This document shows positions 1-64,000 of a stretch of 64,000 nucleotides of DNA, one piece after another. Source of the DNA: Maribacter sedimenticola (GTDB taxonomy: Bacteria > Bacteroidota > Bacteroidia > Flavobacteriales > Flavobacteriaceae); contig NZ_FZNV01000001.1 in assembly GCF_900188415.1 (NCBI RefSeq), forward strand, positions 186,001 through 250,000, in the 5' to 3' direction. The position numbers were made by a program, and so were the translations under genes. Numbering within the stretch: position 1 is the first letter of the stretch; each line of letters starts with the position of its first letter. A model generated the notes under the pieces. The model worked only from the letters and a program-made list of their open reading frames with translations. It was not told the origin of the DNA and searched no databases.

Positions 1-431
1 AGAAGGAAACTTTTTCAAAGGGGATATATTTTGAAAAATTATAGGTGATTACCTTCCATTTGCAGCTAATATTTTATTCAATAAGAGGTAAACATGTATT
101 AAGTCAGGAATAATTAATTTTTGGTTAATTGGAACAGCTATCATAGTTGGTTTAAACAACTCTAAATAACATTTATTACACGGTATAATAATTATAGTTT
201 ATATGAATTTTTTTAAAAAGTTGAATTGTATAATTTGAGAGATAAATCCATGAAAATGAAAGAATTAATTTAAATGAATTAAAAAAATATGTTTTTACAG
301 CAGTATTTGCTACGTAAATAATATGCGGTTTTACACCTAAAAAAAATTCTTTAAAAACTTTTGTTAAAATAACATCCAAAAGACATATATAAGCGTAGAT
401 AGGGGGAATGTAATAAATACTAGAGCCATTT
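1..431. other. AT-rich leader region without a recognisable gene
   Basis: This stretch precedes the first gene and is very AT-rich, with frequent stops in all frames on the plus strand. The only long open frame runs antisense and continues into the glycosyltransferase gene, so I treat it as a shadow. A near-palindrome centred on GTTTAAAC lies at about 145-161. I see no clear TAnnTTTG promoter element and no RNA gene. Confidence 0.5.
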
Positions 432-1868
432 ATGAAAGCCAAGAATACTACCAAGAAAGATTTAAATATCCAGAGCCCACAAAATAAGTCGGCAAATACA
501 AAAAAATCTATTTTTTCCAGATTAAAACATATCATTGAAAATGCCAATGCATGGGGTGTTTTTGTAATGGGAAGTACATTTGTTTTAATGTTTGGGAGTG
601 CTTATTTAGCATATATCCTACAGAATGATTTTACACAATTGCATCTTGAAAGAAGAAGCACGTTGATCGGACTTATTTTTATGGTCGTTGCAGCTGCTTT
701 TTTTGTTTTTAAATTAAGTTTCTTTATCTACACCTTTATTAGGTTTTTAAAGTATAAGGCTATCCCATCGGTTTCAGATGAGGAATTGCCATCTGTTACA
801 GTAATTGTACCAGCCTATAATGAAGGCAAGCAGGTATGGGCCACATTAAAAAGTTTAGCGGAAAGTGATTTCCCTGCACATAAAGTTCAATTATTGGCAA
901 TTGATGACGGTAGTAAGGATGATACATGGAATTGGATGCTAGAGGCCAAAAAAGAGTTGGGAGACAGGGTATCTATTTGTCAGCAACCCAAGAACATGGG
1001 TAAACGTCATGCACTTTACAGAGGTTTTAAGGAAGGTACAGGTGAAATTTTTGTTACCGTAGATAGTGATTCCATTGTGGATAAGGATACCTTGAGAAAT
1101 TTGGTAAGTCCGTTTATCGTTGATGAGAATTGTGGTGCAGTAGCAGGTAATATTCGTGTGCTTAACAATAAGAAAGAAATTTTACCTAAGATGCTAGATG
1201 TAAGTTTTGCGCTTAGTTTTGAATTTGTACGGTCTTCTGAAAGTACATTGAATTCTGTACTATGTACCCCAGGTGCATTGGCAGCATACAGGGCAACAGC
1301 AGTTTTTGGTTGTTTGGAGGAGTGGATCAATCAAACGTTTATGGGGCAACCTTCCGATATTGGGGAAGATAGGGCCATGACAAATATGATTTTGAAGCAA
1401 GGTTATCATGTATTGTTCCAAAGGAACGCGTTTGCTTATACCAATGTTCCGGAAAAATATAAAGGGTTGTATAAGATGTTCATTAGATGGGGTAGAAGTA
1501 ATGTCCGTGAAAATATACAAATGTCCAAATACGTCTTTACAAATTTCAGAAAAGGACCTAAGGCAGGTACAAGGTTGTTGTTTTTCAGCCAGTTTTCAAG
1601 AATTGTACTTTGCTATCCTTTTGTATTGTTCATGTTGGTATTCGTATTTACACACCCACTGTTATTTTTAAGCTCTACGTTCTTAAGTATATTGGTATTA
1701 TCTACTTTCCCTGTAATATTTTATGCTAAGCGTTATACGTTAATAGAATCATTTTGGGCATACTCATATAGCGTGCTATATACATTTGGTCTATTCTGGA
1801 TTACACCTTATGCAATAGCTACGGCAAGTAGAAGAGGTTGGTTGACTAGGGAATTACCACAGAAATAA
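432..1868 (+). CDS. Membrane glycosyltransferase family 2, processive (NodC/hyaluronan synthase-like)
   Basis: This is a 478-residue inner-membrane glycosyltransferase, likely adding sugars from nucleotide-sugar donors to a growing polysaccharide. Two hydrophobic helices (about 43-62 and 78-104) precede a GT-A domain with IVPAYNEG (125-132), DDGS (158-161), the metal-binding DSD (211-213) and the GED catalytic motif (311-313). RW-GRSNVRE (352-360) matches the (Q)xxRW region of processive synthases such as NodC and HasA, although the Gln is not present. Three or more helices follow (about 385-460). The family assignment is firm; the product (chitin-, hyaluronan- or cellulose-like, or a shorter glycan) cannot be told. 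It stands alone with a terminator directly downstream and no other polysaccharide genes in view. Confidence 0.85.
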   Translation: MKAKNTTKKDLNIQSPQNKSANTKKSIFSRLKHIIENANAWGVFVMGSTFVLMFGSAYLAYILQNDFTQLHLERRSTLIGLIFMVVAAAFFVFKLSFFIYTFIRFLKYKAIPSVSDEELPSVTVIVPAYNEGKQVWATLKSLAESDFPAHKVQLLAIDDGSKDDTWNWMLEAKKELGDRVSICQQPKNMGKRHALYRGFKEGTGEIFVTVDSDSIVDKDTLRNLVSPFIVDENCGAVAGNIRVLNNKKEILPKMLDVSFALSFEFVRSSESTLNSVLCTPGALAAYRATAVFGCLEEWINQTFMGQPSDIGEDRAMTNMILKQGYHVLFQRNAFAYTNVPEKYKGLYKMFIRWGRSNVRENIQMSKYVFTNFRKGPKAGTRLLFFSQFSRIVLCYPFVLFMLVFVFTHPLLFLSSTFLSILVLSTFPVIFYAKRYTLIESFWAYSYSVLYTFGLFWITPYAIATASRRGWLTRELPQK

Positions 1869-1890
1869 GAGTAAAATTTTAAATAATATA

Positions 1891-1920
1891 AAAGGGCTTC
1901 AATAGTTGAAGCCCTTTTTT
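1891..1920. terminator. Intrinsic terminator between convergent genes
   Basis: A perfect 12-bp stem (AAAGGGCTTCAA / TTGAAGCCCTTT) with a 3-nt loop is followed by a T run on the plus strand and preceded by A residues. It can stop transcripts from both the glycosyltransferase and the opposing HD gene. Confidence 0.85.
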
Positions 1921-1953
1921 CATTTCAAAAAAGTAATGATTTGTGGTTTGGAT

Positions 1954-2625
1954 TTAGATTTTTAATGGATTCCATTCCCTATAAAATTGCTCTAGGAAAT
2001 CGATCATATATTGGTGTCGTTCTTCCGCTAATCGCTTACCGGTGTCCGTATTCATTTTATCCTTGAGCAACAATAATTTTTCGTAGAAATGATTAATGGT
2101 AGGTGCGGTAGATTTTTTATATTCTTCCTTGGTCATTCCTAAATTAGGGGAAATTTCAGGATCGTACATGGCCCTATTTTTAAACCCTCCATAATTAAAT
2201 GCTCGGGCAATTCCTATTGCGCCTATGGCATCTAGACGATCGGCATCTTGTACAACCTGTAGTTCTTTGGATGTAAACAGTTTTTTCTTCAATTTTCCAT
2301 CAACAATACCGGCTTTAAAAGAGCTGTATTTTATAATTTTTATAACGTGATTTATCGTCCTTTTTGGAACTTTTAGGCTAAGTAGAAAATTTTCCGCCAT
2401 TTTAGGGCCTAAGCTCTCGTCCCCATTATTGAACTTTGCATCGGCAATATCATGTAAAAGAGCCCCCAAGCTAACGACCAAAATATTAACGTTTTCGTCC
2501 TTGGCAATGAGCATGGTATTTTTAAAAACGCGTTGTATATGAAACCAATCATGGCCTCCTTCCGCATTTTGTAATGTTTCTTTCACAAAAGTGATGGTCT
2601 CTTCTACTATTTCTGTGTCGGTCAT
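1954..2625 (-). CDS. HD-domain phosphohydrolase
   Basis: This 223-residue soluble protein belongs to the HD superfamily of metal-dependent phosphohydrolases, close to the small YedJ/YpgQ-like group. Visible metal ligands are His25 in GGHDWFH, the paired His58-Asp59 in LLHDIAD, and an Asp in QDADRLDAIGA further on. This group often hydrolyses nucleotides or related phosphoesters; the substrate here is not evident. Its ATG overlaps the stop of the upstream acyltransferase gene by 4 bp (ATGA), so the two are very probably translationally coupled. The length is normal for the family. Confidence 0.85.
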   Translation of the reverse strand: MTDTEIVEETITFVKETLQNAEGGHDWFHIQRVFKNTMLIAKDENVNILVVSLGALLHDIADAKFNNGDESLGPKMAENFLLSLKVPKRTINHVIKIIKYSSFKAGIVDGKLKKKLFTSKELQVVQDADRLDAIGAIGIARAFNYGGFKNRAMYDPEISPNLGMTKEEYKKSTAPTINHFYEKLLLLKDKMNTDTGKRLAEERHQYMIDFLEQFYREWNPLKI

Positions 2626-3359
2626 TTAAAGGAGTTTATTCCGCTAACTACGGATGCTTCAATTTTACGGATTAGGTCATCTAGGTTACCATTGTTCTCC
2701 AGTGGTTTTTGAACATCTATGCGGACCTTTGCGCCTAATCCCATAGGAAATTGACCATAGCGCACCAATTTCCATGAATTGTTGATACTAATTGGTACGA
2801 CCAATGCTGAGGGTGCTTTTTTTAATAACATTTTTAGCCCCATAGGCTTAAAAGGTTTTGGATGTCCATCCCTACTTCGAGTGCCTTCCGGAAAAATTAC
2901 CGCACTTCTATTGTACTGTTCTATATAGGTTCCTAATTTTCCTATTTCCATGAGGGCGGATTTGCCATCATTTCTATCAATAAGTACGGAACCTCCATGA
3001 ACAAGATTGAACGAAACACTGGGAATGCCTTTCCCTAATTCTTTTTTGCTCACAAATTTTGGATGGTGCTTTCTTAGATACCAAATCAATGGGGGTATGT
3101 CATACATGCTTTGATGATTGGTGACAATGATCAAGGGCCTATCTGAAGGCAGGTCATAGGTGTTGGTGTATCGATATGTTGTGCCCAGTATATTGGTACT
3201 GCGCATCAAGAAAAAGTTCAACTTGCTTACTACTGGCTTTAATCCGTTATACCCAAACAGTTTAAAAGCGATCCATTGCATTGGATGAAAAACAAGCAGG
3301 CATAGGCCAAATGCCACAAAAAAGAAGGGGGTAACAATATAGGAGAGCATTTTTTGCAT
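2622..3359 (-). CDS. plsC: 1-acyl-sn-glycerol-3-phosphate acyltransferase
   Basis: This 245-residue membrane-associated enzyme would transfer an acyl chain to lysophosphatidic acid, giving phosphatidic acid in phospholipid synthesis. It shows an N-terminal hydrophobic helix (about 5-35), the catalytic NHxxxxD motif (NHQSMYD, 81-87) and the glycerol-phosphate-binding FPEGTR motif (156-161). Length and motif spacing are normal for PlsC. It is the first gene of a two-gene unit with the HD phosphohydrolase, which it overlaps by 4 bp. A terminator lies just upstream of its start, so it must have its own promoter in the short 3360-3370 region or receive read-through from bacilliredoxin. Confidence 0.9.
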   Translation of the reverse strand: MQKMLSYIVTPFFFVAFGLCLLVFHPMQWIAFKLFGYNGLKPVVSKLNFFLMRSTNILGTTYRYTNTYDLPSDRPLIIVTNHQSMYDIPPLIWYLRKHHPKFVSKKELGKGIPSVSFNLVHGGSVLIDRNDGKSALMEIGKLGTYIEQYNRSAVIFPEGTRSRDGHPKPFKPMGLKMLLKKAPSALVVPISINNSWKLVRYGQFPMGLGAKVRIDVQKPLENNGNLDDLIRKIEASVVSGINSFK

Positions 3360-3370
3360 GCTACAAAAAT

Positions 3371-3399
3371 AAAAAACCGCTCAATTAGAGCGGTTTTTT
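3371..3399 (-). terminator. Intrinsic terminator after bacilliredoxin
   Basis: AAAAACCGCTC and GAGCGGTTTTT form an 11-bp stem with a 5-nt AATTA loop and T runs on both strands. It lies 40 bp beyond the stop of the minus-strand bacilliredoxin gene. Confidence 0.8.
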
Positions 3400-3439
3400 A
3401 AACTTATTATTTTAGGGTAAAATACGATTCTTGCAAACC

Positions 3440-3850
3440 TTAACAAAACTCGTCATAAGCTTGTACAAGATTTTGTGCGATCATTTCCGCAGGTCTTCCT
3501 TCTATATGATGGCGCTCGATCATATGAACCAACTCACCATTTTTGAACAATGCCATAGATGGCGAAGATGGGGGGAAAGGGACCATTAAATTTCTGGCCG
3601 CATCTACCGCTTCCTTATCCACACCGGCAAATACCGTAACTGCATGGTCCGGTTTTTTATCGTTCTGCAAACTCATTTTGGCTGCAGGTCTTGCATTGGC
3701 GGCCGCACAACCACATACAGAATTTACAACCACTAAAGTTGTTCCTTCTTTATTGATGGCATTTGTCACTGCTTCCGCAGTATATAATTCTTCAAATCCG
3801 GCAGAAGCCAGATCATCTCTCATTGGTTTTACTAATTCCGCAGGGTACAT
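3440..3850 (-). CDS. BrxA/BrxB-family bacilliredoxin (YphP/YqiW)
   Basis: This 136-residue cytosolic protein belongs to the BrxA/BrxB (YphP/YqiW) family. In Bacillus these proteins remove bacillithiol from mixed disulfides on oxidised proteins. The family-specific Cys-Gly-Cys motif is at 46-48 (VCGCAA), rather than the CxxC of thioredoxins, and the length matches the family. Many Bacteroidota make bacillithiol, so a true debacillithiolation role is plausible, though no bacillithiol biosynthesis gene is in this window. It is monocistronic, with a terminator just downstream. Confidence 0.9.
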   Translation of the reverse strand: MYPAELVKPMRDDLASAGFEELYTAEAVTNAINKEGTTLVVVNSVCGCAAANARPAAKMSLQNDKKPDHAVTVFAGVDKEAVDAARNLMVPFPPSSPSMALFKNGELVHMIERHHIEGRPAEMIAQNLVQAYDEFC

Positions 3851-3953
3851 ATTCTTATTGTTTAAATTAAACTAATACAAAGATAACCAATTAGTCGTAC
3901 AGGAGGAGAAGACCTTAACTTTTCATTGGCCCAACTTTCTATTGGTAATATTT

Positions 3954-3961
3954 TATCTTTG
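3954..3961 (+). promoter_or_regulatory. Bacteroidota-type -7 promoter element
   Basis: TATCTTTG fits TAnnTTTG exactly and lies 20 bp before the ATG at 3981. It falls downstream of an in-frame TTG (3942), which argues that translation starts at 3981. A TTGG at 3926 is a possible but widely spaced -33 element. Confidence 0.55.
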
Positions 3962-3980
3962 GCAAAATTCATATTACGAA

Positions 3981-4721
3981 ATGATCAAATGGTTGGGAGC
4001 CGTAGTCGGCTTTTTTTTGAGAGGGTTATCTGGGGCAATACTAGGTTTTTTTGCAGGTAGCATTATAGATAATTTTTTTGGGCCAAGTACCGGCAGTGCC
4101 AAAAGTGTATTCCAAGATTATACCAGGCCAAATGTGACCCCTGCGGATTTTGAACTTAACTTACTTTCCCTGTGTTCTATCGTTATTAAGGCAGATGGAC
4201 AAGTGAGCCAATCTGAAATGGATTATGTTAGACAATATTTTGTAAGTACTTATGGTAAAGAAAAGGCCAATGCCATTTTTAGGACATTTAATGATATCAA
4301 TAAGAAAGGGCAAATCTCAGCACAAAGGATAGGTACGTTTTTAGCACAACGCACGCGTTATGAAGTGCGTTTACAACTTCTTCATTTCTTATTTGGTATT
4401 GCACAGGCAGATGGTAGTATTAGTAATCCGGAAATACAAAAAATTAGGGAAATAGCGGGTTACCTTAGGGTTTCCATTAATGAATTTGATAGCATAAAGG
4501 CGATGTTCGTAAAATCTGCCAATAATGCCTATAAAATATTGGATGTGCCAAAAACCGCTACAGATGCAGAAATTAAAAAGGCATATAGGACCATGGCCAA
4601 AAAATATCATCCCGATCGGGTAAACACCCAAGATGAAGCCATTAAAAAAGGAGCGGAAGAGAAATTTAAACAGGTACAGGAGGCTTACGAAACCATTCAA
4701 AAAGAACGAGGCATAAATTAA
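3981..4721 (+). CDS. TerB-like domain plus C-terminal DnaJ domain protein (DjlA-like)
   Basis: This is a 246-residue protein with a glycine-rich N-terminal hydrophobic segment (about 1-30), a TerB-like helical region (about 55-175, with two related ADGxxSxxE stretches near 71 and 144) and a C-terminal J domain (about 183-246) carrying the HPD motif at 210-212. The order matches DjlA-type membrane-anchored DnaJ co-chaperones, which stimulate DnaK ATPase at the membrane. I chose the ATG at 3981 because a promoter element lies between it and the alternative TTG at 3942. It leads a same-strand run with the HupE-like gene 18 bp downstream. The client system is unknown. Confidence 0.85.
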
Positions 4722-4739
4722 TTAACTAAAACACATGCT

Positions 4740-5324
4740 ATGCAAGATTTTTGGTTTTATATACAATTGGGTTTACAACATGTTTTGGATATCAATGCAT
4801 ATGATCATATTTTATTCTTATCCGCCCTGGCGCTTCCATTTACGTTTAAAAGTTGGAAAAAAGTTCTATTACTGGCAACCGTTTTTACCATAACCCACTG
4901 TTTGGCCTTAGTGCTTTCCGTGTTTGAGCTAATTGTGGTCAATGCAGGATATATAGAATTTTTAATTCCGGTAACCATATTGGCAACGGCCCTCTATAAC
5001 CTATTCATTCTTAAGGACGATAATGATGGGAAAACCATATGGTTTCACTTGCTTTCTACCGGTATATTTGGGTTGATTCATGGTTTTGGATTTTCAAATT
5101 ATTTTAAAATGATGGTAATGGGAGAAGATGAAAAATTGATACCATTGTTGGGTTTTGCAGGAGGTATAGAATTATCTCAAGTGCTAATAGTCATGTTGGT
5201 ATTGGTATTGGCATTTGTTTTACAGTCCATACTCAACGTAAAGCAACGTTTGTTCATTGCTGTTGGTAGTATGCTTATAATTTTTATTACTCTGCCGTTG
5301 CTTTATACAACTTTTCCCTTTTAA
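4740..5324 (+). CDS. HupE/UreJ-family membrane protein
   Basis: This 194-residue protein has about six hydrophobic segments and the His/Asp-rich features of the HupE/UreJ family: a Gln-His pair then YDHILF near the first helix, THCLAL in the second, and HGFGFS in the middle. In other bacteria family members accompany hydrogenase or urease operons and are thought to move nickel or related metals. No hydrogenase or urease gene is present here, and stand-alone copies are common in Flavobacteriaceae, so the function is open. It begins 18 bp after the DnaJ-domain gene and is probably co-transcribed. Confidence 0.8.
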   Translation: MQDFWFYIQLGLQHVLDINAYDHILFLSALALPFTFKSWKKVLLLATVFTITHCLALVLSVFELIVVNAGYIEFLIPVTILATALYNLFILKDDNDGKTIWFHLLSTGIFGLIHGFGFSNYFKMMVMGEDEKLIPLLGFAGGIELSQVLIVMLVLVLAFVLQSILNVKQRLFIAVGSMLIIFITLPLLYTTFPF

Positions 5325-5410
5325 GATTGTTAAATTTGACCTTATGACGTGGTTCTTGCCAAATAAAGCAGGTACCTTAGTGTATTCAGCTTTTTTAAAG
5401 CTTGATCAAG

Positions 5411-5848
5411 ATGAATAAAGAAAAACAGTTAAAGTATGATAGGGCCTATTTAAGAATGGCCAAGGAATGGGGTAAATTGTCCTCATGTAAGAGAAAACAG
5501 GTTGGTGCTATCATTGTAAAGGATAGAATGATTATATCCGATGGGTATAACGGTACGCCAACAGGTTTTGAAAATTATTGTGAGGATGAGAATGGATACA
5601 CAAAATGGTATGTTTTACATGCCGAGGCCAATGCAATTCTTAAAGTAGCCAGTTCTACTCAATCATGTCAAGGCGCTACGTTGTATATTACCTTATCTCC
5701 TTGCAGGGAGTGCAGTAAACTTATACATCAAGCCGGTATAAAACGTGTTGTCTATCAAATTGGTTATAAAGATGATTCCGGAATACGATTTTTGGAAAAG
5801 GCCAAAGTAGAAGTTGAACATATGCCAGAAATAAATGTTACTATATAA
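5411..5848 (+). CDS. dCMP/cytidine deaminase family protein (ComEB-like)
   Basis: This 145-residue zinc-dependent deaminase probably converts dCMP to dUMP for dTTP synthesis. The zinc site is complete: His70-Ala-Glu72 (HAE) supplies a ligand and the proton shuttle, and PCREC supplies Cys98 and Cys101. The N-terminal YDRAYLRMAKEWGKLSSCKRKQVGAIIV is typical of dCMP deaminases (shown here in part: Cys26-Lys-Arg-Lys-Gln-Val-Gly). I use the ATG at 5411 rather than the in-frame TTG at 5402. It lies 14 bp before the S41 protease gene. A TAAATTTG at 5331 could be an internal promoter. Confidence 0.9.
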   Translation: MNKEKQLKYDRAYLRMAKEWGKLSSCKRKQVGAIIVKDRMIISDGYNGTPTGFENYCEDENGYTKWYVLHAEANAILKVASSTQSCQGATLYITLSPCRECSKLIHQAGIKRVVYQIGYKDDSGIRFLEKAKVEVEHMPEINVTI

Positions 5849-5862
5849 CGTTTAAGTTAAAG

Positions 5863-7488
5863 ATGAATAAAAAATTTAATTTTCTATTACCATTAATTAT
5901 TTCCGCAGCTGTGGCCTTGGGGGTATTTTTGGGTGGAAAGTTAAATTTCAACGATTCACCGGAACGCCTTTTTTCTACCAACTCCAAAAAAGACAAGCTT
6001 AACAGATTAATAGATTATATAGACTACGAATACGTTGATGATGTCAATACAGATAGTATCGTAGATGTTACCGTTAATAGTATTCTAGAGAAATTAGACC
6101 CGCACTCCGTATATATTTCTGAAAAGGAAATGGACCGTGTCGCGGAAAACATGAAGGGCGATTTTGTTGGTATTGGCGTAAATTTTTATGCGTACCATGA
6201 TACAATTACGGTTATAAAAACCGTAAAGGACGGGCCAAGCTATAAAAAAGGAATTTTACCTGGTGATCGTATCTTAATGGCAGATAATGATACCTTGTTC
6301 GGAAAAGAATATCCAAGTGAAATTATAGTGGATAAATTAAAGGGTCAAGAAGGGACCATGGTCAATCTTACCATTTATAGAAAAGCGGAAGACAAAATTT
6401 TTAATGTTAAGGTAAAAAGAGGAGTGGTTCCATTAAAAAGTGTGGAGTCTTTCTATATGCTTACCAACGATATAGGATATATAAAGGTCAATAGATTTGC
6501 AGAATCTACTTATAAGGAGTTTAAGACCGCTTTGATGGAATTGCAGGACCGAGGTGCGGAACAATTAGTTTTGGACTTAAGGGACAATCCTGGGGGTTAT
6601 CTTGGTATGGCAGAAGAAATGGCCGATGAATTCTTGGAAGACGGTAAATTAATATTGTTTACAAAAAATAAAAAAGGTAAAATCAATAAAAGTTTTGCTA
6701 CGGATGATGGATCTTTTGAGGACAAGCCCGTATATGTCCTGATCAATGAGCGATCTGCTTCTGCAAGTGAAATTGTAGCGGGCGCCCTGCAGGATAATGA
6801 TATAGGTACCATAGTAGGAAGAAGATCTTTTGGAAAAGGTCTTGTGCAGCGAGAAATGGCTTTAGGAGACGGTTCTGCGGTAAGATTGACCGTTTCAAGG
6901 TATTATACCCCAACAGGCCGTAGCATTCAAAAAACATATGCCAACGGCACCAAGGATTATTACCAAAAATTTACGGACCGTTACCATAGTGGTGAAATGA
7001 TTTCCGTAGACAGTATAAAAGTAGCGGATTCGTTAAAGTTCGTTACCCCCAAAGGAAAGGTCGTATACGGCGGTGGTGGAATTATACCAGATGTATTTGT
7101 GCCTATTGGGAGTAATGAGGAAGAAGCGGTTGAGAGTATGGATAGCCTAGGATTTTTATCTTTTTTTGTATTTGAACACCTAGAGGAGGATCGGGACAGA
7201 TACGCCCAATACAACCAAGAATCCTTTGTAAACGATTTTAATGTGGATGATATTCTTTTTGAAAGATTCGTAGAATATTCCATAGACAGAAATCTACGGA
7301 TGAATTTTTACGATTATGAATCCAGTATAAAGCGTTTTTTAAAGGCCAGTATTGCAGAGCAATTGTTCAATACGAACATTCATGCCAAAATTAAGGCAGA
7401 CGAAGATGCAATGTTGCAAAAAGTTTTAGAATTGGACAATGCTAGAAAATGGCAGAATAAAACCGCACAGATTAAAGCAAGTAATTAA
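5863..7488 (+). CDS. S41-family C-terminal processing peptidase (CtpA/Tsp-like)
   Basis: This 541-residue protease would act in the periplasm on exposed C-termini of envelope proteins. It has an uncleaved or signal-type N-terminal helix (about 7-25), a Ctp N-terminal region, a PDZ domain (about 100-185) and the S41 catalytic domain. The Ser-Lys dyad is visible as Ser300 in SASASE and Lys325 in SFGKG, with the 25-residue spacing seen in Tsp. A C-terminal extension of about 130 residues (DUF-like, acidic and helical) is common in Bacteroidota copies. Its stop overlaps the convergent 67-residue gene by 4 bp. Confidence 0.9.
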   Translation: MNKKFNFLLPLIISAAVALGVFLGGKLNFNDSPERLFSTNSKKDKLNRLIDYIDYEYVDDVNTDSIVDVTVNSILEKLDPHSVYISEKEMDRVAENMKGDFVGIGVNFYAYHDTITVIKTVKDGPSYKKGILPGDRILMADNDTLFGKEYPSEIIVDKLKGQEGTMVNLTIYRKAEDKIFNVKVKRGVVPLKSVESFYMLTNDIGYIKVNRFAESTYKEFKTALMELQDRGAEQLVLDLRDNPGGYLGMAEEMADEFLEDGKLILFTKNKKGKINKSFATDDGSFEDKPVYVLINERSASASEIVAGALQDNDIGTIVGRRSFGKGLVQREMALGDGSAVRLTVSRYYTPTGRSIQKTYANGTKDYYQKFTDRYHSGEMISVDSIKVADSLKFVTPKGKVVYGGGGIIPDVFVPIGSNEEEAVESMDSLGFLSFFVFEHLEEDRDRYAQYNQESFVNDFNVDDILFERFVEYSIDRNLRMNFYDYESSIKRFLKASIAEQLFNTNIHAKIKADEDAMLQKVLELDNARKWQNKTAQIKASN

Positions 7489-7688
7489 TCCTTGTTAATT
7501 TTATCCTGTATTTTTTTACTGGTAACAAAGACCAATAGCAATACAATGGCACACAATGAGGCCATAATACCAATTAATGCTATGGTACTATTTTTCTCAA
7601 AGGGATCGGCAAAATTTACCAAGGTTACATTGTAGGCTATTAAACCTACCGCCACAACAATGAAGATTATGGATAATGTCTTGCTCAT
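7485..7688 (-). CDS. Small two-helix membrane protein, unknown function
   Basis: This 67-residue protein has two hydrophobic segments (about 4-23 and 37-56) separated by a short polar loop, and a Lys-rich C-terminal tail (KKIQDKINKD). I do not recognise a family. The clean ATG, the hydrophobic pattern and the tight fit between S41 and MarC genes support a real gene. It may follow the MarC-like gene on the same strand (36 bp apart). Confidence 0.6.
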   Translation of the reverse strand: MSKTLSIIFIVVAVGLIAYNVTLVNFADPFEKNSTIALIGIMASLCAIVLLLVFVTSKKIQDKINKD

Positions 7689-7724
7689 AATTAATTTTTT
7701 ATAAAAATACGACCTAATATTCGG

Positions 7725-8303
7725 CTAGAAAAGTTCATTGATATTGGCCGCAAATAATTTTACGGCAATGGCCATCAAAATTACACCAAATACCTTTCTA
7801 ATAACATTGACACCACCAGACCCCAACATTTTTTCAATTTTTACGGAAGATTTTAGTACCACAAACACAAAAATAATGTTGACCACAATGGCCACAATAA
7901 TGTTTTCCACATAGTATTCTGCCCTTAGGGACAATAATGAAGTCAATGTACCTGCACCGGCAATTAAAGGAAACGCAATGGGAACTATAGAAGCACTTTC
8001 CGGTTCATCATCCCTATATAACGTTATCCCCAAAATCATTTCAATGGCAAGGAAAAAAATGATGAAGGAACCGGCAACCGCAAAGGAATTTACATCAATA
8101 CCTATTAGGTTCAAGATTTCCTCTCCTAAAAAAAGAAAGGCTACCATGATGATTGCCGCAACTATAGAAGCTTTTTCAGATTGGATATGGCCAACCTTTT
8201 TTCTTAGGCCAATTATGATAGGAATACTTCCTAAAATATCGATAACGGCAAACAAAACCATACTGGCTGTAATGATTTCCCTAAAGTTAAAATGAAATTC
8301 CAT
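7725..8303 (-). CDS. MarC-family integral membrane protein
   Basis: This is a 192-residue protein with six predicted helices typical of the MarC family (FAVIDILGSIPIIIGL near the N-terminus, then the FLGEEILNLIGIDVNSFAVAG region, and an AFPLIAGAGTLTSLL motif). The family has no firmly established substrate; it was once tied to multiple antibiotic resistance and that link was later dropped. I place the start at 8303 (MEFHFNF) because a TAAATTTG promoter element lies 15 bp upstream and the longer form adds a Lys/His-rich non-conserved stretch. Confidence 0.85.
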   Translation of the reverse strand: MEFHFNFREIITASMVLFAVIDILGSIPIIIGLRKKVGHIQSEKASIVAAIIMVAFLFLGEEILNLIGIDVNSFAVAGSFIIFFLAIEMILGITLYRDDEPESASIVPIAFPLIAGAGTLTSLLSLRAEYYVENIIVAIVVNIIFVFVVLKSSVKIEKMLGSGGVNVIRKVFGVILMAIAVKLFAANINELF

Positions 8304-8317
8304 AATGAAAATTTTTG

Positions 8318-8325
8318 CAAATTTA
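8318..8325 (-). promoter_or_regulatory. -7 promoter element for the MarC-like gene
   Basis: TAAATTTG on the minus strand is an exact TAnnTTTG match, 15 bp before the ATG at 8303. It excludes the upstream in-frame starts as part of the transcript. No clear -33 TTG was found. Confidence 0.5.
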
Positions 8326-8391
8326 CGTTTATAAAAGCCATTTAGATGTTTATTCATAAAATAATGTAAAGGCAATACTTTTCAAATAATG

Positions 8392-8399
8392 TATCTTGC
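8392..8399 (+). promoter_or_regulatory. Probable -7 element for the DUF3109 gene
   Basis: TATCTTGC lies 17 bp before the ATG. The surrounding block (ATGTATCTTGC, then GCCTT-AAA) recurs almost unchanged upstream of dgt at 37170-37187, which supports a shared promoter form even though it deviates from TAnnTTTG. Confidence 0.4.
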
Positions 8400-8416
8400 G
8401 GCCTTTAAATTAGACC

Positions 8417-8986
8417 ATGTTTCAATTAGGAAAGACCATAGTATCCGAGGAAATTATAGAAAATGATTTTGTATGTAATCTTAATGCTTGCAAAGGGGGG
8501 TGTTGTGTTGATGGTGAGGCAGGTGCTCCCGTAGAGGATAGCGAAACTGAAATCATGGTGGATATCTTTGCTAAAGTTAAACCGTTTCTACGGCCAGAAG
8601 GTATAAAGGTAATAGAAGAACAAGGTGCTTTTGTAAAAGGAGAGGATGGCGAATGGGAAACCCCGTTGGTCAATGGCAGTGAATGTGCATATGTGATATT
8701 TGATCAACATAAAATTGCAAAATGCGGTATTGAAGAAGCGTATAACCAAGGCAAGATCAAATGGAAAAAACCTGTTTCCTGCCACCTTTATCCTATAAGG
8801 GTAAAAGAGTATACGGAACTTACCGCGGTCAATTATCATAAATGGCATATCTGTGACCCTGCATGTGCCCTTGGGGAAGAACTTAAAGTGCCCATATATA
8901 AGTTTGTAAAAGAGGCCCTAATCCGTAAGTTTGGAGAAGCTTGGTACAGTGAGCTGGAGGAAGTGGCCGCAGACTACCTTAAATAG
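8417..8986 (+). CDS. DUF3109 family Cys-rich protein
   Basis: This 189-residue cytosolic protein matches the DUF3109 (YkgJ-like zinc/iron-binding) family. It is rich in conserved Cys: CNLNACKGGCC near residues 16-26, CAYV near 90, CGIEEA near 105, SCHLYP near 120 and a C-terminal HICDPAC. Such spacing suggests bound metal or an Fe-S cluster, but no reaction is established. It is encoded singly and converges on the histidine kinase gene with an 8-bp overlap of the two 3' ends. Confidence 0.85.
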   Translation: MFQLGKTIVSEEIIENDFVCNLNACKGGCCVDGEAGAPVEDSETEIMVDIFAKVKPFLRPEGIKVIEEQGAFVKGEDGEWETPLVNGSECAYVIFDQHKIAKCGIEEAYNQGKIKWKKPVSCHLYPIRVKEYTELTAVNYHKWHICDPACALGEELKVPIYKFVKEALIRKFGEAWYSELEEVAADYLK

Positions 8987-10949
8987 TTGGTATGTAGATA
9001 ATTATTTGAGTTCCGGTGGGTATGTTGTCCTCATTGTATTTATCTATAATCTCAACATGAAAATAATTTTCATAATCTCGAGAAAAATTGGCCAACCGCT
9101 CTTTGGTAATATCTATACCTACGGATTTTCTTTTTAACACTTTACTGTTTTTTATTTTTTCAGCGGCATCCCTACCAACACCGTTATCTGAAATGATAAT
9201 CTCAATAAATCCGTTTTTACCTTTTTTAATTTCCAAATCTATGTTTTTGGCGCCATCTTTAGAAGAGAGTCCGTGCCATAGTGCATTTTCCAAGAAAGGC
9301 TGTAAGATCAAAGAGGGAATTTTAATGTTATGGGTATCTATATCATCCTTAACATGTACCTTAAAGTTAATTTCATTGGAAAAGCGTATGTTCTCTATAT
9401 TCATATAAAGCTCTACGGTTTCCAATTCTTCTGCCAAAGTTATTTCCCGCTGTGAAGATGCTTCAAGTATTTTTCTTACCAATTTGGAGAATTTGTTCAG
9501 GTAATGAACCGCATTCTTTTTTTCATTATTGATAATATATAATTTGATGGAATTTAAGGAGTTGAACAGAAAATGGGGGTTCATTTGGCTTCTCAACATA
9601 CTTTGTTCCAAGGTCAGCAGTTTTTTTTCAGCATTTAACTGACTTTGTCTGTAAAGGATATATAAAATACCTATGAGTAAAATTAAAAAGATACCAATAA
9701 TGATCAGCATGGTTCTGTTCTTCCTCAATTTTAGACGAACATTTTCGTTTTCTGCGGCAAGGCGTTCGTATTGGTTCTCACGTATTTGCGATTCATACCG
9801 CAAAATCATATCGTTTACATATCTAAGATTTAGGGAATTTGCTATACGGTCTTCATAATTCTTGAATTCCTTAAAATATTCCATCCCCTTTTCATAATCA
9901 TCGCGTTTTATCCACAGCTCGGAAAGAAATTTGTTTGCTTCCGCAATTTCAGAATCTAGGTTATAGGCTTTTCCCAGGTCCAGCCCTTTTTCTAAATTTA
10001 CCTGTGCGGCATCATAGTCGCCCTTTCGAATAAAGGCCCAACCAAGGTTGATATAAATTGTGGCAACGATCTGTTTGTCCCCCAACCTAATGGCCCGTTG
10101 TAGGTTTTTTTCCAAAAGGTCAATGGCTTCTGTTATTCTGCTCAAATGAACATACACATGTGCAATACTGTAATTACATATTACCTTGCCTTTTTCAGAA
10201 TCTATGATTTCATTATAGACCAAAGATTTTCTAAAATGTTGTAGTGCAGGTTCTAGTTTAGCTTGGGCTTCATAACATTCCCCAAGATTTTGATGATTGA
10301 TCGCCAAGCCCAGTTTATTGTCCAACTCCTGCTCCAATATCATGGAACGTTCAAATTTCTCAATGGCCAGTTCATATTGTTCCAGCATTTGATAAATATT
10401 CCCTATACTGTTCAGTGATACATTTATACTTCGTTTTAACCCAATACTGGGTTCCGCTACGGTTTCGGCCAGTTCCAATGCTTCTTGGCTATAATCCAAG
10501 GCAGATTTAACGGCATCTGTTCTCCTGTGGACTACACTGATCATATTAAGACTATATACCCTAAATTCTATACTTTCAGCCTCAATAGAGATTTTCAACG
10601 CTTCCTGAAAATATTCCAGTGCTTTGGGGTAAAGAGATATATCCCTGTAAATTCTACCCAATTGATTGTAGGCATAGGCCTGGCCGTACAAATAATTATT
10701 TGATTTTGAAATATTGTTGACATAATGTAATAAAACACTGTCCTTTCTGTACTGCCGCAATACATTGTCTATTTCCCTGTAGGTTTTGGGGGATGCCGCA
10801 ATTAAACTATCAACGTCTTTTTTGAACGGGGTTGGGATGTTCTGTGCAGATAGTAGAAATGGAAAAATAAGACATGAGATGATACCTAAAATAAAGGTGC
10901 GCTTAAAACTTTTAAGGGGAAAGGTACTTTTTAAGGGGGCCATGAACAT
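8979..10949 (-). CDS. TPR-repeat sensor histidine kinase (LytS/YehU type)
   Basis: This 656-residue sensor has a signal sequence (about 16-36), a periplasmic region made of several tetratricopeptide repeats (about 80-370), a coiled-coil stretch (380-410), one membrane helix (413-433) and a cytoplasmic His_kinase (PF06580-type) domain. The phospho-acceptor is His459 in QMNPHFLFNSLNSIK, and the ATPase part carries NALWHG and the SDNGVGRD loop. It would phosphorylate the LytTR regulator encoded 2 bp upstream. The signal sensed by the TPR domain is unknown; TPRs suggest protein or peptide binding. ATGs at 10949 and 10943 are both possible starts. Confidence 0.9.
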   Translation of the reverse strand: MFMAPLKSTFPLKSFKRTFILGIISCLIFPFLLSAQNIPTPFKKDVDSLIAASPKTYREIDNVLRQYRKDSVLLHYVNNISKSNNYLYGQAYAYNQLGRIYRDISLYPKALEYFQEALKISIEAESIEFRVYSLNMISVVHRRTDAVKSALDYSQEALELAETVAEPSIGLKRSINVSLNSIGNIYQMLEQYELAIEKFERSMILEQELDNKLGLAINHQNLGECYEAQAKLEPALQHFRKSLVYNEIIDSEKGKVICNYSIAHVYVHLSRITEAIDLLEKNLQRAIRLGDKQIVATIYINLGWAFIRKGDYDAAQVNLEKGLDLGKAYNLDSEIAEANKFLSELWIKRDDYEKGMEYFKEFKNYEDRIANSLNLRYVNDMILRYESQIRENQYERLAAENENVRLKLRKNRTMLIIIGIFLILLIGILYILYRQSQLNAEKKLLTLEQSMLRSQMNPHFLFNSLNSIKLYIINNEKKNAVHYLNKFSKLVRKILEASSQREITLAEELETVELYMNIENIRFSNEINFKVHVKDDIDTHNIKIPSLILQPFLENALWHGLSSKDGAKNIDLEIKKGKNGFIEIIISDNGVGRDAAEKIKNSKVLKRKSVGIDITKERLANFSRDYENYFHVEIIDKYNEDNIPTGTQIIIYIPTI

Positions 10950-10951
10950 AG

Positions 10952-11686
10952 TTATAGCATGTCTAAAAAATCGGATTTTTTCTGCCTTGATACCGGTATT
11001 TTATGATTCGATTTTAAAACAACATAACCATCGGTCTTCAAAAATTCCTTTATTTTATTTAGGTTCACAATGTAAGAATTGTGAATTCTAAAAAAGGAAT
11101 CATCCGGTAAGATTTCATTGACCTCCTTTAGTTTTTTAGTAAGCACTATTTTTTGACCGTCACTTAAGAATATGGTACTATAGTTTCCATCAGATTCTGC
11201 ATAAAGTATTTCATCGCTTTCTAGAAACAATAATTTTCCATCCGTATTTAAGGTAATCCTATTATGAGAGGCTTTGGAATTAAAATTTAACAATGCCATC
11301 TCTAATTTTTCCATTGAAAAATTTTTGTTGTTAAACTTTTTAATTTTGGTAATTGTTTCTTCAAGGTCATCCGTATCTATTGGTTTTAATAGATAATCCA
11401 GTGCTTCGCTTTTTATCGCCTTTAGGGCATATTGGTTATAGGCCGTGGTAATCACGACCGGAAAATTTTTATTGGTAAGTTTTTTAATGAATTGAAAACC
11501 ATCCATAGTGGGCATTTCAATATCTAAAAAAAGACAGTCTGGTGTATGTTTTTCAAGATAGATAAGAGCATCATGTGGATTGGTAAAAGAGGCCACCACC
11601 TTTATCTCATCACTAAAGTTTGTGAGTTCCCAGGTTAAGCTTTGTAGAGCCTTTATTTCATCATCGACTATGACGGCTTGTAACAT
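10952..11686 (-). CDS. LytTR-family response regulator
   Basis: This 244-residue DNA-binding regulator has an N-terminal receiver domain (1-120) with the acidic pocket Asp8-Asp9, phospho-acceptor Asp55 in FLDIEMP, and the conserved Lys in LLKPID near 103. The C-terminal half is a LytTR domain (about 140-244) with LYAESDGNYSTIFL and FFRIHNSYIVNL, which bind DNA by beta strands. It is the first gene of a two-gene operon with the TPR histidine kinase. Target sites are not identifiable here; LytTR proteins usually bind direct repeats about two turns apart. Confidence 0.92.
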   Translation of the reverse strand: MLQAVIVDDEIKALQSLTWELTNFSDEIKVVASFTNPHDALIYLEKHTPDCLFLDIEMPTMDGFQFIKKLTNKNFPVVITTAYNQYALKAIKSEALDYLLKPIDTDDLEETITKIKKFNNKNFSMEKLEMALLNFNSKASHNRITLNTDGKLLFLESDEILYAESDGNYSTIFLSDGQKIVLTKKLKEVNEILPDDSFFRIHNSYIVNLNKIKEFLKTDGYVVLKSNHKIPVSRQKKSDFLDML

Positions 11687-11994
11687 ATTAGTATGGCTAT
11701 GAAATTAGAAAGTTAGGAAAAATTAGGGGCATCAATCGTTCTAAATTAAAATTTTGTGTCAATGGATGCAATTTTAGTGTAATCGGTATTAGAATGCTTT
11801 TCATTATCTATTACGTATACAAATCAATTAATTTGAAAGAAAAATATTACAAATAATAAACATCCTTTTGGTTGTTGAAATTGTTTAAATCCAAATACAC
11901 AAAAAAAGCAACAGGTTATACAATACCAAGAAAAGACCTTTTATGTTCATCTACCTTAGCGACTAAGATGTAATGTTTTAAATTTTATTGAACA
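11687..11994. other. Divergent intergenic region, response regulator / small peptide
   Basis: These 308 bp separate the minus-strand response regulator from the plus-strand small peptide gene and are very AT-rich. They must contain divergent promoters. I cannot point to a convincing TAnnTTTG element or a LytTR direct repeat. Confidence 0.4.
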
Positions 11995-12126
11995 ATGAGA
12001 AAATGTGGTTTAATGTTTGGGTTGTTTATTATCGTTTTGATAATTGCGTCTAAGATTAAACAATCAGAAGAAAAATTCAATGAAAATTTAACCGTGGCGG
12101 TAGAAACGCCAATAAAGCGGCCTTAA
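11995..12126 (+). CDS. Predicted 43-residue membrane or secreted peptide
   Basis: This short open frame runs from ATG to TAA and encodes 43 residues: a short Arg/Lys N-terminus, a hydrophobic core (about residues 5-18, with FGLFIIVLIIA) and a polar, acidic C-terminal part. It looks like a signal-anchored micropeptide. It ends 20 bp before the secreted protein gene at 12147 and may be co-transcribed with it. No homologue is recognised. Support is the good start context, the amphipathic layout and the lack of any other gene in the 460-bp gap. Confidence 0.45.
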   Translation: MRKCGLMFGLFIIVLIIASKIKQSEEKFNENLTVAVETPIKRP

Positions 12127-12146
12127 CAAATAGCAAAATCCTCCAA

Positions 12147-12680
12147 ATGATTCAAGTAGTCATTAAATCTTTAAAAATGTTCGTATTTGGAATAACTCCA
12201 TTGCTACTGATAGCGGGAGGTTCTGAAAATCCAGTGAACAATTCAAGTGTTGAACAGGGTGCGTTTCATTTTCAATTTTCCGGCATCAAAGATGAATCAA
12301 TAGTAGGCAAAGCATCGTTTCAATTAAAGAACGATGTAGATGAATTTGGCAGAGTAACGAAAAACATTGAATTAAGATTTGTTCCGGCCAATGGTTGCAA
12401 GGCTGATTTGATTTCGTTTATTATAGCCTCTAATGACAATCTCAATAGAATTAATGGTACGTATGAAATAAAAAATCTTGATAGATTAATACGTCAATTT
12501 TCTGGGGTTTATGGTTTTGCCGATATCAATGAATTGAGTGAACTGCCTTTTTTTGCAAAGGACGGTACAATAGCAATACATACCAACCGCAAAAAAACGG
12601 TTTTTGGAAATATAGAAGTTACTTATGAAAATGCTGAAAGAGAACCTTTGACCATCAAAGGTTTTTTTAATGCAAATTAA
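12147..12680 (+). CDS. Hypothetical secreted protein
   Basis: This 177-residue protein has an N-terminal hydrophobic segment (about 9-24) that looks like a signal peptide, without a lipobox Cys. The mature part is rich in alternating hydrophobic residues (for example GAFHFQFSG and NIELRFVP), suggesting beta structure, and has a single Cys near 91. I recognise no family. It follows the 43-residue peptide by 20 bp and precedes a 500-bp gap, so the two form an orphan pair between the two-component system and nrdB. Confidence 0.6.
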   Translation: MIQVVIKSLKMFVFGITPLLLIAGGSENPVNNSSVEQGAFHFQFSGIKDESIVGKASFQLKNDVDEFGRVTKNIELRFVPANGCKADLISFIIASNDNLNRINGTYEIKNLDRLIRQFSGVYGFADINELSELPFFAKDGTIAIHTNRKKTVFGNIEVTYENAEREPLTIKGFFNAN

Positions 12681-13188
12681 ATTTTAATACCAAGGAAAGT
12701 ACGGTTCTTAATAAAATAGTGTATGTTATTTTATATCTAATGTTTTGAGCGCCAAAATATGTGAGGTTTACGTGTTCTGTACGTAGAATTACAATCTAAG
12801 AAAAGGTTTCGGGGGAACTACCTTGATTAGATTTGGTGGGCATTTTTCATAATATGAGCATTGGAGGGACCGTACAATTTGGTATTACCTATCTTAAAAT
12901 TCCTTTTTAAATCAAGTACATTATTTAAACCATTTAGTATGATTTTATATACTTTTTGGTTTATAAAATATTTGTTCAATTTGCTTAAAAGTTACCCGCA
13001 ATTTCCTTTTGGCCTAAATGCAATAAACATCACTTGCGAGCCTAGATTTCAACATTTTGTGTTAAAAACTTTGTCCTTTAAATGGCTAAACGGACTTTAA
13101 AAATTCAAAGCATTTTTGAATCTTTGATACTCCCAATGAGAAGGTATTTTTCAACTTCTTTACTACTAACTTTTAAACCATAAATGAT
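12681..13188. other. AT-rich intergenic region upstream of nrdB
   Basis: There is no convincing gene in these 508 bp; the open frame at 12861-13100 has low-complexity, Phe/Leu-rich translation and no recognisable start context. AATCTTTG at 13119-13126 is one mismatch from the -7 consensus and could drive nrdB. A TCAAAG/CTTTGA inverted repeat overlaps it. No NrdR box was recognised. Confidence 0.4.
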
Positions 13189-14175
13189 ATGTCCACAGCC
13201 TTTGAGCCTATTTTGGAAGCAAATGATGACCGCTTTGTTATTTTTCCTATAAAACACAATGACCTGTGGGAATGGTATAAAAAATGTGAGGCTTGTTTTT
13301 GGACCGCAGAGGAAATTGATCTTCATGAGGATTTAAATGACTGGAACAATAAGTTAAACGAAGATGAGCGTTTTTTCATAAAACACATCTTGGCTTTCTT
13401 TGCCGCTTCTGACGGTATTGTAAATGAAAATTTAGCTGAAAATTTTGTGAGCGAAGTGCAGTATGCAGAAGCTAAATTCTTTTATGGTTTTCAAATTATG
13501 ATGGAAAACATCCACTCAGAAACCTATTCCCTTTTAATAGATACCTATGTAAAGGACGAAAAGGAAAAAAACATTCTTTTCAAGGCCATTGAGAATTTTC
13601 CGGCAATTAAGAAAAAAGCGGATTGGGCCTTAAATTGGATTGAGTCTCCTAGTTTTGCCGAGCGCTTGATCGCTTTTGCCGCGGTAGAGGGGATATTCTT
13701 TTCCGGTGCGTTTTGTTCCATATTTTGGTTAAAGAAAAGGGGTCTAATGCCCGGACTTACCTTTTCTAACGAATTAATCTCAAGGGATGAAGGTATGCAT
13801 TGTGATTATGCTGTTCATTTACACAACAAACACTTAATGAACAAAGTGCCCAAAGAACGGATTACCGAAATCCTTACCAATGCACTTAATATTGAGCGAG
13901 AATTCATTACAGAATCATTGCCCGTTAGCTTAATAGGCATGAATTCTAAATTAATGACCCAGTATTTAGAATTTGTTACCGATCGCCTACTGGTAGAATT
14001 GGAATGTGATAAAGTGTATAATGCAACCAATCCGTTTGATTTTATGGACATGATTTCGTTGCAGGGTAAAACCAATTTCTTTGAAAAACGAGTGTCTGAA
14101 TATCAAAAAGCCGGTGTTCTGAACAAGGACAAAGATGAAGATTCGCAAAAAATTAGTTTCGACGCTGATTTTTAA
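13189..14175 (+). CDS. nrdB: Class Ia ribonucleoside-diphosphate reductase, beta subunit
   Basis: This 328-residue subunit holds the diiron-tyrosyl radical that starts reduction of ribonucleoside diphosphates by NrdA. All expected ligands are visible: Asp44 (TAEEIDL), Glu106 and His109 (MENIHSE), Glu167 (AAVEGIFF), Glu201 and His204 (RDEGMH). The radical Tyr is Tyr113 in [10 protein letters not shown]. The sequence resembles the eukaryote-like R2 form usual in Bacteroidota. Its partner nrdA lies 119 bp downstream, but a terminator and a new promoter lie between them, so the two can be expressed in unequal amounts. Confidence 0.97.
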
Positions 14176-14189
14176 TATATAGTATTTAC

Positions 14190-14220
14190 AACCTCTTTGC
14201 TTATCGGTAAAGAGGTTTTT
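14190..14220 (+). terminator. Intrinsic terminator between nrdB and nrdA
   Basis: AACCTCTTT and AAAGAGGTT form a perfect 9-bp stem around a 10-nt loop, followed by a T run. It lies 14 bp after the nrdB stop. Confidence 0.75.
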
Positions 14221-14236
14221 ATGCCCTAGTCTTTAT

Positions 14237-14255
14237 ATGTTAAAATTATTAACAT
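14237..14255. promoter_or_regulatory. Palindromic candidate operator upstream of nrdA
   Basis: ATGTTAA-N5-TTAACAT is a perfect 7-bp inverted repeat ending 1 bp before the putative -33 TTG of nrdA. Position and symmetry suggest a dimeric regulator site. It does not match the NrdR-box consensus. Confidence 0.4.
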
Positions 14256-14256
14256 A

Positions 14257-14288
14257 TTGAATAAAGTAATAGTAACCTAAAATATTTG
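14257..14288 (+). promoter_or_regulatory. Probable nrdA promoter
   Basis: TTG at 14257-14259 is followed after 21 bp by AATATTTG (14281-14288), one mismatch from TTG-N19-21-TAnnTTTG. The ATG follows only 6 bp later, so the mRNA leader would be absent or a few bases long. Confidence 0.5.
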
Positions 14289-14294
14289 TAGCCA

Positions 14295-16763
14295 ATGTTT
14301 GTAATTAAAAGAGATGGTAGAAAAGAAGTGGTAATGTTTGATAAGATTACCGCAAGAGTACGAAAACTCTGTTATGGTCTTAGCGGACTGGTAGATCCTT
14401 TAAAAGTAGCTATGCGGGTCATTGAGGGACTGTATGATGGTGTAACAACTTCAGAGCTGGACAACCTGGCCGCTGAAATTGCAGCAACTATGACCACTAC
14501 GCATCCGGATTACGCTAAATTGGCAGCAAGGATATCTGTATCCAATTTACATAAAAACACAAAAAAATCCTTTTCCGAAACCATGAAGGATCTATATGTT
14601 TATGTAAATCCCAGAACAGGAAAAAAGGCCCCTTTGTTATCCGATGAAGTATACCAAGTAATTGCCGATAATGCGGAACGTTTGGACTCTACTATAATTT
14701 ACAACCGAGATTTTGGCTACGATTATTTTGGTTTTAAAACATTGGAACGGTCTTATTTGTTGAAATTAAACGGTAAAATAGCGGAACGTCCCCAGCACAT
14801 GCTTATGCGTGTGTCTGTAGGAATTCATTTAAATGATTTGGATGCTGCCATAGAAACCTATGAGTTGATGTCCAAAAAATATTTTACCCATGCTACGCCA
14901 ACATTGTTCAATTCCGGTACGCCAAAACCTCAAATGTCTTCTTGTTTTCTATTGGCAATGAAAGATGATAGTATAGAGGGTATATATGACACCTTGAAAC
15001 AAACGGCTAAAATTTCCCAATCTGCCGGGGGTATAGGCTTATCCATTCATAATATTAGGGCAACGGGTTCCTATATAGCTGGTACTAACGGTACATCTAA
15101 CGGTATTGTGCCCATGTTACAAGTGTTTAATGATACAGCCCGTTACGTAGACCAGGGTGGAGGAAAGCGCAAAGGTAGTTTTGCAATTTATTTGGAACCT
15201 TGGCATGCCGATATTTTTGACTTTTTAGATTTAAAGAAGAACCATGGAAAGGAAGAAATGAGAGCAAGGGACTTATTCTATGCTATGTGGATTTCTGACC
15301 TGTTCATGAAAAGGGTAGAGGCTAATGAAGATTGGACCTTAATGTGTCCTAATGAGTGCCCTGATCTGTATAATAAACACAGTGAGGAGTTTGAAAGATT
15401 ATACACGCAATATGAGGAAGAGGGCAAAGGTCGTAAAACGGTAAAGGCTAGGGAGCTTTGGGAGAAAATATTGGAATCCCAAATAGAGACTGGCACGCCA
15501 TATATGCTTTATAAGGATGCCGCAAACCGTAAAAGCAACCAGAAAAATTTGGGAACGATCCGTTCCTCGAATCTATGTACTGAAATTATGGAATATACCT
15601 CGTCAGATGAGGTAGCGGTTTGTAATTTAGCTTCCATAGCTTTGCCCATGTTCATTAAGAACGGAGCCTTTGATCATAAAGAGCTCTTTAAGGTAACAAA
15701 ACGTGTTACCAAGAATTTGAACAAGGTAATAGACCGTAATTATTACCCGGTAAAAGAAGCGGAAAATTCAAATATGCGTCACAGACCTGTTGGTTTGGGA
15801 GTACAGGGCCTAGCCGATGTGTTTATTAAACTTCGTATGCCATTTACCAGTGATGATGCCAAAAAACTAAATGAGGAAATATTTGAAACGTTATATTTTG
15901 CCGCTGTAACCGCTTCAATGGAAATGTCCAAGGAAGAGGGTCCTTATTCCAGCTATGAAGGCTCACCGATATCCCAAGGAAAATTTCAATATAATTTGTG
16001 GGGCATAAAGGACGAGGAATTGTCCGGTAGATGGGATTGGGAAAAATTACGAAAAGAGGTGCTGCAACATGGCGTTCGTAATTCCTTGCTAGTGGCGCCA
16101 ATGCCCACGGCTTCAACGTCACAAATATTAGGTAACAATGAGTGCTTTGAGCCTTATACATCCAATATTTATACCAGACGTGTACTGTCTGGGGAATTTA
16201 TAGTGGTCAATAAACATTTATTGGAAGATCTTGTTGAATTGGGAATGTGGAACGAGAACATGAAGCAGGAATTAATGCGCGCCAATGGGTCAATACAACA
16301 TATAGAGACTATTCCACAAGATATTAGAGATCTCTATAAAACTGTATGGGAACTAAGTATGAAGGATATAATAGATATGTCCAGACAAAGAGGATACTTT
16401 ATTGATCAAAGCCAGTCCTTGAACCTTTTTATGGAAAATGCCAATTATTCTAAATTGACATCTATGCATTTTTATGCTTGGAAGAGCGGACTTAAAACTG
16501 GGATGTACTATTTGCGTACCAAAGCTGCTGTAGATGCCATAAAATTTACGTTGGACAATTCTAAGAAAAAAGAAAGCCCGGTTGAAGCAGAAGTGGTTAC
16601 TTCCGTGGTCAATGAGCCAGTAGTGACAGATAATGCAGTTAAGATGGTGTCGCCACAGGCAGAAATTGACATTCAACCACTAACGCCACAAGAAATGAAA
16701 GAAATGATTGCTAAAGCTAAAGAAGGACAAGCAGATGATGATTGCCTAATGTGCGGGTCCTAA
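14295..16763 (+). CDS. nrdA: Class Ia ribonucleoside-diphosphate reductase, alpha subunit
   Basis: This 822-residue catalytic subunit reduces NDPs to dNDPs. It has an N-terminal ATP-cone (about 1-90, starting VIKRDGRKE) for overall dATP/ATP control, the ten-stranded barrel with SSCFLL (first redox Cys, near 217), the NLCTEI segment with the active-site thiyl Cys, the [15 protein letters not shown] signature, and a C-terminal CLMC tail that shuttles electrons from thioredoxin or glutaredoxin. A linker rich in Val/Glu/Pro (about 755-800) precedes the tail. There is no intein or intron. A strong terminator follows. Confidence 0.97.
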
Positions 16764-16781
16764 AACAAACATTTAATCAAT

Positions 16782-16811
16782 AAAAAAGACCCCTGATAAG
16801 GGGTCTTTTTT
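16782..16811. terminator. Intrinsic terminator after nrdA
   Basis: AAAAAAGACCCC and GGGGTCTTTTTT form a 12-bp stem with a TGATAA loop. It is symmetric enough to also end the opposing small gene at 16847. Confidence 0.88.
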
Positions 16812-16846
16812 AATAGCGGCTAAAGCCTAGGTTAAGTAAGGGAATT

Positions 16847-16936
16847 TTAATTATCGTTCTTTATATAGGGTTTGATTGCCGTTGTAAAGAACAACGCCAC
16901 TACATAAATGATCAAAATGGTGATGTAAGGGTCCAT
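16847..16936 (-). CDS. Predicted 29-residue single-helix membrane peptide
   Basis: This short frame encodes 29 residues, with a Met-Asp-Pro-Tyr N-terminus, one uninterrupted hydrophobic helix (about residues 5-20) and a polar Lys/Asn-rich end (KPYIKNDN). The layout is that of single-span micropeptides that bind a larger membrane partner. It ends 36 bp before the symmetric nrdA terminator, which would also serve its transcript. No homologue can be named from sequence alone. Confidence 0.45.
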   Translation of the reverse strand: MDPYITILIIYVVALFFTTAIKPYIKNDN

Positions 16937-17321
16937 AGCCTAAGTGTTTAGTATTAAATTATATACGGTAAAAACGTAAGTTTGGATTATGGAAACTTGA
17001 TTAAATCGTTAAATAAACTGTTAATAAACAACTTTAGTATAGACGTAAAATTTTTCCAATGTTGTACAAGAAGCAAACGCTGGGTTGCAAATTCTTTTGA
17101 ACGTATCTTTTTATACACGATATAAGATACTTTAGACGCCATTAGTAGTATGACGTATATTGCGAGGGTATGTAGGTATTGGGACATATACAAAATAACG
17201 AAAAAGTAAGTTATTTCTTACATGTAAGTTATGTATTTCAACGAATAGTTGATTATTTTTCGTTGAAATGCAACCAGACTTTGAAAAAAGTCAGGTTGTT
17301 ACTATTTTAATACCGAAAAAT
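16937..17321. other. Intergenic region, possible short ORF, tandem hairpins
   Basis: A minus-strand frame at 16987-17193 (68 residues, Leu/Tyr-rich, with a basic second half) has an ATG but no recognisable family and a composition close to translated AT-rich noise, so I do not call it a gene. The 3' part of the gap, near the isomerase gene, holds two hairpins described separately. Confidence 0.4.
17235..17298 (-). terminator. Two tandem hairpins downstream of the TIM-barrel gene
   Basis: The first repeat (17235-17245 and 17259-17269) pairs ATTTCAACGAA with TTCGTTGAAAT around 13 nt. The second (17271-17282 and 17287-17298) pairs CAACCAGACTTT with AAAGTCAGGTTG, one mismatch, around a GAAA loop. 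Both lie within 90 bp of the minus-strand gene's stop and probably end or protect that mRNA. Neither has a clean T tract, so a protein-binding role is also possible. Confidence 0.45.
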
Positions 17322-18239
17322 TCAAATAAAATTATCTACCTCTTTATATGCATTTATTAACGCAGTCTCTCCTTCTTTTCCTGAAATAGAATTGCCATGC
17401 TCCATTCCCAATACTCCTTTAAATCCTTTTTGGTGAATCCATTTAAATACATTTTTGTAATTGATTTCCCCAGTGGTGGGCTCTTTTCTACCAGGATTAT
17501 CACCTATTTGGATATATGCTATTTCTTCCCATGTCAAATCCATATTATGAATTAAGTTCCCTTCATTTTTTTGCATGTGGTAGATATCATAAAGAATTTT
17601 ACAGGATGGACTATTGACCCCTTTGCATATAAGATATGTTTGTTCTGAAGTTTGTAAATAAAGATCCGGTGAATCAGAAAGGGGTTCAAGGACCATTGTA
17701 AGGCCATGCGGTTCCAATATTTCTGCTCCACGGCGTAACGCTTCTATTACATTTGCATTTTGTACTCCAATAGGTAATGATCTTTCATAGCCGCCGGGAA
17801 CTACGGTCATCCATTTTGCATTGACCCGTTTGGCCGTTTCAACGGCCTTTCGGCATCCGTCTAAAAAAATATTGATAAAATCCTCTTTACCAGCGGCGAG
17901 CGAGTTTGCCATGTTACCGCCCTTGTCTATTACAAAGACGCCCATAGTCATACCTCTCTTTGCCAAGGCAGCACCTATTTTTTCTTGCATGGCCACATCT
18001 CTCTTCATCATATTGTTATCCTCAAACGCTGTAAAACCTTGATCGGACATAAATTGTATTTGATCTATGGGATCGTCTCCAGCATGATTGTTGAACATAC
18101 CAAGATGAGGGGCATATTTTAAATTAAAGTTATACCTAGGCATGGTTTCTTTGTTGGAATTTGCAAACGCCAAAGGACTCATTATTGTAAGAGCACTAGT
18201 ACCCAGTGCCGTTTTTTGCATAAAATTTCTTCGCTTCAT
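17322..18239 (-). CDS. Tat-exported TIM-barrel protein, hydroxypyruvate isomerase-like
   Basis: This 305-residue protein belongs to the AP-endonuclease-2-type sugar isomerase/epimerase superfamily, nearest to hydroxypyruvate isomerase (Hyi) by sequence feel. A twin-arginine start (MKRRNFMQKTALG, hydrophobic core to about residue 27) implies export of a folded, probably metal-loaded enzyme. Metal ligand candidates lie in MVLEPLSD, ILYDIYHMQ, IQIGDNPGR and GMEHGNS. It sits 3' to the GMC/subunit 3 pair on the same strand but beyond a terminator, so it may be expressed at a lower level. The reaction is unknown; acting on keto-sugars made in the periplasm is an inference from context. Confidence 0.75.
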   Translation of the reverse strand: MKRRNFMQKTALGTSALTIMSPLAFANSNKETMPRYNFNLKYAPHLGMFNNHAGDDPIDQIQFMSDQGFTAFEDNNMMKRDVAMQEKIGAALAKRGMTMGVFVIDKGGNMANSLAAGKEDFINIFLDGCRKAVETAKRVNAKWMTVVPGGYERSLPIGVQNANVIEALRRGAEILEPHGLTMVLEPLSDSPDLYLQTSEQTYLICKGVNSPSCKILYDIYHMQKNEGNLIHNMDLTWEEIAYIQIGDNPGRKEPTTGEINYKNVFKWIHQKGFKGVLGMEHGNSISGKEGETALINAYKEVDNFI

Positions 18240-18258
18240 TTCAAAAAGGTGTTAAACT

Positions 18259-18295
18259 AAAAAAGCCAAGTGGTAGAAGTATCTATCTCTTGGCT
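18259..18295 (-). terminator. Terminator/attenuator between subunit 3 and the TIM-barrel gene
   Basis: On the minus strand AGCCAAG-A-GATAGA pairs with TCTACC-A-CTTGGCT (one wobble, one symmetric mismatch) around a TACT loop, followed by TTTTTT. It lies 26 bp past the subunit 3 stop and upstream of the 17322-18239 gene. Confidence 0.7.
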
Positions 18296-18320
18296 CTTGT
18301 TAATGGTTGATCAATGTTAT

Positions 18321-18968
18321 TTATAGCGACCAATCTTTGCCTCCAGTGAGCTCCTGGGCATCACCACAGGCAATATACTCACCTGGTACGGGCAAATAGG
18401 CCAATACTTCTTCGCCAACATATTCAGAGGCTTTATAGCCCCAAATAGTAAGACCACGAAGATTGTTCGCAAAAGCAAATCTTGTAGTTTCATCATCTAA
18501 CGTAGAGGTTTTACCTTCTGCCAAGGCTTCAGAATAACTGGTAATGGCATCTTGCATTTTTGTCTGGTCCTCTTTGGAATACTTCAATGAACTCGCTAAA
18601 ACAGGCTCCAAGTCGTCCGATGTCAAATCCGTTATATTTTCTTTACCTGAATCCGCCAACGCCTTTTCCACAAATTTGTTCATGGACATCGTAAAGAGCT
18701 CTTGTTGCTCTTTTTCCATTACTTCATTGGCAAATTTATCTATGAAAACATCTACCTGTACTTCAGAAGCGGCCGGTGTATCCGTTTTTGGTAAAATAAG
18801 GTCTACCAATTTGGTAAGTATGGCACCTTGGTCCTGTGATAGGAATTCTGGCGTCCAGGTTATTGCTGGTTCACTCTTACAACTTTGTACAAGACCTAGT
18901 AAGGTTGGAGTGGCCACCATATATCCAAGTGACAGCCCCATATTTTTTAATACGCGTCTTCTATCCAT
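18321..18968 (-). CDS. Gluconate 2-dehydrogenase subunit 3-family protein
   Basis: This 215-residue protein is the small subunit of a GMC-type dehydrogenase. It carries a twin-arginine leader (MDRRRVLKNMG) and a Cys at 30 (LVQSC) that could be a lipobox, so it is probably exported by Tat and lipid-anchored. The mature part has the PF13618-type pattern with VDLILPKTDTPAA and a C-terminal LPVPGEYIACGD. In related FAD dehydrogenases the small subunit folds with the flavoprotein and carries it through Tat. It overlaps the GMC gene by one base, so partners are made together. No cytochrome c subunit lies beside it. Confidence 0.85.
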   Translation of the reverse strand: MDRRRVLKNMGLSLGYMVATPTLLGLVQSCKSEPAITWTPEFLSQDQGAILTKLVDLILPKTDTPAASEVQVDVFIDKFANEVMEKEQQELFTMSMNKFVEKALADSGKENITDLTSDDLEPVLASSLKYSKEDQTKMQDAITSYSEALAEGKTSTLDDETTRFAFANNLRGLTIWGYKASEYVGEEVLAYLPVPGEYIACGDAQELTGGKDWSL

Positions 18969-20680
18969 TATATATTTCCTTTTTTAAGTTCTTGTGCAGC
19001 ATGGTTTGCCGCTCTTGCTGAAAATGCCATATAGGTCAATGATGGGTTTACACAACTGGCCGAGGTCATAAATGAACCGTCAGTTACATATACATTAGGC
19101 ACGTCATGCAATTGATTGTTTCCGTTCAGTACAGAGGTTTTTCTGTCCCGTCCCATACGTGCGGTGCCCATTTCATGGATACCTAATCCTAATGCACCTG
19201 GATTGTCATACGGGGTTACATCCTTTAATCCTGCCTTGGTCAACATATCCACGGCAGACTGTTTCATGTCCTCTCGCATTTTCCATTCGTTTTCCTTGAA
19301 TTCTGCATCAAAGGTTACAGTTGGTAGTCCCCAATCATCTAATTTATCATAGTCAAGGGTAAATCTATTTTCTTCGTAGGGAAGAACCTCACCAAATCCG
19401 GTCATGCCAAATTGCCAACCGCCCGGTTTCAATATAGCATCCTTTAAATCGGCACCATAGGCCAATTCGGCAACACTGTCCTCCCAATTTCCTCTAGAAG
19501 CACCACCTTGGTAACCAAAACCACGCTTATAATCCGATCTATTGGAATCTCCACCTAAATTTCTAAAACGCGGAATATAGATACCGTTCGGTTTTCTTCC
19601 TTTGTAAAATTTGTCTTCAAAACCATCAAATTTTCCACGGGCACCAACGCCTAAATGATGGTCCATAATGTTACGTCCCAATTGATCGGATGAGTTACCC
19701 ATGCCGTTAGGGAACGTATCTGATTTAGATTGCATTAATATTGACGTGGATGCTATGGCAGATGCACAAAGGAATATAACCTTAGCCTTAAATTCATAGG
19801 TTTCTTTGGTAACACGGTCAATTACCTTTACCCCGGTTGCCCTCTTCGTATCCGGGTCGTACATTACCTCATGAACGATAGAGTCTGGTCTTAACGTCAT
19901 GTTACCTGTAGCTTCCGCAGCAGGTAGGGTAGATGATAAACTACTAAAGTACGCTCCAAAAGGACATCCGCGAATACATCTATTTCTAAATTGACATTTA
20001 CTTCTGCCATCAAACTGTTTGGTGCCTGTTAGGTGAGCTACTCTACCGGCAGTTACTACACGGCCGTTAAAATTTTCCGCTACCTTTTCCCTAAATTCCT
20101 GTTCTACACAGTTCAGGTCCATCATAGGAAGAAACTGACCGTCTGGCAATTGCTCCAGTCCTAGATTTTCCCCACTTACTCCTATATATGTTTCGACCTT
20201 ATCGTACCAAGGTGCTATATCCTTATAACGAACGGGCCAATCCACTGCTATTTTTTCATTTTTATTGGCGGTAAAATCAATATCGCTCCAGCGGTAACTA
20301 TGACGGCCCCATTGTAGGGAGCGCCCACCTAGATGATACCCTCTCATCCAATCAAAACGTTTAGTTTCGTTATATGGATGTTGCTTGTCATTTACAAACC
20401 ACATATTACTGGCCTGATTGGTAGTATAGCCGGTTCTGTTCTGCTTTGGTTGCTGCTCTAAAATTTCTTTGGTAGGTGCCCCTGCATTTGGAAAATCCCA
20501 TGGATCTTTATTTGCGGTCACATAATCATCTATATGTTTTACCATACGACCGCGTTCCAATACCAATGTTTTTAACCCTGCTTCACACAGCTCTTTAGCG
20601 GCCCAGCCACCACTAATTCCGGTTCCTACAACTATAGCGTCATAGGACTCTTGCTCTTCATTGTAATAAAATTTGCTCAT
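18968..20680 (-). CDS. GMC-family FAD oxidoreductase (glycoside/gluconate dehydrogenase-like)
   Basis: This 570-residue flavoprotein probably oxidises a sugar hydroxyl. The N-terminal FAD site is VGTGISGG (18-25) with the LERGR strand end (41-45), and the C-terminal GMC_oxred_C domain has the GIHEMGTARMG and VTDGSFM...SCVNPSLT blocks that hold the catalytic His/Asn. Cys229-x5-Cys235-x3-Cys239 matches the motif that binds a 3Fe-4S cluster in the Burkholderia FAD glucose dehydrogenase alpha subunit. It has no signal peptide and would leave the cell together with the Tat-targeted subunit 3 encoded 1 bp overlapping downstream. A C3 dehydrogenase for glycosides is my preferred role, from the neighbouring DUF1080 genes. 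Confidence 0.88.
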   Translation of the reverse strand: MSKFYYNEEQESYDAIVVGTGISGGWAAKELCEAGLKTLVLERGRMVKHIDDYVTANKDPWDFPNAGAPTKEILEQQPKQNRTGYTTNQASNMWFVNDKQHPYNETKRFDWMRGYHLGGRSLQWGRHSYRWSDIDFTANKNEKIAVDWPVRYKDIAPWYDKVETYIGVSGENLGLEQLPDGQFLPMMDLNCVEQEFREKVAENFNGRVVTAGRVAHLTGTKQFDGRSKCQFRNRCIRGCPFGAYFSSLSSTLPAAEATGNMTLRPDSIVHEVMYDPDTKRATGVKVIDRVTKETYEFKAKVIFLCASAIASTSILMQSKSDTFPNGMGNSSDQLGRNIMDHHLGVGARGKFDGFEDKFYKGRKPNGIYIPRFRNLGGDSNRSDYKRGFGYQGGASRGNWEDSVAELAYGADLKDAILKPGGWQFGMTGFGEVLPYEENRFTLDYDKLDDWGLPTVTFDAEFKENEWKMREDMKQSAVDMLTKAGLKDVTPYDNPGALGLGIHEMGTARMGRDRKTSVLNGNNQLHDVPNVYVTDGSFMTSASCVNPSLTYMAFSARAANHAAQELKKGNI

Positions 20681-20853
20681 AAAAGTTGTTTATCCTCTAA
20701 ATTTATTAAATATAAAATTAATTCTATACATTTAATGTCCATTCTTATTGCGAAATTCGCTAAAACTAGCATGTAGTCAGTTTAATGAACTTACTGGGAA
20801 TTTTAACGTTCATTGCAATAATTATATTTTCAAACAACAACAAACAACCAAAA

Positions 20854-21846
20854 ATGAAAAGAAAAAGATTTGTAAAAATTGCCTCCTTAGTAGGTATTGG
20901 CATCTCGTTACTAGGTACTTACGCTTGTAAGGAAACGAAAAAAGAAAATGTAGAAAATTCAGAAATAACTTCCACGGCCAGCACTGTTGAACCTTTCTTT
21001 GAGCTTTCATTGGCCCAATGGTCTATGCATAAAATGATCAGAGAAGACGGTGTAGACCCTTATACCTTTGCGGAAAAGGCTAAAAACTGGGGCTTTACCG
21101 GTTTGGAATATGTAAGCCAATTATATAACCCAGAGTTAGAAAGTGCAAATTATTCTGAAGAGGCCATGGCCAATTTTGTTGCAAAGTCCAATGCGGAAGC
21201 CAAAAAACATGGAATGACCAATGTGCTGATCATGATAGATGGCCAAGGTAATTTAGCGGTATCCGATGAAGCGGAAAGAAATGAGACCGTTGAAAAACAT
21301 AAAAAATGGGTAGATGCTGCCGCTGCTATGGGTTGTCATGCAATTAGGGTCAATTTAAATGGAAGTAATGAACCGGAGGAATGGATCAAAAATTCTGTGG
21401 ACGGACTTACTAAATTGGCTACTTATGCCAAAACGAAGAATATTAACGTTTTGGTGGAGAATCATGGAGGTCTATCCTCTAACGGAGAACTTCATGCTAA
21501 AGTTATGGAAACCGTAAATATGGACAACTGTGGAAGCTTACCGGATTTTGGTAATTTCTGTATTGAGCGCAAGCCAAATAGTTGGGATTGTGTTAAGGAG
21601 TACGATAAATACAAGGGGGTAAAGGAATTAATGCCCTATGCGAAGGCGGTGAGTGCAAAATCCAACAATTTTGATGCCGATGGTTATGATACTGGGATAG
21701 ACTATGTAAAAATGTTGAAAATTGTTAAAGATGCAGGATATACCGGTTACATAGGCGTGGAATATGAAGGGTCGGAAATTAGTGAGGAAGATGGAATAAT
21801 TGCAACAAGGAATTTGCTTCTGAAGGCCGCCAACGAAATAGAATAA
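20854..21846 (+). CDS. Lipoprotein TIM-barrel sugar isomerase/epimerase-like protein
   Basis: This 330-residue protein has a basic N-terminus, a hydrophobic core and a Cys at 25 (LGTYAC) followed by Lys/Glu-rich linker, as in a lipoprotein. The rest is a xylose-isomerase-like TIM barrel (about 55-330) with metal-ligand candidates in NVLVENHGG, SLPDFGNFC and GVEYEGSE. I chose the ATG at 20854 because the stretch before it reads as leader sequence and the product then starts with a proper signal. It is divergent from the GMC gene, and followed 17 bp later by DinB and MFS genes. The substrate is unknown; a periplasmic keto-sugar is inferred. Confidence 0.78.
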   Translation: MKRKRFVKIASLVGIGISLLGTYACKETKKENVENSEITSTASTVEPFFELSLAQWSMHKMIREDGVDPYTFAEKAKNWGFTGLEYVSQLYNPELESANYSEEAMANFVAKSNAEAKKHGMTNVLIMIDGQGNLAVSDEAERNETVEKHKKWVDAAAAMGCHAIRVNLNGSNEPEEWIKNSVDGLTKLATYAKTKNINVLVENHGGLSSNGELHAKVMETVNMDNCGSLPDFGNFCIERKPNSWDCVKEYDKYKGVKELMPYAKAVSAKSNNFDADGYDTGIDYVKMLKIVKDAGYTGYIGVEYEGSEISEEDGIIATRNLLLKAANEIE

Positions 21847-21863
21847 TCTACATGAACTAGTGT

Positions 21864-22307
21864 ATGGAACCATTTTTCAATGAATTATTCGATTACAATT
21901 TTCACTGTAACAAAAAGCTGATAGAAAAATGTCTGGCCTTGAACACCGTTCCGCCAAATATTAGTAGGTTGTTCTGTCACATTTTAAATGCACACCATAT
22001 CTGGAATGCAAGAATTTTGCAAAAACCCAGTGATTTTCAAGTTTGGCAAGAGCATGATCTAAAAGATTGGGCAGATATTCACTATGAAAATCAACGAAGT
22101 TCATTTGAGATCATTTCCAACGCCGATAATTTTGATAGGCGAATAGACTATGAAAATAGTGAAGGGAGGCTATTTACCAATACCTTACAGGATATGCTTT
22201 TTCATATCATAAATCATTCTACGAACCATCGTGGACAAATAGCGGTAGATTTTAGAGTTCAAGGAGAACATCCTATTGGCATGGATTACATTCATTATAA
22301 AAGATAA
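21864..22307 (+). CDS. DinB-family protein
   Basis: This 147-residue protein has the four-helix DinB/YfiT-like fold pattern with the metal-binding His triad visible in HILNAHHIW (near 50) and HIINHSTNHRGQ (near 123-134). DinB proteins are mainly metal-dependent thiol-S-transferases or unassigned. Its stop TAA abuts the ATG of the MFS gene directly (22307/22308), so the two are surely co-transcribed. Why a DinB protein is in this sugar locus is unclear; bacillithiol-dependent chemistry is one option, since the organism also has a bacilliredoxin. Confidence 0.8.
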   Translation: MEPFFNELFDYNFHCNKKLIEKCLALNTVPPNISRLFCHILNAHHIWNARILQKPSDFQVWQEHDLKDWADIHYENQRSSFEIISNADNFDRRIDYENSEGRLFTNTLQDMLFHIINHSTNHRGQIAVDFRVQGEHPIGMDYIHYKR

Positions 22308-23537
22308 ATGAAAAATGCGGTAAGGGCACAACTCTGCTCAATGATGTTCCTGGAGTTTTTTATTTGGGGGGCGTGGTTCGTAACCCTAGGAACTTTTTTA
22401 GGAAATAATTTACAGGCTACGGACGGGGAAATTGCCTTGGCCTTTTCAACGCAATCTTGGGGAGCCATTATTGCACCATTTGTTATAGGTATTATTGCAG
22501 ACCGTTATTTTAATGCGGAAAGGATTTTGGGAGTATTACATCTACTAGGGGCGGTTCTCATGTATTTAATGTATGAAAGTTCCGCTTTTGAAGGATTCTA
22601 TATTTTGGTCTTGGCATATATGATTGTTTATATGCCTACGTTGGCCCTTGTAAATTCCGTTTCTTTTAATCAAATGAAAAATCCTGCAAAGGAATTTTCA
22701 TTGGTGAGGGTTTTTGGAACCTTGGGCTGGATTGTTGCAGGACTTTCCATTAGCTTTATATTTCATTGGGATAAGGGAGAATCCATAGAACAGGGCTTTT
22801 TAAAAAACACTTTTTTAATGACCGCTTTAGCCTCATTACTGTTAGGATTGTTCAGCTTTACATTACCTAAAACACCGCCCAAGGTAATACGTTCCAAAAA
22901 TGTTACGATCAAGGAAATTTTAGGGTTGGATTCTTTAGGCTTATTTAAGGATAGAAATTTTTTGGTGTTCTTTTTGTCATCGGTCTTAATATGTATTCCA
23001 TTGGCATTTTACTATCAAAATGCTAACCCGTTTCTTGTTGAAATTGGTATGGATAATGCAACCGGTAAAATGACTATTGGCCAAATTTCTGAAATTGCCT
23101 TTATGTTACTTCTGCCTTACTTTTTTACAAAGTTCGGTTTTAAGAAAACAATATTGGTGGCCATGGGTGCATGGGTATTGCGCTATATGTTATTTGCTTA
23201 TGGCAATGTTAACGAACTTGGTTTTATGTTGATTATTGGCATTGCCTTGCATGGTATATGCTATGATTTTTTCTTTGTGAGCGGCCAAATCTATACGGAC
23301 AGTAAGGCCGGGGAGGCATATAAAAGTTCTGCACAAGGGCTGATTACCCTTGCAACTTATGGTATAGGTATGTTGATCGGTTTTTGGATAGCGGGAAAAA
23401 TTTCTACATGGTATCTCTTAGAGGACGGAACACATATTTGGAAGACCATTTGGATGTATCCCGCAGGATTTGCCTTTGTTGTATTTGTATTGTTCGCAAT
23501 TTTCTTTAAAACCGAGAAAATAGATTATCAGTCTTAG
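22308..23537 (+). CDS. MFS transporter, nucleoside:H+ symporter (NupG/XapB) family
   Basis: This 409-residue permease has about twelve hydrophobic helices and an N-terminus (LCSMMFLEFFIWGAWFVTLG) typical of the Nuc_H_symport group. It also has the RVFGTLGWI block near 138 and DFFFVSGQIY near 325. NupG relatives carry nucleosides, but many Bacteroidota copies sit in sugar-catabolic loci beside Gfo/Idh and TIM-barrel genes and probably carry other polyols or sugars. Here it would bring the products of periplasmic sugar chemistry into the cytosol. It starts on the base after the DinB stop. Confidence 0.88.
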   Translation: MKNAVRAQLCSMMFLEFFIWGAWFVTLGTFLGNNLQATDGEIALAFSTQSWGAIIAPFVIGIIADRYFNAERILGVLHLLGAVLMYLMYESSAFEGFYILVLAYMIVYMPTLALVNSVSFNQMKNPAKEFSLVRVFGTLGWIVAGLSISFIFHWDKGESIEQGFLKNTFLMTALASLLLGLFSFTLPKTPPKVIRSKNVTIKEILGLDSLGLFKDRNFLVFFLSSVLICIPLAFYYQNANPFLVEIGMDNATGKMTIGQISEIAFMLLLPYFFTKFGFKKTILVAMGAWVLRYMLFAYGNVNELGFMLIIGIALHGICYDFFFVSGQIYTDSKAGEAYKSSAQGLITLATYGIGMLIGFWIAGKISTWYLLEDGTHIWKTIWMYPAGFAFVVFVLFAIFFKTEKIDYQS

Positions 23538-23579
23538 ATAAATTCTTTAATTTAAACGCCTGAAAATTGATTTCTGTCC

Positions 23580-23594
23580 ACTAGATATACTAGT
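23580..23594. promoter_or_regulatory. Palindromic candidate operator upstream of the Gfo/Idh gene
   Basis: ACTAG-ATATA-CTAGT is a perfect 5-bp inverted repeat 78 bp before the Gfo/Idh ATG in a 134-bp gap. It is a plausible regulator site, but a short one. Confidence 0.3.
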
Positions 23595-23671
23595 AAAAAC
23601 CAAGAACCAAAAAAGATAAACCATCCGTTAGGATACTATTTATAAATTTTTCAATTTAAACAACAACTAAA

Positions 23672-24811
23672 ATGCCAAAGAAAATACGATTAGGAATATT
23701 AGGAGGGGGAGGCGATTCCCTAATAGGTGTGCTACATAGGGTAGCCTCACAAATCAATGATAATTATGAAATTACAGGAGCAGTTTTCAATCCTGATTTT
23801 GAGGCCAACAAGGCCTTTGCCGAGGAAATTGATGTTCCATTGAATAGAATTTATAAGGACTTTGATACTCTAATTGAGGAGGAGTTGAAATTACCTGAGG
23901 ATCAACGTATACAGGTCTGCTCAGTACTAACCCCTAATTTCTTACACTATCCAATGGCCAAGAAATTATTGGACAATGGATTTCACGTTATATGCGAAAA
24001 ACCAATGACCACTTCTCTTGAAGAAGCAAAGGATTTGCAAAAGTCACATGAAAAAGCAGGTACGGTCTTCGCATTGACCCATACATATACAGGGTATCCT
24101 ATGGTTCGTCAAATGCGTGAGATGATCAAAGCGGGTGCTTTGGGCAAAATTCATAAAGTAGATGCGGTCTACTATCAAGGTTGGATCAATACCATAATCC
24201 ATGATAAGGAGAAAAGATCTTCCGTTTGGAGGTTAGACCCCACTAAAGCTGGTATTAGTTCATGTATGGCAGATATTGGGGTACATGCCTTTAACATGGT
24301 GGAATATACTACGGGACTTAAAGTCAACAAATTGCTTTGCGATTTTAACTACCTATATGAAGACAATAAGATGGATGTAGATGGAACGGTACTGATCCGT
24401 ATGGGAGACCATGTAAAAGGGGTTATTAGAGGTAGTCAAGTAGCTACTGGGGAAGAAAACGGATTGGCCATAGCCATTTATGGAGAAAAAGGAGCTTTTA
24501 GATGGGAGCAGGAACGACCTAACTTCTTATATAAATTAAGTGATACGGAACCTACCCAGGTCTATAAACCGGGGCATGCCTATAACTCTGAATTGTCTTT
24601 GGACGGTACTAAATTACCGGCAGGCCATCCAGAAGGAATATTTGATTCTATGGCCAATATTTATAAAGGAGTCGCAAAAGCTATTAGGGGGCAAGCATAT
24701 AATGACGGTGAATTCCCTACTATGACAGATGGCGTGCGCGGAATGAACTTTATTGAAGCGACGGTAGATTCCAATAAGAATGGAAATGTTTGGGTAAGTT
24801 TAGAAGATTAA
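23672..24811 (+). CDS. Gfo/Idh/MocA-family NAD(P)-dependent oxidoreductase
   Basis: This 379-residue cytosolic enzyme has an N-terminal Rossmann fold with LGILGGGGDS (7-16), the CEKPM motif (about 109-113) whose Lys is catalytic, and a C-terminal Gfo/Idh beta-sheet domain. The SxxxDIGVHAFN stretch near 200 supplies the usual Asp/His pair. Relatives interconvert sugar hydroxyls and ketones; some reduce 3-keto-sugars. It has no signal peptide, so it acts after uptake. It is same-strand with the MFS gene but separated by 134 bp. A terminator follows. Confidence 0.88.
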   Translation: MPKKIRLGILGGGGDSLIGVLHRVASQINDNYEITGAVFNPDFEANKAFAEEIDVPLNRIYKDFDTLIEEELKLPEDQRIQVCSVLTPNFLHYPMAKKLLDNGFHVICEKPMTTSLEEAKDLQKSHEKAGTVFALTHTYTGYPMVRQMREMIKAGALGKIHKVDAVYYQGWINTIIHDKEKRSSVWRLDPTKAGISSCMADIGVHAFNMVEYTTGLKVNKLLCDFNYLYEDNKMDVDGTVLIRMGDHVKGVIRGSQVATGEENGLAIAIYGEKGAFRWEQERPNFLYKLSDTEPTQVYKPGHAYNSELSLDGTKLPAGHPEGIFDSMANIYKGVAKAIRGQAYNDGEFPTMTDGVRGMNFIEATVDSNKNGNVWVSLED

Positions 24812-24833
24812 TAGGAAAGACCTACAATTAAAT

Positions 24834-24857
24834 AGAGCCGCTATTAGCGGCTCTTTG
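24834..24857. terminator. Intrinsic terminator between Gfo/Idh and ASCH genes
   Basis: AGAGCCGCT and AGCGGCTCT form a 9-bp stem around ATT, followed by TTGTTTT on the plus strand. It lies between two convergent stops. Confidence 0.75.
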
Positions 24858-24859
24858 TT

Positions 24860-25318
24860 TTAAAATACTTTTTCAAATTCTTGACAAACAATAATCATAC
24901 TTTCCTTTGGTTCCCTGTCAAAGGCACTTAATTCCCTTGTATAATAGTCCCAGTGTACTTTTTTCCAGTAATCCAAGGACTTGTCGCCTTCACCTTCCAA
25001 TTGAGCGTAAGATGCATCTATACTAAAATAGGGTTTTAGGGTTACGGCCGTTGTACGCACAATACATTGTGCCTCGCCTTTCCAATTTGTAACGACTATA
25101 AATTCACCTATTTTAGGAAGTGCTTCATTTCTATGTTGTAAACCTAACAAGGAATGGGACGTAGCTTTTTTGCTGCCATTTTTAGCCAATGCCGCCAATT
25201 CATCTGCGTCTTTTTCATTATCCCCAAAATAAAGGGTTTTTGGACTTTCGTTAAAAGCATGTTCCAAATGGGAGTCTAAATAATCTCCCCACATATTTCT
25301 TGCCGAAGCATTTTCCAT
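24860..25318 (-). CDS. ASCH-domain protein
   Basis: This 152-residue protein fits the ASCH family (PUA-like fold): a Lys-rich GSKKATSHSL segment near 48-57, IGEFIVVTNWKGEAQCIVRTT in the middle strands, and the EGEGDKSLDYWKKVHW block near 109-124. ASCH proteins bind RNA or modified nucleosides; one studied enzyme hydrolyses N4-acetylcytidine. It follows the second GMC gene by 60 bp on the same strand and may be co-transcribed, without an obvious functional link. Confidence 0.8.
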   Translation of the reverse strand: MENASARNMWGDYLDSHLEHAFNESPKTLYFGDNEKDADELAALAKNGSKKATSHSLLGLQHRNEALPKIGEFIVVTNWKGEAQCIVRTTAVTLKPYFSIDASYAQLEGEGDKSLDYWKKVHWDYYTRELSAFDREPKESMIIVCQEFEKVF

Positions 25319-25378
25319 AGCTATAAATTATCTTTTTAAATTGATATTAATTAAATGAATGCGATGTTCAAATTTACC

Positions 25379-27085
25379 TTATGATGAGAATTTGCCCAAC
25401 TTTAATTGTTCTGCTGCGTGGTTTGCCGCCCTAGCGGTAAATGCCATATAGGTTAAAGAAGGATTTACACAGCTTGAGGAAGACATAAACGCCCCATCTG
25501 TGACGTATACATTAGGAACAAGATGTACTTGGTTGTGTTTATTGACAATGGAAGTTTTGTGAGAATGTCCCATACGTGCGCCACCCATTTCATGAATGCC
25601 CAATCCAGGACCGGTTTCTTGGTCATAGGCGCTTATATCCTTAAATCCGGCGCTTTTGAACATTTTTACAATTTCTTTTTTAATGTCTTCCCGCATGTTG
25701 TATTCGTTTTCCTTGAACTCCACATCAAAAGCTAATTGTGGAAGTCCCCATTTATCCTTTTCCGTAGGGCTTAGTGTTACACGGTTGTCGTCATAGGGTA
25801 AAAATTCCCCAAATCCTGTTACCCCTATGGTCCAATGGCCAGGTTTAAGAATGTGGTCTTTTAAATCTTTGCCATAGCTCATTTCGGCTATGGTTTCGCT
25901 CCAGTCGCCCCTACTTGCCCTTCCTTGATAACCAAACCCACGTACATAATTGTCCTTTTTGGTCTTATCGTTTAAATTGACAAAACGTGGAATGTAAAAT
26001 CCGGTAGGCTGTCTACCCTTGTAATATTTATCTAAATAGCCGTCAACCTTGGCAGATGCGCCCAATTTATAATGATGGTCCATGATACCACGTCCCAAGG
26101 CATCAGAATCATTGCCAAGCCCGTTGGGAAAACGTTCAGATTTAGATTGTAATAAGATACCTACGGATGCCATGGCAGATGCGCACAGAAAAATCACTTT
26201 AGCCTTGAATACCAATTGTTCATTGGTTTCCGCATCTATGACCTTAACGCCGGTAGCTTTTTTTGTAGCATCGTCATATATGATTTCGTAGACGATGGAG
26301 TTTGGCCGTAAGGTCATATTACCTGTACGTTCCGCTGCCGGTAGGGTAGATGAATTACTGCTAAAATAACCTCCAAAAGGACAGCCCCTCCAACATCGGT
26401 CCCTATTTTGACAGGTGCCCCTGCCTTCAAAATTGGCATTTGGGTCGGTGATGTGCGCAGTACGGCCAATGGTAATTAACCGTCCGTCATCAAATTTTTC
26501 AGAAGTCAGTTTCTTAAAATCATCTTCCACACAATTCAGTTTCATGGCCGGCTGAAATTTACCATCGGGCAATACCTCCAAGCCTAAATTTTCACCACTG
26601 ACTCCTATATATTCTTCAACCTTATCATACCAAGGTGAAATATCCTTGTATCTAACGGGCCAATCAACACCAATATTTTCCTTTTTGTTCGCTTCAAAAT
26701 CTATATTGCTCCAACGATAACTCTGCCGTCCCCATGTTAAGGACCTGCCCCCAACTTGATAGCCCCTGATCCAATCAAAACGTTTGGTCTCTACATAGGG
26801 GTGGTCAAGATCATTGACAAAAAAATGCTTTACATCCTGTTTTGGCGCCCAGTTTACCCTAGATTGTACAGGAAAATTTTTCTTTTCTTCCTTGGATAGT
26901 TCCCCTTTTAAAGGATAATCCCATGGGTCATCATGCATGGTGGGGTAATCTTCTATATGTTTTACCATTCTACCGCGTTCAAGAACCAATGTTCTTAAAC
27001 CGTTCTCTGTTAATTCCTTTGCGGCCCAACCACCACTTATTCCAGTTCCAACTACAATTGCATCGTAAACTTCATCTTGATTCAT
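25379..27085 (-). CDS. Second GMC-family FAD oxidoreductase (paralogue)
   Basis: This 568-residue paralogue of the GMC protein at 18968-20680 keeps the FAD motif VGTGISGG (12-19), the GYQVGGRSLTWGR region, the C-terminal GIHEMGGARMG and DGAFMSSSSCVNPSLT blocks, and Cys225-x5-Cys231-x3-Cys235 for a probable 3Fe-4S cluster. It lacks a signal peptide and has no subunit 3 gene of its own nearby, so it may share the subunit at 18321-18968. It is divergent from the TIM-barrel/DUF1080 unit at 27246-29891. Two enzymes may serve different glycosides. Confidence 0.88.
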   Translation of the reverse strand: MNQDEVYDAIVVGTGISGGWAAKELTENGLRTLVLERGRMVKHIEDYPTMHDDPWDYPLKGELSKEEKKNFPVQSRVNWAPKQDVKHFFVNDLDHPYVETKRFDWIRGYQVGGRSLTWGRQSYRWSNIDFEANKKENIGVDWPVRYKDISPWYDKVEEYIGVSGENLGLEVLPDGKFQPAMKLNCVEDDFKKLTSEKFDDGRLITIGRTAHITDPNANFEGRGTCQNRDRCWRGCPFGGYFSSNSSTLPAAERTGNMTLRPNSIVYEIIYDDATKKATGVKVIDAETNEQLVFKAKVIFLCASAMASVGILLQSKSERFPNGLGNDSDALGRGIMDHHYKLGASAKVDGYLDKYYKGRQPTGFYIPRFVNLNDKTKKDNYVRGFGYQGRASRGDWSETIAEMSYGKDLKDHILKPGHWTIGVTGFGEFLPYDDNRVTLSPTEKDKWGLPQLAFDVEFKENEYNMREDIKKEIVKMFKSAGFKDISAYDQETGPGLGIHEMGGARMGHSHKTSIVNKHNQVHLVPNVYVTDGAFMSSSSCVNPSLTYMAFTARAANHAAEQLKLGKFSS

Positions 27086-27245
27086 GCCTTAATTTTTATC
27101 TTTTTCTTTTGGTAATCCCTATATTTATAGCAATTCTTCAAGGTGTTCAGAATTGTGTTATAGAATTCTTAAATATAAGATAAATTGACATATTTGAGGA
27201 ATTGGTACAACGAACTAATTAAAATAACCGATAGTATAAAATTTT

Positions 27246-28298
27246 ATGAAAACAATTAAAGGTCCAGCGGTATTTTTGGCTCAATTCGTAGATAGTAAAG
27301 CTCCATTCAATACCTTGGATGGTATGTGTAAATGGGCGGCCGATTTGGGATATAAAGGAATACAAATACCCACTTGGGAAAGTTTTTTGATCGATTTGGA
27401 TAAAGCAGCAGAAAGCCAAACGTATTGTGACGAGTTGAAAGGGAAGGTTAATTCGTACGGGTTGGAGATTACCGAACTCTCTACACACTTACAGGGCCAA
27501 TTAGTTGCCGTTCACCCGGCATATGATTTAATGTTCGATTCCTTTGCCCCAAAAAATGTTCATGGCAACCCTAAAGCAAGGACGGCATGGGCCGTTGAAA
27601 CCGTAAAAAAAGCGGCCACGGCAAGTAGAAGGCTAGGGTTAAAGGCACATGCTACGTTTTCCGGATCATTATTGTGGCATACCATGCACCCTTGGCCCCA
27701 AAGACCTGCCGGTCTCGTAGAAATGGGTTTTGAAGAACTGGCAAAAAGATGGATGCCGATATTAAATCATTTTGATAAGGAAGGGGTAGATGTTTGTTAC
27801 GAAATTCACCCAGGGGAAGATTTACATGATGGAGATACTTTTGAGCGTTTTTTGGAAGCTACGGGTAACCATAAAAGAGTAAATATTCTTTACGATCCAA
27901 GCCATTTTGTCTTACAACAATTAGATTATATTGCCTATATAGACCACTATCATGAATTTATAAAATCCTTTCACGTAAAGGACTCGGAATTTAATCCTAC
28001 AGGGAAAAAAGGTGCGTTTGGTGGTTATAATGATTGGGGAGACAGAGCGGGCAGATATCGTTCCTTGGGCGATGGACAAATTGATTTTAAGACCATATTC
28101 TCCAAGTTGACCCAATATGGTTGTGATGTTTGGGCGGTAATGGAATGGGAGTGTTGTATTAAAAGTCCTGAGCAAGGTGCTCGTGAAGGGGCCAAATTTA
28201 TTTCTGACCACATCATTGAGGCTACTGAGAAGACCTTTGATGATTTTGCAGGCGCGGAAATTGACAAGGAGATGTTGAAAAAAATGTTAGGACTATAA
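27246..28298 (+). CDS. Cytoplasmic TIM-barrel sugar isomerase/epimerase-like protein
   Basis: This 350-residue protein begins directly with barrel sequence (KGPAVFLAQF) and has no signal peptide, so it should act in the cytosol. Likely divalent-metal ligands lie in VCYEIHPGED (near 180), NILYDPSHF (near 215), SFHVKDSEF (near 240) and AVMEWECC (near 297), the usual Glu-Asp-His-Glu pattern of xylose-isomerase-like barrels. It starts a unit with two DUF1080 lipoproteins (12 and 15 bp gaps). The likely substrates are imported keto-sugars or their derivatives; this is inference. Confidence 0.82.
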   Translation: MKTIKGPAVFLAQFVDSKAPFNTLDGMCKWAADLGYKGIQIPTWESFLIDLDKAAESQTYCDELKGKVNSYGLEITELSTHLQGQLVAVHPAYDLMFDSFAPKNVHGNPKARTAWAVETVKKAATASRRLGLKAHATFSGSLLWHTMHPWPQRPAGLVEMGFEELAKRWMPILNHFDKEGVDVCYEIHPGEDLHDGDTFERFLEATGNHKRVNILYDPSHFVLQQLDYIAYIDHYHEFIKSFHVKDSEFNPTGKKGAFGGYNDWGDRAGRYRSLGDGQIDFKTIFSKLTQYGCDVWAVMEWECCIKSPEQGAREGAKFISDHIIEATEKTFDDFAGAEIDKEMLKKMLGL

Positions 28299-28310
28299 AT
28301 TAAAGCAAGA

Positions 28311-29048
28311 ATGAAAAAAGTAGTATTAGGTGTTGCGGTATTGTTGTTAATTGCTTCATGTAAGCAGGAAAAAAAAGAGACTACAGAAGCAAATGTGGCT
28401 GAAGTGGAAATGCCTAAAAATGATTGGGAAATTTTGTTTGACGGTTCTTCCTTGGATAAATGGAAAGAATTTCAAAGTGATTCCGTAAGCGGTGCATGGA
28501 CCATACAGGGCGATGCCTTGGTGTATACGCCGCCTAGTGAAGGAGAGAAAAGAGTAAATCACGATTTGGTTACCAAAGAGGAATTTACCGATTTTGTCCT
28601 CTCCTTGGAATGGAAAATATCCGAAGGTGGAAACAGTGGTGTGTTTTGGGGGGTAAATGAAGATGAAAAATTTAAGACCGGATACCAAACCGGACCTGAA
28701 ATACAAATTTTGGACAATGACAAACACCCAGATGCCAAAGCTGGTACCACCCACCAGGCGGGTGCTTTATATGATATGGTGCCACCGGCAAAAGATGTTA
28801 CGAAACCTGTTGGGGAATGGAATACCATGGAATTGACCGTAGACCATAAGAACAACCGTGGAAAAGTAATGTTGAACGGTACGGAAATGGTGACTTTTCC
28901 CATAGCGAATGAGGAATGGAATACTATGGTCGCCAATTCTAAATTTGCAGGTTGGGATGGGTTTGGAACATTTAAAACGGGTAAAATCGGTCTACAGGAT
29001 CATGGTAATATTGTTTCCTTTAGAAACATCAAAATAAAACAACTATAA
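28311..29048 (+). CDS. DUF1080 (3-keto-glycoside hydrolase/lyase family) lipoprotein
   Basis: This 245-residue lipoprotein has a lipobox Cys at 17 (LIASC) and a Lys/Glu linker, then a single DUF1080 (PF06439, now named 3-keto-disaccharide hydrolase) beta-sandwich: WEILFDGSSLDKWKEF at the start, the NSGVFW...ILDNDKHPDAK centre with AGALYD, and a C-terminal IGLQDHGNIVSFRNIKIK. Such proteins cleave glycosidic bonds after C3 oxidation. It is followed 15 bp later by a second family member with little similarity outside the core. It is likely periplasmic or surface-exposed. Confidence 0.87.
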   Translation: MKKVVLGVAVLLLIASCKQEKKETTEANVAEVEMPKNDWEILFDGSSLDKWKEFQSDSVSGAWTIQGDALVYTPPSEGEKRVNHDLVTKEEFTDFVLSLEWKISEGGNSGVFWGVNEDEKFKTGYQTGPEIQILDNDKHPDAKAGTTHQAGALYDMVPPAKDVTKPVGEWNTMELTVDHKNNRGKVMLNGTEMVTFPIANEEWNTMVANSKFAGWDGFGTFKTGKIGLQDHGNIVSFRNIKIKQL

Positions 29049-29063
29049 CCTAAGCATACGTTC

Positions 29064-29891
29064 ATGAAAAATTTCTATTTATTTAGTATAATCGCCCTGA
29101 TGTTAGGGGTTACATCCTGTAAAGAAAAAGTTCAGGTAGAGCAGGTAGACGCCATAGAGGGCGAAGCGGGGGACAACGTTATTGTACATGAGGAATATAT
29201 GGGCGAAGAGCCTACCACACCAGAGGAAACGGAATTTTATGAACCAAAGGTTCCTGTGGTAAAACCAAGTGTAAATGGGGCACCACCAAGTGATGCTATT
29301 GTACTCTTTAATGGTACAGGTTTGGAAAACTGGATCAGTGCCAATGATAGTACTGCCGCAAAATGGCATTTAAATGATGATGGCAGTATGACCGTTAATG
29401 ATAAAACGGGTAATATACAGACCAAGCAAAATTTTGGTGACGTTCAATTGCATATTGAATGGAAATCTCCTTTGCCTGTGCAAAGCAAAGGTCAAAACAG
29501 GGGAAATAGCGGTGTATTTCTTAATGGCATTTATGAAGTTCAGATATTGGACCAAAACGACAACCCGACCTATGTAAACGGCCAAGTGGCTTCAATCTAC
29601 AAACAACATGTGCCATTGGCCATGGCTTCTGTACCCACTGGTGAATGGAATACTTATGATATTATCTATCATGCCCCTGAGTTTAACGACGAAGGAGGTA
29701 AGATAAAATCCGGTGATATAACCGTTATTCATAACGGAGTTCTTGTACAAGATCACGTAGAGCTAAAAGGTACCACTCCTTATATAGGTTGGCCCAAAAA
29801 TCCCCCTCACGGCAAGGGCCCCTTATTGTTGCAAGATCATGGGGACGATAGTCGTGTGAGCTTTAGGAATATATGGGTTAGGGAACTATAA
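29064..29891 (+). CDS. Second DUF1080 lipoprotein with acidic linker
   Basis: This 275-residue lipoprotein has a lipobox Cys at 19 (GVTSC), an unusually long acidic, Pro-rich linker (about 25-75) and a DUF1080 domain: DAIVLFNGTGLENWIS at the start, NRGNSGVFL and YEVQILDQND in the centre, and PLLLQDHGDDSRVSFRNIWVREL at the end. The core motifs match the preceding paralogue, so both probably use 3-keto-glycosides, perhaps with opposite anomers or different aglycones. It is the last gene of the unit and is followed by a terminator. Confidence 0.87.
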   Translation: MKNFYLFSIIALMLGVTSCKEKVQVEQVDAIEGEAGDNVIVHEEYMGEEPTTPEETEFYEPKVPVVKPSVNGAPPSDAIVLFNGTGLENWISANDSTAAKWHLNDDGSMTVNDKTGNIQTKQNFGDVQLHIEWKSPLPVQSKGQNRGNSGVFLNGIYEVQILDQNDNPTYVNGQVASIYKQHVPLAMASVPTGEWNTYDIIYHAPEFNDEGGKIKSGDITVIHNGVLVQDHVELKGTTPYIGWPKNPPHGKGPLLLQDHGDDSRVSFRNIWVREL

Positions 29892-29912
29892 TCTATTAAA
29901 AAATGCTTTAAC

Positions 29913-29950
29913 GGAGTAAACGACCCATAGGCTGTTTGCTCCTTTTTTTT
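29913..29950 (+). terminator. Intrinsic terminator ending the DUF1080 unit
   Basis: GGAGTAAAC and GTTTGCTCC form a 9-bp stem (one G-T wobble) with a 12-nt loop, directly followed by eight T residues. Confidence 0.82.
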
Positions 29951-29990
29951 ATTACAAGGTTACTGTAAAACCTGAATTTTACATTTACCT

Positions 29991-29998
29991 TACCTTTG
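29991..29998 (+). promoter_or_regulatory. -7 promoter element for yicC-gmk-nadD
   Basis: TACCTTTG is an exact TAnnTTTG match, 20 bp before the yicC ATG. It lies just past the preceding terminator, so it starts a new transcription unit. Confidence 0.55.
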
Positions 29999-30018
29999 TT
30001 AAAATTTAAAATGCGTAT

Positions 30019-30876
30019 ATGATTCAATCCATGACCGGTTTCGGTAAGCATGTAATACAATTGCCCAATAAAAAAATTACGGTAGAAATTAAATCGCTCA
30101 ATAGTAAGAGTATCGATTTAAATGCACGTATGCCCTCAAATTATAGGGAAAAGGAATTGGAGCTAAGAAAGATAATAGCCAACTCCTTGGTGCGCGGCAA
30201 GGTAGATTTTAGTCTATATGTTGAACTTACCGGTGATGAAACTACTTCTCAAGTAAATGAGGTCGCTGTAAAACAATATATGGGACAGTTAAAAAATATT
30301 GCAACCGGTGATGACCTAAGATTATTGGAAATGGCGCTTAGATTCCCAGATGCCATGAAAACCGCAAAGGAAGATATTGACGAGGAAGAGTATATAGCAA
30401 TTAAAAAGGCACTGGAAGGGGCTTTGGTTGAAATCAATAACTTTAGGTCAGAAGAAGGCGGTGTGCTAGAAAAGGATTTTTTGGACCGTATTGCCATTTT
30501 ACAACAATTGTTAAAAGATGTGGTGGCCATTGATCCAGAACGTCAAGCAACGATAAGAGAAAGATTGGAGAAAGCCGTTCAAGACCTAAAGACCGATTTG
30601 GACGAGAACAGATTTGAACAGGAACTCATCTATTATTTGGAAAAATATGATATCACCGAAGAAAAGGTAAGACTGGCCAACCATCTTGATTATTTTGGTA
30701 AAACCTTGCGTTCAAGTGATAGTAACGGTAAAAAATTGGGCTTTATTTCTCAAGAGATCGGCCGTGAGATCAATACAATTGGTTCTAAGGCCAATTACGC
30801 ACCTATGCAACAATTAGTAGTTCAAATGAAAGATGAGCTGGAAAAGATTAAGGAACAAATGTTAAATGTATTATAG
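30019..30876 (+). CDS. YicC/YloC-family endoribonuclease-like protein
   Basis: This 285-residue protein shows both YicC signatures: MIQSMTGFG at the N-terminus with EIKSLNSKSIDLN, and the C-terminal (DUF1732) block GKKLGFISQEIGREINTIGSKA with ALMQ-like PMQQLVVQMKDELEKIKEQ. E. coli YicC is reported to take part in RNA decay. It is the first gene of a unit with gmk (the ATG follows at once) and nadD, a conserved order with gmk in many bacteria. Confidence 0.93.
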   Translation: MIQSMTGFGKHVIQLPNKKITVEIKSLNSKSIDLNARMPSNYREKELELRKIIANSLVRGKVDFSLYVELTGDETTSQVNEVAVKQYMGQLKNIATGDDLRLLEMALRFPDAMKTAKEDIDEEEYIAIKKALEGALVEINNFRSEEGGVLEKDFLDRIAILQQLLKDVVAIDPERQATIRERLEKAVQDLKTDLDENRFEQELIYYLEKYDITEEKVRLANHLDYFGKTLRSSDSNGKKLGFISQEIGREINTIGSKANYAPMQQLVVQMKDELEKIKEQMLNVL

Positions 30877-31452
30877 ATGAAAGGGGGAAAATTAATTATT
30901 TTTTCTGCACCCTCAGGAAGTGGAAAAACTACCATTGTACGTCACCTATTGGCCCAACCGGAATTGAACTTGGCCTTTTCTGTTTCTGCAACCTCAAGAC
31001 CTAGAAGAGGAAAGGAAAAGAATAAGGAACATTATTATTTCATGTCCGTATCCGAGTTCAAGAACCATATAAAAAACGATGATTTTTTAGAGTGGGAAGA
31101 AGTATACAGGGATAATTTTTACGGTACACTTAAGAGTGAAGTAGAGCGCCTATGGGCCGAGGGTAAGAACGTTATTTTTGATATTGATGTGGTAGGCGGA
31201 CTAAGAATCAAGAAAAAATTTCCAGATATTACCTTGGCCGTGTTCGTGAAGCCTCCCAGTGTTGATGAACTTAAGATCAGACTTAAGAAACGAAGTACAG
31301 AGAGTGAGGATAAAATTAATATGCGTATTGCAAAAGCATCCGTAGAATTGGCAACTGCTCCACAATTTGATAAGATTATCAAGAATTATGATCTAGATGT
31401 TGCCTTAAAAGAGGCCGTTGACCTTGTGGCGGATTTCGTAAGAGAGGATTAA
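30877..31452 (+). CDS. gmk: Guanylate kinase
   Basis: This 191-residue enzyme phosphorylates GMP to GDP with ATP. The P-loop is APSGSGKT (11-18), and the GMP-binding region carries SATSRPRRGKE and the HYYFMSVSEF stretch. Length is normal. It starts immediately after the yicC stop codon (TAG then ATG), so translation is likely coupled, and nadD follows 10 bp later. Confidence 0.96.
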   Translation: MKGGKLIIFSAPSGSGKTTIVRHLLAQPELNLAFSVSATSRPRRGKEKNKEHYYFMSVSEFKNHIKNDDFLEWEEVYRDNFYGTLKSEVERLWAEGKNVIFDIDVVGGLRIKKKFPDITLAVFVKPPSVDELKIRLKKRSTESEDKINMRIAKASVELATAPQFDKIIKNYDLDVALKEAVDLVADFVRED

Positions 31453-31462
31453 TATAGTTTCA

Positions 31463-32047
31463 ATGAAGAATATTGGTTTATACTTTGGAACGTTTAACCC
31501 TATACATATAGGTCATTTGGTCATTGCGAACCATATGGCGGAGTTTTCAGATTTGGATGAGGTTTGGTTCGTGGTAACTCCGCAAAGTCCGTTTAAGACC
31601 AAAAAAACACTTTTGGACAACCATCACCGGTATGAAATGGTTTATGAGGCTACCGTTGATTATCCAAAATTAAGGCCCAGTAAAATTGAGTTTGATTTAC
31701 CACAACCCAATTATACCGTAAATACACTTGCACATTTAATGGACAAACATCCTGCCCAATACACTTTTTCGTTAATTATGGGTGAGGACAATCTAAAAGG
31801 ATTTCATAAATGGAAAAATTATGAAACTATTTTGGAAAACCACGCTATTTATGTTTACCCAAGAGTATCAGAAGGTGTTGTGGAACACCGGTTTAAAACA
31901 CATGAAAAAATACACAGGGTCAACGCACCAATAATGGAAATTTCATCGACCTTTATTAGAAAAGCACATAAAAATGGTAAGAATATAAAACCCATGTTAC
32001 CACCGGAAGTCTGGAAATATATGGATGAAATGAATTTTTATCGTTAG
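31463..32047 (+). CDS. nadD: Nicotinate-nucleotide adenylyltransferase
   Basis: This 194-residue cytosolic enzyme makes nicotinic acid adenine dinucleotide from NaMN and ATP in NAD synthesis. It has the nucleotidyltransferase start YFGTFNPIHIGH (8-19, with the HxGH-type motif), a substrate loop with MGEDNLKGFHKW, and the C-terminal ISSTFIRK motif. It is the third gene of the yicC-gmk-nadD unit. Confidence 0.95.
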   Translation: MKNIGLYFGTFNPIHIGHLVIANHMAEFSDLDEVWFVVTPQSPFKTKKTLLDNHHRYEMVYEATVDYPKLRPSKIEFDLPQPNYTVNTLAHLMDKHPAQYTFSLIMGEDNLKGFHKWKNYETILENHAIYVYPRVSEGVVEHRFKTHEKIHRVNAPIMEISSTFIRKAHKNGKNIKPMLPPEVWKYMDEMNFYR

Positions 32048-32049
32048 TT

Positions 32050-32766
32050 CTATTGTGGTATTCGTAACTTATCTGTGGCAAGATAGGTATTGTCCTTATT
32101 GTAATACCATGCCCTGGTTTTTGGAAATTTTATATCATTCATCGTTAATAAATCGGTCAAAAGAATATATTCCCCATCGTTCTTACTTTCATCATGATAA
32201 AATTGATAGATTTCCATGGCATAGGTGTTTGGATCAAAATAAAAATACCAAGTATCTTGCCCCACTTCCTTTTCATACATGACCTTCAATACTAAGTAAT
32301 CTTTTCCTTTAAATGTGCGTTTAACCACCTTGGGGTCAATAAGGGTACCAGGATCTTTTAATTTCATTGGCAGGCCATATAAATACGTATAATAATCCTT
32401 CATTAGTTTAGCGCGATCGCAGGTAATTCTTAAACTATCCCTAACCTGTTGGGCAATATTGGTTTTGCCATTGTATTTTAAAACGCAATGCTCTTTTTGT
32501 AGTTCTGATTCTATGGTGTAATCATCCCTTTTTACGGTAGATTTAAAATAGGTTGCGGGAAGGTCCAGTTCAATTAGTGTGCTGCGCAAAGTGGCTTTGG
32601 GAGATTCCATTTCAATAAGCAACTTGCCTTTAAATGTGTTCCAATTGTCCTGTGGATCATGAAAGGAAATGGCATTTTCAAGTAATTGTTCTCCTGTTAG
32701 TTCTTGGCCCTTAGTGGAAAAAGAAAGGAGTAGTAGTGTAGCCAAATAAAAATACCTTGTCATCAT
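32050..32766 (-). CDS. Secreted protein of the DUF6503-like type
   Basis: This 238-residue protein has a signal peptide (about 1-20, ending STKGQ) and a mature region of alternating strands resembling LolA/LolB-like lipid-binding folds: LLENAISFHDPQDNW, then GKLLIEMESP, then YFYFDPNTYAMEIYQFYHDE. I think it belongs to a Bacteroidota-specific family (DUF6503) without known function. Its 3' end lies 2 bp from the nadD stop (convergent). It would sit in the periplasm. Confidence 0.6.
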   Translation of the reverse strand: MMTRYFYLATLLLLSFSTKGQELTGEQLLENAISFHDPQDNWNTFKGKLLIEMESPKATLRSTLIELDLPATYFKSTVKRDDYTIESELQKEHCVLKYNGKTNIAQQVRDSLRITCDRAKLMKDYYTYLYGLPMKLKDPGTLIDPKVVKRTFKGKDYLVLKVMYEKEVGQDTWYFYFDPNTYAMEIYQFYHDESKNDGEYILLTDLLTMNDIKFPKTRAWYYNKDNTYLATDKLRIPQ

Positions 32767-32817
32767 ATACTATTTATGAGGACAAGGTACTTATTATTTT
32801 AATGTGTTACAGCGGTA

Positions 32818-35118
32818 TTATTTTTTAGGCGATTCTATCGTAGCCGGTGCTACGGAGCTATCGTGCTCATTATGATATTGCTGTAGCAAATTCATTACGG
32901 ATGTCATTAAATCCTTAGTTTCCAATAAGAGTGAAAAATAAAGGGTGGTGTTCTTTGGACTGGATTCTTCCGTCCTTGTTCTTGCTACTTGTGTCTGTAT
33001 CTTTTCGGATACCATCTGGAAAAGTTCCTGTTTCTGACTTAGTACATTCCCAATTTGTTCAAAGGATTGATTTGAAAAAGCATCTTGTGTCTGATTTAAT
33101 ATTTCCTCCAATTTTAAATCTATTTGCTTTAATTCCTTGATCTGGTTATACTTTAATTTTTTGTGATTGTTGTTTACATGCTTATGGCTAACTTTTCCAA
33201 TATATTCAAGAGATTGAGCAATATCTGTTAAATAGCCCAAAGTATTAATGTAAAAATTACTGGCCCCAACGCTATTTTCATCTAAGTTTTTGATAAAATA
33301 GAAAATATGGTCTCTTAGGTCATCAATTTCATTGGAGAGTTTTTCGCCTTGCTTTTTGTTCTTTTTAAGCAAGTTTACGTCCTGTTTGGCCAAACCATTT
33401 ATAGTGTTGGTATAAATTTTATTGGTTCTTTTAAGAACATTGGAAATGTTCATGGCGCTTTCAAATATTACCCCTTGTATAGAGCTGCTCTCTGCCCTGT
33501 TAAGTGAATCTTCCGCTTTTAACTCCTTGGCTTTCTTGTTATGTGAAATATAATTTCTTGCCAATAATAAAATGGCGGCAAACAATAGTACTGCCAACGC
33601 GGCACCCTTTCCAAAACTGATCAAGGTTAATATGATTCCAGAGGCTATAAATGCTATAATGGCGGTTCCAAACCATCCACCTATTACATTGAGTACCCCG
33701 GCAACCCTGTATACCGCACTTTCAGCACCCCAAGCTCTATCGGCAAGTGAAGTACCCATTGCAACCATAAAAGTAACGTAGGTTGTAGATAACGGTAATT
33801 TGTAAGATGTAGCAATAGAGATTAATATGCCGGCTACCATAAGGTTTACGGCAGCACGTACCATATCAAATGCCGGAAGTTCATGGACCTTCTTTTTTGA
33901 TAGGGCAATTACAGGTTTGTTAAACTGCTTATCTATCTTTTCCTGAAGGGAACTTGGAATTGCGTTCGTTAAGACCGTTGATAATGAAATGGCTAAACGT
34001 ACCAATCCTCTAGACAAGAAATTAGGTTGAAACCTTTCTTTGGTGTCTTCTTGACTGGAAAGGTCTATGGAAGTCTTGACAACACTTTTGGCTTTACTGG
34101 AAAACCACAAGGTAAGGACCATGACCATACCTGCTATAAATAACAGTAATGTTGGTGTTGGGACCTTTTTGGCCAAAATCCCCATACTGAATTCCGATGC
34201 CTCTACCCCAGAGGCTAACCATGCCTCATAAGATTGCCAAGCGGCAATTGGAACCCCTATGAAATTGACGAGATCATTACCGGCAAAAGCTAATGCCAAA
34301 GCAAAGGTACCAACGCCAATAATCAATTTATAAATATTTACATTGGCAAATTTCATTAAGATAAATGAAAACGTAGACCAAACCAAGAAGTTTGCCCCAA
34401 CCAAAGCAAATAATTGGGTTTCTAAAAACTCTTTAATGGTTATACCCCCAATTAGGTCGTAAGATTCGCCGGCAAAAGCCGTTCCGCCAATTCCCTTCAT
34501 TAATATGAAGTAGGTCATGGACGATAATGCAAAGCCTCCAAAAAGGGCGCCTACCCATGTAGGTTTTTTTTCAAAATTATAGGACAGGAGCAATCTTGAT
34601 ACCCATTGTACCATTGCACCTATGGTAAAGGCGACAACTACAGATAGTAATATGCCAAATATAATTTGAACGGCCTTATCGTTATTGATATAGTTGATTA
34701 CATCTATAAAACTACCATTGTCCGCACCAATTTTGATCAATGACATGGCTACGGCCGCACCCAATAGTTCAAAAACTATGGATACCGTAGTTGAAGTTGG
34801 CATGCCCAAGGTATTGAAGAAGTCAAGTAATAGAATATCCGTTATCATCACGGCCATAAAAATGAACATGATCTCATCAAAATAGAATTCACCAGGGTTA
34901 AAAATTCCCTTTCTCGCCACTTCCATCATACCACTTGAAAACAAAGCGCCGGCAGCAATTCCAAAACTGGCGACAATCATTATGGTCTTAAAGGAAATAG
35001 CTTTGGAACCAATGGCGGAATTCAAAAAATTTACCGCATCGTTACTAACACCTACCACAAGATCTGCTATGGCCAGTACGGCAAGTGCAATAAGCATTAA
35101 AAAATATATATTATCCAT
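32818..35118 (-). CDS. PiT-family inorganic phosphate transporter with C-terminal PhoU-like region
   Basis: This 766-residue inner-membrane protein imports phosphate with a cation. Two PHO4 signature halves are visible: GVSNDAVNFLNSAIGSKA near the N-terminus and AGNDLVNFIGVPIAA near 275, with helices through about 545. After the last helix, about 220 residues of helical, Lys/Glu-rich sequence resemble PhoU, which couples phosphate transport to signalling. I chose the ATG at 35118; the frame's earlier start is a TTG. It follows the porin gene on the same strand with a 74-bp gap that holds a PHO-box-like tandem repeat. Confidence 0.88.
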   Translation of the reverse strand: MDNIYFLMLIALAVLAIADLVVGVSNDAVNFLNSAIGSKAISFKTIMIVASFGIAAGALFSSGMMEVARKGIFNPGEFYFDEIMFIFMAVMITDILLLDFFNTLGMPTSTTVSIVFELLGAAVAMSLIKIGADNGSFIDVINYINNDKAVQIIFGILLSVVVAFTIGAMVQWVSRLLLSYNFEKKPTWVGALFGGFALSSMTYFILMKGIGGTAFAGESYDLIGGITIKEFLETQLFALVGANFLVWSTFSFILMKFANVNIYKLIIGVGTFALALAFAGNDLVNFIGVPIAAWQSYEAWLASGVEASEFSMGILAKKVPTPTLLLFIAGMVMVLTLWFSSKAKSVVKTSIDLSSQEDTKERFQPNFLSRGLVRLAISLSTVLTNAIPSSLQEKIDKQFNKPVIALSKKKVHELPAFDMVRAAVNLMVAGILISIATSYKLPLSTTYVTFMVAMGTSLADRAWGAESAVYRVAGVLNVIGGWFGTAIIAFIASGIILTLISFGKGAALAVLLFAAILLLARNYISHNKKAKELKAEDSLNRAESSSIQGVIFESAMNISNVLKRTNKIYTNTINGLAKQDVNLLKKNKKQGEKLSNEIDDLRDHIFYFIKNLDENSVGASNFYINTLGYLTDIAQSLEYIGKVSHKHVNNNHKKLKYNQIKELKQIDLKLEEILNQTQDAFSNQSFEQIGNVLSQKQELFQMVSEKIQTQVARTRTEESSPKNTTLYFSLLLETKDLMTSVMNLLQQYHNEHDSSVAPATIESPKK

Positions 35119-35166
35119 AATTTCGTTCGATATCAATTTGCAAATATCATTATCGCCAATGGCTGC

Positions 35167-35188
35167 AATGTTAGGTTAATGTTATTAT
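35167..35188. promoter_or_regulatory. PHO-box-like tandem repeat upstream of PiT
   Basis: AATGTTA-N4-AATGTTA gives two identical heptamers at an 11-bp period, the geometry of PhoB boxes (CTGTCAT-N4-CTGTCAT in E. coli) but with another sequence. It lies about 20 bp upstream of a GATATTTG -7-like element (minus strand, 35141-35148). Confidence 0.5.
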
Positions 35189-35192
35189 TTTA

Positions 35193-36395
35193 CTAGAAGT
35201 GAACTTCTAATTGTAATCTATATGTCAAAATATCCGTGCTTGCTATTTGTGAAAGATAGCTAAGATCGCTCTGCACTTTAAGTTTATGACCCACAATATA
35301 CTTTGAAAGTCCTAAAGTATATTGATTTTGAGTATTTTGACCTGTTATTTCCTGATCTAAACCAATAGTTGTAAAACGGCCAGATACTTCCCAGTTATTT
35401 TCAAATAAATAACCTGATTGCAAATTTAGGCCGCTACCCACTTCAACTACGGACCCCGTGGCAGAGCCATCAGAATTTTTAGCTATAGGGTCTTTGGCCG
35501 TTCTATTGGCATATTCACCCATAAACGAAAAACCATTATACTTAAACATGGCATCTATAAAGACGGTATTGATATTGGTCTCAAAAAAACCTACATCATT
35601 AAATAGATAGGAGCCTTGGTTACTTCTGGACTTTACGGCATTCTGATTACTGTCATAAGTAGCTGCGATCATCAGTTTTGGAGTCTTTTCCCTATTTAGA
35701 TCACTTCCCTTATAATCCCCTCTTCCTAAAAATTCTCCAAATGGCAACAATTCTAATCGTGATGTATATTGCAGTCCGCCCAAATTCCCGGTCGTAATAT
35801 TTCTTCCTTCTCCTTGCGATAGTGCAAAAATCTCCCGAATCAAAAATTTTTGGCCTATATTGGTTTTATGCCTTAACTGGAAGCCCATATCCCTGTCAAT
35901 TGTAAACCTTCCGTTCAATAATGAGCGGTCTACTTGCAATAAATTACCGGAAGAAATTACGCGCTCTATATTACCGGGCAGTTTTGTTTGACCAAACCAT
36001 AGCACAAAGTTTTCGTAAAAATTCCATTTTACCACCGCATCAAGAATATAGCGTGGGGCATTACCTGTAAATTGGGAAGCTCCGGAAATATCACGATTGG
36101 AAAGTCCTAATTCTATTTTGTATTCCAATTTGGGGGAATATGCAAAACCATCAAATTTTAACCTGGCCCTTCTTACTAGAAAATTTTGTTCCGGGTCGGT
36201 AAGGCCTCCATTCTCAGAGTTCCACGTATTTGTAGCCAGAATCTGCATACGTGCCTCAACTTTCATTGTCCAGGAACTATCTTTTCCTACCAGGTTGAAC
36301 AATCCATTACCAAAAGTAGGAGCATTGGATTCCTGGCCTTTTATTGCACTGAAGTACAGCAAAAAAAGGCTAAACCAAAAAAGGTTATACTTCAT
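35193..36395 (-). CDS. Phosphate-selective porin O/P-family outer-membrane protein
   Basis: This 400-residue protein has a signal peptide (about 1-20) and a 16-strand-like beta-barrel with frequent aromatic girdles and a C-terminal Phe (RLQLEVHF). The start of the mature part (EARMQILATNTW, then FLVRRARLKFDG and FGQTKLPGNIERV) matches the porin O/P family of Bacteroidota. It would let phosphate or polyphosphate cross the outer membrane. PiT lies directly downstream on the same strand, so the pair forms a two-membrane uptake route. Its promoter region lies inside a 20-bp inverted repeat. Confidence 0.87.
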   Translation of the reverse strand: MKYNLFWFSLFLLYFSAIKGQESNAPTFGNGLFNLVGKDSSWTMKVEARMQILATNTWNSENGGLTDPEQNFLVRRARLKFDGFAYSPKLEYKIELGLSNRDISGASQFTGNAPRYILDAVVKWNFYENFVLWFGQTKLPGNIERVISSGNLLQVDRSLLNGRFTIDRDMGFQLRHKTNIGQKFLIREIFALSQGEGRNITTGNLGGLQYTSRLELLPFGEFLGRGDYKGSDLNREKTPKLMIAATYDSNQNAVKSRSNQGSYLFNDVGFFETNINTVFIDAMFKYNGFSFMGEYANRTAKDPIAKNSDGSATGSVVEVGSGLNLQSGYLFENNWEVSGRFTTIGLDQEITGQNTQNQYTLGLSKYIVGHKLKVQSDLSYLSQIASTDILTYRLQLEVHF

Positions 36396-36397
36396 TT

Positions 36398-36607
36398 ACT
36401 ATTAGTTTTTGTCGACTGCAAATTACCGAAATGAACGTTAAGTTCATATTTAATTAAAAGTAACCTGTATTTTTATGCTTCTCTTCTGCTATACAATGAA
36501 TTTTTAACTGAATAACAATCATTGACTTCTTCATAGGACGCATAAAAAAAGCTACCGGGTAGGTAGCTTTATGATTTCAAAAAACCAAGTCGACAAAAAC
36601 TAGTAGT
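36398..36607. repeat. 20-bp inverted repeat flanking the porin promoter region (possible invertible element)
   Basis: The arms are 36398-36417 and 36588-36607; each reads ACTA-Y-TAGTTTTTGTCGACT toward its 3' end on opposite strands, with 19 of 20 positions paired. They enclose 170 bp holding the upstream gene's terminator and the sequence where the porin promoter must lie. Neither arm occurs elsewhere in the window. Confidence 0.7.
36544..36570 (-). terminator. Intrinsic terminator after the CarboxypepD_reg-like gene
   Basis: AAAGCTACC and GGTAGCTTT form a perfect 9-bp stem with a GGGTA loop and a T run on the minus strand. It isolates the porin gene from upstream transcription and lies inside the inverted repeat. 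Confidence 0.8.
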
Positions 36608-36664
36608 ACTAGAAATCATATGTGCGTTATATGCTAAACAGTAGACGTATCTAATATCAATATA

Positions 36665-37021
36665 TTATCTGGATGAGGTTTTTTGGGCTGATAAATCTGC
36701 CATGCTCATTGTTTTGGCCTTTAAACTTGCCTGTATATTCTTGGTTTCACCAGATGCAACGGTTACAGGTAATTCTATTGGTTCATAACCTAAAAATTGA
36801 ACTAAAAGTTGGTATGAACCGGGTGTAAGGTTATCAAATTCAAAGTTTCCCCTAAAATTAGTGTGGGTGCTTAAAGATGTATTCTTAATGGTTACCGTAG
36901 CCATAAGTAATGGCTCATTGAATAATTCAGCGTCCAATATTTGACCCTGAATAGCACTTGTCTCTTGTGCGGACACTAAAGAACCAATTAACATTGCGAA
37001 TAAAAGAACTAATCTTTTCAT
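36665..37021 (-). CDS. Secreted single-domain carboxypeptidase-regulatory-like protein
   Basis: This 118-residue protein consists of a signal peptide (MKRLVLLFAMLIGSLVSAQ) and one CarboxypepD_reg-like beta-sandwich (IQGQILDAE, TVTIKNTSLSTHTNFRGNFEFDNLTPGSYQLLVQ in outline) like the N-terminal domain of TonB-dependent transporters. It lacks any plug or barrel, so it is not a truncated receptor with a readable remainder. I start it at 37021, not the upstream in-frame codon, because the signal peptide begins there. A PHO-box-like tandem repeat lies 37 bp upstream, and its position before the porin suggests a role in phosphate stress. Confidence 0.7.
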   Translation of the reverse strand: MKRLVLLFAMLIGSLVSAQETSAIQGQILDAELFNEPLLMATVTIKNTSLSTHTNFRGNFEFDNLTPGSYQLLVQFLGYEPIELPVTVASGETKNIQASLKAKTMSMADLSAQKTSSR

Positions 37022-37056
37022 GTATACTTTAAATTTCTTCTGCAAAGAAATGACTG

Positions 37057-37078
37057 TAAGGTTAAGTTAAGGTTAGGT
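37057..37078. promoter_or_regulatory. PHO-box-like tandem 11-bp repeat
   Basis: TAAGGTTAAGT and TAAGGTTAGGT are adjacent 11-mers differing at one position, giving AAGGTTA-N4-AAGGTTA. The site lies directly upstream of a TTTCTTTG -7-like element (minus strand, 37043-37050) of the secreted protein gene. Confidence 0.5.
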
Positions 37079-37171
37079 CACAATTATGAATATATGTTCT
37101 TATGGTTAAGATTTTGGTTCCGGTTTCTATTTTTAAAGAAGCTTGGTCCATTTATGAAAAAGCAAAAAATG

Positions 37172-37179
37172 TATCTTGC
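37172..37179 (+). promoter_or_regulatory. Probable -7 element for dgt
   Basis: TATCTTGC lies 20 bp before the dgt ATG. The flanking block is nearly identical to that before the DUF3109 gene at 8390-8407, which supports a shared promoter form. Confidence 0.4.
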
Positions 37180-37199
37180 AGCCTTCAAACAAAAACCAA

Positions 37200-38543
37200 A
37201 TGAACTGGGAGCAATTACTTTCATTACGTAGACAGGGAGATAACAATAAACGCTTGCGCAATGAGCAGGATGAGACCCGTTTGGGTTTTGACGTGGATTA
37301 TGACAGGATAATATTTTCTTCGGCTTTTAGAAGTTTACAGGATAAAACACAAGTAATACCATTGTCCAAAACAGATTTTGTGCACACAAGACTTACCCAT
37401 AGCCTGGAGGTCTCTGTAGTTGGTCGTAGTCTAGGAAGGCTTGCAGGGAAGAAGATAATAGAGAAACATCCTTATTTACAGGAAGTACACGGATATAAGT
37501 TCAATGATATAGGCGCCATTGTTGCAGCTGCGGCCCTGGCACACGATATTGGAAATCCTCCTTTTGGCCATAGTGGGGAAAAAGCAATCGGTGAATATTT
37601 TAAAACAGGTAATGGTGTTCGGTTTAAACAACAGTTATCTGACGTGGAATATCAAGATATTATTGATTTTGAAGGAAATGCGAACGGATTTAGATTGTTG
37701 ACCCAAAATAGGGCAGGTGTTACCGGTGGATTACGTCTTAGTAACGCTACTCTTGGGGCGTTTATGAAATATCCAAAGGAATCCCTTCCCAAAAAACCTT
37801 CCGATCATATATGCGATAAAAAGTTTGGATTTTTTCAAAGTGAAAAACTCATTTTTAAAGATGTTGCGGAAGACCTTGGATTACCATTTAGGGGTTCTAC
37901 TGATACCATATCCTATGGTAGGCATCCATTGACATTCTTGGTAGAAGCGGCAGATGATATCTGTTATACCATAATTGATTTTGAAGATGGTATAAACCTT
38001 GGACTTATCTCAGAAGATTATGCACTTGAATATTTAATAAAACTTGTTAAGGATACCATTAATACCAAAAAATACAATTCTTTGGAATTTATGGAAGATA
38101 GGTTAAGCTATTTGCGTGCATTGGCCATTAATACCTTGATCCAAGATGCGGTTGCTATTTTTATAGCGAACGAAGACAGTATTCTAAATGGTACTTTTGA
38201 CTGTTCGTTGATGGATAAAAGTAAGTATAAGGCCCAAATTGAAGATATCATCAATTTAAGCATACAGAATATTTACCAAGCTCAAGAAGTGGTAGAAAAG
38301 GAAATTGCGGGGTATACCATTATATCTGATATTCTTGATGTTTATATTGCCGCGTTAATCGGTAAAAAAGAACGGAACGTGTCTAATTACCATAAATTAA
38401 TTTTACGGACCTTACCTGGACCATATAGGCAAACTGAGGGCTCTATCTATGAAATTTTATTGAACACCTGTAGTTATGTGGCAAGTCTTTCCGATAGTGC
38501 TGCCGTACATATTCATACCAAGATCAAAGGAAAGCAGCTTTAA
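37200..38543 (+). CDS. dgt: dGTP triphosphohydrolase-family HD protein
   Basis: This 447-residue enzyme would split dGTP or other dNTPs into the nucleoside and triphosphate, controlling dNTP pools. The HD-domain metal ligands are visible in HTRLTHSLEVS (near 62-72), AHDIGNPPFGHSGE (near 116-129) and the later VEAADDICYTIIDFEDG. TRLGF and YDRIIFSSAFRSL match the family start. I use the ATG at 37200 because a probable -7 element sits between it and the earlier TTG. Its stop overlaps the convergent DUF3078 gene by 4 bp. Confidence 0.92.
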   Translation: MNWEQLLSLRRQGDNNKRLRNEQDETRLGFDVDYDRIIFSSAFRSLQDKTQVIPLSKTDFVHTRLTHSLEVSVVGRSLGRLAGKKIIEKHPYLQEVHGYKFNDIGAIVAAAALAHDIGNPPFGHSGEKAIGEYFKTGNGVRFKQQLSDVEYQDIIDFEGNANGFRLLTQNRAGVTGGLRLSNATLGAFMKYPKESLPKKPSDHICDKKFGFFQSEKLIFKDVAEDLGLPFRGSTDTISYGRHPLTFLVEAADDICYTIIDFEDGINLGLISEDYALEYLIKLVKDTINTKKYNSLEFMEDRLSYLRALAINTLIQDAVAIFIANEDSILNGTFDCSLMDKSKYKAQIEDIINLSIQNIYQAQEVVEKEIAGYTIISDILDVYIAALIGKKERNVSNYHKLILRTLPGPYRQTEGSIYEILLNTCSYVASLSDSAAVHIHTKIKGKQL

Positions 38544-39667
38544 AAGCCATAAAGTATACCTACGCCCAATACTTGTTTAAACTGTATTTTAGGAGTGCCG
38601 GGGTCTACAATTGTGCCATTGTCGTTTTTTACCACATCAAATAGAATATCGTCATCATAGATTAATTGGGTGCCCAGACTTGTGCTTATATATTTGTTGA
38701 CCTTCATATGTAGGTTTAGCTCCCAATCTACGTCAATGTTACCAAAGCTTTTGATGTAGTCCGTATACAGGTTTATCCTACTTTTTAATTCAATGTTATC
38801 TGCTAGGGTATAATTGAAATTGTTGGTTATAAGTATACCAATTTCCAGCAAATGGTTCTCACCTGGAGTTATTACGTTACCATCTGCGTCTAAAACGGCT
38901 TCCTGTACACCAAACGACCCATTGTCCGCCAAATCCTGGTCTAAAACAAAAGTAGATTTTTGGGTTAGGGGAGATAGATAAAGATTAAACTTTTCGTCTT
39001 TTGTTATAAAAGAGGTACCCGCCCCAAACAGTAGATAACCTGGTGCCATAAACCTTGAAATTGGGGTATCCCTATCGGGATATTTATAACCGTTGGAAAA
39101 CTGGGTATTAAAATTGAGCTGTACCGAGTAAAACCATCTACTAGTATTATCCTTCTTAAAGCCTAAATTGGAACTTAACCGTATTACATCCTCGGTCTTT
39201 CTTAGTTTACGTCCTTCTTGTGCATTTAATCCATAGCGAAGCTCTAGGTTGTTTTCCCACTGAAAATTATTGAATTTGTACTTTCTTGCAAATTTTAAGA
39301 ACCCTAATCCACTTACGGCATTATCTCCACCAGCGTTCCAATTGACAAAAGCAACCTCACTTATATTAATACCAAAACTATTTTCGGTTTCCCAGAAAGA
39401 GGGTACCCTAAATCGTTGAAAGCCTTTTTGTAAGGTCTTGGTTTTCTTAAAATCTATGTTTGGTATTTGCAGGTTAACGTCCTTCTTGGGTGAATAGATC
39501 TTATCCAATGTCCGGCGTATGACAATTGTATCTACCGCCGTACTATCTAAATATACACTATCTACAATAATTGGTGCCGGTATGGTATCCTGGGCCTGGG
39601 TTGCCAATGCAACCAAAAAAAACAACGGGAATAAATTTTGAAGAAATCTTGAAATTATTCTTTTCAT
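38540..39667 (-). CDS. DUF3078 outer-membrane protein
   Basis: This 375-residue protein has a signal peptide (about 8-25) and a DUF3078 region beginning FWETENSFGINISEVAFVNWNAGGDNAVSG, recognisable by the NWNAGGxN motif, then antiparallel strands up to a C-terminal aromatic residue. It is probably a beta-barrel of the outer membrane with unknown function. Its ATG overlaps the dxs stop by 4 bp, an arrangement that implies co-translation, though no link to isoprenoid synthesis is known. Confidence 0.82.
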   Translation of the reverse strand: MKRIISRFLQNLFPLFFLVALATQAQDTIPAPIIVDSVYLDSTAVDTIVIRRTLDKIYSPKKDVNLQIPNIDFKKTKTLQKGFQRFRVPSFWETENSFGINISEVAFVNWNAGGDNAVSGLGFLKFARKYKFNNFQWENNLELRYGLNAQEGRKLRKTEDVIRLSSNLGFKKDNTSRWFYSVQLNFNTQFSNGYKYPDRDTPISRFMAPGYLLFGAGTSFITKDEKFNLYLSPLTQKSTFVLDQDLADNGSFGVQEAVLDADGNVITPGENHLLEIGILITNNFNYTLADNIELKSRINLYTDYIKSFGNIDVDWELNLHMKVNKYISTSLGTQLIYDDDILFDVVKNDNGTIVDPGTPKIQFKQVLGVGILYGF

Positions 39668-41430
39668 AGAAACTGTTGTACATATTTTTTTACGGACATC
39701 TTATCTATCCCTGCCTCTTTATACAATTCTAGGGTAGGCCCATGGGGTATAAAGACATCTGGGATACCAAATATCTTAATAATTTTATTCATTTCAATAT
39801 TATTTGCAAAATCTAGCACCGCACTGCCAAAACCGCCAATGGCCGCTCCATCTTCCAATGTAATGATATGATCAAAATTTTGAAAAATATCTTTTAGCAA
39901 CTCCTTGTCCAAGGGTTTAATAAATGGAAAATTATAATGTGCAATCTTGGATCCGGAATCTATTTCGTTTAGGAGTTCAATAACGTTATTTCCTATAGGG
40001 CCGGTGCTCAAAATGGCTATATGGTTTCCTTTTCTTAATTGTTGACCCTTGCCTAAGGCCACTTTTTTCATTGGTTGCTGCCAATTTACTATGGAGCCCC
40101 TTCCTCTAGGATATCTAATAGCAATAGGTCCATGTAAACCAAGTTGCGCCGTGTACATGATATTGCGCAGTTCAATTTCGTTCAAGGGCGAACATACCAT
40201 TAAATGAGGAATACACCTTAAATAGGCTATATCATATACACCATGATGGGTAGGCCCATCCTCACCTACTAGACCTGCCCGATCTAAGCAAAAAATAACC
40301 GGAAGGTTTTGTAACGCCACATCATGGATAACCTGATCATAGGCACGTTGTAAAAATGTGGAATATATATTACAAAAAGGAATTAATCCATCTGCCGCCA
40401 TACCGGCCGCAATGGTTACTGCATGTTGCTCGGCTATTCCAACGTCATATGCACGTTCAGGCAATGCATCCATCATAAATTTCATAGAACTCCCTGTGGG
40501 CATAGCAGGTGTTAATCCTACTATTTTATCATTTTTAAGTGCTAGTTCTACCAATGTCCTGCCAAACACATCCTGAAATTTAGGAGGTTGTGCGTTCGTG
40601 CTACTTTTTTCAAGTTCGCCGGTCTGTTTGTTAAATTTGCCCGGGGCGTGGTAAACAACCTGGTTTTCTTCTGCCTTCTTTAGCCCTTTTCCTTTTATGG
40701 TAATGACATGCAATAACTTAGGGCCTTCAATTTTTTTTAATCGCTCCAGTTCGCTGATCAATAGGGGTAGGTTATGGCCGTCTACCGGACCGGAATAATG
40801 AAAGTTTAAGCATTCGAATATATTTTCTTCCTTTGCCGTTCCGGTCTTAACATTGGTAAGGTATTTTTTTAACGCTCCCACACTTGGGTCTATACCCATG
40901 GCATTATCGTTTAAAACCACCAAAATATTTGCATTGGTCACCCCCGCATGGTTCAACCCTTCAAAGGCCATGCCGCTGGCAATGGATGCATCTCCGATTA
41001 CCGCAATATGCTGGCGTGTAAAATTGCCCTGTAGCCTTGCAGCCAATGCCATGCCCAAAAGTGCGGAAATTGAGGTAGAGCTATGCCCCGTACCAAAAGC
41101 ATCATACTCACTTTCCTCCATTTTGGGAAATCCACTAATACCTCCAAATTGTCTATTGGTATCAAAAATAGCTTTTCTTCCCGTGAGAATCTTATGGCCA
41201 TAGGCCTGGTGACCCACATCCCAAATTAATTTGTCCGTAGGGGTATTAAATGTGTAATGCAAGGCAATGGTAAGTTCCACAACACCAAGACTAGCGCCTA
41301 AATGTCCTTCTTTGGCAGACACTATATCTATAATGAATTGCCGTAGTTCAAACGCCAAATGAGTCAATTCCTCAGGATTTAAGGTTCTGAGATCTTTAGG
41401 GGAGTCTATATGTTCTAGAATTGCTTTCAC
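39664..41430 (-). CDS. dxs: 1-deoxy-D-xylulose-5-phosphate synthase
   Basis: This 588-residue TPP-dependent enzyme condenses pyruvate and glyceraldehyde-3-phosphate in the first step of the MEP isoprenoid pathway. It shows EGHLGASLGVVE, the GDASIASGMAFEGLN...LNDN TPP/Mg motif, GIAEQHAV with the catalytic Glu, and the DRAGLVGEDGPTHHGVYD signature. It is somewhat shorter than the E. coli enzyme, as usual in Bacteroidota. The start is GTG at 41430; no ATG precedes conserved sequence. DUF3078 follows with a 4-bp overlap. Confidence 0.95.
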   Translation of the reverse strand: MKAILEHIDSPKDLRTLNPEELTHLAFELRQFIIDIVSAKEGHLGASLGVVELTIALHYTFNTPTDKLIWDVGHQAYGHKILTGRKAIFDTNRQFGGISGFPKMEESEYDAFGTGHSSTSISALLGMALAARLQGNFTRQHIAVIGDASIASGMAFEGLNHAGVTNANILVVLNDNAMGIDPSVGALKKYLTNVKTGTAKEENIFECLNFHYSGPVDGHNLPLLISELERLKKIEGPKLLHVITIKGKGLKKAEENQVVYHAPGKFNKQTGELEKSSTNAQPPKFQDVFGRTLVELALKNDKIVGLTPAMPTGSSMKFMMDALPERAYDVGIAEQHAVTIAAGMAADGLIPFCNIYSTFLQRAYDQVIHDVALQNLPVIFCLDRAGLVGEDGPTHHGVYDIAYLRCIPHLMVCSPLNEIELRNIMYTAQLGLHGPIAIRYPRGRGSIVNWQQPMKKVALGKGQQLRKGNHIAILSTGPIGNNVIELLNEIDSGSKIAHYNFPFIKPLDKELLKDIFQNFDHIITLEDGAAIGGFGSAVLDFANNIEMNKIIKIFGIPDVFIPHGPTLELYKEAGIDKMSVKKYVQQFL

Positions 41431-41482
41431 TTTGTGGTCCTAATGAACCTACAAAAATACTTTAATAAAAATGAAACTGTTG

Positions 41483-41490
41483 TATTTTTG
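41483..41490 (+). promoter_or_regulatory. -7 promoter element for tadA, nearly leaderless
   Basis: TATTTTTG matches TAnnTTTG exactly and ends 6 bp before the tadA ATG, so the transcript would start at or a few bases before the start codon. Confidence 0.5.
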
Positions 41491-41495
41491 CTGGT

Positions 41496-41939
41496 ATGGT
41501 TTTACCGTTCGATGATCGTTATTTTATGAAAAAAGCGTTGCAAGAGGCAACTTATGCCTTTGATGCCGGAGAAATACCCGTAGGAGCCGTCATCGTTATA
41601 CAAGATAGAATCATTGCAAGATCCCATAACCTTACCGAAAAATTGAACGATGTAACCGCACATGCAGAAATGCAGGCAATTACTTCTGCGGCAAATTTTC
41701 TAGGAGGCAAATATTTAAAGGACTGTACATTGTACGTTACATTGGAACCTTGTCAGATGTGCGCGGGTGCCTTGTATTGGAGCCAGATAGGAAGGATCGT
41801 ATATGCTGCCAAAGATCTTCAACGAGGTTGTGGGGCCATGGGAACGACCCTGCACCCTAAAACGAGCATTGAGGGCGGTATAATGGAACAAGAGGCGGCG
41901 TTGTTATTACAGCGGTTCTTTGCCGGAAAAAGAAAGTAA
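41496..41939 (+). CDS. tadA: tRNA-specific adenosine deaminase-family nucleoside deaminase
   Basis: This 147-residue zinc enzyme would convert A34 to inosine in tRNA-Arg(ACG). The zinc/catalytic site is HAEMQAI (His-Ala-Glu near 57-59) and PCQMCAGAL (two Cys near 87-90), with GEIPVGAVIV at the start and YAAKDLQRGCGAMG near 108. The N-terminal PFDDRYFMKKAL is conserved among flavobacterial TadA proteins, which favours the start at 41496 over the internal Met at codon 11, despite the extremely short leader. Confidence 0.92.
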   Translation: MVLPFDDRYFMKKALQEATYAFDAGEIPVGAVIVIQDRIIARSHNLTEKLNDVTAHAEMQAITSAANFLGGKYLKDCTLYVTLEPCQMCAGALYWSQIGRIVYAAKDLQRGCGAMGTTLHPKTSIEGGIMEQEAALLLQRFFAGKRK

Positions 41940-41954
41940 CATTTTACCATAAAA

Positions 41955-41975
41955 AAACCATGTAAAACATGGTTT
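41955..41975. terminator. Bidirectional hairpin terminator between tadA and csp
   Basis: AAACCATGT and ACATGGTTT form a 9-bp stem with a 3-nt loop between the convergent tadA and cold-shock genes. Confidence 0.7.
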
Positions 41976-42002
41976 GTTCATTTTAAGTATAAAAGAATAT
42001 GT

Positions 42003-42194
42003 TTATTGTACTTGAACTTGGCCTGCGACAATACCTTTTCTTCCTTCTTCTTCCTCATAACTGACTTTATCTCCTTCCTTAAGTTCAGTTCCGTTCAATG
42101 CCGTAGCATGAACAAAAATATCTTTGCCGGTTTCATCATTGGTTATGAAGCCATATCCTTTAGAAACATTATAAAATTTTACAGTACCAGTCAT
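42003..42194 (-). CDS. Cold-shock domain protein (CspA family)
   Basis: This 63-residue single-stranded nucleic acid-binding protein has RNP1 (KGYGFI, 12-17) and RNP2 (DIFVHATAL, 25-33) of the cold-shock domain and the usual GTVKFYN start. It works as an RNA chaperone or transcription antiterminator. It is monocistronic, with hairpins downstream. The 70-bp upstream region holds its promoter; no long cold-shock 5' leader is evident. Confidence 0.95.
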   Translation of the reverse strand: MTGTVKFYNVSKGYGFITNDETGKDIFVHATALNGTELKEGDKVSYEEEEGRKGIVAGQVQVQ

Positions 42195-42264
42195 ACGAAT
42201 GCAATTTTGAAATTTACACTCTAATTTAAGTGTTTTTTAAATTGAATAGCAAAAATTAAGAAAA

Positions 42265-42534
42265 TTATTTTTTTGGAGAGTCTTGATTATCAGTGGTTCT
42301 AGGTTTTTTTCCTTGCATTTTACGTACATTTTCATCGGTCAGCATATAATCCTTAAATTTTTTGCCTTTACTTTCTTTAATTAAAAATAAGGGCATGGCA
42401 ATCAAAAAAAGCCCTAACGTTCCGGACCCAATATATTTGTTCGCCAAATCTGCATGTTCAGGCTCAAGGTTAAAGCCATAAATTATAAGGCCTATGGATA
42501 GGAGTACAACGGCGGTTATAATATATTTCATCAT
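42265..42534 (-). CDS. Small two-helix membrane protein, unknown function
   Basis: This 89-residue protein has two hydrophobic helices (about 3-22 and 36-52) and a Lys-rich cytoplasmic tail ending in DNQDSPKK. No family is recognised. It follows the CLC gene by 29 bp on the same strand and could be co-transcribed. Two adjacent ATG codons (42534, 42531) serve as possible starts. Confidence 0.6.
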   Translation of the reverse strand: MMKYIITAVVLLSIGLIIYGFNLEPEHADLANKYIGSGTLGLFLIAMPLFLIKESKGKKFKDYMLTDENVRKMQGKKPRTTDNQDSPKK

Positions 42535-42563
42535 TAATGGTATAATTTTCTATTTATCATTTC

Positions 42564-44348
42564 TTACTTGGTAAACTTAATAAGTTCCCTTCTGTAGGCG
42601 GTCAATAATTTAGATTTGGACACAAAACCCATATATATTCCGTTATTGACTACAGGAAGGTTCCATGCACCGGTATCCTGAAATTTCTGCATTACCGTTT
42701 GCATACTATCCTTACCATAATTTATTTGGTCCGGAGCTTTATGAGTAAATGTTTCAACCTTGATGGTAGTATACAGTTTAGTATCAAACATAAACTCCCG
42801 TATATCATCCAACAAAATAATACCAAGGAATTTGTGATTGGCATCTATTACCGGAAAAATATTCCTTGTAGATTTTGCAACGGAATCGTGCAACATTTGG
42901 CCCAAGGTCATTTCTGGATATACATGTTTAAAATTGGTTTCTATTACCGTATCAAGATCCATTAGCGTAAGGACCGCCTGATCTTTATTATGTGTCAATA
43001 ATTCCCCGCTTTCTGCCAATTCCCTGGTATATATTGTATAATCTACCGCGTTTTTAGTAATTATATAAGAGATGGCCGCAGTAATCATTAAAGGCACAAA
43101 TAGGGCATAGCCACCTGTAATTTCGGCAATTAGGAAAATTGCGGTCAGTGGAGCATGTTGTACCCCGGCAATTAATCCTGCCATACCTATCAAGGTAAAA
43201 TTACTTTCGGAAACGGTAAATCCTAAACCGGAATTATTAATCAATTTTGCCACAACATTACCCAGTGCGCTACCCATTACCATAGTGGGGATGAATATAC
43301 CACCCGCACCTCCTGCTGCCAACGTTGTGGTCATGGCTACGGCTTTAAAAATGGTAATGCCAAAAAGCAAGGCTATTACGACCCAAATATTATCTATATA
43401 ATTGTCAAAGGGCGTTTTACCCAAAGCCTGAATATGATCACCAATTAGTAAGTTGTTTATAAAAACAAAACCTTCACCATACAATGGCGGTATCATATAA
43501 AGCATTACACCAATGGTTAGACCACCTACCAAAAGCCGGTATTTTGGACTTTTTAAGGGTTTAAACAAATTAATGATTCCAAAGTACATTTTGGTAAAGT
43601 AGATAGAAGCTACGGCAGTACCAACTCCTAATAGAATGTAGAACAGGGTATCCTTTACTTTAAAAGGTTCTGTGATCGTAAAATTGAACAACACTTCATT
43701 TCCCATAAAAAAATAGGAGGTAAGCACACCACTTATAGATGCCAATAATAGTGGTAGCATGGATATCATGGTAAGATCAAGACTAAATACTTCTACTGCA
43801 AAGATGATGGCCGCAATGGGCGATTGAAAAATAGACGATATAGCTCCTGCAGATGCACAAGCAATCAATAGGGACCTTGTCTTTGAATTGATATGGAACA
43901 ATCTTCCCAGGTTGGAGCTTATAGCGGCACCGGTTGCCACGGCTGGCCCCAACAAACCCACCGAACCACCAAAACCAACGGTAAGAGGAGCTATTATAAG
44001 TTGGGTGTAGACCTGCTTTACATCTATAAGTCCTTTGTTTTTGGACAAAGAAAAAAGAATGGAGGATACGGCGTGATTCAATTTTTCCTTGTGCACATAT
44101 TTAACATATAGATACACCAATGTGAGTCCAATAATAGGTAGTATGAAATACAATTGGTTACTGGAAAAAATGATTCCTTTTTCAAGGGATGCTTCAATAA
44201 AATAGGTGATGTTTTTTAGGGTAACCGATGCCAAACCTGCTAACAGGCCAACTACAACACTTAGAATATATATAAATGTTTTCTGTGAGATATGTTTATA
44301 CCTCCATTTATATATACGTTTTAAAAGTTTGTTTTTTTGGATGGGCAT
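42564..44348 (-). CDS. CLC-family anion transporter/channel with CBS pair and no gating Glu
   Basis: This 594-residue protein has the CLC membrane domain (about 25-430) followed by two CBS domains (about 455-585) that often bind adenine nucleotides. Anion-filter motifs are visible as GFGGSVGLLGP (125-135) and GGAGGIFIPTMVMGSALG (near 340-357). In the second motif region the gating glutamate of GREGP is Leu133 (codons TTG-TTG for residues 132-133). This makes Cl-/H+ exchange by the classical mechanism unlikely and suggests an uncoupled or differently gated anion pathway. Confidence 0.87.
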   Translation of the reverse strand: MPIQKNKLLKRIYKWRYKHISQKTFIYILSVVVGLLAGLASVTLKNITYFIEASLEKGIIFSSNQLYFILPIIGLTLVYLYVKYVHKEKLNHAVSSILFSLSKNKGLIDVKQVYTQLIIAPLTVGFGGSVGLLGPAVATGAAISSNLGRLFHINSKTRSLLIACASAGAISSIFQSPIAAIIFAVEVFSLDLTMISMLPLLLASISGVLTSYFFMGNEVLFNFTITEPFKVKDTLFYILLGVGTAVASIYFTKMYFGIINLFKPLKSPKYRLLVGGLTIGVMLYMIPPLYGEGFVFINNLLIGDHIQALGKTPFDNYIDNIWVVIALLFGITIFKAVAMTTTLAAGGAGGIFIPTMVMGSALGNVVAKLINNSGLGFTVSESNFTLIGMAGLIAGVQHAPLTAIFLIAEITGGYALFVPLMITAAISYIITKNAVDYTIYTRELAESGELLTHNKDQAVLTLMDLDTVIETNFKHVYPEMTLGQMLHDSVAKSTRNIFPVIDANHKFLGIILLDDIREFMFDTKLYTTIKVETFTHKAPDQINYGKDSMQTVMQKFQDTGAWNLPVVNNGIYMGFVSKSKLLTAYRRELIKFTK

Positions 44349-44482
44349 TCTAAAACCAAATCGATTATGGTCTCCAAAGGTATTTAATTAGTTGCTATGA
44401 TTTTGTTTTTGATTTCTTCTAAATCTTAAAGGTGTATTTATACAAAGTTTCTATTGTTTAAGTGTTAAACGTACAAACAAAA

Positions 44483-44507
44483 AAAATCCTGCTCTAGGCA
44501 GGATTTT
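44483..44507 (-). terminator. Intrinsic terminator after the 292-residue secreted protein gene
   Basis: AAAATCCTGC and GCAGGATTTT form a 10-bp stem around TCTAG with an adjoining A/T run. It lies 22 bp past the stop at 44529 on the minus strand. Confidence 0.82.
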
Positions 44508-44528
44508 ACTTGTATTTTAATGATTTAC

Positions 44529-45407
44529 TTACTTACCATTAAGAACATCATTATATTGGTCAAGATTCTTTTTAGAAACATATCCTTTATTGGCTTTGGA
44601 CATATTTAGACCATTTAATTGAATTGCAGCACCTTTGGGCTGTGTAATACCATATATTTCACTTGTTTCCGCATCACAAATGTGATGTTGATATACATAT
44701 TTTCCTCCCATTGGAACTGGAATAATTATGCTATATGCAATACCCGGTGTTTTGTTCAATATTGCACTAGACCATTCGTAATGACTTACAATTTCATATT
44801 TTCCTTTGTATCGTTTCGTTATATCTGCTTCTGTAAGTTTTGAATCCATCCACCAATCCGGAATGTAAAGTACCTTATCTTTTAGTTCTGTAGAATTATC
44901 TTTAATTATTTTTAGTGTTTTAAGTGCACCTACTTCATTATCAAGCATTAAAGTGAATAATTCTTGCATGTACGTAACACCGTGGGAAAGTACTTCTTCA
45001 GTAAATTCATTATCGAATATGGGTATGTAACTTCGCATTAACGGCTTTTTTGCTCCCGTGGTCAGTCCAATAAAGTAACCTGTTGAAATATCTTTAAAGT
45101 AGTAGTTGTTGCCAACATATCTTTTAGGAGACATAGAATGTAAAGACCCAAAATGGATAACATACAAATTGTCATTCTCTTTAGCTTTTTTTCTTGCTTC
45201 CTTTAAGGGTAGTATATCAGAAATTGGGCATATGGTCCAAAACTTTTTAACCATTTCCTCAAGGTTTTTATCTAATTCCAAGTTCCCTGTTAATCCAATA
45301 ATTACTTCAGATTGTTGTACGTTTTGTACTTCTTTTAATTTAGGAATTTGTGCATGTACCATAAAGGTTAGTAGTAAAGCAAAAGCTAGGGTAAAGGTCT
45401 GTTTCAT
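44529..45407 (-). CDS. Hypothetical secreted protein, Bacteroidota-type
   Basis: This 292-residue protein has a signal peptide (about 1-19, ending VHAQ) and a mature region without a domain I recognise. It contains motifs such as LTGNLELDKNLEEMVKKFW, VIHFGSLHSMSP, YIPDWWMDSKLTEADI and the C-terminal IYGITQPKGAAIQLNG. It is monocistronic between aspS and CLC, bounded by terminators on both sides. A periplasmic or surface location is likely; the role is unknown. Confidence 0.6.
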   Translation of the reverse strand: MKQTFTLAFALLLTFMVHAQIPKLKEVQNVQQSEVIIGLTGNLELDKNLEEMVKKFWTICPISDILPLKEARKKAKENDNLYVIHFGSLHSMSPKRYVGNNYYFKDISTGYFIGLTTGAKKPLMRSYIPIFDNEFTEEVLSHGVTYMQELFTLMLDNEVGALKTLKIIKDNSTELKDKVLYIPDWWMDSKLTEADITKRYKGKYEIVSHYEWSSAILNKTPGIAYSIIIPVPMGGKYVYQHHICDAETSEIYGITQPKGAAIQLNGLNMSKANKGYVSKKNLDQYNDVLNGK

Positions 45408-45501
45408 AATATGAATTTAAAATGGTTGATTTAAATGGTTTTAAGAGACAGTAACGCTATATACGTTTGGAATGTTGTGGAATGCCTATGCTTTTAATGC
45501 A

Positions 45502-45532
45502 AAAAGGCTACGGTTCGTTACCATAGCCTTTT
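45502..45532 (-). terminator. Intrinsic terminator after aspS
   Basis: AAAAGGCTA-C-GGT pairs with ACC-A-TAGCCTTTT (one internal mismatch) around a 5-nt loop. It lies 113 bp past the aspS stop on the minus strand. Confidence 0.7.
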
Positions 45533-45645
45533 CGCTTATTTCTTATAATCCAAACTTATCGTTTAGAATATAGAACTAGGAATATGTAAAAATGTTGAAG
45601 TTTGATGCAAAGTTATTCATTGTTACTGTTGACCATCAAGTTTAA

Positions 45646-47400
45646 CTATTCTTGAATATCTAACTTCAAATTCAATTCTTTCAGTTGTTCGTTGTCAATT
45701 GCTGCAGGCGCATCGATCATGACATCCCTGCCGCTATTGTTTTTAGGGAAAGCAATGAAATCACGTATGGTCTCTTGTCCACCTAAAATAGCTACAAGTC
45801 TATCTAGACCAAATGCCAATCCGCCATGTGGTGGGGCACCATATTGGAAGGCATCCATTAAAAACCCAAACTGTGCCTTTGCTTCTTCAGGTGTAAAACC
45901 TAAGTGCTTAAACATGGTTGCTTGTGTTTCTTTATCATGAATACGAATAGAACCGCCGCCTATTTCGTTACCGTTCAATACCAAATCATAGGCGTTGGCA
46001 CGTACAGCACCTGGATCAGTATCCAATAATTCTAATTGACCTGGTTTAGGTGATGTAAACGGGTGGTGCATTGCATGGTAATGACCAGTTTCTTCATCAA
46101 GCTCCAATAAAGGAAAATCTACAACCCATAATGGTGCAAATTCGTTTGGTTTTCTCAACCCTAATCTGGTTGCCATTTCCATACGTAGGGCACTTAACTG
46201 TGTTCTTGTTTTATTGGCATCGCCAGAAAGAACGCAAATAAGGTCACCTGGTTTAGCACCGGTTACCTCTGCCCATTTTGCCAAATCGTCCTGATCGTAG
46301 AATTTATCAACGGTAGATTTAAAACTTCCGTCTTCGTTACATTTTACGTACACCATTCCATTGGCACCAACTTGTGGGCGTTTCACCCAATTTACCAAGG
46401 CATCTAATTCTTTTCTAGTGTAAGATGCTGCACCTGGTACTGCAATACCCACAACTAATTCAGCGGAATTGAACACGCCGAATTCTTTATGTTGTGCTAC
46501 AGCGTTTAATTCGCCGAACTCCATTCCAAAACGAATATCTGGCTTATCATTACCATATTTAGACATGGCTTCATCATAGGTCATTCTTGGGAACGACTCA
46601 ATTTCAACACCATTCACTTCTTTTAAAAGGTATTTGGTCAAATTCTCGAATACATTAAGAATATCCTCCTGTTCTACAAAAGCCATTTCACAATCTATCT
46701 GTGTAAATTCTGGCTGTCTATCGGCACGCAGGTCCTCGTCCCTAAAGCATTTTACGATCTGAAAATATTTATCCATGCCACCAACCATCAATAATTGTTT
46801 AAAGGTTTGTGGCGATTGTGGCAAGGCATAAAATTGACCTTCGTTCATACGGCTAGGTACTACAAAATCCCTTGCTCCTTCTGGGGTAGATTTTATTAAA
46901 TACGGAGTTTCCACTTCTATAAAGCCTTCACCAGATAAAAATTTACGAACTTCCATGGTTACCTTACTTCTAAAAATAAGGTTGTTCTTCACCGGATTTC
47001 TACGGATATCCAAATACCTGTATTTCATACGAAGGTCTTCGCCACCATCGGTTTCGTTTTCTATAGTGAACGGCGGAGTCTTAGATTCGTTTAAAATGTT
47101 CAATTCAGAAACCAAAACCTCAATATCTCCTGTTGGAATGTTAGCGTTTTTTGAAGCTCTTTCTATAACCTCACCCTTTATTTGTATGACAAACTCTCTG
47201 CCTAAATTTCTTGCCTGCTCTAATAATTCTTTTGAGGTACGGTCTTCATCGAGCACAAGTTGGGTTATACCGTAACGGTCACGTAAATCTATCCATACAA
47301 CAAAACCTTTGTCCCTTGTTTTGGAAACCCAACCAGATAGGGTAACTGTTGTACCAATGTGTGAATTTCTTAACTCCCCGCAAGAATGGCTTCTATACAT
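45646..47400 (-). CDS. aspS: Aspartate--tRNA ligase
   Basis: This 584-residue class II synthetase charges tRNA-Asp. It has the N-terminal OB-fold anticodon domain ([31 protein letters not shown] in outline), motif 2 ([18 protein letters not shown] near 218-235), the bacterial-type GAD insertion domain (about 285-410) and motif 3 ([13 protein letters not shown] near 532-544). Length is normal for the bacterial type. It is monocistronic; the long divergent region upstream leads to the YwqK-like gene. Confidence 0.97.
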
Positions 47401-47546
47401 AATATGTGCTTTAATGAATGGGCAAATTTAAGAAGTCTATTTCATTATAGATCATTATTTGCAAACGGGTTTTCATAATTGAAAGCCACAGACAATGTGT
47501 TAAAATAAAATACATTAACTATTGATAAACAGCGGGTTATATTTTC

Positions 47547-47579
47547 AATGTTAATTTAATGTTACGTAATAGTTAGCTA
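47547..47579. promoter_or_regulatory. Triple 11-bp tandem repeat, PHO-box-like
   Basis: Three adjacent 11-mers read AATGTTAATTT, AATGTTACGTA and ATAGTTAGCTA. The first two contain the same AATGTTA-N4-AATGTTA seen upstream of PiT. The site lies between divergent aspS and the YwqK-like gene; a TATCTTTA -7-like element at 47606-47613 follows it on the plus strand. Confidence 0.5.
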
Positions 47580-47658
47580 AACATTGATAAATTGCAAAAT
47601 AATTGTATCTTTATATCGTTAAGTATAGATAAAAGTCAATTCAAAAAATATAATTGTT

Positions 47659-48003
47659 ATGAAGAAATTGTTGATTATAGCCGTAATGGCACTGTCGTTT
47701 GGAACATACGCACAAGTTGATCCTACTTTTGAGAAAGAAGGCGATAAAGTAAAGGCAACTTATTTTCATGCTAATGGAGAAATTGCACAACAAGGTTATT
47801 TCTTGAATGAAAAGTTAGAAGGTGAGTGGAAGATGTTCAATGAAAATGGAGATAAAATTGCCATGGGCAATTACGAAAATGGAATTAAGACCGGAAAGTG
47901 GTTATTTTGGGAAGGTGATGTTCAAAAAGAAGTAAACTTTGATAATAATAGAATTGCAAGTGTTAACAATGCCAAAACAAAATCTCCTGTAGTAATTAAT
48001 TAA
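47659..48003 (+). CDS. Secreted YwqK/MORN-repeat-like protein
   Basis: This 114-residue protein has a signal peptide (about 1-18, ending TYAQ) and two to three MORN-like repeats (ATYFHANGEIAQQGYF, LEGEWKMFNENGDKIAMGNY, KTGKWLFWEGD). Databases often call such proteins toxin-antitoxin YwqK-family antitoxins, but a secreted single copy without a toxin neighbour does not support that role. The upstream triple tandem repeat suggests control by phosphate or another signal. A strong terminator follows. Confidence 0.75.
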   Translation: MKKLLIIAVMALSFGTYAQVDPTFEKEGDKVKATYFHANGEIAQQGYFLNEKLEGEWKMFNENGDKIAMGNYENGIKTGKWLFWEGDVQKEVNFDNNRIASVNNAKTKSPVVIN

Positions 48004-48017
48004 TTTTAATTCAGGAT

Positions 48018-48054
48018 AAAAAAAAGGCCCGTATCATAGATACGGGCCTTTTTT
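48018..48054. terminator. Strong bidirectional terminator
   Basis: AAAAAAGGCCCGTATC and GATACGGGCCTTTTTT form a 16-bp stem with an ATA loop between the convergent YwqK-like and RND genes. Confidence 0.92.
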
Positions 48055-48071
48055 GTTAATTGGAACTTTGG

Positions 48072-51000
48072 TTAAACAGCGTTACCTAAATTTTCTTGAC
48101 GTTCTTGCTTAGTTCCTAAACCTCTCAATTTTATCTTGATCCTGTAAACGATATTAAACAAAACAGGAACTATAATAAGTGTTAAGAACGTGGCTACGAG
48201 CAATCCAAAAATTACCGTCCATGCCAAAGGCCCCCAAAATATAACATTGTCCCCACCAATGTAAATATGTGGATTAAACTCAGAGAATAATGCGAAGAAA
48301 TCAATGTTAAGGCCAATTGCCAGTGGAATTAATCCTAAAACGGTTGTTATTGCCGTTAAGATAACCGGTCTTAACCTTGCCTTACCACCTACGATCATGG
48401 CATCGGTGGCATCATCCATGGACAATAGGTCACTATCATCCATTCCCAATCGTACTTTTTTACGGTCTACCAATATTTGGGTATAGTCTAACAATACCAC
48501 CCCATTGTTTACCACAATTCCGGCAAGTGAAATAATTCCCATCATGGTCATCATGATTACAAATGACCATCCTGTCAACATTAATCCACCAAATACACCA
48601 ATAAAACTTAGAAAAATGGCAATCATAATGATCAATGGTTTGGAAATACCACCAAATTGGAATATCAATATCAACATAATCAATCCTAAACCAGAGAAAA
48701 AGGCACCTACTAAGAAGGCTTGTTGTTTCGCTTGTTCTTCTAGTTGACCGGTGTAATCTATTTTAACGGTTGGCGGAGTACCATCAAAACTTTCCATTTC
48801 CCGCTGTATTTCAGTAACAATTGCACCGGCATCTGTAAAGCCTGGTTTTAATCCAGAATATATAGTTACAACTCTTTTACCATCCCTGTGCTTTATAGCA
48901 CTAAAGCCCGATGTATTTTTTTCAGATGCTACCGCAGAAATTGGAATTTCCTTGATTTGTCCGTTTGCAGGATCTCTAAAAATGATATTTTGATTGAAAA
49001 GAGCACTTTTATTATACCGCAAATCTTCATTAAACCTAACGTTTATATCATAATCCTCACCATCTTCCTTATAAACACCGGCCTTTTCACCAAATATAGA
49101 TCGCCTTAACTGACTACCTACCTGACCTACTGCAACGCCCAACTCACCTGCTTTTTCACGATCAACGATAACCTGCATGGAAGGTTTTCCCTTATTGACA
49201 TCAATCTTTAGTTCTTCAATACCCGCAATATTTTTGGTATTGATGTAATTCTTAATGTCTTCCGCCGTATTGATCAATTCATCATAATCCTTACCCTCTA
49301 ACTCAATATTGATCGGAAAACCTGCTGGCGGACCATTGGCATCTTTCTCTACGGATATGGCGACCCCGGGGTATATACCCTGTAATGCATTTTGAACACG
49401 AGCTCTTATATCTTCAGTGTTCAGGCCCTCTCTGTATTTGTATTCACTAAAGTTAACCGTAACTTTTCCTTTATGGGGCATTTCCGCCGAAGAACCACCA
49501 TCGGTTAACGGGTTACCGGCACCTTCACCAACGACCGACACTGCAGAGGCCATCATGAAATTCTCCCCGTTCTTCTTGTATTTAGGGTCATCCATTATGG
49601 CATAGACTTGATTTTCTACTTCTTTGGTGATTTCATTGGTCTTTTCTATGGATGTACCTTCTGGATATTCTACATAGACATAAATTTCATTGGGTTTGTT
49701 ATCCGGAAAGAATTCAATTTTGGTCCGCCCGCTTCCTACGGACATACCAAATAACATGAAAACGGCAATCAATGCAATAAAGGTAAGTCCAAAATACCAA
49801 TACACGTTACCACCACGTAAGGCATGCATTAAGCGGCGTTCGTACCAGTTTTCAAAACGTGCCATGGTCTTTTTCTGAAAATTCTGAGCACTACCTTTAA
49901 TAACATATTTATAGGCCCAGAACATAATACCGGTCAAAATCAAAACGCTTCCCAAGCCTCGCATGGCCCCACCAAATAGTAAGATGAGGGCACCTAGTAC
50001 ACCTAGTATGACACTTATCCGAATAAGTTGTTTTAAAGTCAGTTCCTTTTCATCTGTACTCATAAACTGCGAAACGAGCATGGAGTTCATGAAAATGGCA
50101 ACAAACAAGGATGAACCTAGTACTACGGAAAGCGTAATGGGGAAATAAATCATAAATTGACCAAATATCCCCGGCCATAAGCCCAATGGAACAAACGCTG
50201 CTACTGTAGTAGCGGTAGAAATTATAATAGGAAAGGCAATTTCGCCAATTCCTTTTTTTGCGGCCTCTACACGTGACATGCCCTCGTCCATTAAACGATA
50301 CACGTTCTCAACAACCACAATACCATTATCTACCAACATTCCAAGCCCCATGATCATTCCAAATAGAATCATTGTATTTAACGTATATCCTAACCAAGAA
50401 AGAATTACGAATGACATGAACATGGACATAGGAATAGCAAAACCTACGAACAATGCATTTCTAAACCCTAAAAAGAACATTAACACGGTAACTACCAGAA
50501 TTATCCCAAATATGATATTGTTTACAAGATCATCTACTTGGTTTAATGTTCGTGTAGACGAATCATTGGCAATAGAGATGTTCAAATCTGGCGGGAAATA
50601 ATTCTCTTTTTCCTTTTTTACCAATTCCTTGATCTTGTCCGCTGCAGAAATAGCATTTCTACCGGCCCGCTTCTTTACATCTAGCATGACGACATCACTG
50701 CCGTATTCACGAGCATAGGTAGTCTTGTCCTTGGCCTTGAAATTTACTTGTGCAATGTCCTTTAGATAAACAGCACCATTTTCAGATTTTACCACAAAAT
50801 TATCCAGCTCCTTGGGGTCCTCTATTTCCCCTAATATTCTTATAGTACGGCGTTGTCCTGATGTTTTTAAATTTCCTGCGGACAAGGTCATATTACCATT
50901 GCTAATGGCATTGATGACATCCTGAAAACTTATTTTGGCCGCCATCATTTTATAGATGTCAACGGCTACCTCTACCTCTAGGTCCTGGGCACCTCTAATA

Positions 51001-51569
51001 TCCGCTTGTTTTATTTCTGGAAGATCTTCTATCTCATCCTGCAGATACTCGGCAAACTCCTTTAGTTTTTCAACAGGATAATCCCCGGTAAAATTGATGT
51101 TCATAATAGGGACTTCTTCAGAAAAGTTAAGGTCAAATACATTTGGCTCTACTTTTGCCCCATTGAACGTAGGCCAATCCTCACTGGCCTTTTCACTATC
51201 TACTTCATCCTTAACTTTCTGTTTGGCCTGTTCTACCGTAATTTCTTCATCAAACTCCACGGTTAAAATTGCATAATCCTCTTGTGAGGTTGAGACAATC
51301 TCTACGACATTACTGATATTTTTTAACCGGTCTTCCAACGGGTCTGTTATCAATTTTTCAATATCCTCTGCGGTATTCCCGGGGTAAGGTGTACTTATGT
51401 AAATTTTAGTTTCTACAATTTCCGGAAAATCTTCCCTAGGCATATCCATATAGGCACTAAACCCTAACCAAAGAAATATACCGATCATTACATAAATGAC
51501 CGATGGGTTATCAATGGCCCAAGACGATAGGCTGAATTCCTTATCAGCGTTTTTTTGTACTTTGCTCAT
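48072..51569 (-). CDS. RND-family efflux permease (AcrB/HAE-type)
   Basis: This 1165-residue inner-membrane pump uses proton flow to export hydrophobic compounds. It has the first helix near 20-40, two large periplasmic loops (about 45-345 and 640-895), and helix blocks including GMIMGLGMLVDNGIVVVENV (near 409-428), where the Asp of GMLVD is part of the proton relay. The second half has GIISLAGIVVNNGVVLLDY. It is longer than AcrB because of an extra segment around 520-590 that adds helices. It ends the tetR-tolC-adaptor-RND operon, 5 bp after the adaptor. Confidence 0.93.
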   Translation of the reverse strand: MSKVQKNADKEFSLSSWAIDNPSVIYVMIGIFLWLGFSAYMDMPREDFPEIVETKIYISTPYPGNTAEDIEKLITDPLEDRLKNISNVVEIVSTSQEDYAILTVEFDEEITVEQAKQKVKDEVDSEKASEDWPTFNGAKVEPNVFDLNFSEEVPIMNINFTGDYPVEKLKEFAEYLQDEIEDLPEIKQADIRGAQDLEVEVAVDIYKMMAAKISFQDVINAISNGNMTLSAGNLKTSGQRRTIRILGEIEDPKELDNFVVKSENGAVYLKDIAQVNFKAKDKTTYAREYGSDVVMLDVKKRAGRNAISAADKIKELVKKEKENYFPPDLNISIANDSSTRTLNQVDDLVNNIIFGIILVVTVLMFFLGFRNALFVGFAIPMSMFMSFVILSWLGYTLNTMILFGMIMGLGMLVDNGIVVVENVYRLMDEGMSRVEAAKKGIGEIAFPIIISTATTVAAFVPLGLWPGIFGQFMIYFPITLSVVLGSSLFVAIFMNSMLVSQFMSTDEKELTLKQLIRISVILGVLGALILLFGGAMRGLGSVLILTGIMFWAYKYVIKGSAQNFQKKTMARFENWYERRLMHALRGGNVYWYFGLTFIALIAVFMLFGMSVGSGRTKIEFFPDNKPNEIYVYVEYPEGTSIEKTNEITKEVENQVYAIMDDPKYKKNGENFMMASAVSVVGEGAGNPLTDGGSSAEMPHKGKVTVNFSEYKYREGLNTEDIRARVQNALQGIYPGVAISVEKDANGPPAGFPINIELEGKDYDELINTAEDIKNYINTKNIAGIEELKIDVNKGKPSMQVIVDREKAGELGVAVGQVGSQLRRSIFGEKAGVYKEDGEDYDINVRFNEDLRYNKSALFNQNIIFRDPANGQIKEIPISAVASEKNTSGFSAIKHRDGKRVVTIYSGLKPGFTDAGAIVTEIQREMESFDGTPPTVKIDYTGQLEEQAKQQAFLVGAFFSGLGLIMLILIFQFGGISKPLIIMIAIFLSFIGVFGGLMLTGWSFVIMMTMMGIISLAGIVVNNGVVLLDYTQILVDRKKVRLGMDDSDLLSMDDATDAMIVGGKARLRPVILTAITTVLGLIPLAIGLNIDFFALFSEFNPHIYIGGDNVIFWGPLAWTVIFGLLVATFLTLIIVPVLFNIVYRIKIKLRGLGTKQERQENLGNAV

Positions 51570-51574
51570 TGACC

Positions 51575-52741
51575 TTATTTTTGAATTTTAACTTTTTGTC
51601 CGTCCTTTACGCTTCTTGCACCTTCCTTTACAATTTCGTCACCATTGTCCAAACCTGACAGAACCTCAATATTTGCACCTTGGGTTTTTCCTGTTTCAAT
51701 GATTGTTCTTTTAACGATAGATTCCCCATTTTCATTAGGCTTTTCCGCAACAAAAACATATTGCTCACCTTCTGCATTTTCAGAGATTATACTGGTAGGT
51801 ATTAGAATTGCATTTTCACTGGTGTAATCGTTTAAACTAACCTTTGCCGTTAAATTTGGCTTTATTTTACCTTCCTTATTGGCCACTGGAATCTCTGCCT
51901 TGAATGATCGGTTTGCAGGATTGATAAAATTACCCGTCTCCCTAATCTTTGCAATGACACTGTCGCCCAATACCGGAAAATATACCAACGCTTCCTTTCC
52001 TTTGGAAACCGCACCTAAATACGTTTCAGGTACCTCAACTTCAATATACATATCCGATAAATTAACGAGGCGGAATACTTCAGATCCAGGGCCCGGTGAA
52101 ACTACCGTTCCCTGGTCCTTGATCACATTATCAATAATTCCTGAAAAAGGAGCCCTTATACTTGACTTGCCCAATTGACTTTGTGTTTGTGAAACCATAT
52201 TTTCAGCAGCTTCATAATTGGTCTTGGCCTGTAAATACTGTATTTCTGACCCTATATTTTGTTCCCATAAACGCTCTTGACGTTCAAAAGTAGTTTTTGC
52301 CAATTCTGCTTGTGCCTTTAATTGGTTCAGTTGATTGGACATGCCCCCATCATCTATGGTAGCCAATAGCTGCCCTTTAGATACACGGTCCCCTTCTTGT
52401 ACATAAACTTTTTGTAACGTTCCGGACATTTCAGGATAGATAAGTACATTCTGCTTGGTACTTACATCTCCTTGTAGTTCCAAATAGTGGTTAAATACCT
52501 CGTTCTTGGCCGTTAATGTGTTTACCAAAGGTAATTTTTCTTCATTGCCCAATATGCCGATAACGGAATCCAAAGTCTTGATTTGAGATTCAATTAATTT
52601 TTGTTGTGATGTGATTTCGGTTTTTTTTGCGCGTATGGCCTCAAGGTCTCCTTGGGCTATGATTTCATCTACCGTTTGGTCTCCACCACCACAGGAAACA
52701 AGACCAACCGATGTTATGAACAATGCTATAATTTTTTTCAT
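51575..52741 (-). CDS. RND efflux periplasmic adaptor lipoprotein
   Basis: This 388-residue membrane-fusion protein links the RND pump to the TolC channel. It has a lipobox Cys at 17 (LVSC), a coiled-coil hairpin (about 35-65 and 130-180), the lipoyl halves (MSGTLQKVYVQEGDRVSKGQLLATID and IRAPFSGIIDNVIKDQGTVVSPG in outline), a beta-barrel and a membrane-proximal domain. Gene spacing (23 bp to tolC, 5 bp to the permease) shows one operon. Confidence 0.93.
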   Translation of the reverse strand: MKKIIALFITSVGLVSCGGGDQTVDEIIAQGDLEAIRAKKTEITSQQKLIESQIKTLDSVIGILGNEEKLPLVNTLTAKNEVFNHYLELQGDVSTKQNVLIYPEMSGTLQKVYVQEGDRVSKGQLLATIDDGGMSNQLNQLKAQAELAKTTFERQERLWEQNIGSEIQYLQAKTNYEAAENMVSQTQSQLGKSSIRAPFSGIIDNVIKDQGTVVSPGPGSEVFRLVNLSDMYIEVEVPETYLGAVSKGKEALVYFPVLGDSVIAKIRETGNFINPANRSFKAEIPVANKEGKIKPNLTAKVSLNDYTSENAILIPTSIISENAEGEQYVFVAEKPNENGESIVKRTIIETGKTQGANIEVLSGLDNGDEIVKEGARSVKDGQKVKIQK

Positions 52742-52764
52742 GATATCTATTTATTGATTGATTA

Positions 52765-54105
52765 TTAGGCTTTTTTATTTAGTATAATTTCTAATTCGGT
52801 CTTTTTGTTGATCACTTCTACCATGGACTGTAAATATTCTTGCTGCGTAGTATATAATTGTGTTTGCGCTTGTCTAAGTTCAAAGCTGGTAGCAAGTCCC
52901 TCTTTATATTTTATCTGGTTTTTTTGTTCTATACGTTCAGATAGTTCTAAATTCTGCTTGGCCGTTTCATAGTTGGAAATGGCCAGCGTATAACTGTTTT
53001 TGGCATTTTCCAGTTGTAAGCGGATCTGTTGTTCTGCCTCGGTCAACTGGGTCTTTGCTTTTTCCAAGGCTATTTTTGCTCTTTGGGTAGATGCACTACG
53101 TTTAAACGAACTGAAAATAGGAATGCTTAGGTCAAAGCCCAATATAGAAGAATCAAACCATTGCTGATCGCTGCTTAAAAAATCAAAATTATCAGAATAT
53201 GCAGATGAACCATAATTTACAAATGCGTTCAACGTAGGCAACGCCCTGCTTCTGGCCAATTTCCATTCATAATAGCGTTGCTGGTTTACATTTTCCGCTA
53301 ATTTAAAGTCTACATTATCATTGATATTAAAATCTGAGCCCACTATGCCCAAATCTATTTTAGAAACGGTAAGGTCCTCTAGGTTTTCCTTAAGTTTTGT
53401 TGGTATATCCAAATCTAGGCCCATGCTCAAATTCAACATCTGTAAGGTTATTTCCTTAAGCCGTAAAGCGTTTTGCAGTTGGTTTTCAATAGACGAAAGG
53501 GTAATCTGAAGTTGATCTACACTTTCTTCATCCCCAAGGCCATTTTCATATAGTTTGGAAGTCTCGTATAGGTTTTTTTCAAGCGTAGCTTTGTTCTTTT
53601 CCAAAATATCCACACTTTCCTCTGCCAAAAGCACATTTCCATAAGCCTCTACTACTTGCTTCCTAACATCCAGAGCGGTCTTCTCCTTATTATTGGCACT
53701 ATAGCTCAAAAACGCTTTCGTAGCCTGTACGCCAACAATATAAGAACCATCAAAAATTTGTTGGGTCAATGTTGCGGTGGCGGTGGCGGATTGGGGCTGT
53801 GAAAATATAACCGGAATAAACGTACCTGCCTCACCCCCCGCCAATTCTGCAGGCAACAGGGAAACAGGTTGCTTTAATTGGTTTTGATAACTTACGGCGC
53901 CGTTAATTTGAGGTAAACCGCTTGCGATAGTTTCCCATTTTTGTTTCTGGGCATCTATAATATCCCTTTCCGCATTAATTGCCGCGTAATTGTTCTCCAG
54001 GGCAAACTGCACAGCTTCCTCTAGTGTGTAACTATATGTTTGTTCCTGTGCATATCCAAAATTTAAGTAGAGGACTGCAATAATAATCATTAGTTGGTTT
54101 CGCAT
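52765..54105 (-). CDS. TolC-family outer-membrane efflux protein
   Basis: This 446-residue protein has a signal peptide (about 1-19), and two OEP repeats: EAVQFALENNYAAINAERDI near the start, and the C-terminal NYETAKQNLELSERIEQKNQIKYKEGLATSFELRQAQTQLY block (given in outline), where the KYKEG...SFELRQAQ pattern is diagnostic. It forms the outer-membrane exit duct of the tripartite pump. It starts one base after the TetR stop (54106/54105). Confidence 0.93.
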   Translation of the reverse strand: MRNQLMIIIAVLYLNFGYAQEQTYSYTLEEAVQFALENNYAAINAERDIIDAQKQKWETIASGLPQINGAVSYQNQLKQPVSLLPAELAGGEAGTFIPVIFSQPQSATATATLTQQIFDGSYIVGVQATKAFLSYSANNKEKTALDVRKQVVEAYGNVLLAEESVDILEKNKATLEKNLYETSKLYENGLGDEESVDQLQITLSSIENQLQNALRLKEITLQMLNLSMGLDLDIPTKLKENLEDLTVSKIDLGIVGSDFNINDNVDFKLAENVNQQRYYEWKLARSRALPTLNAFVNYGSSAYSDNFDFLSSDQQWFDSSILGFDLSIPIFSSFKRSASTQRAKIALEKAKTQLTEAEQQIRLQLENAKNSYTLAISNYETAKQNLELSERIEQKNQIKYKEGLATSFELRQAQTQLYTTQQEYLQSMVEVINKKTELEIILNKKA

Positions 54106-54711
54106 TTATTCTTGATTTGAATTGATGATGTTGTTTAATATCTTTTTACCCTTAGGTGTTACAATACCACGTAAATGATACTCTAAAAATGAATCCATTA
54201 ATTGCCCAATAGGAAATTGTTGTAAGGGGAACAGATTTTGATCTTTAATACTGTTCATGCCAGAATAATATATCCTAGAAACAAACTCTGCATTTAAATT
54301 TGGCCTATAAAGCTCTTGTTCCAACCCTCTTTCTACATTGGATAGAACGCAAGCCTGCATTTTGTCAAATTGCATGAGCCTTAAATTCTTGTAAATTTTA
54401 GGGTAATATTTCATTAGTTGAAACTGTGGCGATGCCTTTTCATCATTTAAATGAGCCATTACAAACTTCTTAATCTCATATAGTTCTTCAATGGCATTTT
54501 TGTCCATGGCAATGATGATGTCTATTCCAGCACTTAATTCATTGAATTTGTTAAGCATGCAATCCTGCACCAATTCTGTCTTATTGGTATACTCGTTATA
54601 AATGGTCTTTTTGGACATGCCAATTTCATTGGCAATGTCATCCATTGTAATGCTCTTAAAACCACGTTCTAAGAAAAGTTGTGTTGCAGTATCTCTAATT
54701 TTATCTTTCAT
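54106..54711 (-). CDS. TetR-family repressor of the efflux operon
   Basis: This 201-residue regulator has an N-terminal HTH (IRDTATQLFLERGFKSITMDDIANEIGMSKKTIYNEY, about 4-41) and a helical ligand-binding domain. It heads the operon tetR-tolC-adaptor-RND and probably represses it until a pump substrate binds. I use the ATG at 54711 rather than the TTG at 54762, because a full promoter (TTG-N19-TACATTTG) and a GGAAACTTT/AAAGTTTCC operator lie between the two. Confidence 0.92.
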   Translation of the reverse strand: MKDKIRDTATQLFLERGFKSITMDDIANEIGMSKKTIYNEYTNKTELVQDCMLNKFNELSAGIDIIIAMDKNAIEELYEIKKFVMAHLNDEKASPQFQLMKYYPKIYKNLRLMQFDKMQACVLSNVERGLEQELYRPNLNAEFVSRIYYSGMNSIKDQNLFPLQQFPIGQLMDSFLEYHLRGIVTPKGKKILNNIINSNQE

Positions 54712-54719
54712 AAGGGCTG

Positions 54720-54760
54720 CAAATGTACAATAGGAAACTTTAAAAACAATAAAAGTTTCC
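54720..54760 (-). promoter_or_regulatory. Efflux operon promoter with embedded operator
   Basis: On the minus strand TTG (54749-54747), a 19-bp spacer and TACATTTG (54727-54720) match the Bacteroidota promoter exactly. A perfect inverted repeat GGAAACTTT-N10-AAAGTTTCC (54733-54760) overlaps the spacer and -33, as expected for a TetR operator. Confidence 0.75.
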
Positions 54761-54832
54761 AAAGTTTTACATTTATTTAAGATTGATTTTCATCTAATTA
54801 CAATTTTGAATAAGTAGATAAAACTTATGTCC

Positions 54833-55261
54833 TTAAGGTTTTGTAGGGTTATGAGCCGCTTCTGCACGTTTTTTCTCAATATAATTTTTATAGGATTGTT
54901 CTCCTTCTTCCGCCCAAAAGTCATCATAATGTTTCCATTGGGAAAAATCCCATTTCATATTGGAACAGGAATCTTTCTTGAATCCATCTTTCTTTTTTTT
55001 CTTTTTGGAATTACCAGATCCATTGCCGCCACCAAATCCAAAAATTATTTTGGATAACAACAGTATGCCCAAAGCCATCCAATAATCTACTTCAGGTAAG
55101 CCAAATAAATAAGGCATGAGCCAATTCCATAGGCGCATAAAAATATAACCTACCAAAAAGGCAATGCCTATACCCAATAAAATGTAAAAGAAAATTTTAA
55201 AGGTCTTATAAACATAAAATTTTACGGTCTTTTCCATGTTTTTATTTGTTTTAGTTTTCAT
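54833..55261 (-). CDS. Membrane protein paired with a sigma factor
   Basis: This 142-residue protein has two membrane helices (about 18-42 and 60-77), a Gly-rich turn (FGFGGGNGSG), a run of Lys residues (KKKKKK) and an acidic, Trp-rich C-terminus (WDFSQWKHYDDFWAEE). I recognise no family. Its start overlaps the sigma factor's end by 11 bp, with a second ATG at 55237 possible. An anti-sigma or sensor role is suggested only by that arrangement; there is no ZAS-type Cys/His motif. Confidence 0.65.
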   Translation of the reverse strand: MKTKTNKNMEKTVKFYVYKTFKIFFYILLGIGIAFLVGYIFMRLWNWLMPYLFGLPEVDYWMALGILLLSKIIFGFGGGNGSGNSKKKKKKDGFKKDSCSNMKWDFSQWKHYDDFWAEEGEQSYKNYIEKKRAEAAHNPTKP

Positions 55262-55805
55262 AAGTAAGTTTTTTAAGTTCTTGAATTTCCATGTCTTTTA
55301 ATAAAATTGATAAAGCCCGGTGCCTTCGCGACATTAATGTACCAGGTGAAATGCCCGTTTCCCTTGAAATCTCCCTATAGGTATAGCCTTCAAAATCAAC
55401 AGCAATAATTATATCACGGTACATTGGTTTTAGATTGGTAATTGCAATCTTGAGCTTTTCCCTAATTTGTTCAGGGTACGTAGATGATGATCCATCATAG
55501 AATTTGTTCGTAAAATCTGTCCAAAGTTGTTCTATCTCTTCTTGGTGGTCAACACGTCTTTTTTTGCTACGGAGTATGTCGGTAATTTTGTTTCTAATGG
55601 CACCGTATACAAATCCACCAATATTGTTTATGGGTAGTGCATCTAAGGGTCTTGAAAAAATACGCAACGCTACTTCCTGAATGATGTCCTCTGCATCACT
55701 CTCTGAGGTTTGTTTAATTTTAGACTGAATATAGCGTTTAAGGGAGCCATATTCTACTTCAAAGAAACTGTTCAGGTCGTTATTATTTTCTTGGTTGGAT
55801 GCCAT
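55251..55805 (-). CDS. ECF-type sigma-70 family RNA polymerase sigma factor
   Basis: This 184-residue sigma factor has region 2 (LKRYIQSKIKQTSESDAEDIIQEVALRIF, with the IIQEV promoter-melting core, about 27-50) and region 4 (PMYRDIIIAVDFEGYTYREISRETGISPGTLMSRRHRALSIL in outline, about 128-168). It would direct RNA polymerase to a small stress or envelope regulon. The downstream membrane protein overlaps it by 11 bp and may control its activity. It lies next to the ASPIC/haloperoxidase operon but no link is evident. Confidence 0.9.
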   Translation of the reverse strand: MASNQENNNDLNSFFEVEYGSLKRYIQSKIKQTSESDAEDIIQEVALRIFSRPLDALPINNIGGFVYGAIRNKITDILRSKKRRVDHQEEIEQLWTDFTNKFYDGSSSTYPEQIREKLKIAITNLKPMYRDIIIAVDFEGYTYREISRETGISPGTLMSRRHRALSILLKDMEIQELKKLTYEN

Positions 55806-55906
55806 CCAATGGTTTTACAAGTGGTCTTCATATATAAAGACGAATTTTTTGGAGGCTATTGCATTTTTAGGGGATTATTTTTAAATGCTTAAGGTTTTAG
55901 GGGTTT

Positions 55907-57610
55907 TCATTTATTAGTAAACCTCCTTTTGTAAAGTATAAAAAATATCAAAAGGACTATTGCCAAAGCGGCACTTATATACCATTTGGAAATTCTTTTT
56001 TCCTTTGGAGCAGGGGTTTCTACTATTTCCAATAATTGGTTGGCCGCTATATGTGTTACCACTTGGGAGTTTCCACCGGTCCAGTTAACAATTACACTAT
56101 CAATTTGTGTTTGTAGGCCTATTCCAAAATGGGCAATGACCGTATTTTGTGATAAATGGCTAGATCCGCCACCATCAATCTCCCTAATTTGTTTCTTGCC
56201 ATTAGTAATAACGGTTACGCGAGACCCTATGCCATTGGTTTCAGATGCAATCCCTTTTAAGGCTACTTTTAACCAATTGCCTTTTTTAATATCATTCCTA
56301 AATAATTTTGTTTTTGACGGAATAGGATAGTTTAAAATTGGTTTTTGATTTACCACCAATAAATCCATATCGCCATCATTATCCATATCAAAAATTATGG
56401 AACCTCTACCTATGCCATAATCGTTTATACCATATTCCCTGCCATTTTCCGTAAAGGAGCTGTCCTTGTTTTCAAAATAGAAATTACCCATTGGGGTACA
56501 GTTTGGATTTAAATCGCCATTGGATACAAAAAGGTCTACATCCCCATCATGGTCAAAATCCGCAAAATTAGCTCCCCAACTTATTGCAAGGTTGTACGTG
56601 CCCAATTCTTTTGCCCTATCTATAAACTGCCGGTCGCGGCCTTGGTTTTCCATTAACCAATTGAATTTAATATTGGTAATGTAATAGTCCATCCAACCAT
56701 CATTGTTGAAATCCCCAACAGCGGAACCCATTGCATTAATTTTTAGGTCCATTCCGGTTTCCTTACTGGCATCTTCAAACAGATTATCCGGATACTCGTT
56801 TTTGTACAAAAAATTTGGTACCGCTTTATATCCAAAATCTTGGTTGACCAACAAATCCTGGTCTTGGTCATTATCAAAATCCGTGAAAACCCCACCAAAA
56901 CCAAATCCTTTGTGCCCTAGACCATATTTTTCATATATATTTTTGTATTCCTTGCCTTTGACATTCTTTAATAAATAGCTTTTGGCGGTCTGGTTGGCGC
57001 TAACTATAGTAGCGTCTTTTATAATGCCCAGTTTTCCGGTAAATTCTTGAAAATAGTTGCCTACGAACAAATCTGGGTACCCATCTGCATCTATGTCTCC
57101 AAAACTTGGGCCTGTGCTAAAGGAGTTGAAATCCTCTAGGCCAAAATCTGTGGTAACATCCCTGAACGTTCCGTTACCATTATTTAGAAATAATAGATTT
57201 TTTGCCCTCGGAATAATGTTTTTGCCGTCTGTAGTGGTAATGGTAGTAATGAAGATATCTCTAAACCCATCACGATCAACATCTGCACTAACTACACCTT
57301 GTGTAACAAATTGGTTGGTGAGTTCTAGACCGGAACCTGTAAATACATCTGTAAATGTACCGTCGCCATTATTATGATATAATCTATCCGATACCATACC
57401 CCCGGTTATATATAAATCTTCGAAGCCATCATTATCAAAATCAAAAACAGTTGCTCCGCCACCAAATGTACCTTCATATACTTCATATTGATGGTCTACA
57501 CCTGCAGATACCGTAACATCCGTAAATTCTTGTTGGGCCAAACTGTTCATTTTAACAAGGAGAAACAACAGGAATATAGCCGAGTTTTGGAAGAGTGATA
57601 TATTTTTCAT
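55907..57610 (-). CDS. VCBS/FG-GAP repeat protein with ASPIC/UnbV domain and C-terminal anchor
   Basis: This 567-residue exported protein has a signal peptide (about 9-25), a beta-propeller built of FG-GAP/VCBS repeats with many Ca2+-binding DxDxDG loops (for example FDFDNDGFED near 56, DVDRDGFRD near 110, DFDHDGDVD near 345), an ASPIC/UnbV domain (IGSRVTVITNGKKQIREIDGGGSSHLSQN, about 456-485, in outline) and a C-terminal helix (about 540-560) with a basic tail. It likely binds or handles a ligand at the envelope. It is the last gene of the operon, 1 bp after the haloperoxidase-like gene. Confidence 0.87.
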   Translation of the reverse strand: MKNISLFQNSAIFLLFLLVKMNSLAQQEFTDVTVSAGVDHQYEVYEGTFGGGATVFDFDNDGFEDLYITGGMVSDRLYHNNGDGTFTDVFTGSGLELTNQFVTQGVVSADVDRDGFRDIFITTITTTDGKNIIPRAKNLLFLNNGNGTFRDVTTDFGLEDFNSFSTGPSFGDIDADGYPDLFVGNYFQEFTGKLGIIKDATIVSANQTAKSYLLKNVKGKEYKNIYEKYGLGHKGFGFGGVFTDFDNDQDQDLLVNQDFGYKAVPNFLYKNEYPDNLFEDASKETGMDLKINAMGSAVGDFNNDGWMDYYITNIKFNWLMENQGRDRQFIDRAKELGTYNLAISWGANFADFDHDGDVDLFVSNGDLNPNCTPMGNFYFENKDSSFTENGREYGINDYGIGRGSIIFDMDNDGDMDLLVVNQKPILNYPIPSKTKLFRNDIKKGNWLKVALKGIASETNGIGSRVTVITNGKKQIREIDGGGSSHLSQNTVIAHFGIGLQTQIDSVIVNWTGGNSQVVTHIAANQLLEIVETPAPKEKRISKWYISAALAIVLLIFFILYKRRFTNK

Positions 57611-57611
57611 T

Positions 57612-58964
57612 TTATTTTTTCCATTCTAATGCCGTGATGTTTTTGGCTATAACCACACCTTTTTCCAAGCCTACATCATTATCTTGTTTTGTGTGTATAC
57701 CACCGTAAAATCTAGAGTCTGCCGTTTCTAAAGCGGCATCCCAAAATGTGTCAAAAGTTCTACTTACAAAATCGGTATCCTTTAATTCATCCCTTTCACG
57801 TCCTTCATGTGCCCTGTCCGTAAAGGTGAATTTGGGCCCAAAATTAGATTCAAGTACCGTTGCCGCCGCTGCCGCTTGAATAGCATGGCCAGAAGGGAAT
57901 GAAGGAAAGGGTGGGTCTGGCCAGAAAGACTCCCATTCTTCGTCAATATATTTTGGTATAAAGGTATTTGGCCTTTCGGTAAAAAACTGATATTTCCATT
58001 TCCAACAGTTAATAAATGCATCTGCCACGGCCATACCCATTTGGGCAAATACTTTTGCACTTTCTATCATTGTACTATTATGACCTTCTACAGCCAAAAC
58101 GGCAAAATAATAGGAATGGCCCGGTGGGGTGAAACTTACATCTGGATCGTCTCCCCACCAAATTGCGGCTTCTTTTTCTTTTTTGGTCAACTGTAGATCT
58201 TTGAGATATACAGCCTCAAATTGTTTGTAATATGGAGACCCCACCGTAGTATCATAGGGTATTATTGTTGGGTCCTCTACCATTTTGTTAGATACTGCAA
58301 AGGTTCTGTTCTTGCCCCAGTGCGGATGTAAAGGATGGTGGCTGAATGATTGCGCGAACAGCGGTGGTTTCCAGGCCCCGGGACGATCAGGATGTACCAA
58401 AGTTTTATCAAAGTTAGCTAGATACCCCCTATGGCCACCGTCGTTTTTGGACCATTCAAAAATTGATTGGGCCACTGCCTTGCCATATGCTACGGATCGT
58501 TGCCTGGTCTCTGGGTCTATTTGGTTTTTATATTGGTCATAAACCACTTTTTCCAGCGAATCTATTTTTTGAATGTTCTCTTCAGAAGTTTGAACATATA
58601 TTTTTTTTAAAATTTCTGACTGTCCCGCATTTAATGATAATGGCCAATGATATTCTTTTTCAGTATCTATTTGGGGAATGGAATCAAAACCGCTTAATTG
58701 TCCGCTTAGGCTATTATATTGTCCAAAGCCCGGTACTATGGATTCATACATGGTAAGACCAACATATCCAAATGCACGTGAAGCAAAAGTGGGGGAGTTA
58801 GAGGGGGTATACCTTGTAATAAATAATGTCATATTTGCCCATTCCAACGCAATTTCTTTTTCTGTCATTGGGCGTTCTTCGCTTTTTTTGCACGCACTAA
58901 AAAGCATAATTATGCAGAGAAATGTTACACTATATTTTATTTTTTTGATATAAAATGTCACCAT
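57612..58964 (-). CDS. Vanadium haloperoxidase-like PAP2 lipoprotein
   Basis: This 450-residue lipoprotein (lipobox Cys25, LFSAC) has the C-terminal PAP2/vanadate-binding fold. The oxyanion ligands are complete: Lys324-x6-Arg331-Pro332, Pro357-Ser358-Gly359-His360, and Ser417-Arg418-x3-Gly-x-His424, where His424 would bind vanadate covalently. The same site serves acid phosphatases, so activity on halides versus phosphoesters cannot be decided here. It lies between two ASPIC/VCBS proteins in one operon, a combination seen repeatedly in Bacteroidota. Confidence 0.87.
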   Translation of the reverse strand: MVTFYIKKIKYSVTFLCIIMLFSACKKSEERPMTEKEIALEWANMTLFITRYTPSNSPTFASRAFGYVGLTMYESIVPGFGQYNSLSGQLSGFDSIPQIDTEKEYHWPLSLNAGQSEILKKIYVQTSEENIQKIDSLEKVVYDQYKNQIDPETRQRSVAYGKAVAQSIFEWSKNDGGHRGYLANFDKTLVHPDRPGAWKPPLFAQSFSHHPLHPHWGKNRTFAVSNKMVEDPTIIPYDTTVGSPYYKQFEAVYLKDLQLTKKEKEAAIWWGDDPDVSFTPPGHSYYFAVLAVEGHNSTMIESAKVFAQMGMAVADAFINCWKWKYQFFTERPNTFIPKYIDEEWESFWPDPPFPSFPSGHAIQAAAAATVLESNFGPKFTFTDRAHEGRERDELKDTDFVSRTFDTFWDAALETADSRFYGGIHTKQDNDVGLEKGVVIAKNITALEWKK

Positions 58965-58976
58965 AAGATTGAAATT

Positions 58977-61900
58977 TTATTCTGAAAATGTATAGGTCTG
59001 TAATTCCTTACTATACGTAGTGATCATTAAGTGGCCATTGAGAAGAATTGCTTTAGGTTCACTGCCCAATATTTTAAGACCAGATTCTGATTGGGGTACG
59101 TATTTAAATTTGCCATTGCCATCACCATACAGTAGGGTTCCATAATTGGCATCGAACTTTCCAATTCGTAATTTATAAAAATCATCATTACCTAAAACCA
59201 ATATATCTAAATGGCCATCTTTATTAAAATCCTTGGCAATTAGTTGAGATGTTGGAGCATATTGTGCCTGTTGCGGTAAGATGACCTGTTTTAAGTTTTT
59301 CTTGCCCAAATTTAAAAACAAGGTCGTTTCTTGATGGTCAATAGTCAATTTTTTAGCTTTTTCTAATTCCGATGCACTAAAAATATCAGTAAGTTTTGCA
59401 TTGGCATAGGTCTCATAACTTGTAAAGCGTTGTCTAAAACCTGCCAACTGACCTAAGAGCTCATCCCTTGTTATATAGGGATAACTGGTATTACCAACAT
59501 AAAAATTCAAAATGGGGTCTATAGAGCCGTTTTGATCAAAATCCGTAAAGTAAAGTGTAGCTGGGGTGGCGGAACTTACCTTAAATTGGGTATTTACGCC
59601 TATGTTTCCGGCAAGTATATCAATATTGCCATCCTTGTTAATATCCGCAAGTTCCAATGTCGTCCAAAGGCCATTTAATTCATTGTTGAAATAAGTACCG
59701 GTCTCATCTACCAACTTTCCATTTTTGTTCACATATATACGTACCGGTGCCCAATCTCCCACAGTAACAAGGTCATCTATAGAATCACCATCAATATCTG
59801 CCCATTTAGCATCGGTTATTGCTCCGGGCATCTGTAATGAGGGCTGTACCTGTTGTGTTTGGTCAATGAACTCACCCTTGCCGTTGTTTATCAGCACATA
59901 ACTTCTAGAACATTCTGGATACCTCCCAGGAATATAGTCACCACCAATGAACAGGTCTGTATAGGAATCCTTATTGATATCTGAAAAAGATATACTGCCC
60001 GTATTGGTCAGCATGGTCGGTAATGCGGATTTCATCCTGGAAAAATTACCCTTTCCGTCCCCTATGTACAGTCTATCCTGTAAACGAACATCATTTGGTT
60101 TTAGGTCATGATATCCACCACTTGCAATATATACATCCAAATTTCCATCTGCATTAGCGTCAAACACGGCAATATCGGTATCAAAATAGTCGACATCCTC
60201 TAAAAAATCATTTATAGGGCGTTGCGAAAATTTGTTTGCTTTGGTCTGTAAATAAAGTGAGGCGCCTTGTCCTATTCCACCGCCTATTAGTATATCTTCC
60301 AAACCATTATTATCGATATCGGCTTTAACGATTACCGGACTTTTATGCGAAAATTGCTTCAATAACAAGGATTGCCTTTTAAAATCATTAAAGCCCGTTG
60401 ATGCATGTTCATAGTTTACGGGAGATTGCACTTTGGTGAACAATGGTTTAAGCTTCTCTGTTTTTGAGACTTTTTTAGAGGCATTGACTTCTTCAATAAC
60501 CACCGTTTGGTTTGTAAGTACAGCAGTAAGTATTTCTTTTTTGCCGGAATTCCACTCTATTTGAACCGAGTCTATTACCTGAATATCTCCCATGCCAAAA
60601 TGTAGGATAGACGAAACTGTAGATAGGTAGCCTTGCGTTGGCATTTGCTCTAAAACCTGTAATTGGTTTTTGGCATATACACTTACTTTAGCACCAATAC
60701 CAATGGTATTTTTGTTGGCTCCTTTTAATTTAATCTTTAAATATCTATTGGTTGTAACATCACTATCGTTCCTATAAATAAAAGCGGGCTTATTAATATT
60801 GTTAACTACTAAATCCAAATCCCCATCATTGTCCAAATCACTATAAACGGCGCCATTGCTATTGGCAGGATGATCTATTCCAAGTTCTTGGGTATGATCG
60901 GTGAATTCTGTACCGTTTACATTTGTGTAATAGTAATTGGTTAAATTGGAAGAAGGCATTTCTTTGATGAGTTCCAAAACATCCTGGCGTTGTAAACGTC
61001 CTTTAGTCTGCACAAAATCCTCCATGTAATTTATGAAGTCCAAATTGGTATAGTCCCTATAATATCCATTGGTGATATATAGATCTTTGAAGCCATCATT
61101 ATTAAAGTCGGCAAAAAGGGGGGCCCAACTCCAATCCGTATTTGAAATACCGGATAATTGACCCACTTCGCTAAAGGTACTGTTGCCATTGTTTAATTGA
61201 AGCATGTTGCGCATATACTGATGATGAAAGCCACTTCTAATATTCAGGTCGAATTTTTCATAGTTGTCTGGGGACAATAACAATTTCTGTCTTTTGTTAT
61301 CCTCTGGCAACATGTCCAAGGTGAACACATCTTGCCAACCGTCATTATTAATATCAATGACATTATTACCCATGGAGAAATGGCTGGTATGTCCCATTTG
61401 CTTCCCTAATTGATCTGTAAACGTGCCGTTTTTATTATTGATATACAAATAATCTGGAACGGTATAATCGTTTGATATATAGAAGTCCTGCCACCCGTCA
61501 TTATTAATGTCACCGATACCAATACCTAGTCCATATGATAATGCGGAACCACTGATACCGGCTTCAACGGTTACATCTATAAAGGTTCCATTTTTTTGCT
61601 CAAAAAGTCGGGTGCCTTGTAGTGGGTCATCTTTTTTAAGGAACTGTTTTGTACTTACCTCATTGAGAACGGGTAAGGATTTTGGATTATGGTTTAATAA
61701 CAACATATCTAAATCCCCATCCTTGTCATAGTCAAAAAAATATCCCTGATTGCTAAATGCAGCACTTGCCAATCCATATTGAGCAGCTTCGTCCTTAAAT
61801 ATAGGAACGTTGTTCTCATCATTGCCCTGATTGATAAAAAGTTGATTTTGTCTTTTTGCATCTGGCAACGCACCTGAATAACAAAGGTATATATCCAATT

Positions 61901-62318
61901 TTCCATCACCGTTTACATCAACTGAAGAAACCCCTGTTTTCCATGGCCCGGGCCTACCGTTAATTTTGGCTATTGATGTTACATCCTTAAAATTTAGATT
62001 ACCTTGGTTAAGGTATAGTTTATTGCTACCCATGTTGGAAGAGAAATACAGGTCCTCTAAACCATCCCCATTAAAATCTCCTGCCGCCACACCGCCACCA
62101 TTATACAAATATTCATAAACCAGTACATTGGCGTTTAAACCTTCGTTCAGGGTGTTTTCAAATGTTATATTCGTTTGTTCAGGGGTCAATAATGTAAAAA
62201 GGTGAGATTTTTTTATAGGGGTATCCGCAACTTCAACAGGGTTCTTTTCTGGCCTTTCATTACAACCAATCAATAGAACAATACAAAAAGAAAGAAGTGT
62301 AAATTGTTTTTTTGTCAT
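58977..62318 (-). CDS. Large VCBS/FG-GAP lipoprotein with ASPIC/UnbV domain
   Basis: This 1113-residue lipoprotein (lipobox Cys19, LIGC) has two beta-propeller halves of FG-GAP/VCBS repeats (DxDGDGxxDLxx-type Ca2+ loops such as DFNGDGLED, DVNGDGKLD, DINNDGWQD and DFNKDGHLD), separated by an ASPIC/UnbV segment near 530-600 (KGANKNTIGIGAKVSVY, GYLSTVSSILHFGMGD). It is likely surface-exposed, in the way SusE/F-type lipoproteins are. I start it at 62318; an earlier in-frame TTG lies within the terminator hairpin of the susD gene. Confidence 0.87.
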   Translation of the reverse strand: MTKKQFTLLSFCIVLLIGCNERPEKNPVEVADTPIKKSHLFTLLTPEQTNITFENTLNEGLNANVLVYEYLYNGGGVAAGDFNGDGLEDLYFSSNMGSNKLYLNQGNLNFKDVTSIAKINGRPGPWKTGVSSVDVNGDGKLDIYLCYSGALPDAKRQNQLFINQGNDENNVPIFKDEAAQYGLASAAFSNQGYFFDYDKDGDLDMLLLNHNPKSLPVLNEVSTKQFLKKDDPLQGTRLFEQKNGTFIDVTVEAGISGSALSYGLGIGIGDINNDGWQDFYISNDYTVPDYLYINNKNGTFTDQLGKQMGHTSHFSMGNNVIDINNDGWQDVFTLDMLPEDNKRQKLLLSPDNYEKFDLNIRSGFHHQYMRNMLQLNNGNSTFSEVGQLSGISNTDWSWAPLFADFNNDGFKDLYITNGYYRDYTNLDFINYMEDFVQTKGRLQRQDVLELIKEMPSSNLTNYYYTNVNGTEFTDHTQELGIDHPANSNGAVYSDLDNDGDLDLVVNNINKPAFIYRNDSDVTTNRYLKIKLKGANKNTIGIGAKVSVYAKNQLQVLEQMPTQGYLSTVSSILHFGMGDIQVIDSVQIEWNSGKKEILTAVLTNQTVVIEEVNASKKVSKTEKLKPLFTKVQSPVNYEHASTGFNDFKRQSLLLKQFSHKSPVIVKADIDNNGLEDILIGGGIGQGASLYLQTKANKFSQRPINDFLEDVDYFDTDIAVFDANADGNLDVYIASGGYHDLKPNDVRLQDRLYIGDGKGNFSRMKSALPTMLTNTGSISFSDINKDSYTDLFIGGDYIPGRYPECSRSYVLINNGKGEFIDQTQQVQPSLQMPGAITDAKWADIDGDSIDDLVTVGDWAPVRIYVNKNGKLVDETGTYFNNELNGLWTTLELADINKDGNIDILAGNIGVNTQFKVSSATPATLYFTDFDQNGSIDPILNFYVGNTSYPYITRDELLGQLAGFRQRFTSYETYANAKLTDIFSASELEKAKKLTIDHQETTLFLNLGKKNLKQVILPQQAQYAPTSQLIAKDFNKDGHLDILVLGNDDFYKLRIGKFDANYGTLLYGDGNGKFKYVPQSESGLKILGSEPKAILLNGHLMITTYSKELQTYTFSE

Positions 62319-62331
62319 TTGCTTAAATGTA

Positions 62332-62362
62332 AAAAATCTATCCCACAAAGGGATAGATTTTT
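62332..62362 (-). terminator. Terminator/attenuator between susD and the ASPIC operon
   Basis: AAAAATCTATCCC and GGGATAGATTTTT form a perfect 13-bp stem with a 5-nt loop and T tracts at both sides. It lies 25 bp past the susD stop and 14 bp before the next start codon, so downstream genes depend on read-through or a new start. Confidence 0.87.
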
Positions 62363-62386
62363 CGAATAACTCAAAATTAAATTAAC

Positions 62387-64000
62387 TTAATAGCCAGGGT
62401 TCTGGATCAATAATTCATTACGATTAATTTCATCTCTACTTAAAGGCATGAAATACATCTTATCATCCCAAATTCTGGTTTCATTATCGGTGTTGTCAAC
62501 TACATTATAGGTATAGTCATACACCTCTGGATCGTATTGGTAAGGGCTTCTTGGCGTAGCACCCGGCTTTAATTTGGCGGAAACTTTCATAACCTTGATT
62601 CCCCTGCCTAAAGTCTGATCGGCTATCATCCACCTTCTGGCATCATGATATCTATGCTCTTCATAGGCCAATTCTATTCTTCTTTCGTTTATATATGCCT
62701 CCAATAAAGCGTCACCAGATGCTGTAATTGCCGGCATTCCTGCCCTAAACCTTATTTTGTTGAGCCAATTTCTTGCCTCACCTTCATCACCGGTTGCAAT
62801 AGAGGCTTCAACATAGTTCAATACAATTTCAGTATATCTAATAAATGGCCAAGGAACTACTTGTGCACTGGACTGATTATCTACCAAGGACGGGTCCGGA
62901 TCAATAAACTTTCTTACATAATATCCAGTTCTACTTCCGTTCCAGTTTTCAATTGGAGAATCGCGCATATCCACACCAGGGATAATTCCTCCACTACCGT
63001 TATCATAGGTACCGGTCTGTATTTCATCATAAGGGTCAATGGAAGCTACATCATCAGGTCTTGGTTTCCATGGGGCGCCATCATATAGAATGGTAGCTGC
63101 CAACCTAGGGTCCCTGTTTTCATAGGGTGCGGCGGCATGATCAGGATTGCTCCAGTCAAATTCAGAACCGTCCATCATTTGATAATCATCCACCAATTGT
63201 TGAATAGGTGTATTACCTGCCCAGTTGTGGTACCCGTTTGGACCATTGTTGATTCCTTGGTGAATACCTCCCAAAGGCCAGTTACTTTCTTGGGTAAATA
63301 GCGGTGAATGCGTTCTTTCAAATAAAAGTTCAGATCTAGCGGCAGCATCACCAACAGCACTTCCACCTCCCATAGCAATAGAGATGTAGGTTTCTGTTGC
63401 TTCTTCTGCAGAAGCAGGTTCAGTTAAGTCCAATTTATATCCGCTGGCCTCACTGTCCAAAACTGCCTTTGCCGCATTTTTAGCTAAAATCCATCTTGAT
63501 TCCCTATCTCCAGAAGTATAGGCGATTAAGTCTTGATTTGCATAGCTTCCTATTGTAGCCGATTTTTGTGCAGCAGTCGTTGCATCTCTTAGGTCACTTG
63601 CCGCATATAGCAATACCCTGGATTTTAGACCCATTGCACTTAATTGAGACGCCCTTCCAGGGGTAGTTTCCTTACCGTCCAATAATGAAATGGCATTATC
63701 CAAATCTGCGACTACAAAATCGACATTTTCCGCATATGTACTTCTGGCGATGGAGTAATCCTCATCTAGACCATATGGCCTATCAATTAAGGGAGCGCCA
63801 CCGTAGTATCTCATTAATTGATGGTAATAATAAGCTCTTAAAAAATGTGCTTCGCCAAGTAAACGGTCCTTTAATACCTGATCGTCAAATGTGGCATTTG
63901 GCAATTCTTGAATAGCAATATTAGCTTTTCTTATGGCTGAATATAATTCGTCCCACTGTGGAATAATATTAACGTTACCGGTACCAGAAGGTGATAATGC
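62387..64000 (-). CDS. RagB/SusD-family outer-membrane lipoprotein (5' end beyond window)
   Basis: This is the C-terminal 537 codons of a SusD protein, which binds glycans or other nutrients at the cell surface with a SusC TonB-dependent transporter. The frame stays open to the window edge; the first visible residues contain WDELYSAIRKANIAIQ, a SusD landmark. Further typical segments are EAHFLRAYYYHQLMRYYGGAPL near codon 53 and the C-terminal RYTEIVLNYVEA, IRFRAGMP, YINERRIELAYEEHRYHDARRW blocks (in outline). The SusC partner should lie just beyond the window. A terminator follows it. Confidence 0.93.
   Translation of the reverse strand, partial: ALSPSGTGNVNIIPQWDELYSAIRKANIAIQELPNATFDDQVLKDRLLGEAHFLRAYYYHQLMRYYGGAPLIDRPYGLDEDYSIARSTYAENVDFVVADLDNAISLLDGKETTPGRASQLSAMGLKSRVLLYAASDLRDATTAAQKSATIGSYANQDLIAYTSGDRESRWILAKNAAKAVLDSEASGYKLDLTEPASAEEATETYISIAMGGGSAVGDAAARSELLFERTHSPLFTQESNWPLGGIHQGINNGPNGYHNWAGNTPIQQLVDDYQMMDGSEFDWSNPDHAAAPYENRDPRLAATILYDGAPWKPRPDDVASIDPYDEIQTGTYDNGSGGIIPGVDMRDSPIENWNGSRTGYYVRKFIDPDPSLVDNQSSAQVVPWPFIRYTEIVLNYVEASIATGDEGEARNWLNKIRFRAGMPAITASGDALLEAYINERRIELAYEEHRYHDARRWMIADQTLGRGIKVMKVSAKLKPGATPRSPYQYDPEVYDYTYNVVDNTDNETRIWDDKMYFMPLSRDEINRNELLIQNPGY

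Follow-up and report, generated by a model that had tools for sequence, protein, structure and literature searches.

The window analysed here, a 64,000-nucleotide stretch of a Maribacter sedimenticola contig, ends in a group of minus-strand genes whose placement in the original prediction agrees with their open reading frames and Pfam matches. Together with a gene just beyond the window edge, they follow the order SusC, SusD, large ASPIC/FG-GAP lipoprotein, vanadium-haloperoxidase-like lipoprotein and small membrane-anchored ASPIC protein. The gene for the SusD-like lipoprotein (62387–64000) is cut by the edge, leaving the C-terminal 537 of 626 residues in the window; the full gene occupies positions 9388–11268 of the longer locus sequence L009. 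Its product matches SusD_RagB (E 5.6e-54) and SusD-like_3 (E 4.1e-20), and comparison with solved structures also supports its identity. SusC, which had been expected beyond the window, is present there (L009, 11278–14526, minus strand; 1082 aa) and matches a solved SusC homologue in phmmer at E 8.1e-118. Next to it is a divergent gene assigned by Pfam to the GntR type (L009, 14972–15988, plus strand), the product of which carries a periplasmic-binding-protein-like domain. Downstream of susD lie the genes for the large ASPIC/FG-GAP lipoprotein (58977–62348, probably starting with the ATG at 62318 and encoding 1113 aa), the haloperoxidase-like lipoprotein (57612–58964, 450 aa) and the small ASPIC/FG-GAP protein (55907–57610, 567 aa), which has a signal peptide and a C-terminal hydrophobic anchor. 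Because the gaps between the five genes measure only 9, 68, 12 and 1 bases, the genes may form a single transcription unit with a leaky stop 3' of susD.

The terminator claimed after susD is real as a hairpin (62331–62363, minus strand). It stands between susD and the large ASPIC gene, has 14 pairs when counted by eye, one of them G-T, and contains a T-run in its 3' arm; we predict that it acts as an intra-operon terminator or attenuator. A stem of at least 10 pairs followed by a T-rich tail occurs in 33 of the 41 intergenic segments scored in relatives (a 42nd was dropped for ambiguous bases), against a mean of 0.2 and a maximum of 3 in shuffled sequences; the stem of the window itself fails the tail rule of the script and is not among these. 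The hairpin recurs with compensatory changes, both sides having changed at 7 of 11 pairs in 21 sequences that were chosen by hand, nearly all from stem-positive loci, and two of which end inside the stem. Hairpins also follow four of five other susD genes checked in this genome, under a looser rule and with no shuffle control, so the structure is probably not special to the haloperoxidase locus. The idea that the terminator marks the border between unrelated units was rejected, since the hairpin is kept where the gene order is kept and follows other susD genes. Promoter-like sites were not above shuffled expectation (45 versus 41.6) in a scan that did not report the susD hairpin either.

A conserved five-gene cassette

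The five-gene unit is a conserved cassette and not a local accident. Requiring 5.5 kb or more of upstream and 1.5 kb or more of downstream flank removes 18 of 70 loci; of the 52 relatives left, 41 show the same-strand order SusC-SusD-ASPIC-enzyme-ASPIC, and 40 have SusC and SusD upstream and an enzyme gene flanked on both sides by ASPIC genes no more than 1.5 kb away. A looser rule of 3.5 kb upstream and 1.5 kb downstream drops 15 of the 70. The cassette spans Flavobacteriia, Chitinophagia, Cytophagia and Saprospiria, in a sample where 19 of the 70 loci are from Maribacter and many others are metagenome-assembled contigs. Counted by genus-level group, ASPIC genes flank the enzyme on both sides in only 18 of 30. 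In an independent draw of 395 genomes, the three further genomes at 58–60% identity all carry the cassette (the enzyme sequence of one, L160, is identical to that of L070). These figures rest on a collection search that finds only sequences sharing exact short peptides, on family profiles for context scoring seeded with the proteins of the window and on locus diagrams that draw frames of at least 120 aa.

Phylogenetic analysis resolves one enzyme clade of 68 members (SH-aLRT 99, quick method). A same-strand ASPIC gene adjoins the enzyme in 56 of the 58 clade members with enough flank, versus 0 of 16 sequences outside the clade, two of which (L089 and L167) are identical. Short flanks excluded 10 of 68 rows inside and 2 of 18 outside; nine of those ten nevertheless show an ASPIC gene (L066 does not), and counting short contigs with a visible ASPIC gene gives 65 of 67. 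On the tree of 110 rows, which omits frames shorter than 380 or longer than 619 aa and has three rows unscored, the ASPIC-adjacency label needs 8 changes compared with a shuffle mean of 22.8, and none of 500 shuffles was as low. In locus L172 the adjoining ASPIC gene is on the opposite strand. Clade members L048 and L064 have neither ASPIC nor SusCD neighbours, which shows that the enzyme is not confined to the unit.

Across 38 loci, correlations between the tree distances of the five genes range from 0.83 to 0.96, whereas the highest of 999 permutations reaches 0.42; the set is Maribacter-heavy, includes no unlinked control gene and speaks for joint inheritance, not for physical interaction. 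Chance adjacency is rejected by the gene-order counts, this correlation and the association of clade with ASPIC. A recurrent sixth gene was sought by blastp clustering of 427 neighbour genes from 62 loci, and most of the 22 clusters examined reflect synteny among flavobacteria (efflux pump, polyprenyl synthetase, lycopene cyclase, GntR), with a few small ones. The searchable open-licence literature yielded no description of the five-gene unit.

The enzyme and its closest relatives

The enzyme matches PAP2 (PF01569, E 4.4e-9) and has the signature K-x6-R, SGH and SR-x5-H, which is common to haloperoxidases and hence not decisive. The full set of vanadate ligands noted in the original prediction is present (K324, R331, S358, G359, H360, R418 and H424) and invariant in all 68 sequences, the window enzyme included. 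The second sphere is of the chloroperoxidase type, with tryptophan in 67 and phenylalanine in 68 of 68 rows (W321 and F353 in the window enzyme), and the lipoprotein-type cysteine C25 is invariant in 40 of 40 alignment rows. NCBIfam gave only weak matches below its cut-offs, and PADLOC produced no match to anti-phage defence systems for the three proteins downstream of susD.

Among solved structures, the best match is 4cit (E 1.7e-47), which with 4usz represents the Zobellia galactanivorans vanadium iodoperoxidase ZgVIPO1; it is called an iodoperoxidase here on the basis of PDB titles and of citations in other papers. The predicted model of residues 31–450 superposes on 4cit with Z 44.3 and rmsd 3.0 over 392 residues at 30% identity and has the full-length haloperoxidase fold, beyond the PAP2 core. 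The fungal vanadium chloroperoxidase of Curvularia is secreted and is not known to be tied to a transporter. It resembles the window enzyme (PDB 1vnc and others) in fold (Z 30.3), in its vanadate ligands and in W350/F397, the counterparts of the second-sphere residues, but shares only 18–19% identity with it.

The original prediction allowed that the enzyme might be a plain phosphatase. This is disfavoured by the nearly full-length sequence and fold match to the iodoperoxidase, as acid phosphatases reach only Z of about 12–13 over 181–194 residues (best 12.8), and by the conserved second-sphere tryptophan and phenylalanine. Nevertheless, haloperoxidases and PAP2 phosphatases share their active-site residues, which leaves room for a surface phosphatase or phosphotransferase that would dephosphorylate a phosphorylated glycan or similar compound before import by SusCD, the vanadate site being its phosphate site. 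Membership of the PAP2 family, in which one type of site supports both reactions, the dephosphorylation by apo-chloroperoxidase named in the title of PDB entry 3bb0, an alkaline phosphatase encoded a few genes downstream of the cassette in L046 and the occurrence of the cassette in genera from habitats low in bromide and iodide would all fit; on balance we consider such a role rather unlikely.

The window enzyme belongs to a well-supported clade separate from that of ZgVIPO1. This genome also encodes a member of the Zobellia-side subfamily, the C12 copy (E 3e-224 to the Zobellia enzyme), in which the same vanadate ligands can be read. Ahead of the SGH motif, the window enzyme carries a proline in place of threonine, and an alanine of C12 corresponds to an aspartate. 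An attempt to read halide specificity from sequence failed: the chloroperoxidase-type tryptophan and phenylalanine are also found in C12. The Zobellia-side subfamily is ASPIC-linked as well, an ASPIC gene being directly adjacent at 14 of the 20 loci taken from other genera (20 out of 22 places with E under 1e-100), but there the large ASPIC genes are in tandem, whereas the window unit has SusC, SusD, one large and one small ASPIC gene. Loci L056 and L058 contain a second, Zobellia-side enzyme within the same locus, on long branches that make its subfamily placement less sure.

ASPIC proteins, ligand and possible role

Both ASPIC proteins have, above the curated cut-off, the PF07593 domain and FG-GAP propeller repeats (UnbV_ASPIC E 1.1e-19 and FG-GAP_3 E 1.4e-71 for the large protein, UnbV_ASPIC E 2.6e-18 for the small one), an arrangement of propeller and C-terminal ASPIC domain like that of CRTAC1. 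The predicted structure of the large protein comprises an N-terminal CRTAC1-like propeller with the ASPIC domain (Z 39.3 to CRTAC1), followed by a second, C-terminal beta-propeller. This addition and the lipid anchor, with cysteine C19 invariant in 30 of 30 alignment rows, set it apart from CRTAC1, and it is predicted to be an outer-membrane surface protein. The small protein is a CRTAC1 relative over residues 105–536 and differs in its C-terminal membrane anchor, a hydrophobic stretch shared by 58 of 59 relatives (the remaining one, L050, breaks off at a contig end); its predicted location is periplasmic, anchored in the inner membrane. We know of no assigned bacterial role for the ASPIC/UnbV family.

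The locus resembles the polysaccharide utilisation loci of Bacteroidota in its adjacent SusC and SusD, surface-type lipoprotein accessory, divergent sugar-sensor-like regulator and hairpin after susD. It differs in that its only enzyme is haloperoxidase-type: as originally stated, Pfam reveals no glycoside hydrolase, sulfatase or peptidase near the window copy (nine neighbours with a match and a 142 aa protein with none), nor any other carbohydrate-active enzyme. The further step, from ASPIC/VCBS proteins and absent hydrolases to a halogenated, aromatic or phosphorylated ligand, is not supported. Each of the 10 ASPIC genes identified in the genome is near SusC and SusD genes. ASPIC proteins of the size seen here are encoded in locus L010 together with GH67, and in L013 together with GH43, a protein domain of the arabinofuranosidase C-terminal type, a sugar kinase and L-arabinose isomerase; for this reason ASPIC was rejected as a sign of a non-glycan ligand. 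Near the cassettes of some relatives are galactokinase, an L-arabinose operon, GH92/GH28/GH115 (L055), GH36/GH2 (L049) and pectinesterase. Given these ASPIC loci and sugar or glycan neighbours, a glycan-type ligand is at least as likely as a halogenated, aromatic or phosphorylated one. That a halogenated or aromatic small molecule is imported and modified, as first suggested, would agree with an enzyme class reported to generate electrophilic species of halogen, hypohalous acid being the most likely (PMC11871015), and to act on aromatics (PMC12871659). No dehalogenase, ring-cleavage or aromatic-catabolic gene was seen among the annotated neighbours, which are a selection, and we regard this proposal as quite improbable.

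The reading we favour, with a probability of about 0.4, is a SusCD uptake unit in which a surface haloperoxidase processes the substrate before import. The five genes would make one outer-membrane uptake unit, with SusC and SusD as the TonB-driven importer and the large ASPIC lipoprotein, through its two surface beta-propellers, capturing or positioning the substrate as a surface glycan-binding protein does. The surface-tethered enzyme would convert environmental H2O2 and halide into hypohalous species, which would modify or cleave a bulky substrate beside the importer, taking the place of the surface glycoside hydrolase of an ordinary polysaccharide locus. Products would enter through SusCD and be handled by the small ASPIC protein, facing the periplasm from the inner membrane, and the GntR protein with its sugar-sensor-like domain would provide regulation. 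A possible but doubtful extension is that vanadium haloperoxidases serve as an oxidative front-end of SusCD systems, with hypohalite at the transporter mouth opening a recalcitrant polymer and the enzyme-ASPIC pairing having arisen or been kept in two subfamilies; such a front-end would be a copper-free functional counterpart of the oxidative polysaccharide mono-oxygenases. SusCD-ASPIC loci lacking a haloperoxidase-type enzyme exist, so the link of the enzyme with uptake may run through ASPIC alone.

The same enzyme could instead be protective or aggressive, consuming H2O2 from algal or plant defence or making hypohalite against competitors and signals. SusCD and ASPIC would then take up an ordinary glycan of the same prey, and the genes would travel together since both functions are needed on living algae or plants. 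Glycan and sugar genes near some cassettes fit this, as does Zobellia vIPO3, a possible orthologue of the window enzyme, which PMC9296495 describes, in the context of algal defence, as more highly expressed on the brown alga Ascophyllum than on alginate. Against it, the enzyme gene has been inherited together with susC, susD and the two ASPIC genes in many families, some with freshwater or soil genera, and more tightly than a shared habitat requires; we hold this explanation to be fairly unlikely.

An oxidative front-end of SusCD systems, if correct, would give Zobellia-type iodoperoxidases, for whose role we know of no settled account, a nutritional function; nor are we aware of a clear role for vanadium haloperoxidases in bacteria outside natural-product biosynthesis. 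The unit ties one haloperoxidase subfamily to a nutrient importer and to the ASPIC/UnbV family, hints that Bacteroidota may treat material with oxidised halides before uptake and gives function predictors a genomic setting in which to read many 'VCBS repeat' and 'PAP2' annotations. With Maribacter and Flagellimonas strains in culture, the question is open to experiments on induction, gene deletion and enzyme activity.

As to the halide, the cassette is present in Flavihumibacter, Sediminibacterium and Flectobacillus, among other genera; these three are freshwater and soil genera, where bromide and iodide are scarce, so a haloperoxidase there would need to use chloride, and the title of the closest solved relative names an iodoperoxidase. 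SusCD systems are known for importing organic ligands. Together with these habitats, and with no halogen-handling gene recognised among the annotated neighbours, this makes it very improbable that the unit acquires halogen by oxidising iodide outside and carrying iodine species in, as proposed for the iodine-accumulating Arenibacter; its precedent is strain C-21, for which PMC5064120 reports iodine uptake dependent on H2O2 and no fewer than five homologues of vanadium iodoperoxidase. As to the peroxide, none of the largest neighbour clusters was identified as an H2O2-forming enzyme; among annotated neighbours, only those of the cassette in L049 include an FAD oxidase that might form H2O2.

Organization and conservation of the five-gene unit

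The end of the window cuts through a minus-strand SusD gene, the remainder of which lies on L009, the continuation of the genome. The SusC gene expected past the window is found there on the same strand, 9 bases upstream of SusD. It is separated by 445 bases of intergenic DNA from a divergent regulator combining a GntR DNA-binding domain with a periplasmic-binding-protein-like domain, past which lie genes for a polyprenyl synthetase, a lycopene cyclase and a TonB-dependent receptor. The window part of the unit (55907–64000, minus strand) has the predicted gene set. SusD is followed by a large ASPIC/FG-GAP lipoprotein of 1113 aa (58977–62348, start probably at 62318), a PAP2/vanadium-haloperoxidase-like lipoprotein of 450 aa (57612–58964) and, as the last gene, a small ASPIC/FG-GAP protein of 567 aa (55907–57610) with a signal peptide and a C-terminal hydrophobic anchor, all on the minus strand. 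From SusC through the last gene, the intergenic gaps are 9, 68, 12 and 1 bases. Downstream are genes for a sigma-70-type factor and a 142 aa protein that matches no Pfam family, then TetR, outer-membrane efflux, HlyD-type and AcrB-type genes. Pfam revealed no carbohydrate-active enzyme, sulfatase or peptidase among the listed neighbours of the Maribacter sedimenticola copy.

The five-gene unit is real and conserved among relatives. Searching the collection with the enzyme yielded 70 loci from Flavobacteriia, Chitinophagia, Cytophagia, Saprospiria and unplaced Bacteroidota. Among the 52 loci with enough flank, 41 have the strict same-strand order, and 40 have SusC and SusD upstream and ASPIC genes within 1.5 kb on both sides of the enzyme. 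Under a shorter flank rule, ASPIC genes are present on both sides in 43 of 55 loci. Counted by genus-level group, ASPIC genes flank the enzyme on both sides in 18 of 30 scorable groups. Several of the exceptions are rearranged cassettes: in L063, L071 and L074 a large ASPIC gene is placed divergently ahead of SusC, and L056 has the order enzyme-ASPIC-ASPIC-enzyme. The window enzyme falls into a clade of 68 (SH-aLRT 99) in a tree of 110 rows. An adjacent same-strand ASPIC gene accompanies 56 of the 58 clade members that have enough flank to either side (exceptions, L048 and L064) versus 0 of 16 rows with enough flank outside the clade. Tree distances of the five cassette genes correlate at 0.83–0.96 (38 loci). 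An independent, evenly spread sample of 395 genomes from the phylum contained 13 with a match at or below E 1e-60, counting the window's own genome. Three other genomes of this sample have enzymes at 58–60% identity, each with the cassette, and fifteen further places at 35–47% identity all are without it. Judged by titles and abstract openings, we found no description of the unit in the open-licence literature that was searched. Two of the records may be misnamed: Cellulophaga sp. BC115SP (L071), whose enzyme is nearly identical to that of Flectobacillus (L074), and Cytophaga sp. FL35 (L045), which has flavobacterial synteny.

The haloperoxidase-like enzyme and its Zobellia-type relatives

Every one of the 68 rows carries all seven vanadate ligands; at the chloroperoxidase second-sphere positions, tryptophan is retained in 67 of them and phenylalanine in all 68. 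The predicted model (pLDDT 88) matches the Zobellia vanadium iodoperoxidase with Z 44.3 over 392 residues, and fungal and bacterial chloroperoxidases and homologues with Z 28.6–30.3. A sequence search of solved structures agrees with the fold result, giving 4cit at E 1.7e-47 and a second-best match at 0.1. One main rival reading is that the enzyme is a phosphatase, but acid phosphatases reach only Z about 12–13 against the model, which makes this less likely. We tentatively read the unit as a haloperoxidase-assisted SusCD uptake system, with a probability of roughly 40%. A lipoprotein-type cysteine (C25) is invariant in 40 aligned rows, and display of the enzyme on the cell surface is predicted. 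The other main rival is a protective or antagonistic haloperoxidase, which we rate about as likely as the phosphatase. Two articles describe the determinants of halide preference as still elusive (PMC11871015, PMC13198595). In the text of a halogenase survey preprint, the strings "Bacteroid-", "Flavobacteri-" and "SusD" do not appear (PMC12871659). The C-terminal PAP2 part of the enzyme also has matches within larger open frames of about 730–760 or 1250–1420 aa in several Flavobacteriaceae genomes, pointing to a larger PAP2 protein that recurs.

Contig C12 of M. sedimenticola encodes another haloperoxidase that closely resembles the Zobellia enzyme (E 3e-224). It is preceded by two ASPIC genes, and SusC and SusD lie slightly upstream of these, past an opposite-strand sodium-solute symporter gene. 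In other genera of the family, ASPIC is directly adjacent in 14 of 20 loci of this subfamily, often after tandem ASPIC genes; these 20 include L138 and L139, with merely about 40% identity to the C12 copy, and the stretches covered mostly end before any further-upstream SusCD. The symporter gene (L011:2853-4469 on C12) is recurrent, with similar frames in 7 of the 20 loci and also near two cassettes (L037 and L065). Two loci, L056 (Sediminibacterium) and L058 (Thermoflexibacter), carry two haloperoxidases from different sides of the tree. Their second enzymes fall on the Zobellia side with long branches, and that of L056 does not fit the simple ligand pattern. Zobellia vIPO3 is reported to be more highly expressed on Ascophyllum than on alginate (PMC9296495), and at least five relatives of the Zobellia enzyme are reported from an Arenibacter that accumulates iodine (PMC5064120). 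M. sedimenticola has yet another haloperoxidase-like gene, its third and a distant one, at G000:C11:239933-241342 (493 aa frame).

ASPIC proteins and neighbouring genes

The model of the large ASPIC protein (pLDDT 85) comprises a CRTAC1-like propeller with the ASPIC domain (Z 39.3 to CRTAC1) and a second propeller. All ten ASPIC genes found in the M. sedimenticola genome are near SusC and SusD genes. One such locus contains GH67, and another GH43, an arabinofuranosidase C-terminal domain, a carbohydrate kinase and L-arabinose isomerase. ASPIC proteins thus look like general accessories of SusCD systems, and a glycan ligand would be compatible with them. The small ASPIC protein would be periplasmic and tethered to the inner membrane, as suggested by a C-terminal hydrophobic stretch that 58 of 59 relatives share. 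Its residues 366–371, D-L-N-P-N-C, are invariant in 23 of 23 aligned rows and are a possible binding or active site. In another M. sedimenticola locus, an arylsulfotransferase-like protein is encoded between SusC/SusD and an ASPIC gene (L014:11912-13258).

Genes beyond the cassette, annotated in relatives for selected proteins, differ between lineages. Sugar genes are found in some: galactokinase in L036 (Pfam), L041 and L057 (both by similarity; ~9 kb off in L057), an opposite-strand L-arabinose set in L037 (symporter, epimerase, isomerase, aldolase and kinase), GH92/GH28/GH115 in L055, GH36 and GH2 in L049, a GDSL esterase and pectinesterase in L059, a GH42-like protein in L043, and a weakly GH31/GH36-like protein with a sodium-solute symporter in L065. 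These genes give no more than a hint of a galactose/arabinose theme. Neighbours of other kinds include alkaline phosphatase, DprA and amidohydrolase (L046), a FAD oxidase of the glycerophosphate oxidase type (also L049), adenosine deaminase (L087) and an upstream sulfatase-modifying-factor domain (L077). The regulators vary as well: some are GntR or LacI, and FecR comes with a longer SusC.

A hairpin after susD

A 14-pair stem that includes one G-T pair and has a T-run in its 3' arm lies at 62331–62363, in the stretch separating susD from the large ASPIC gene. Stems with 10 or more pairs and a T-rich tail are present in 33 of 41 relatives (shuffles: mean 0.2, maximum 3), mostly 20–35 bases past susD. 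When 21 chosen sequences are aligned, pairing holds in 94% of cells, and 7 of 11 pairs have both-sided changes; sliding the partner leaves 1 to 4 such pairs. Since a hairpin also follows 4 of 5 other susD genes checked in the M. sedimenticola genome, it is probably a general element, which may tune the protein ratio between SusCD and downstream products.
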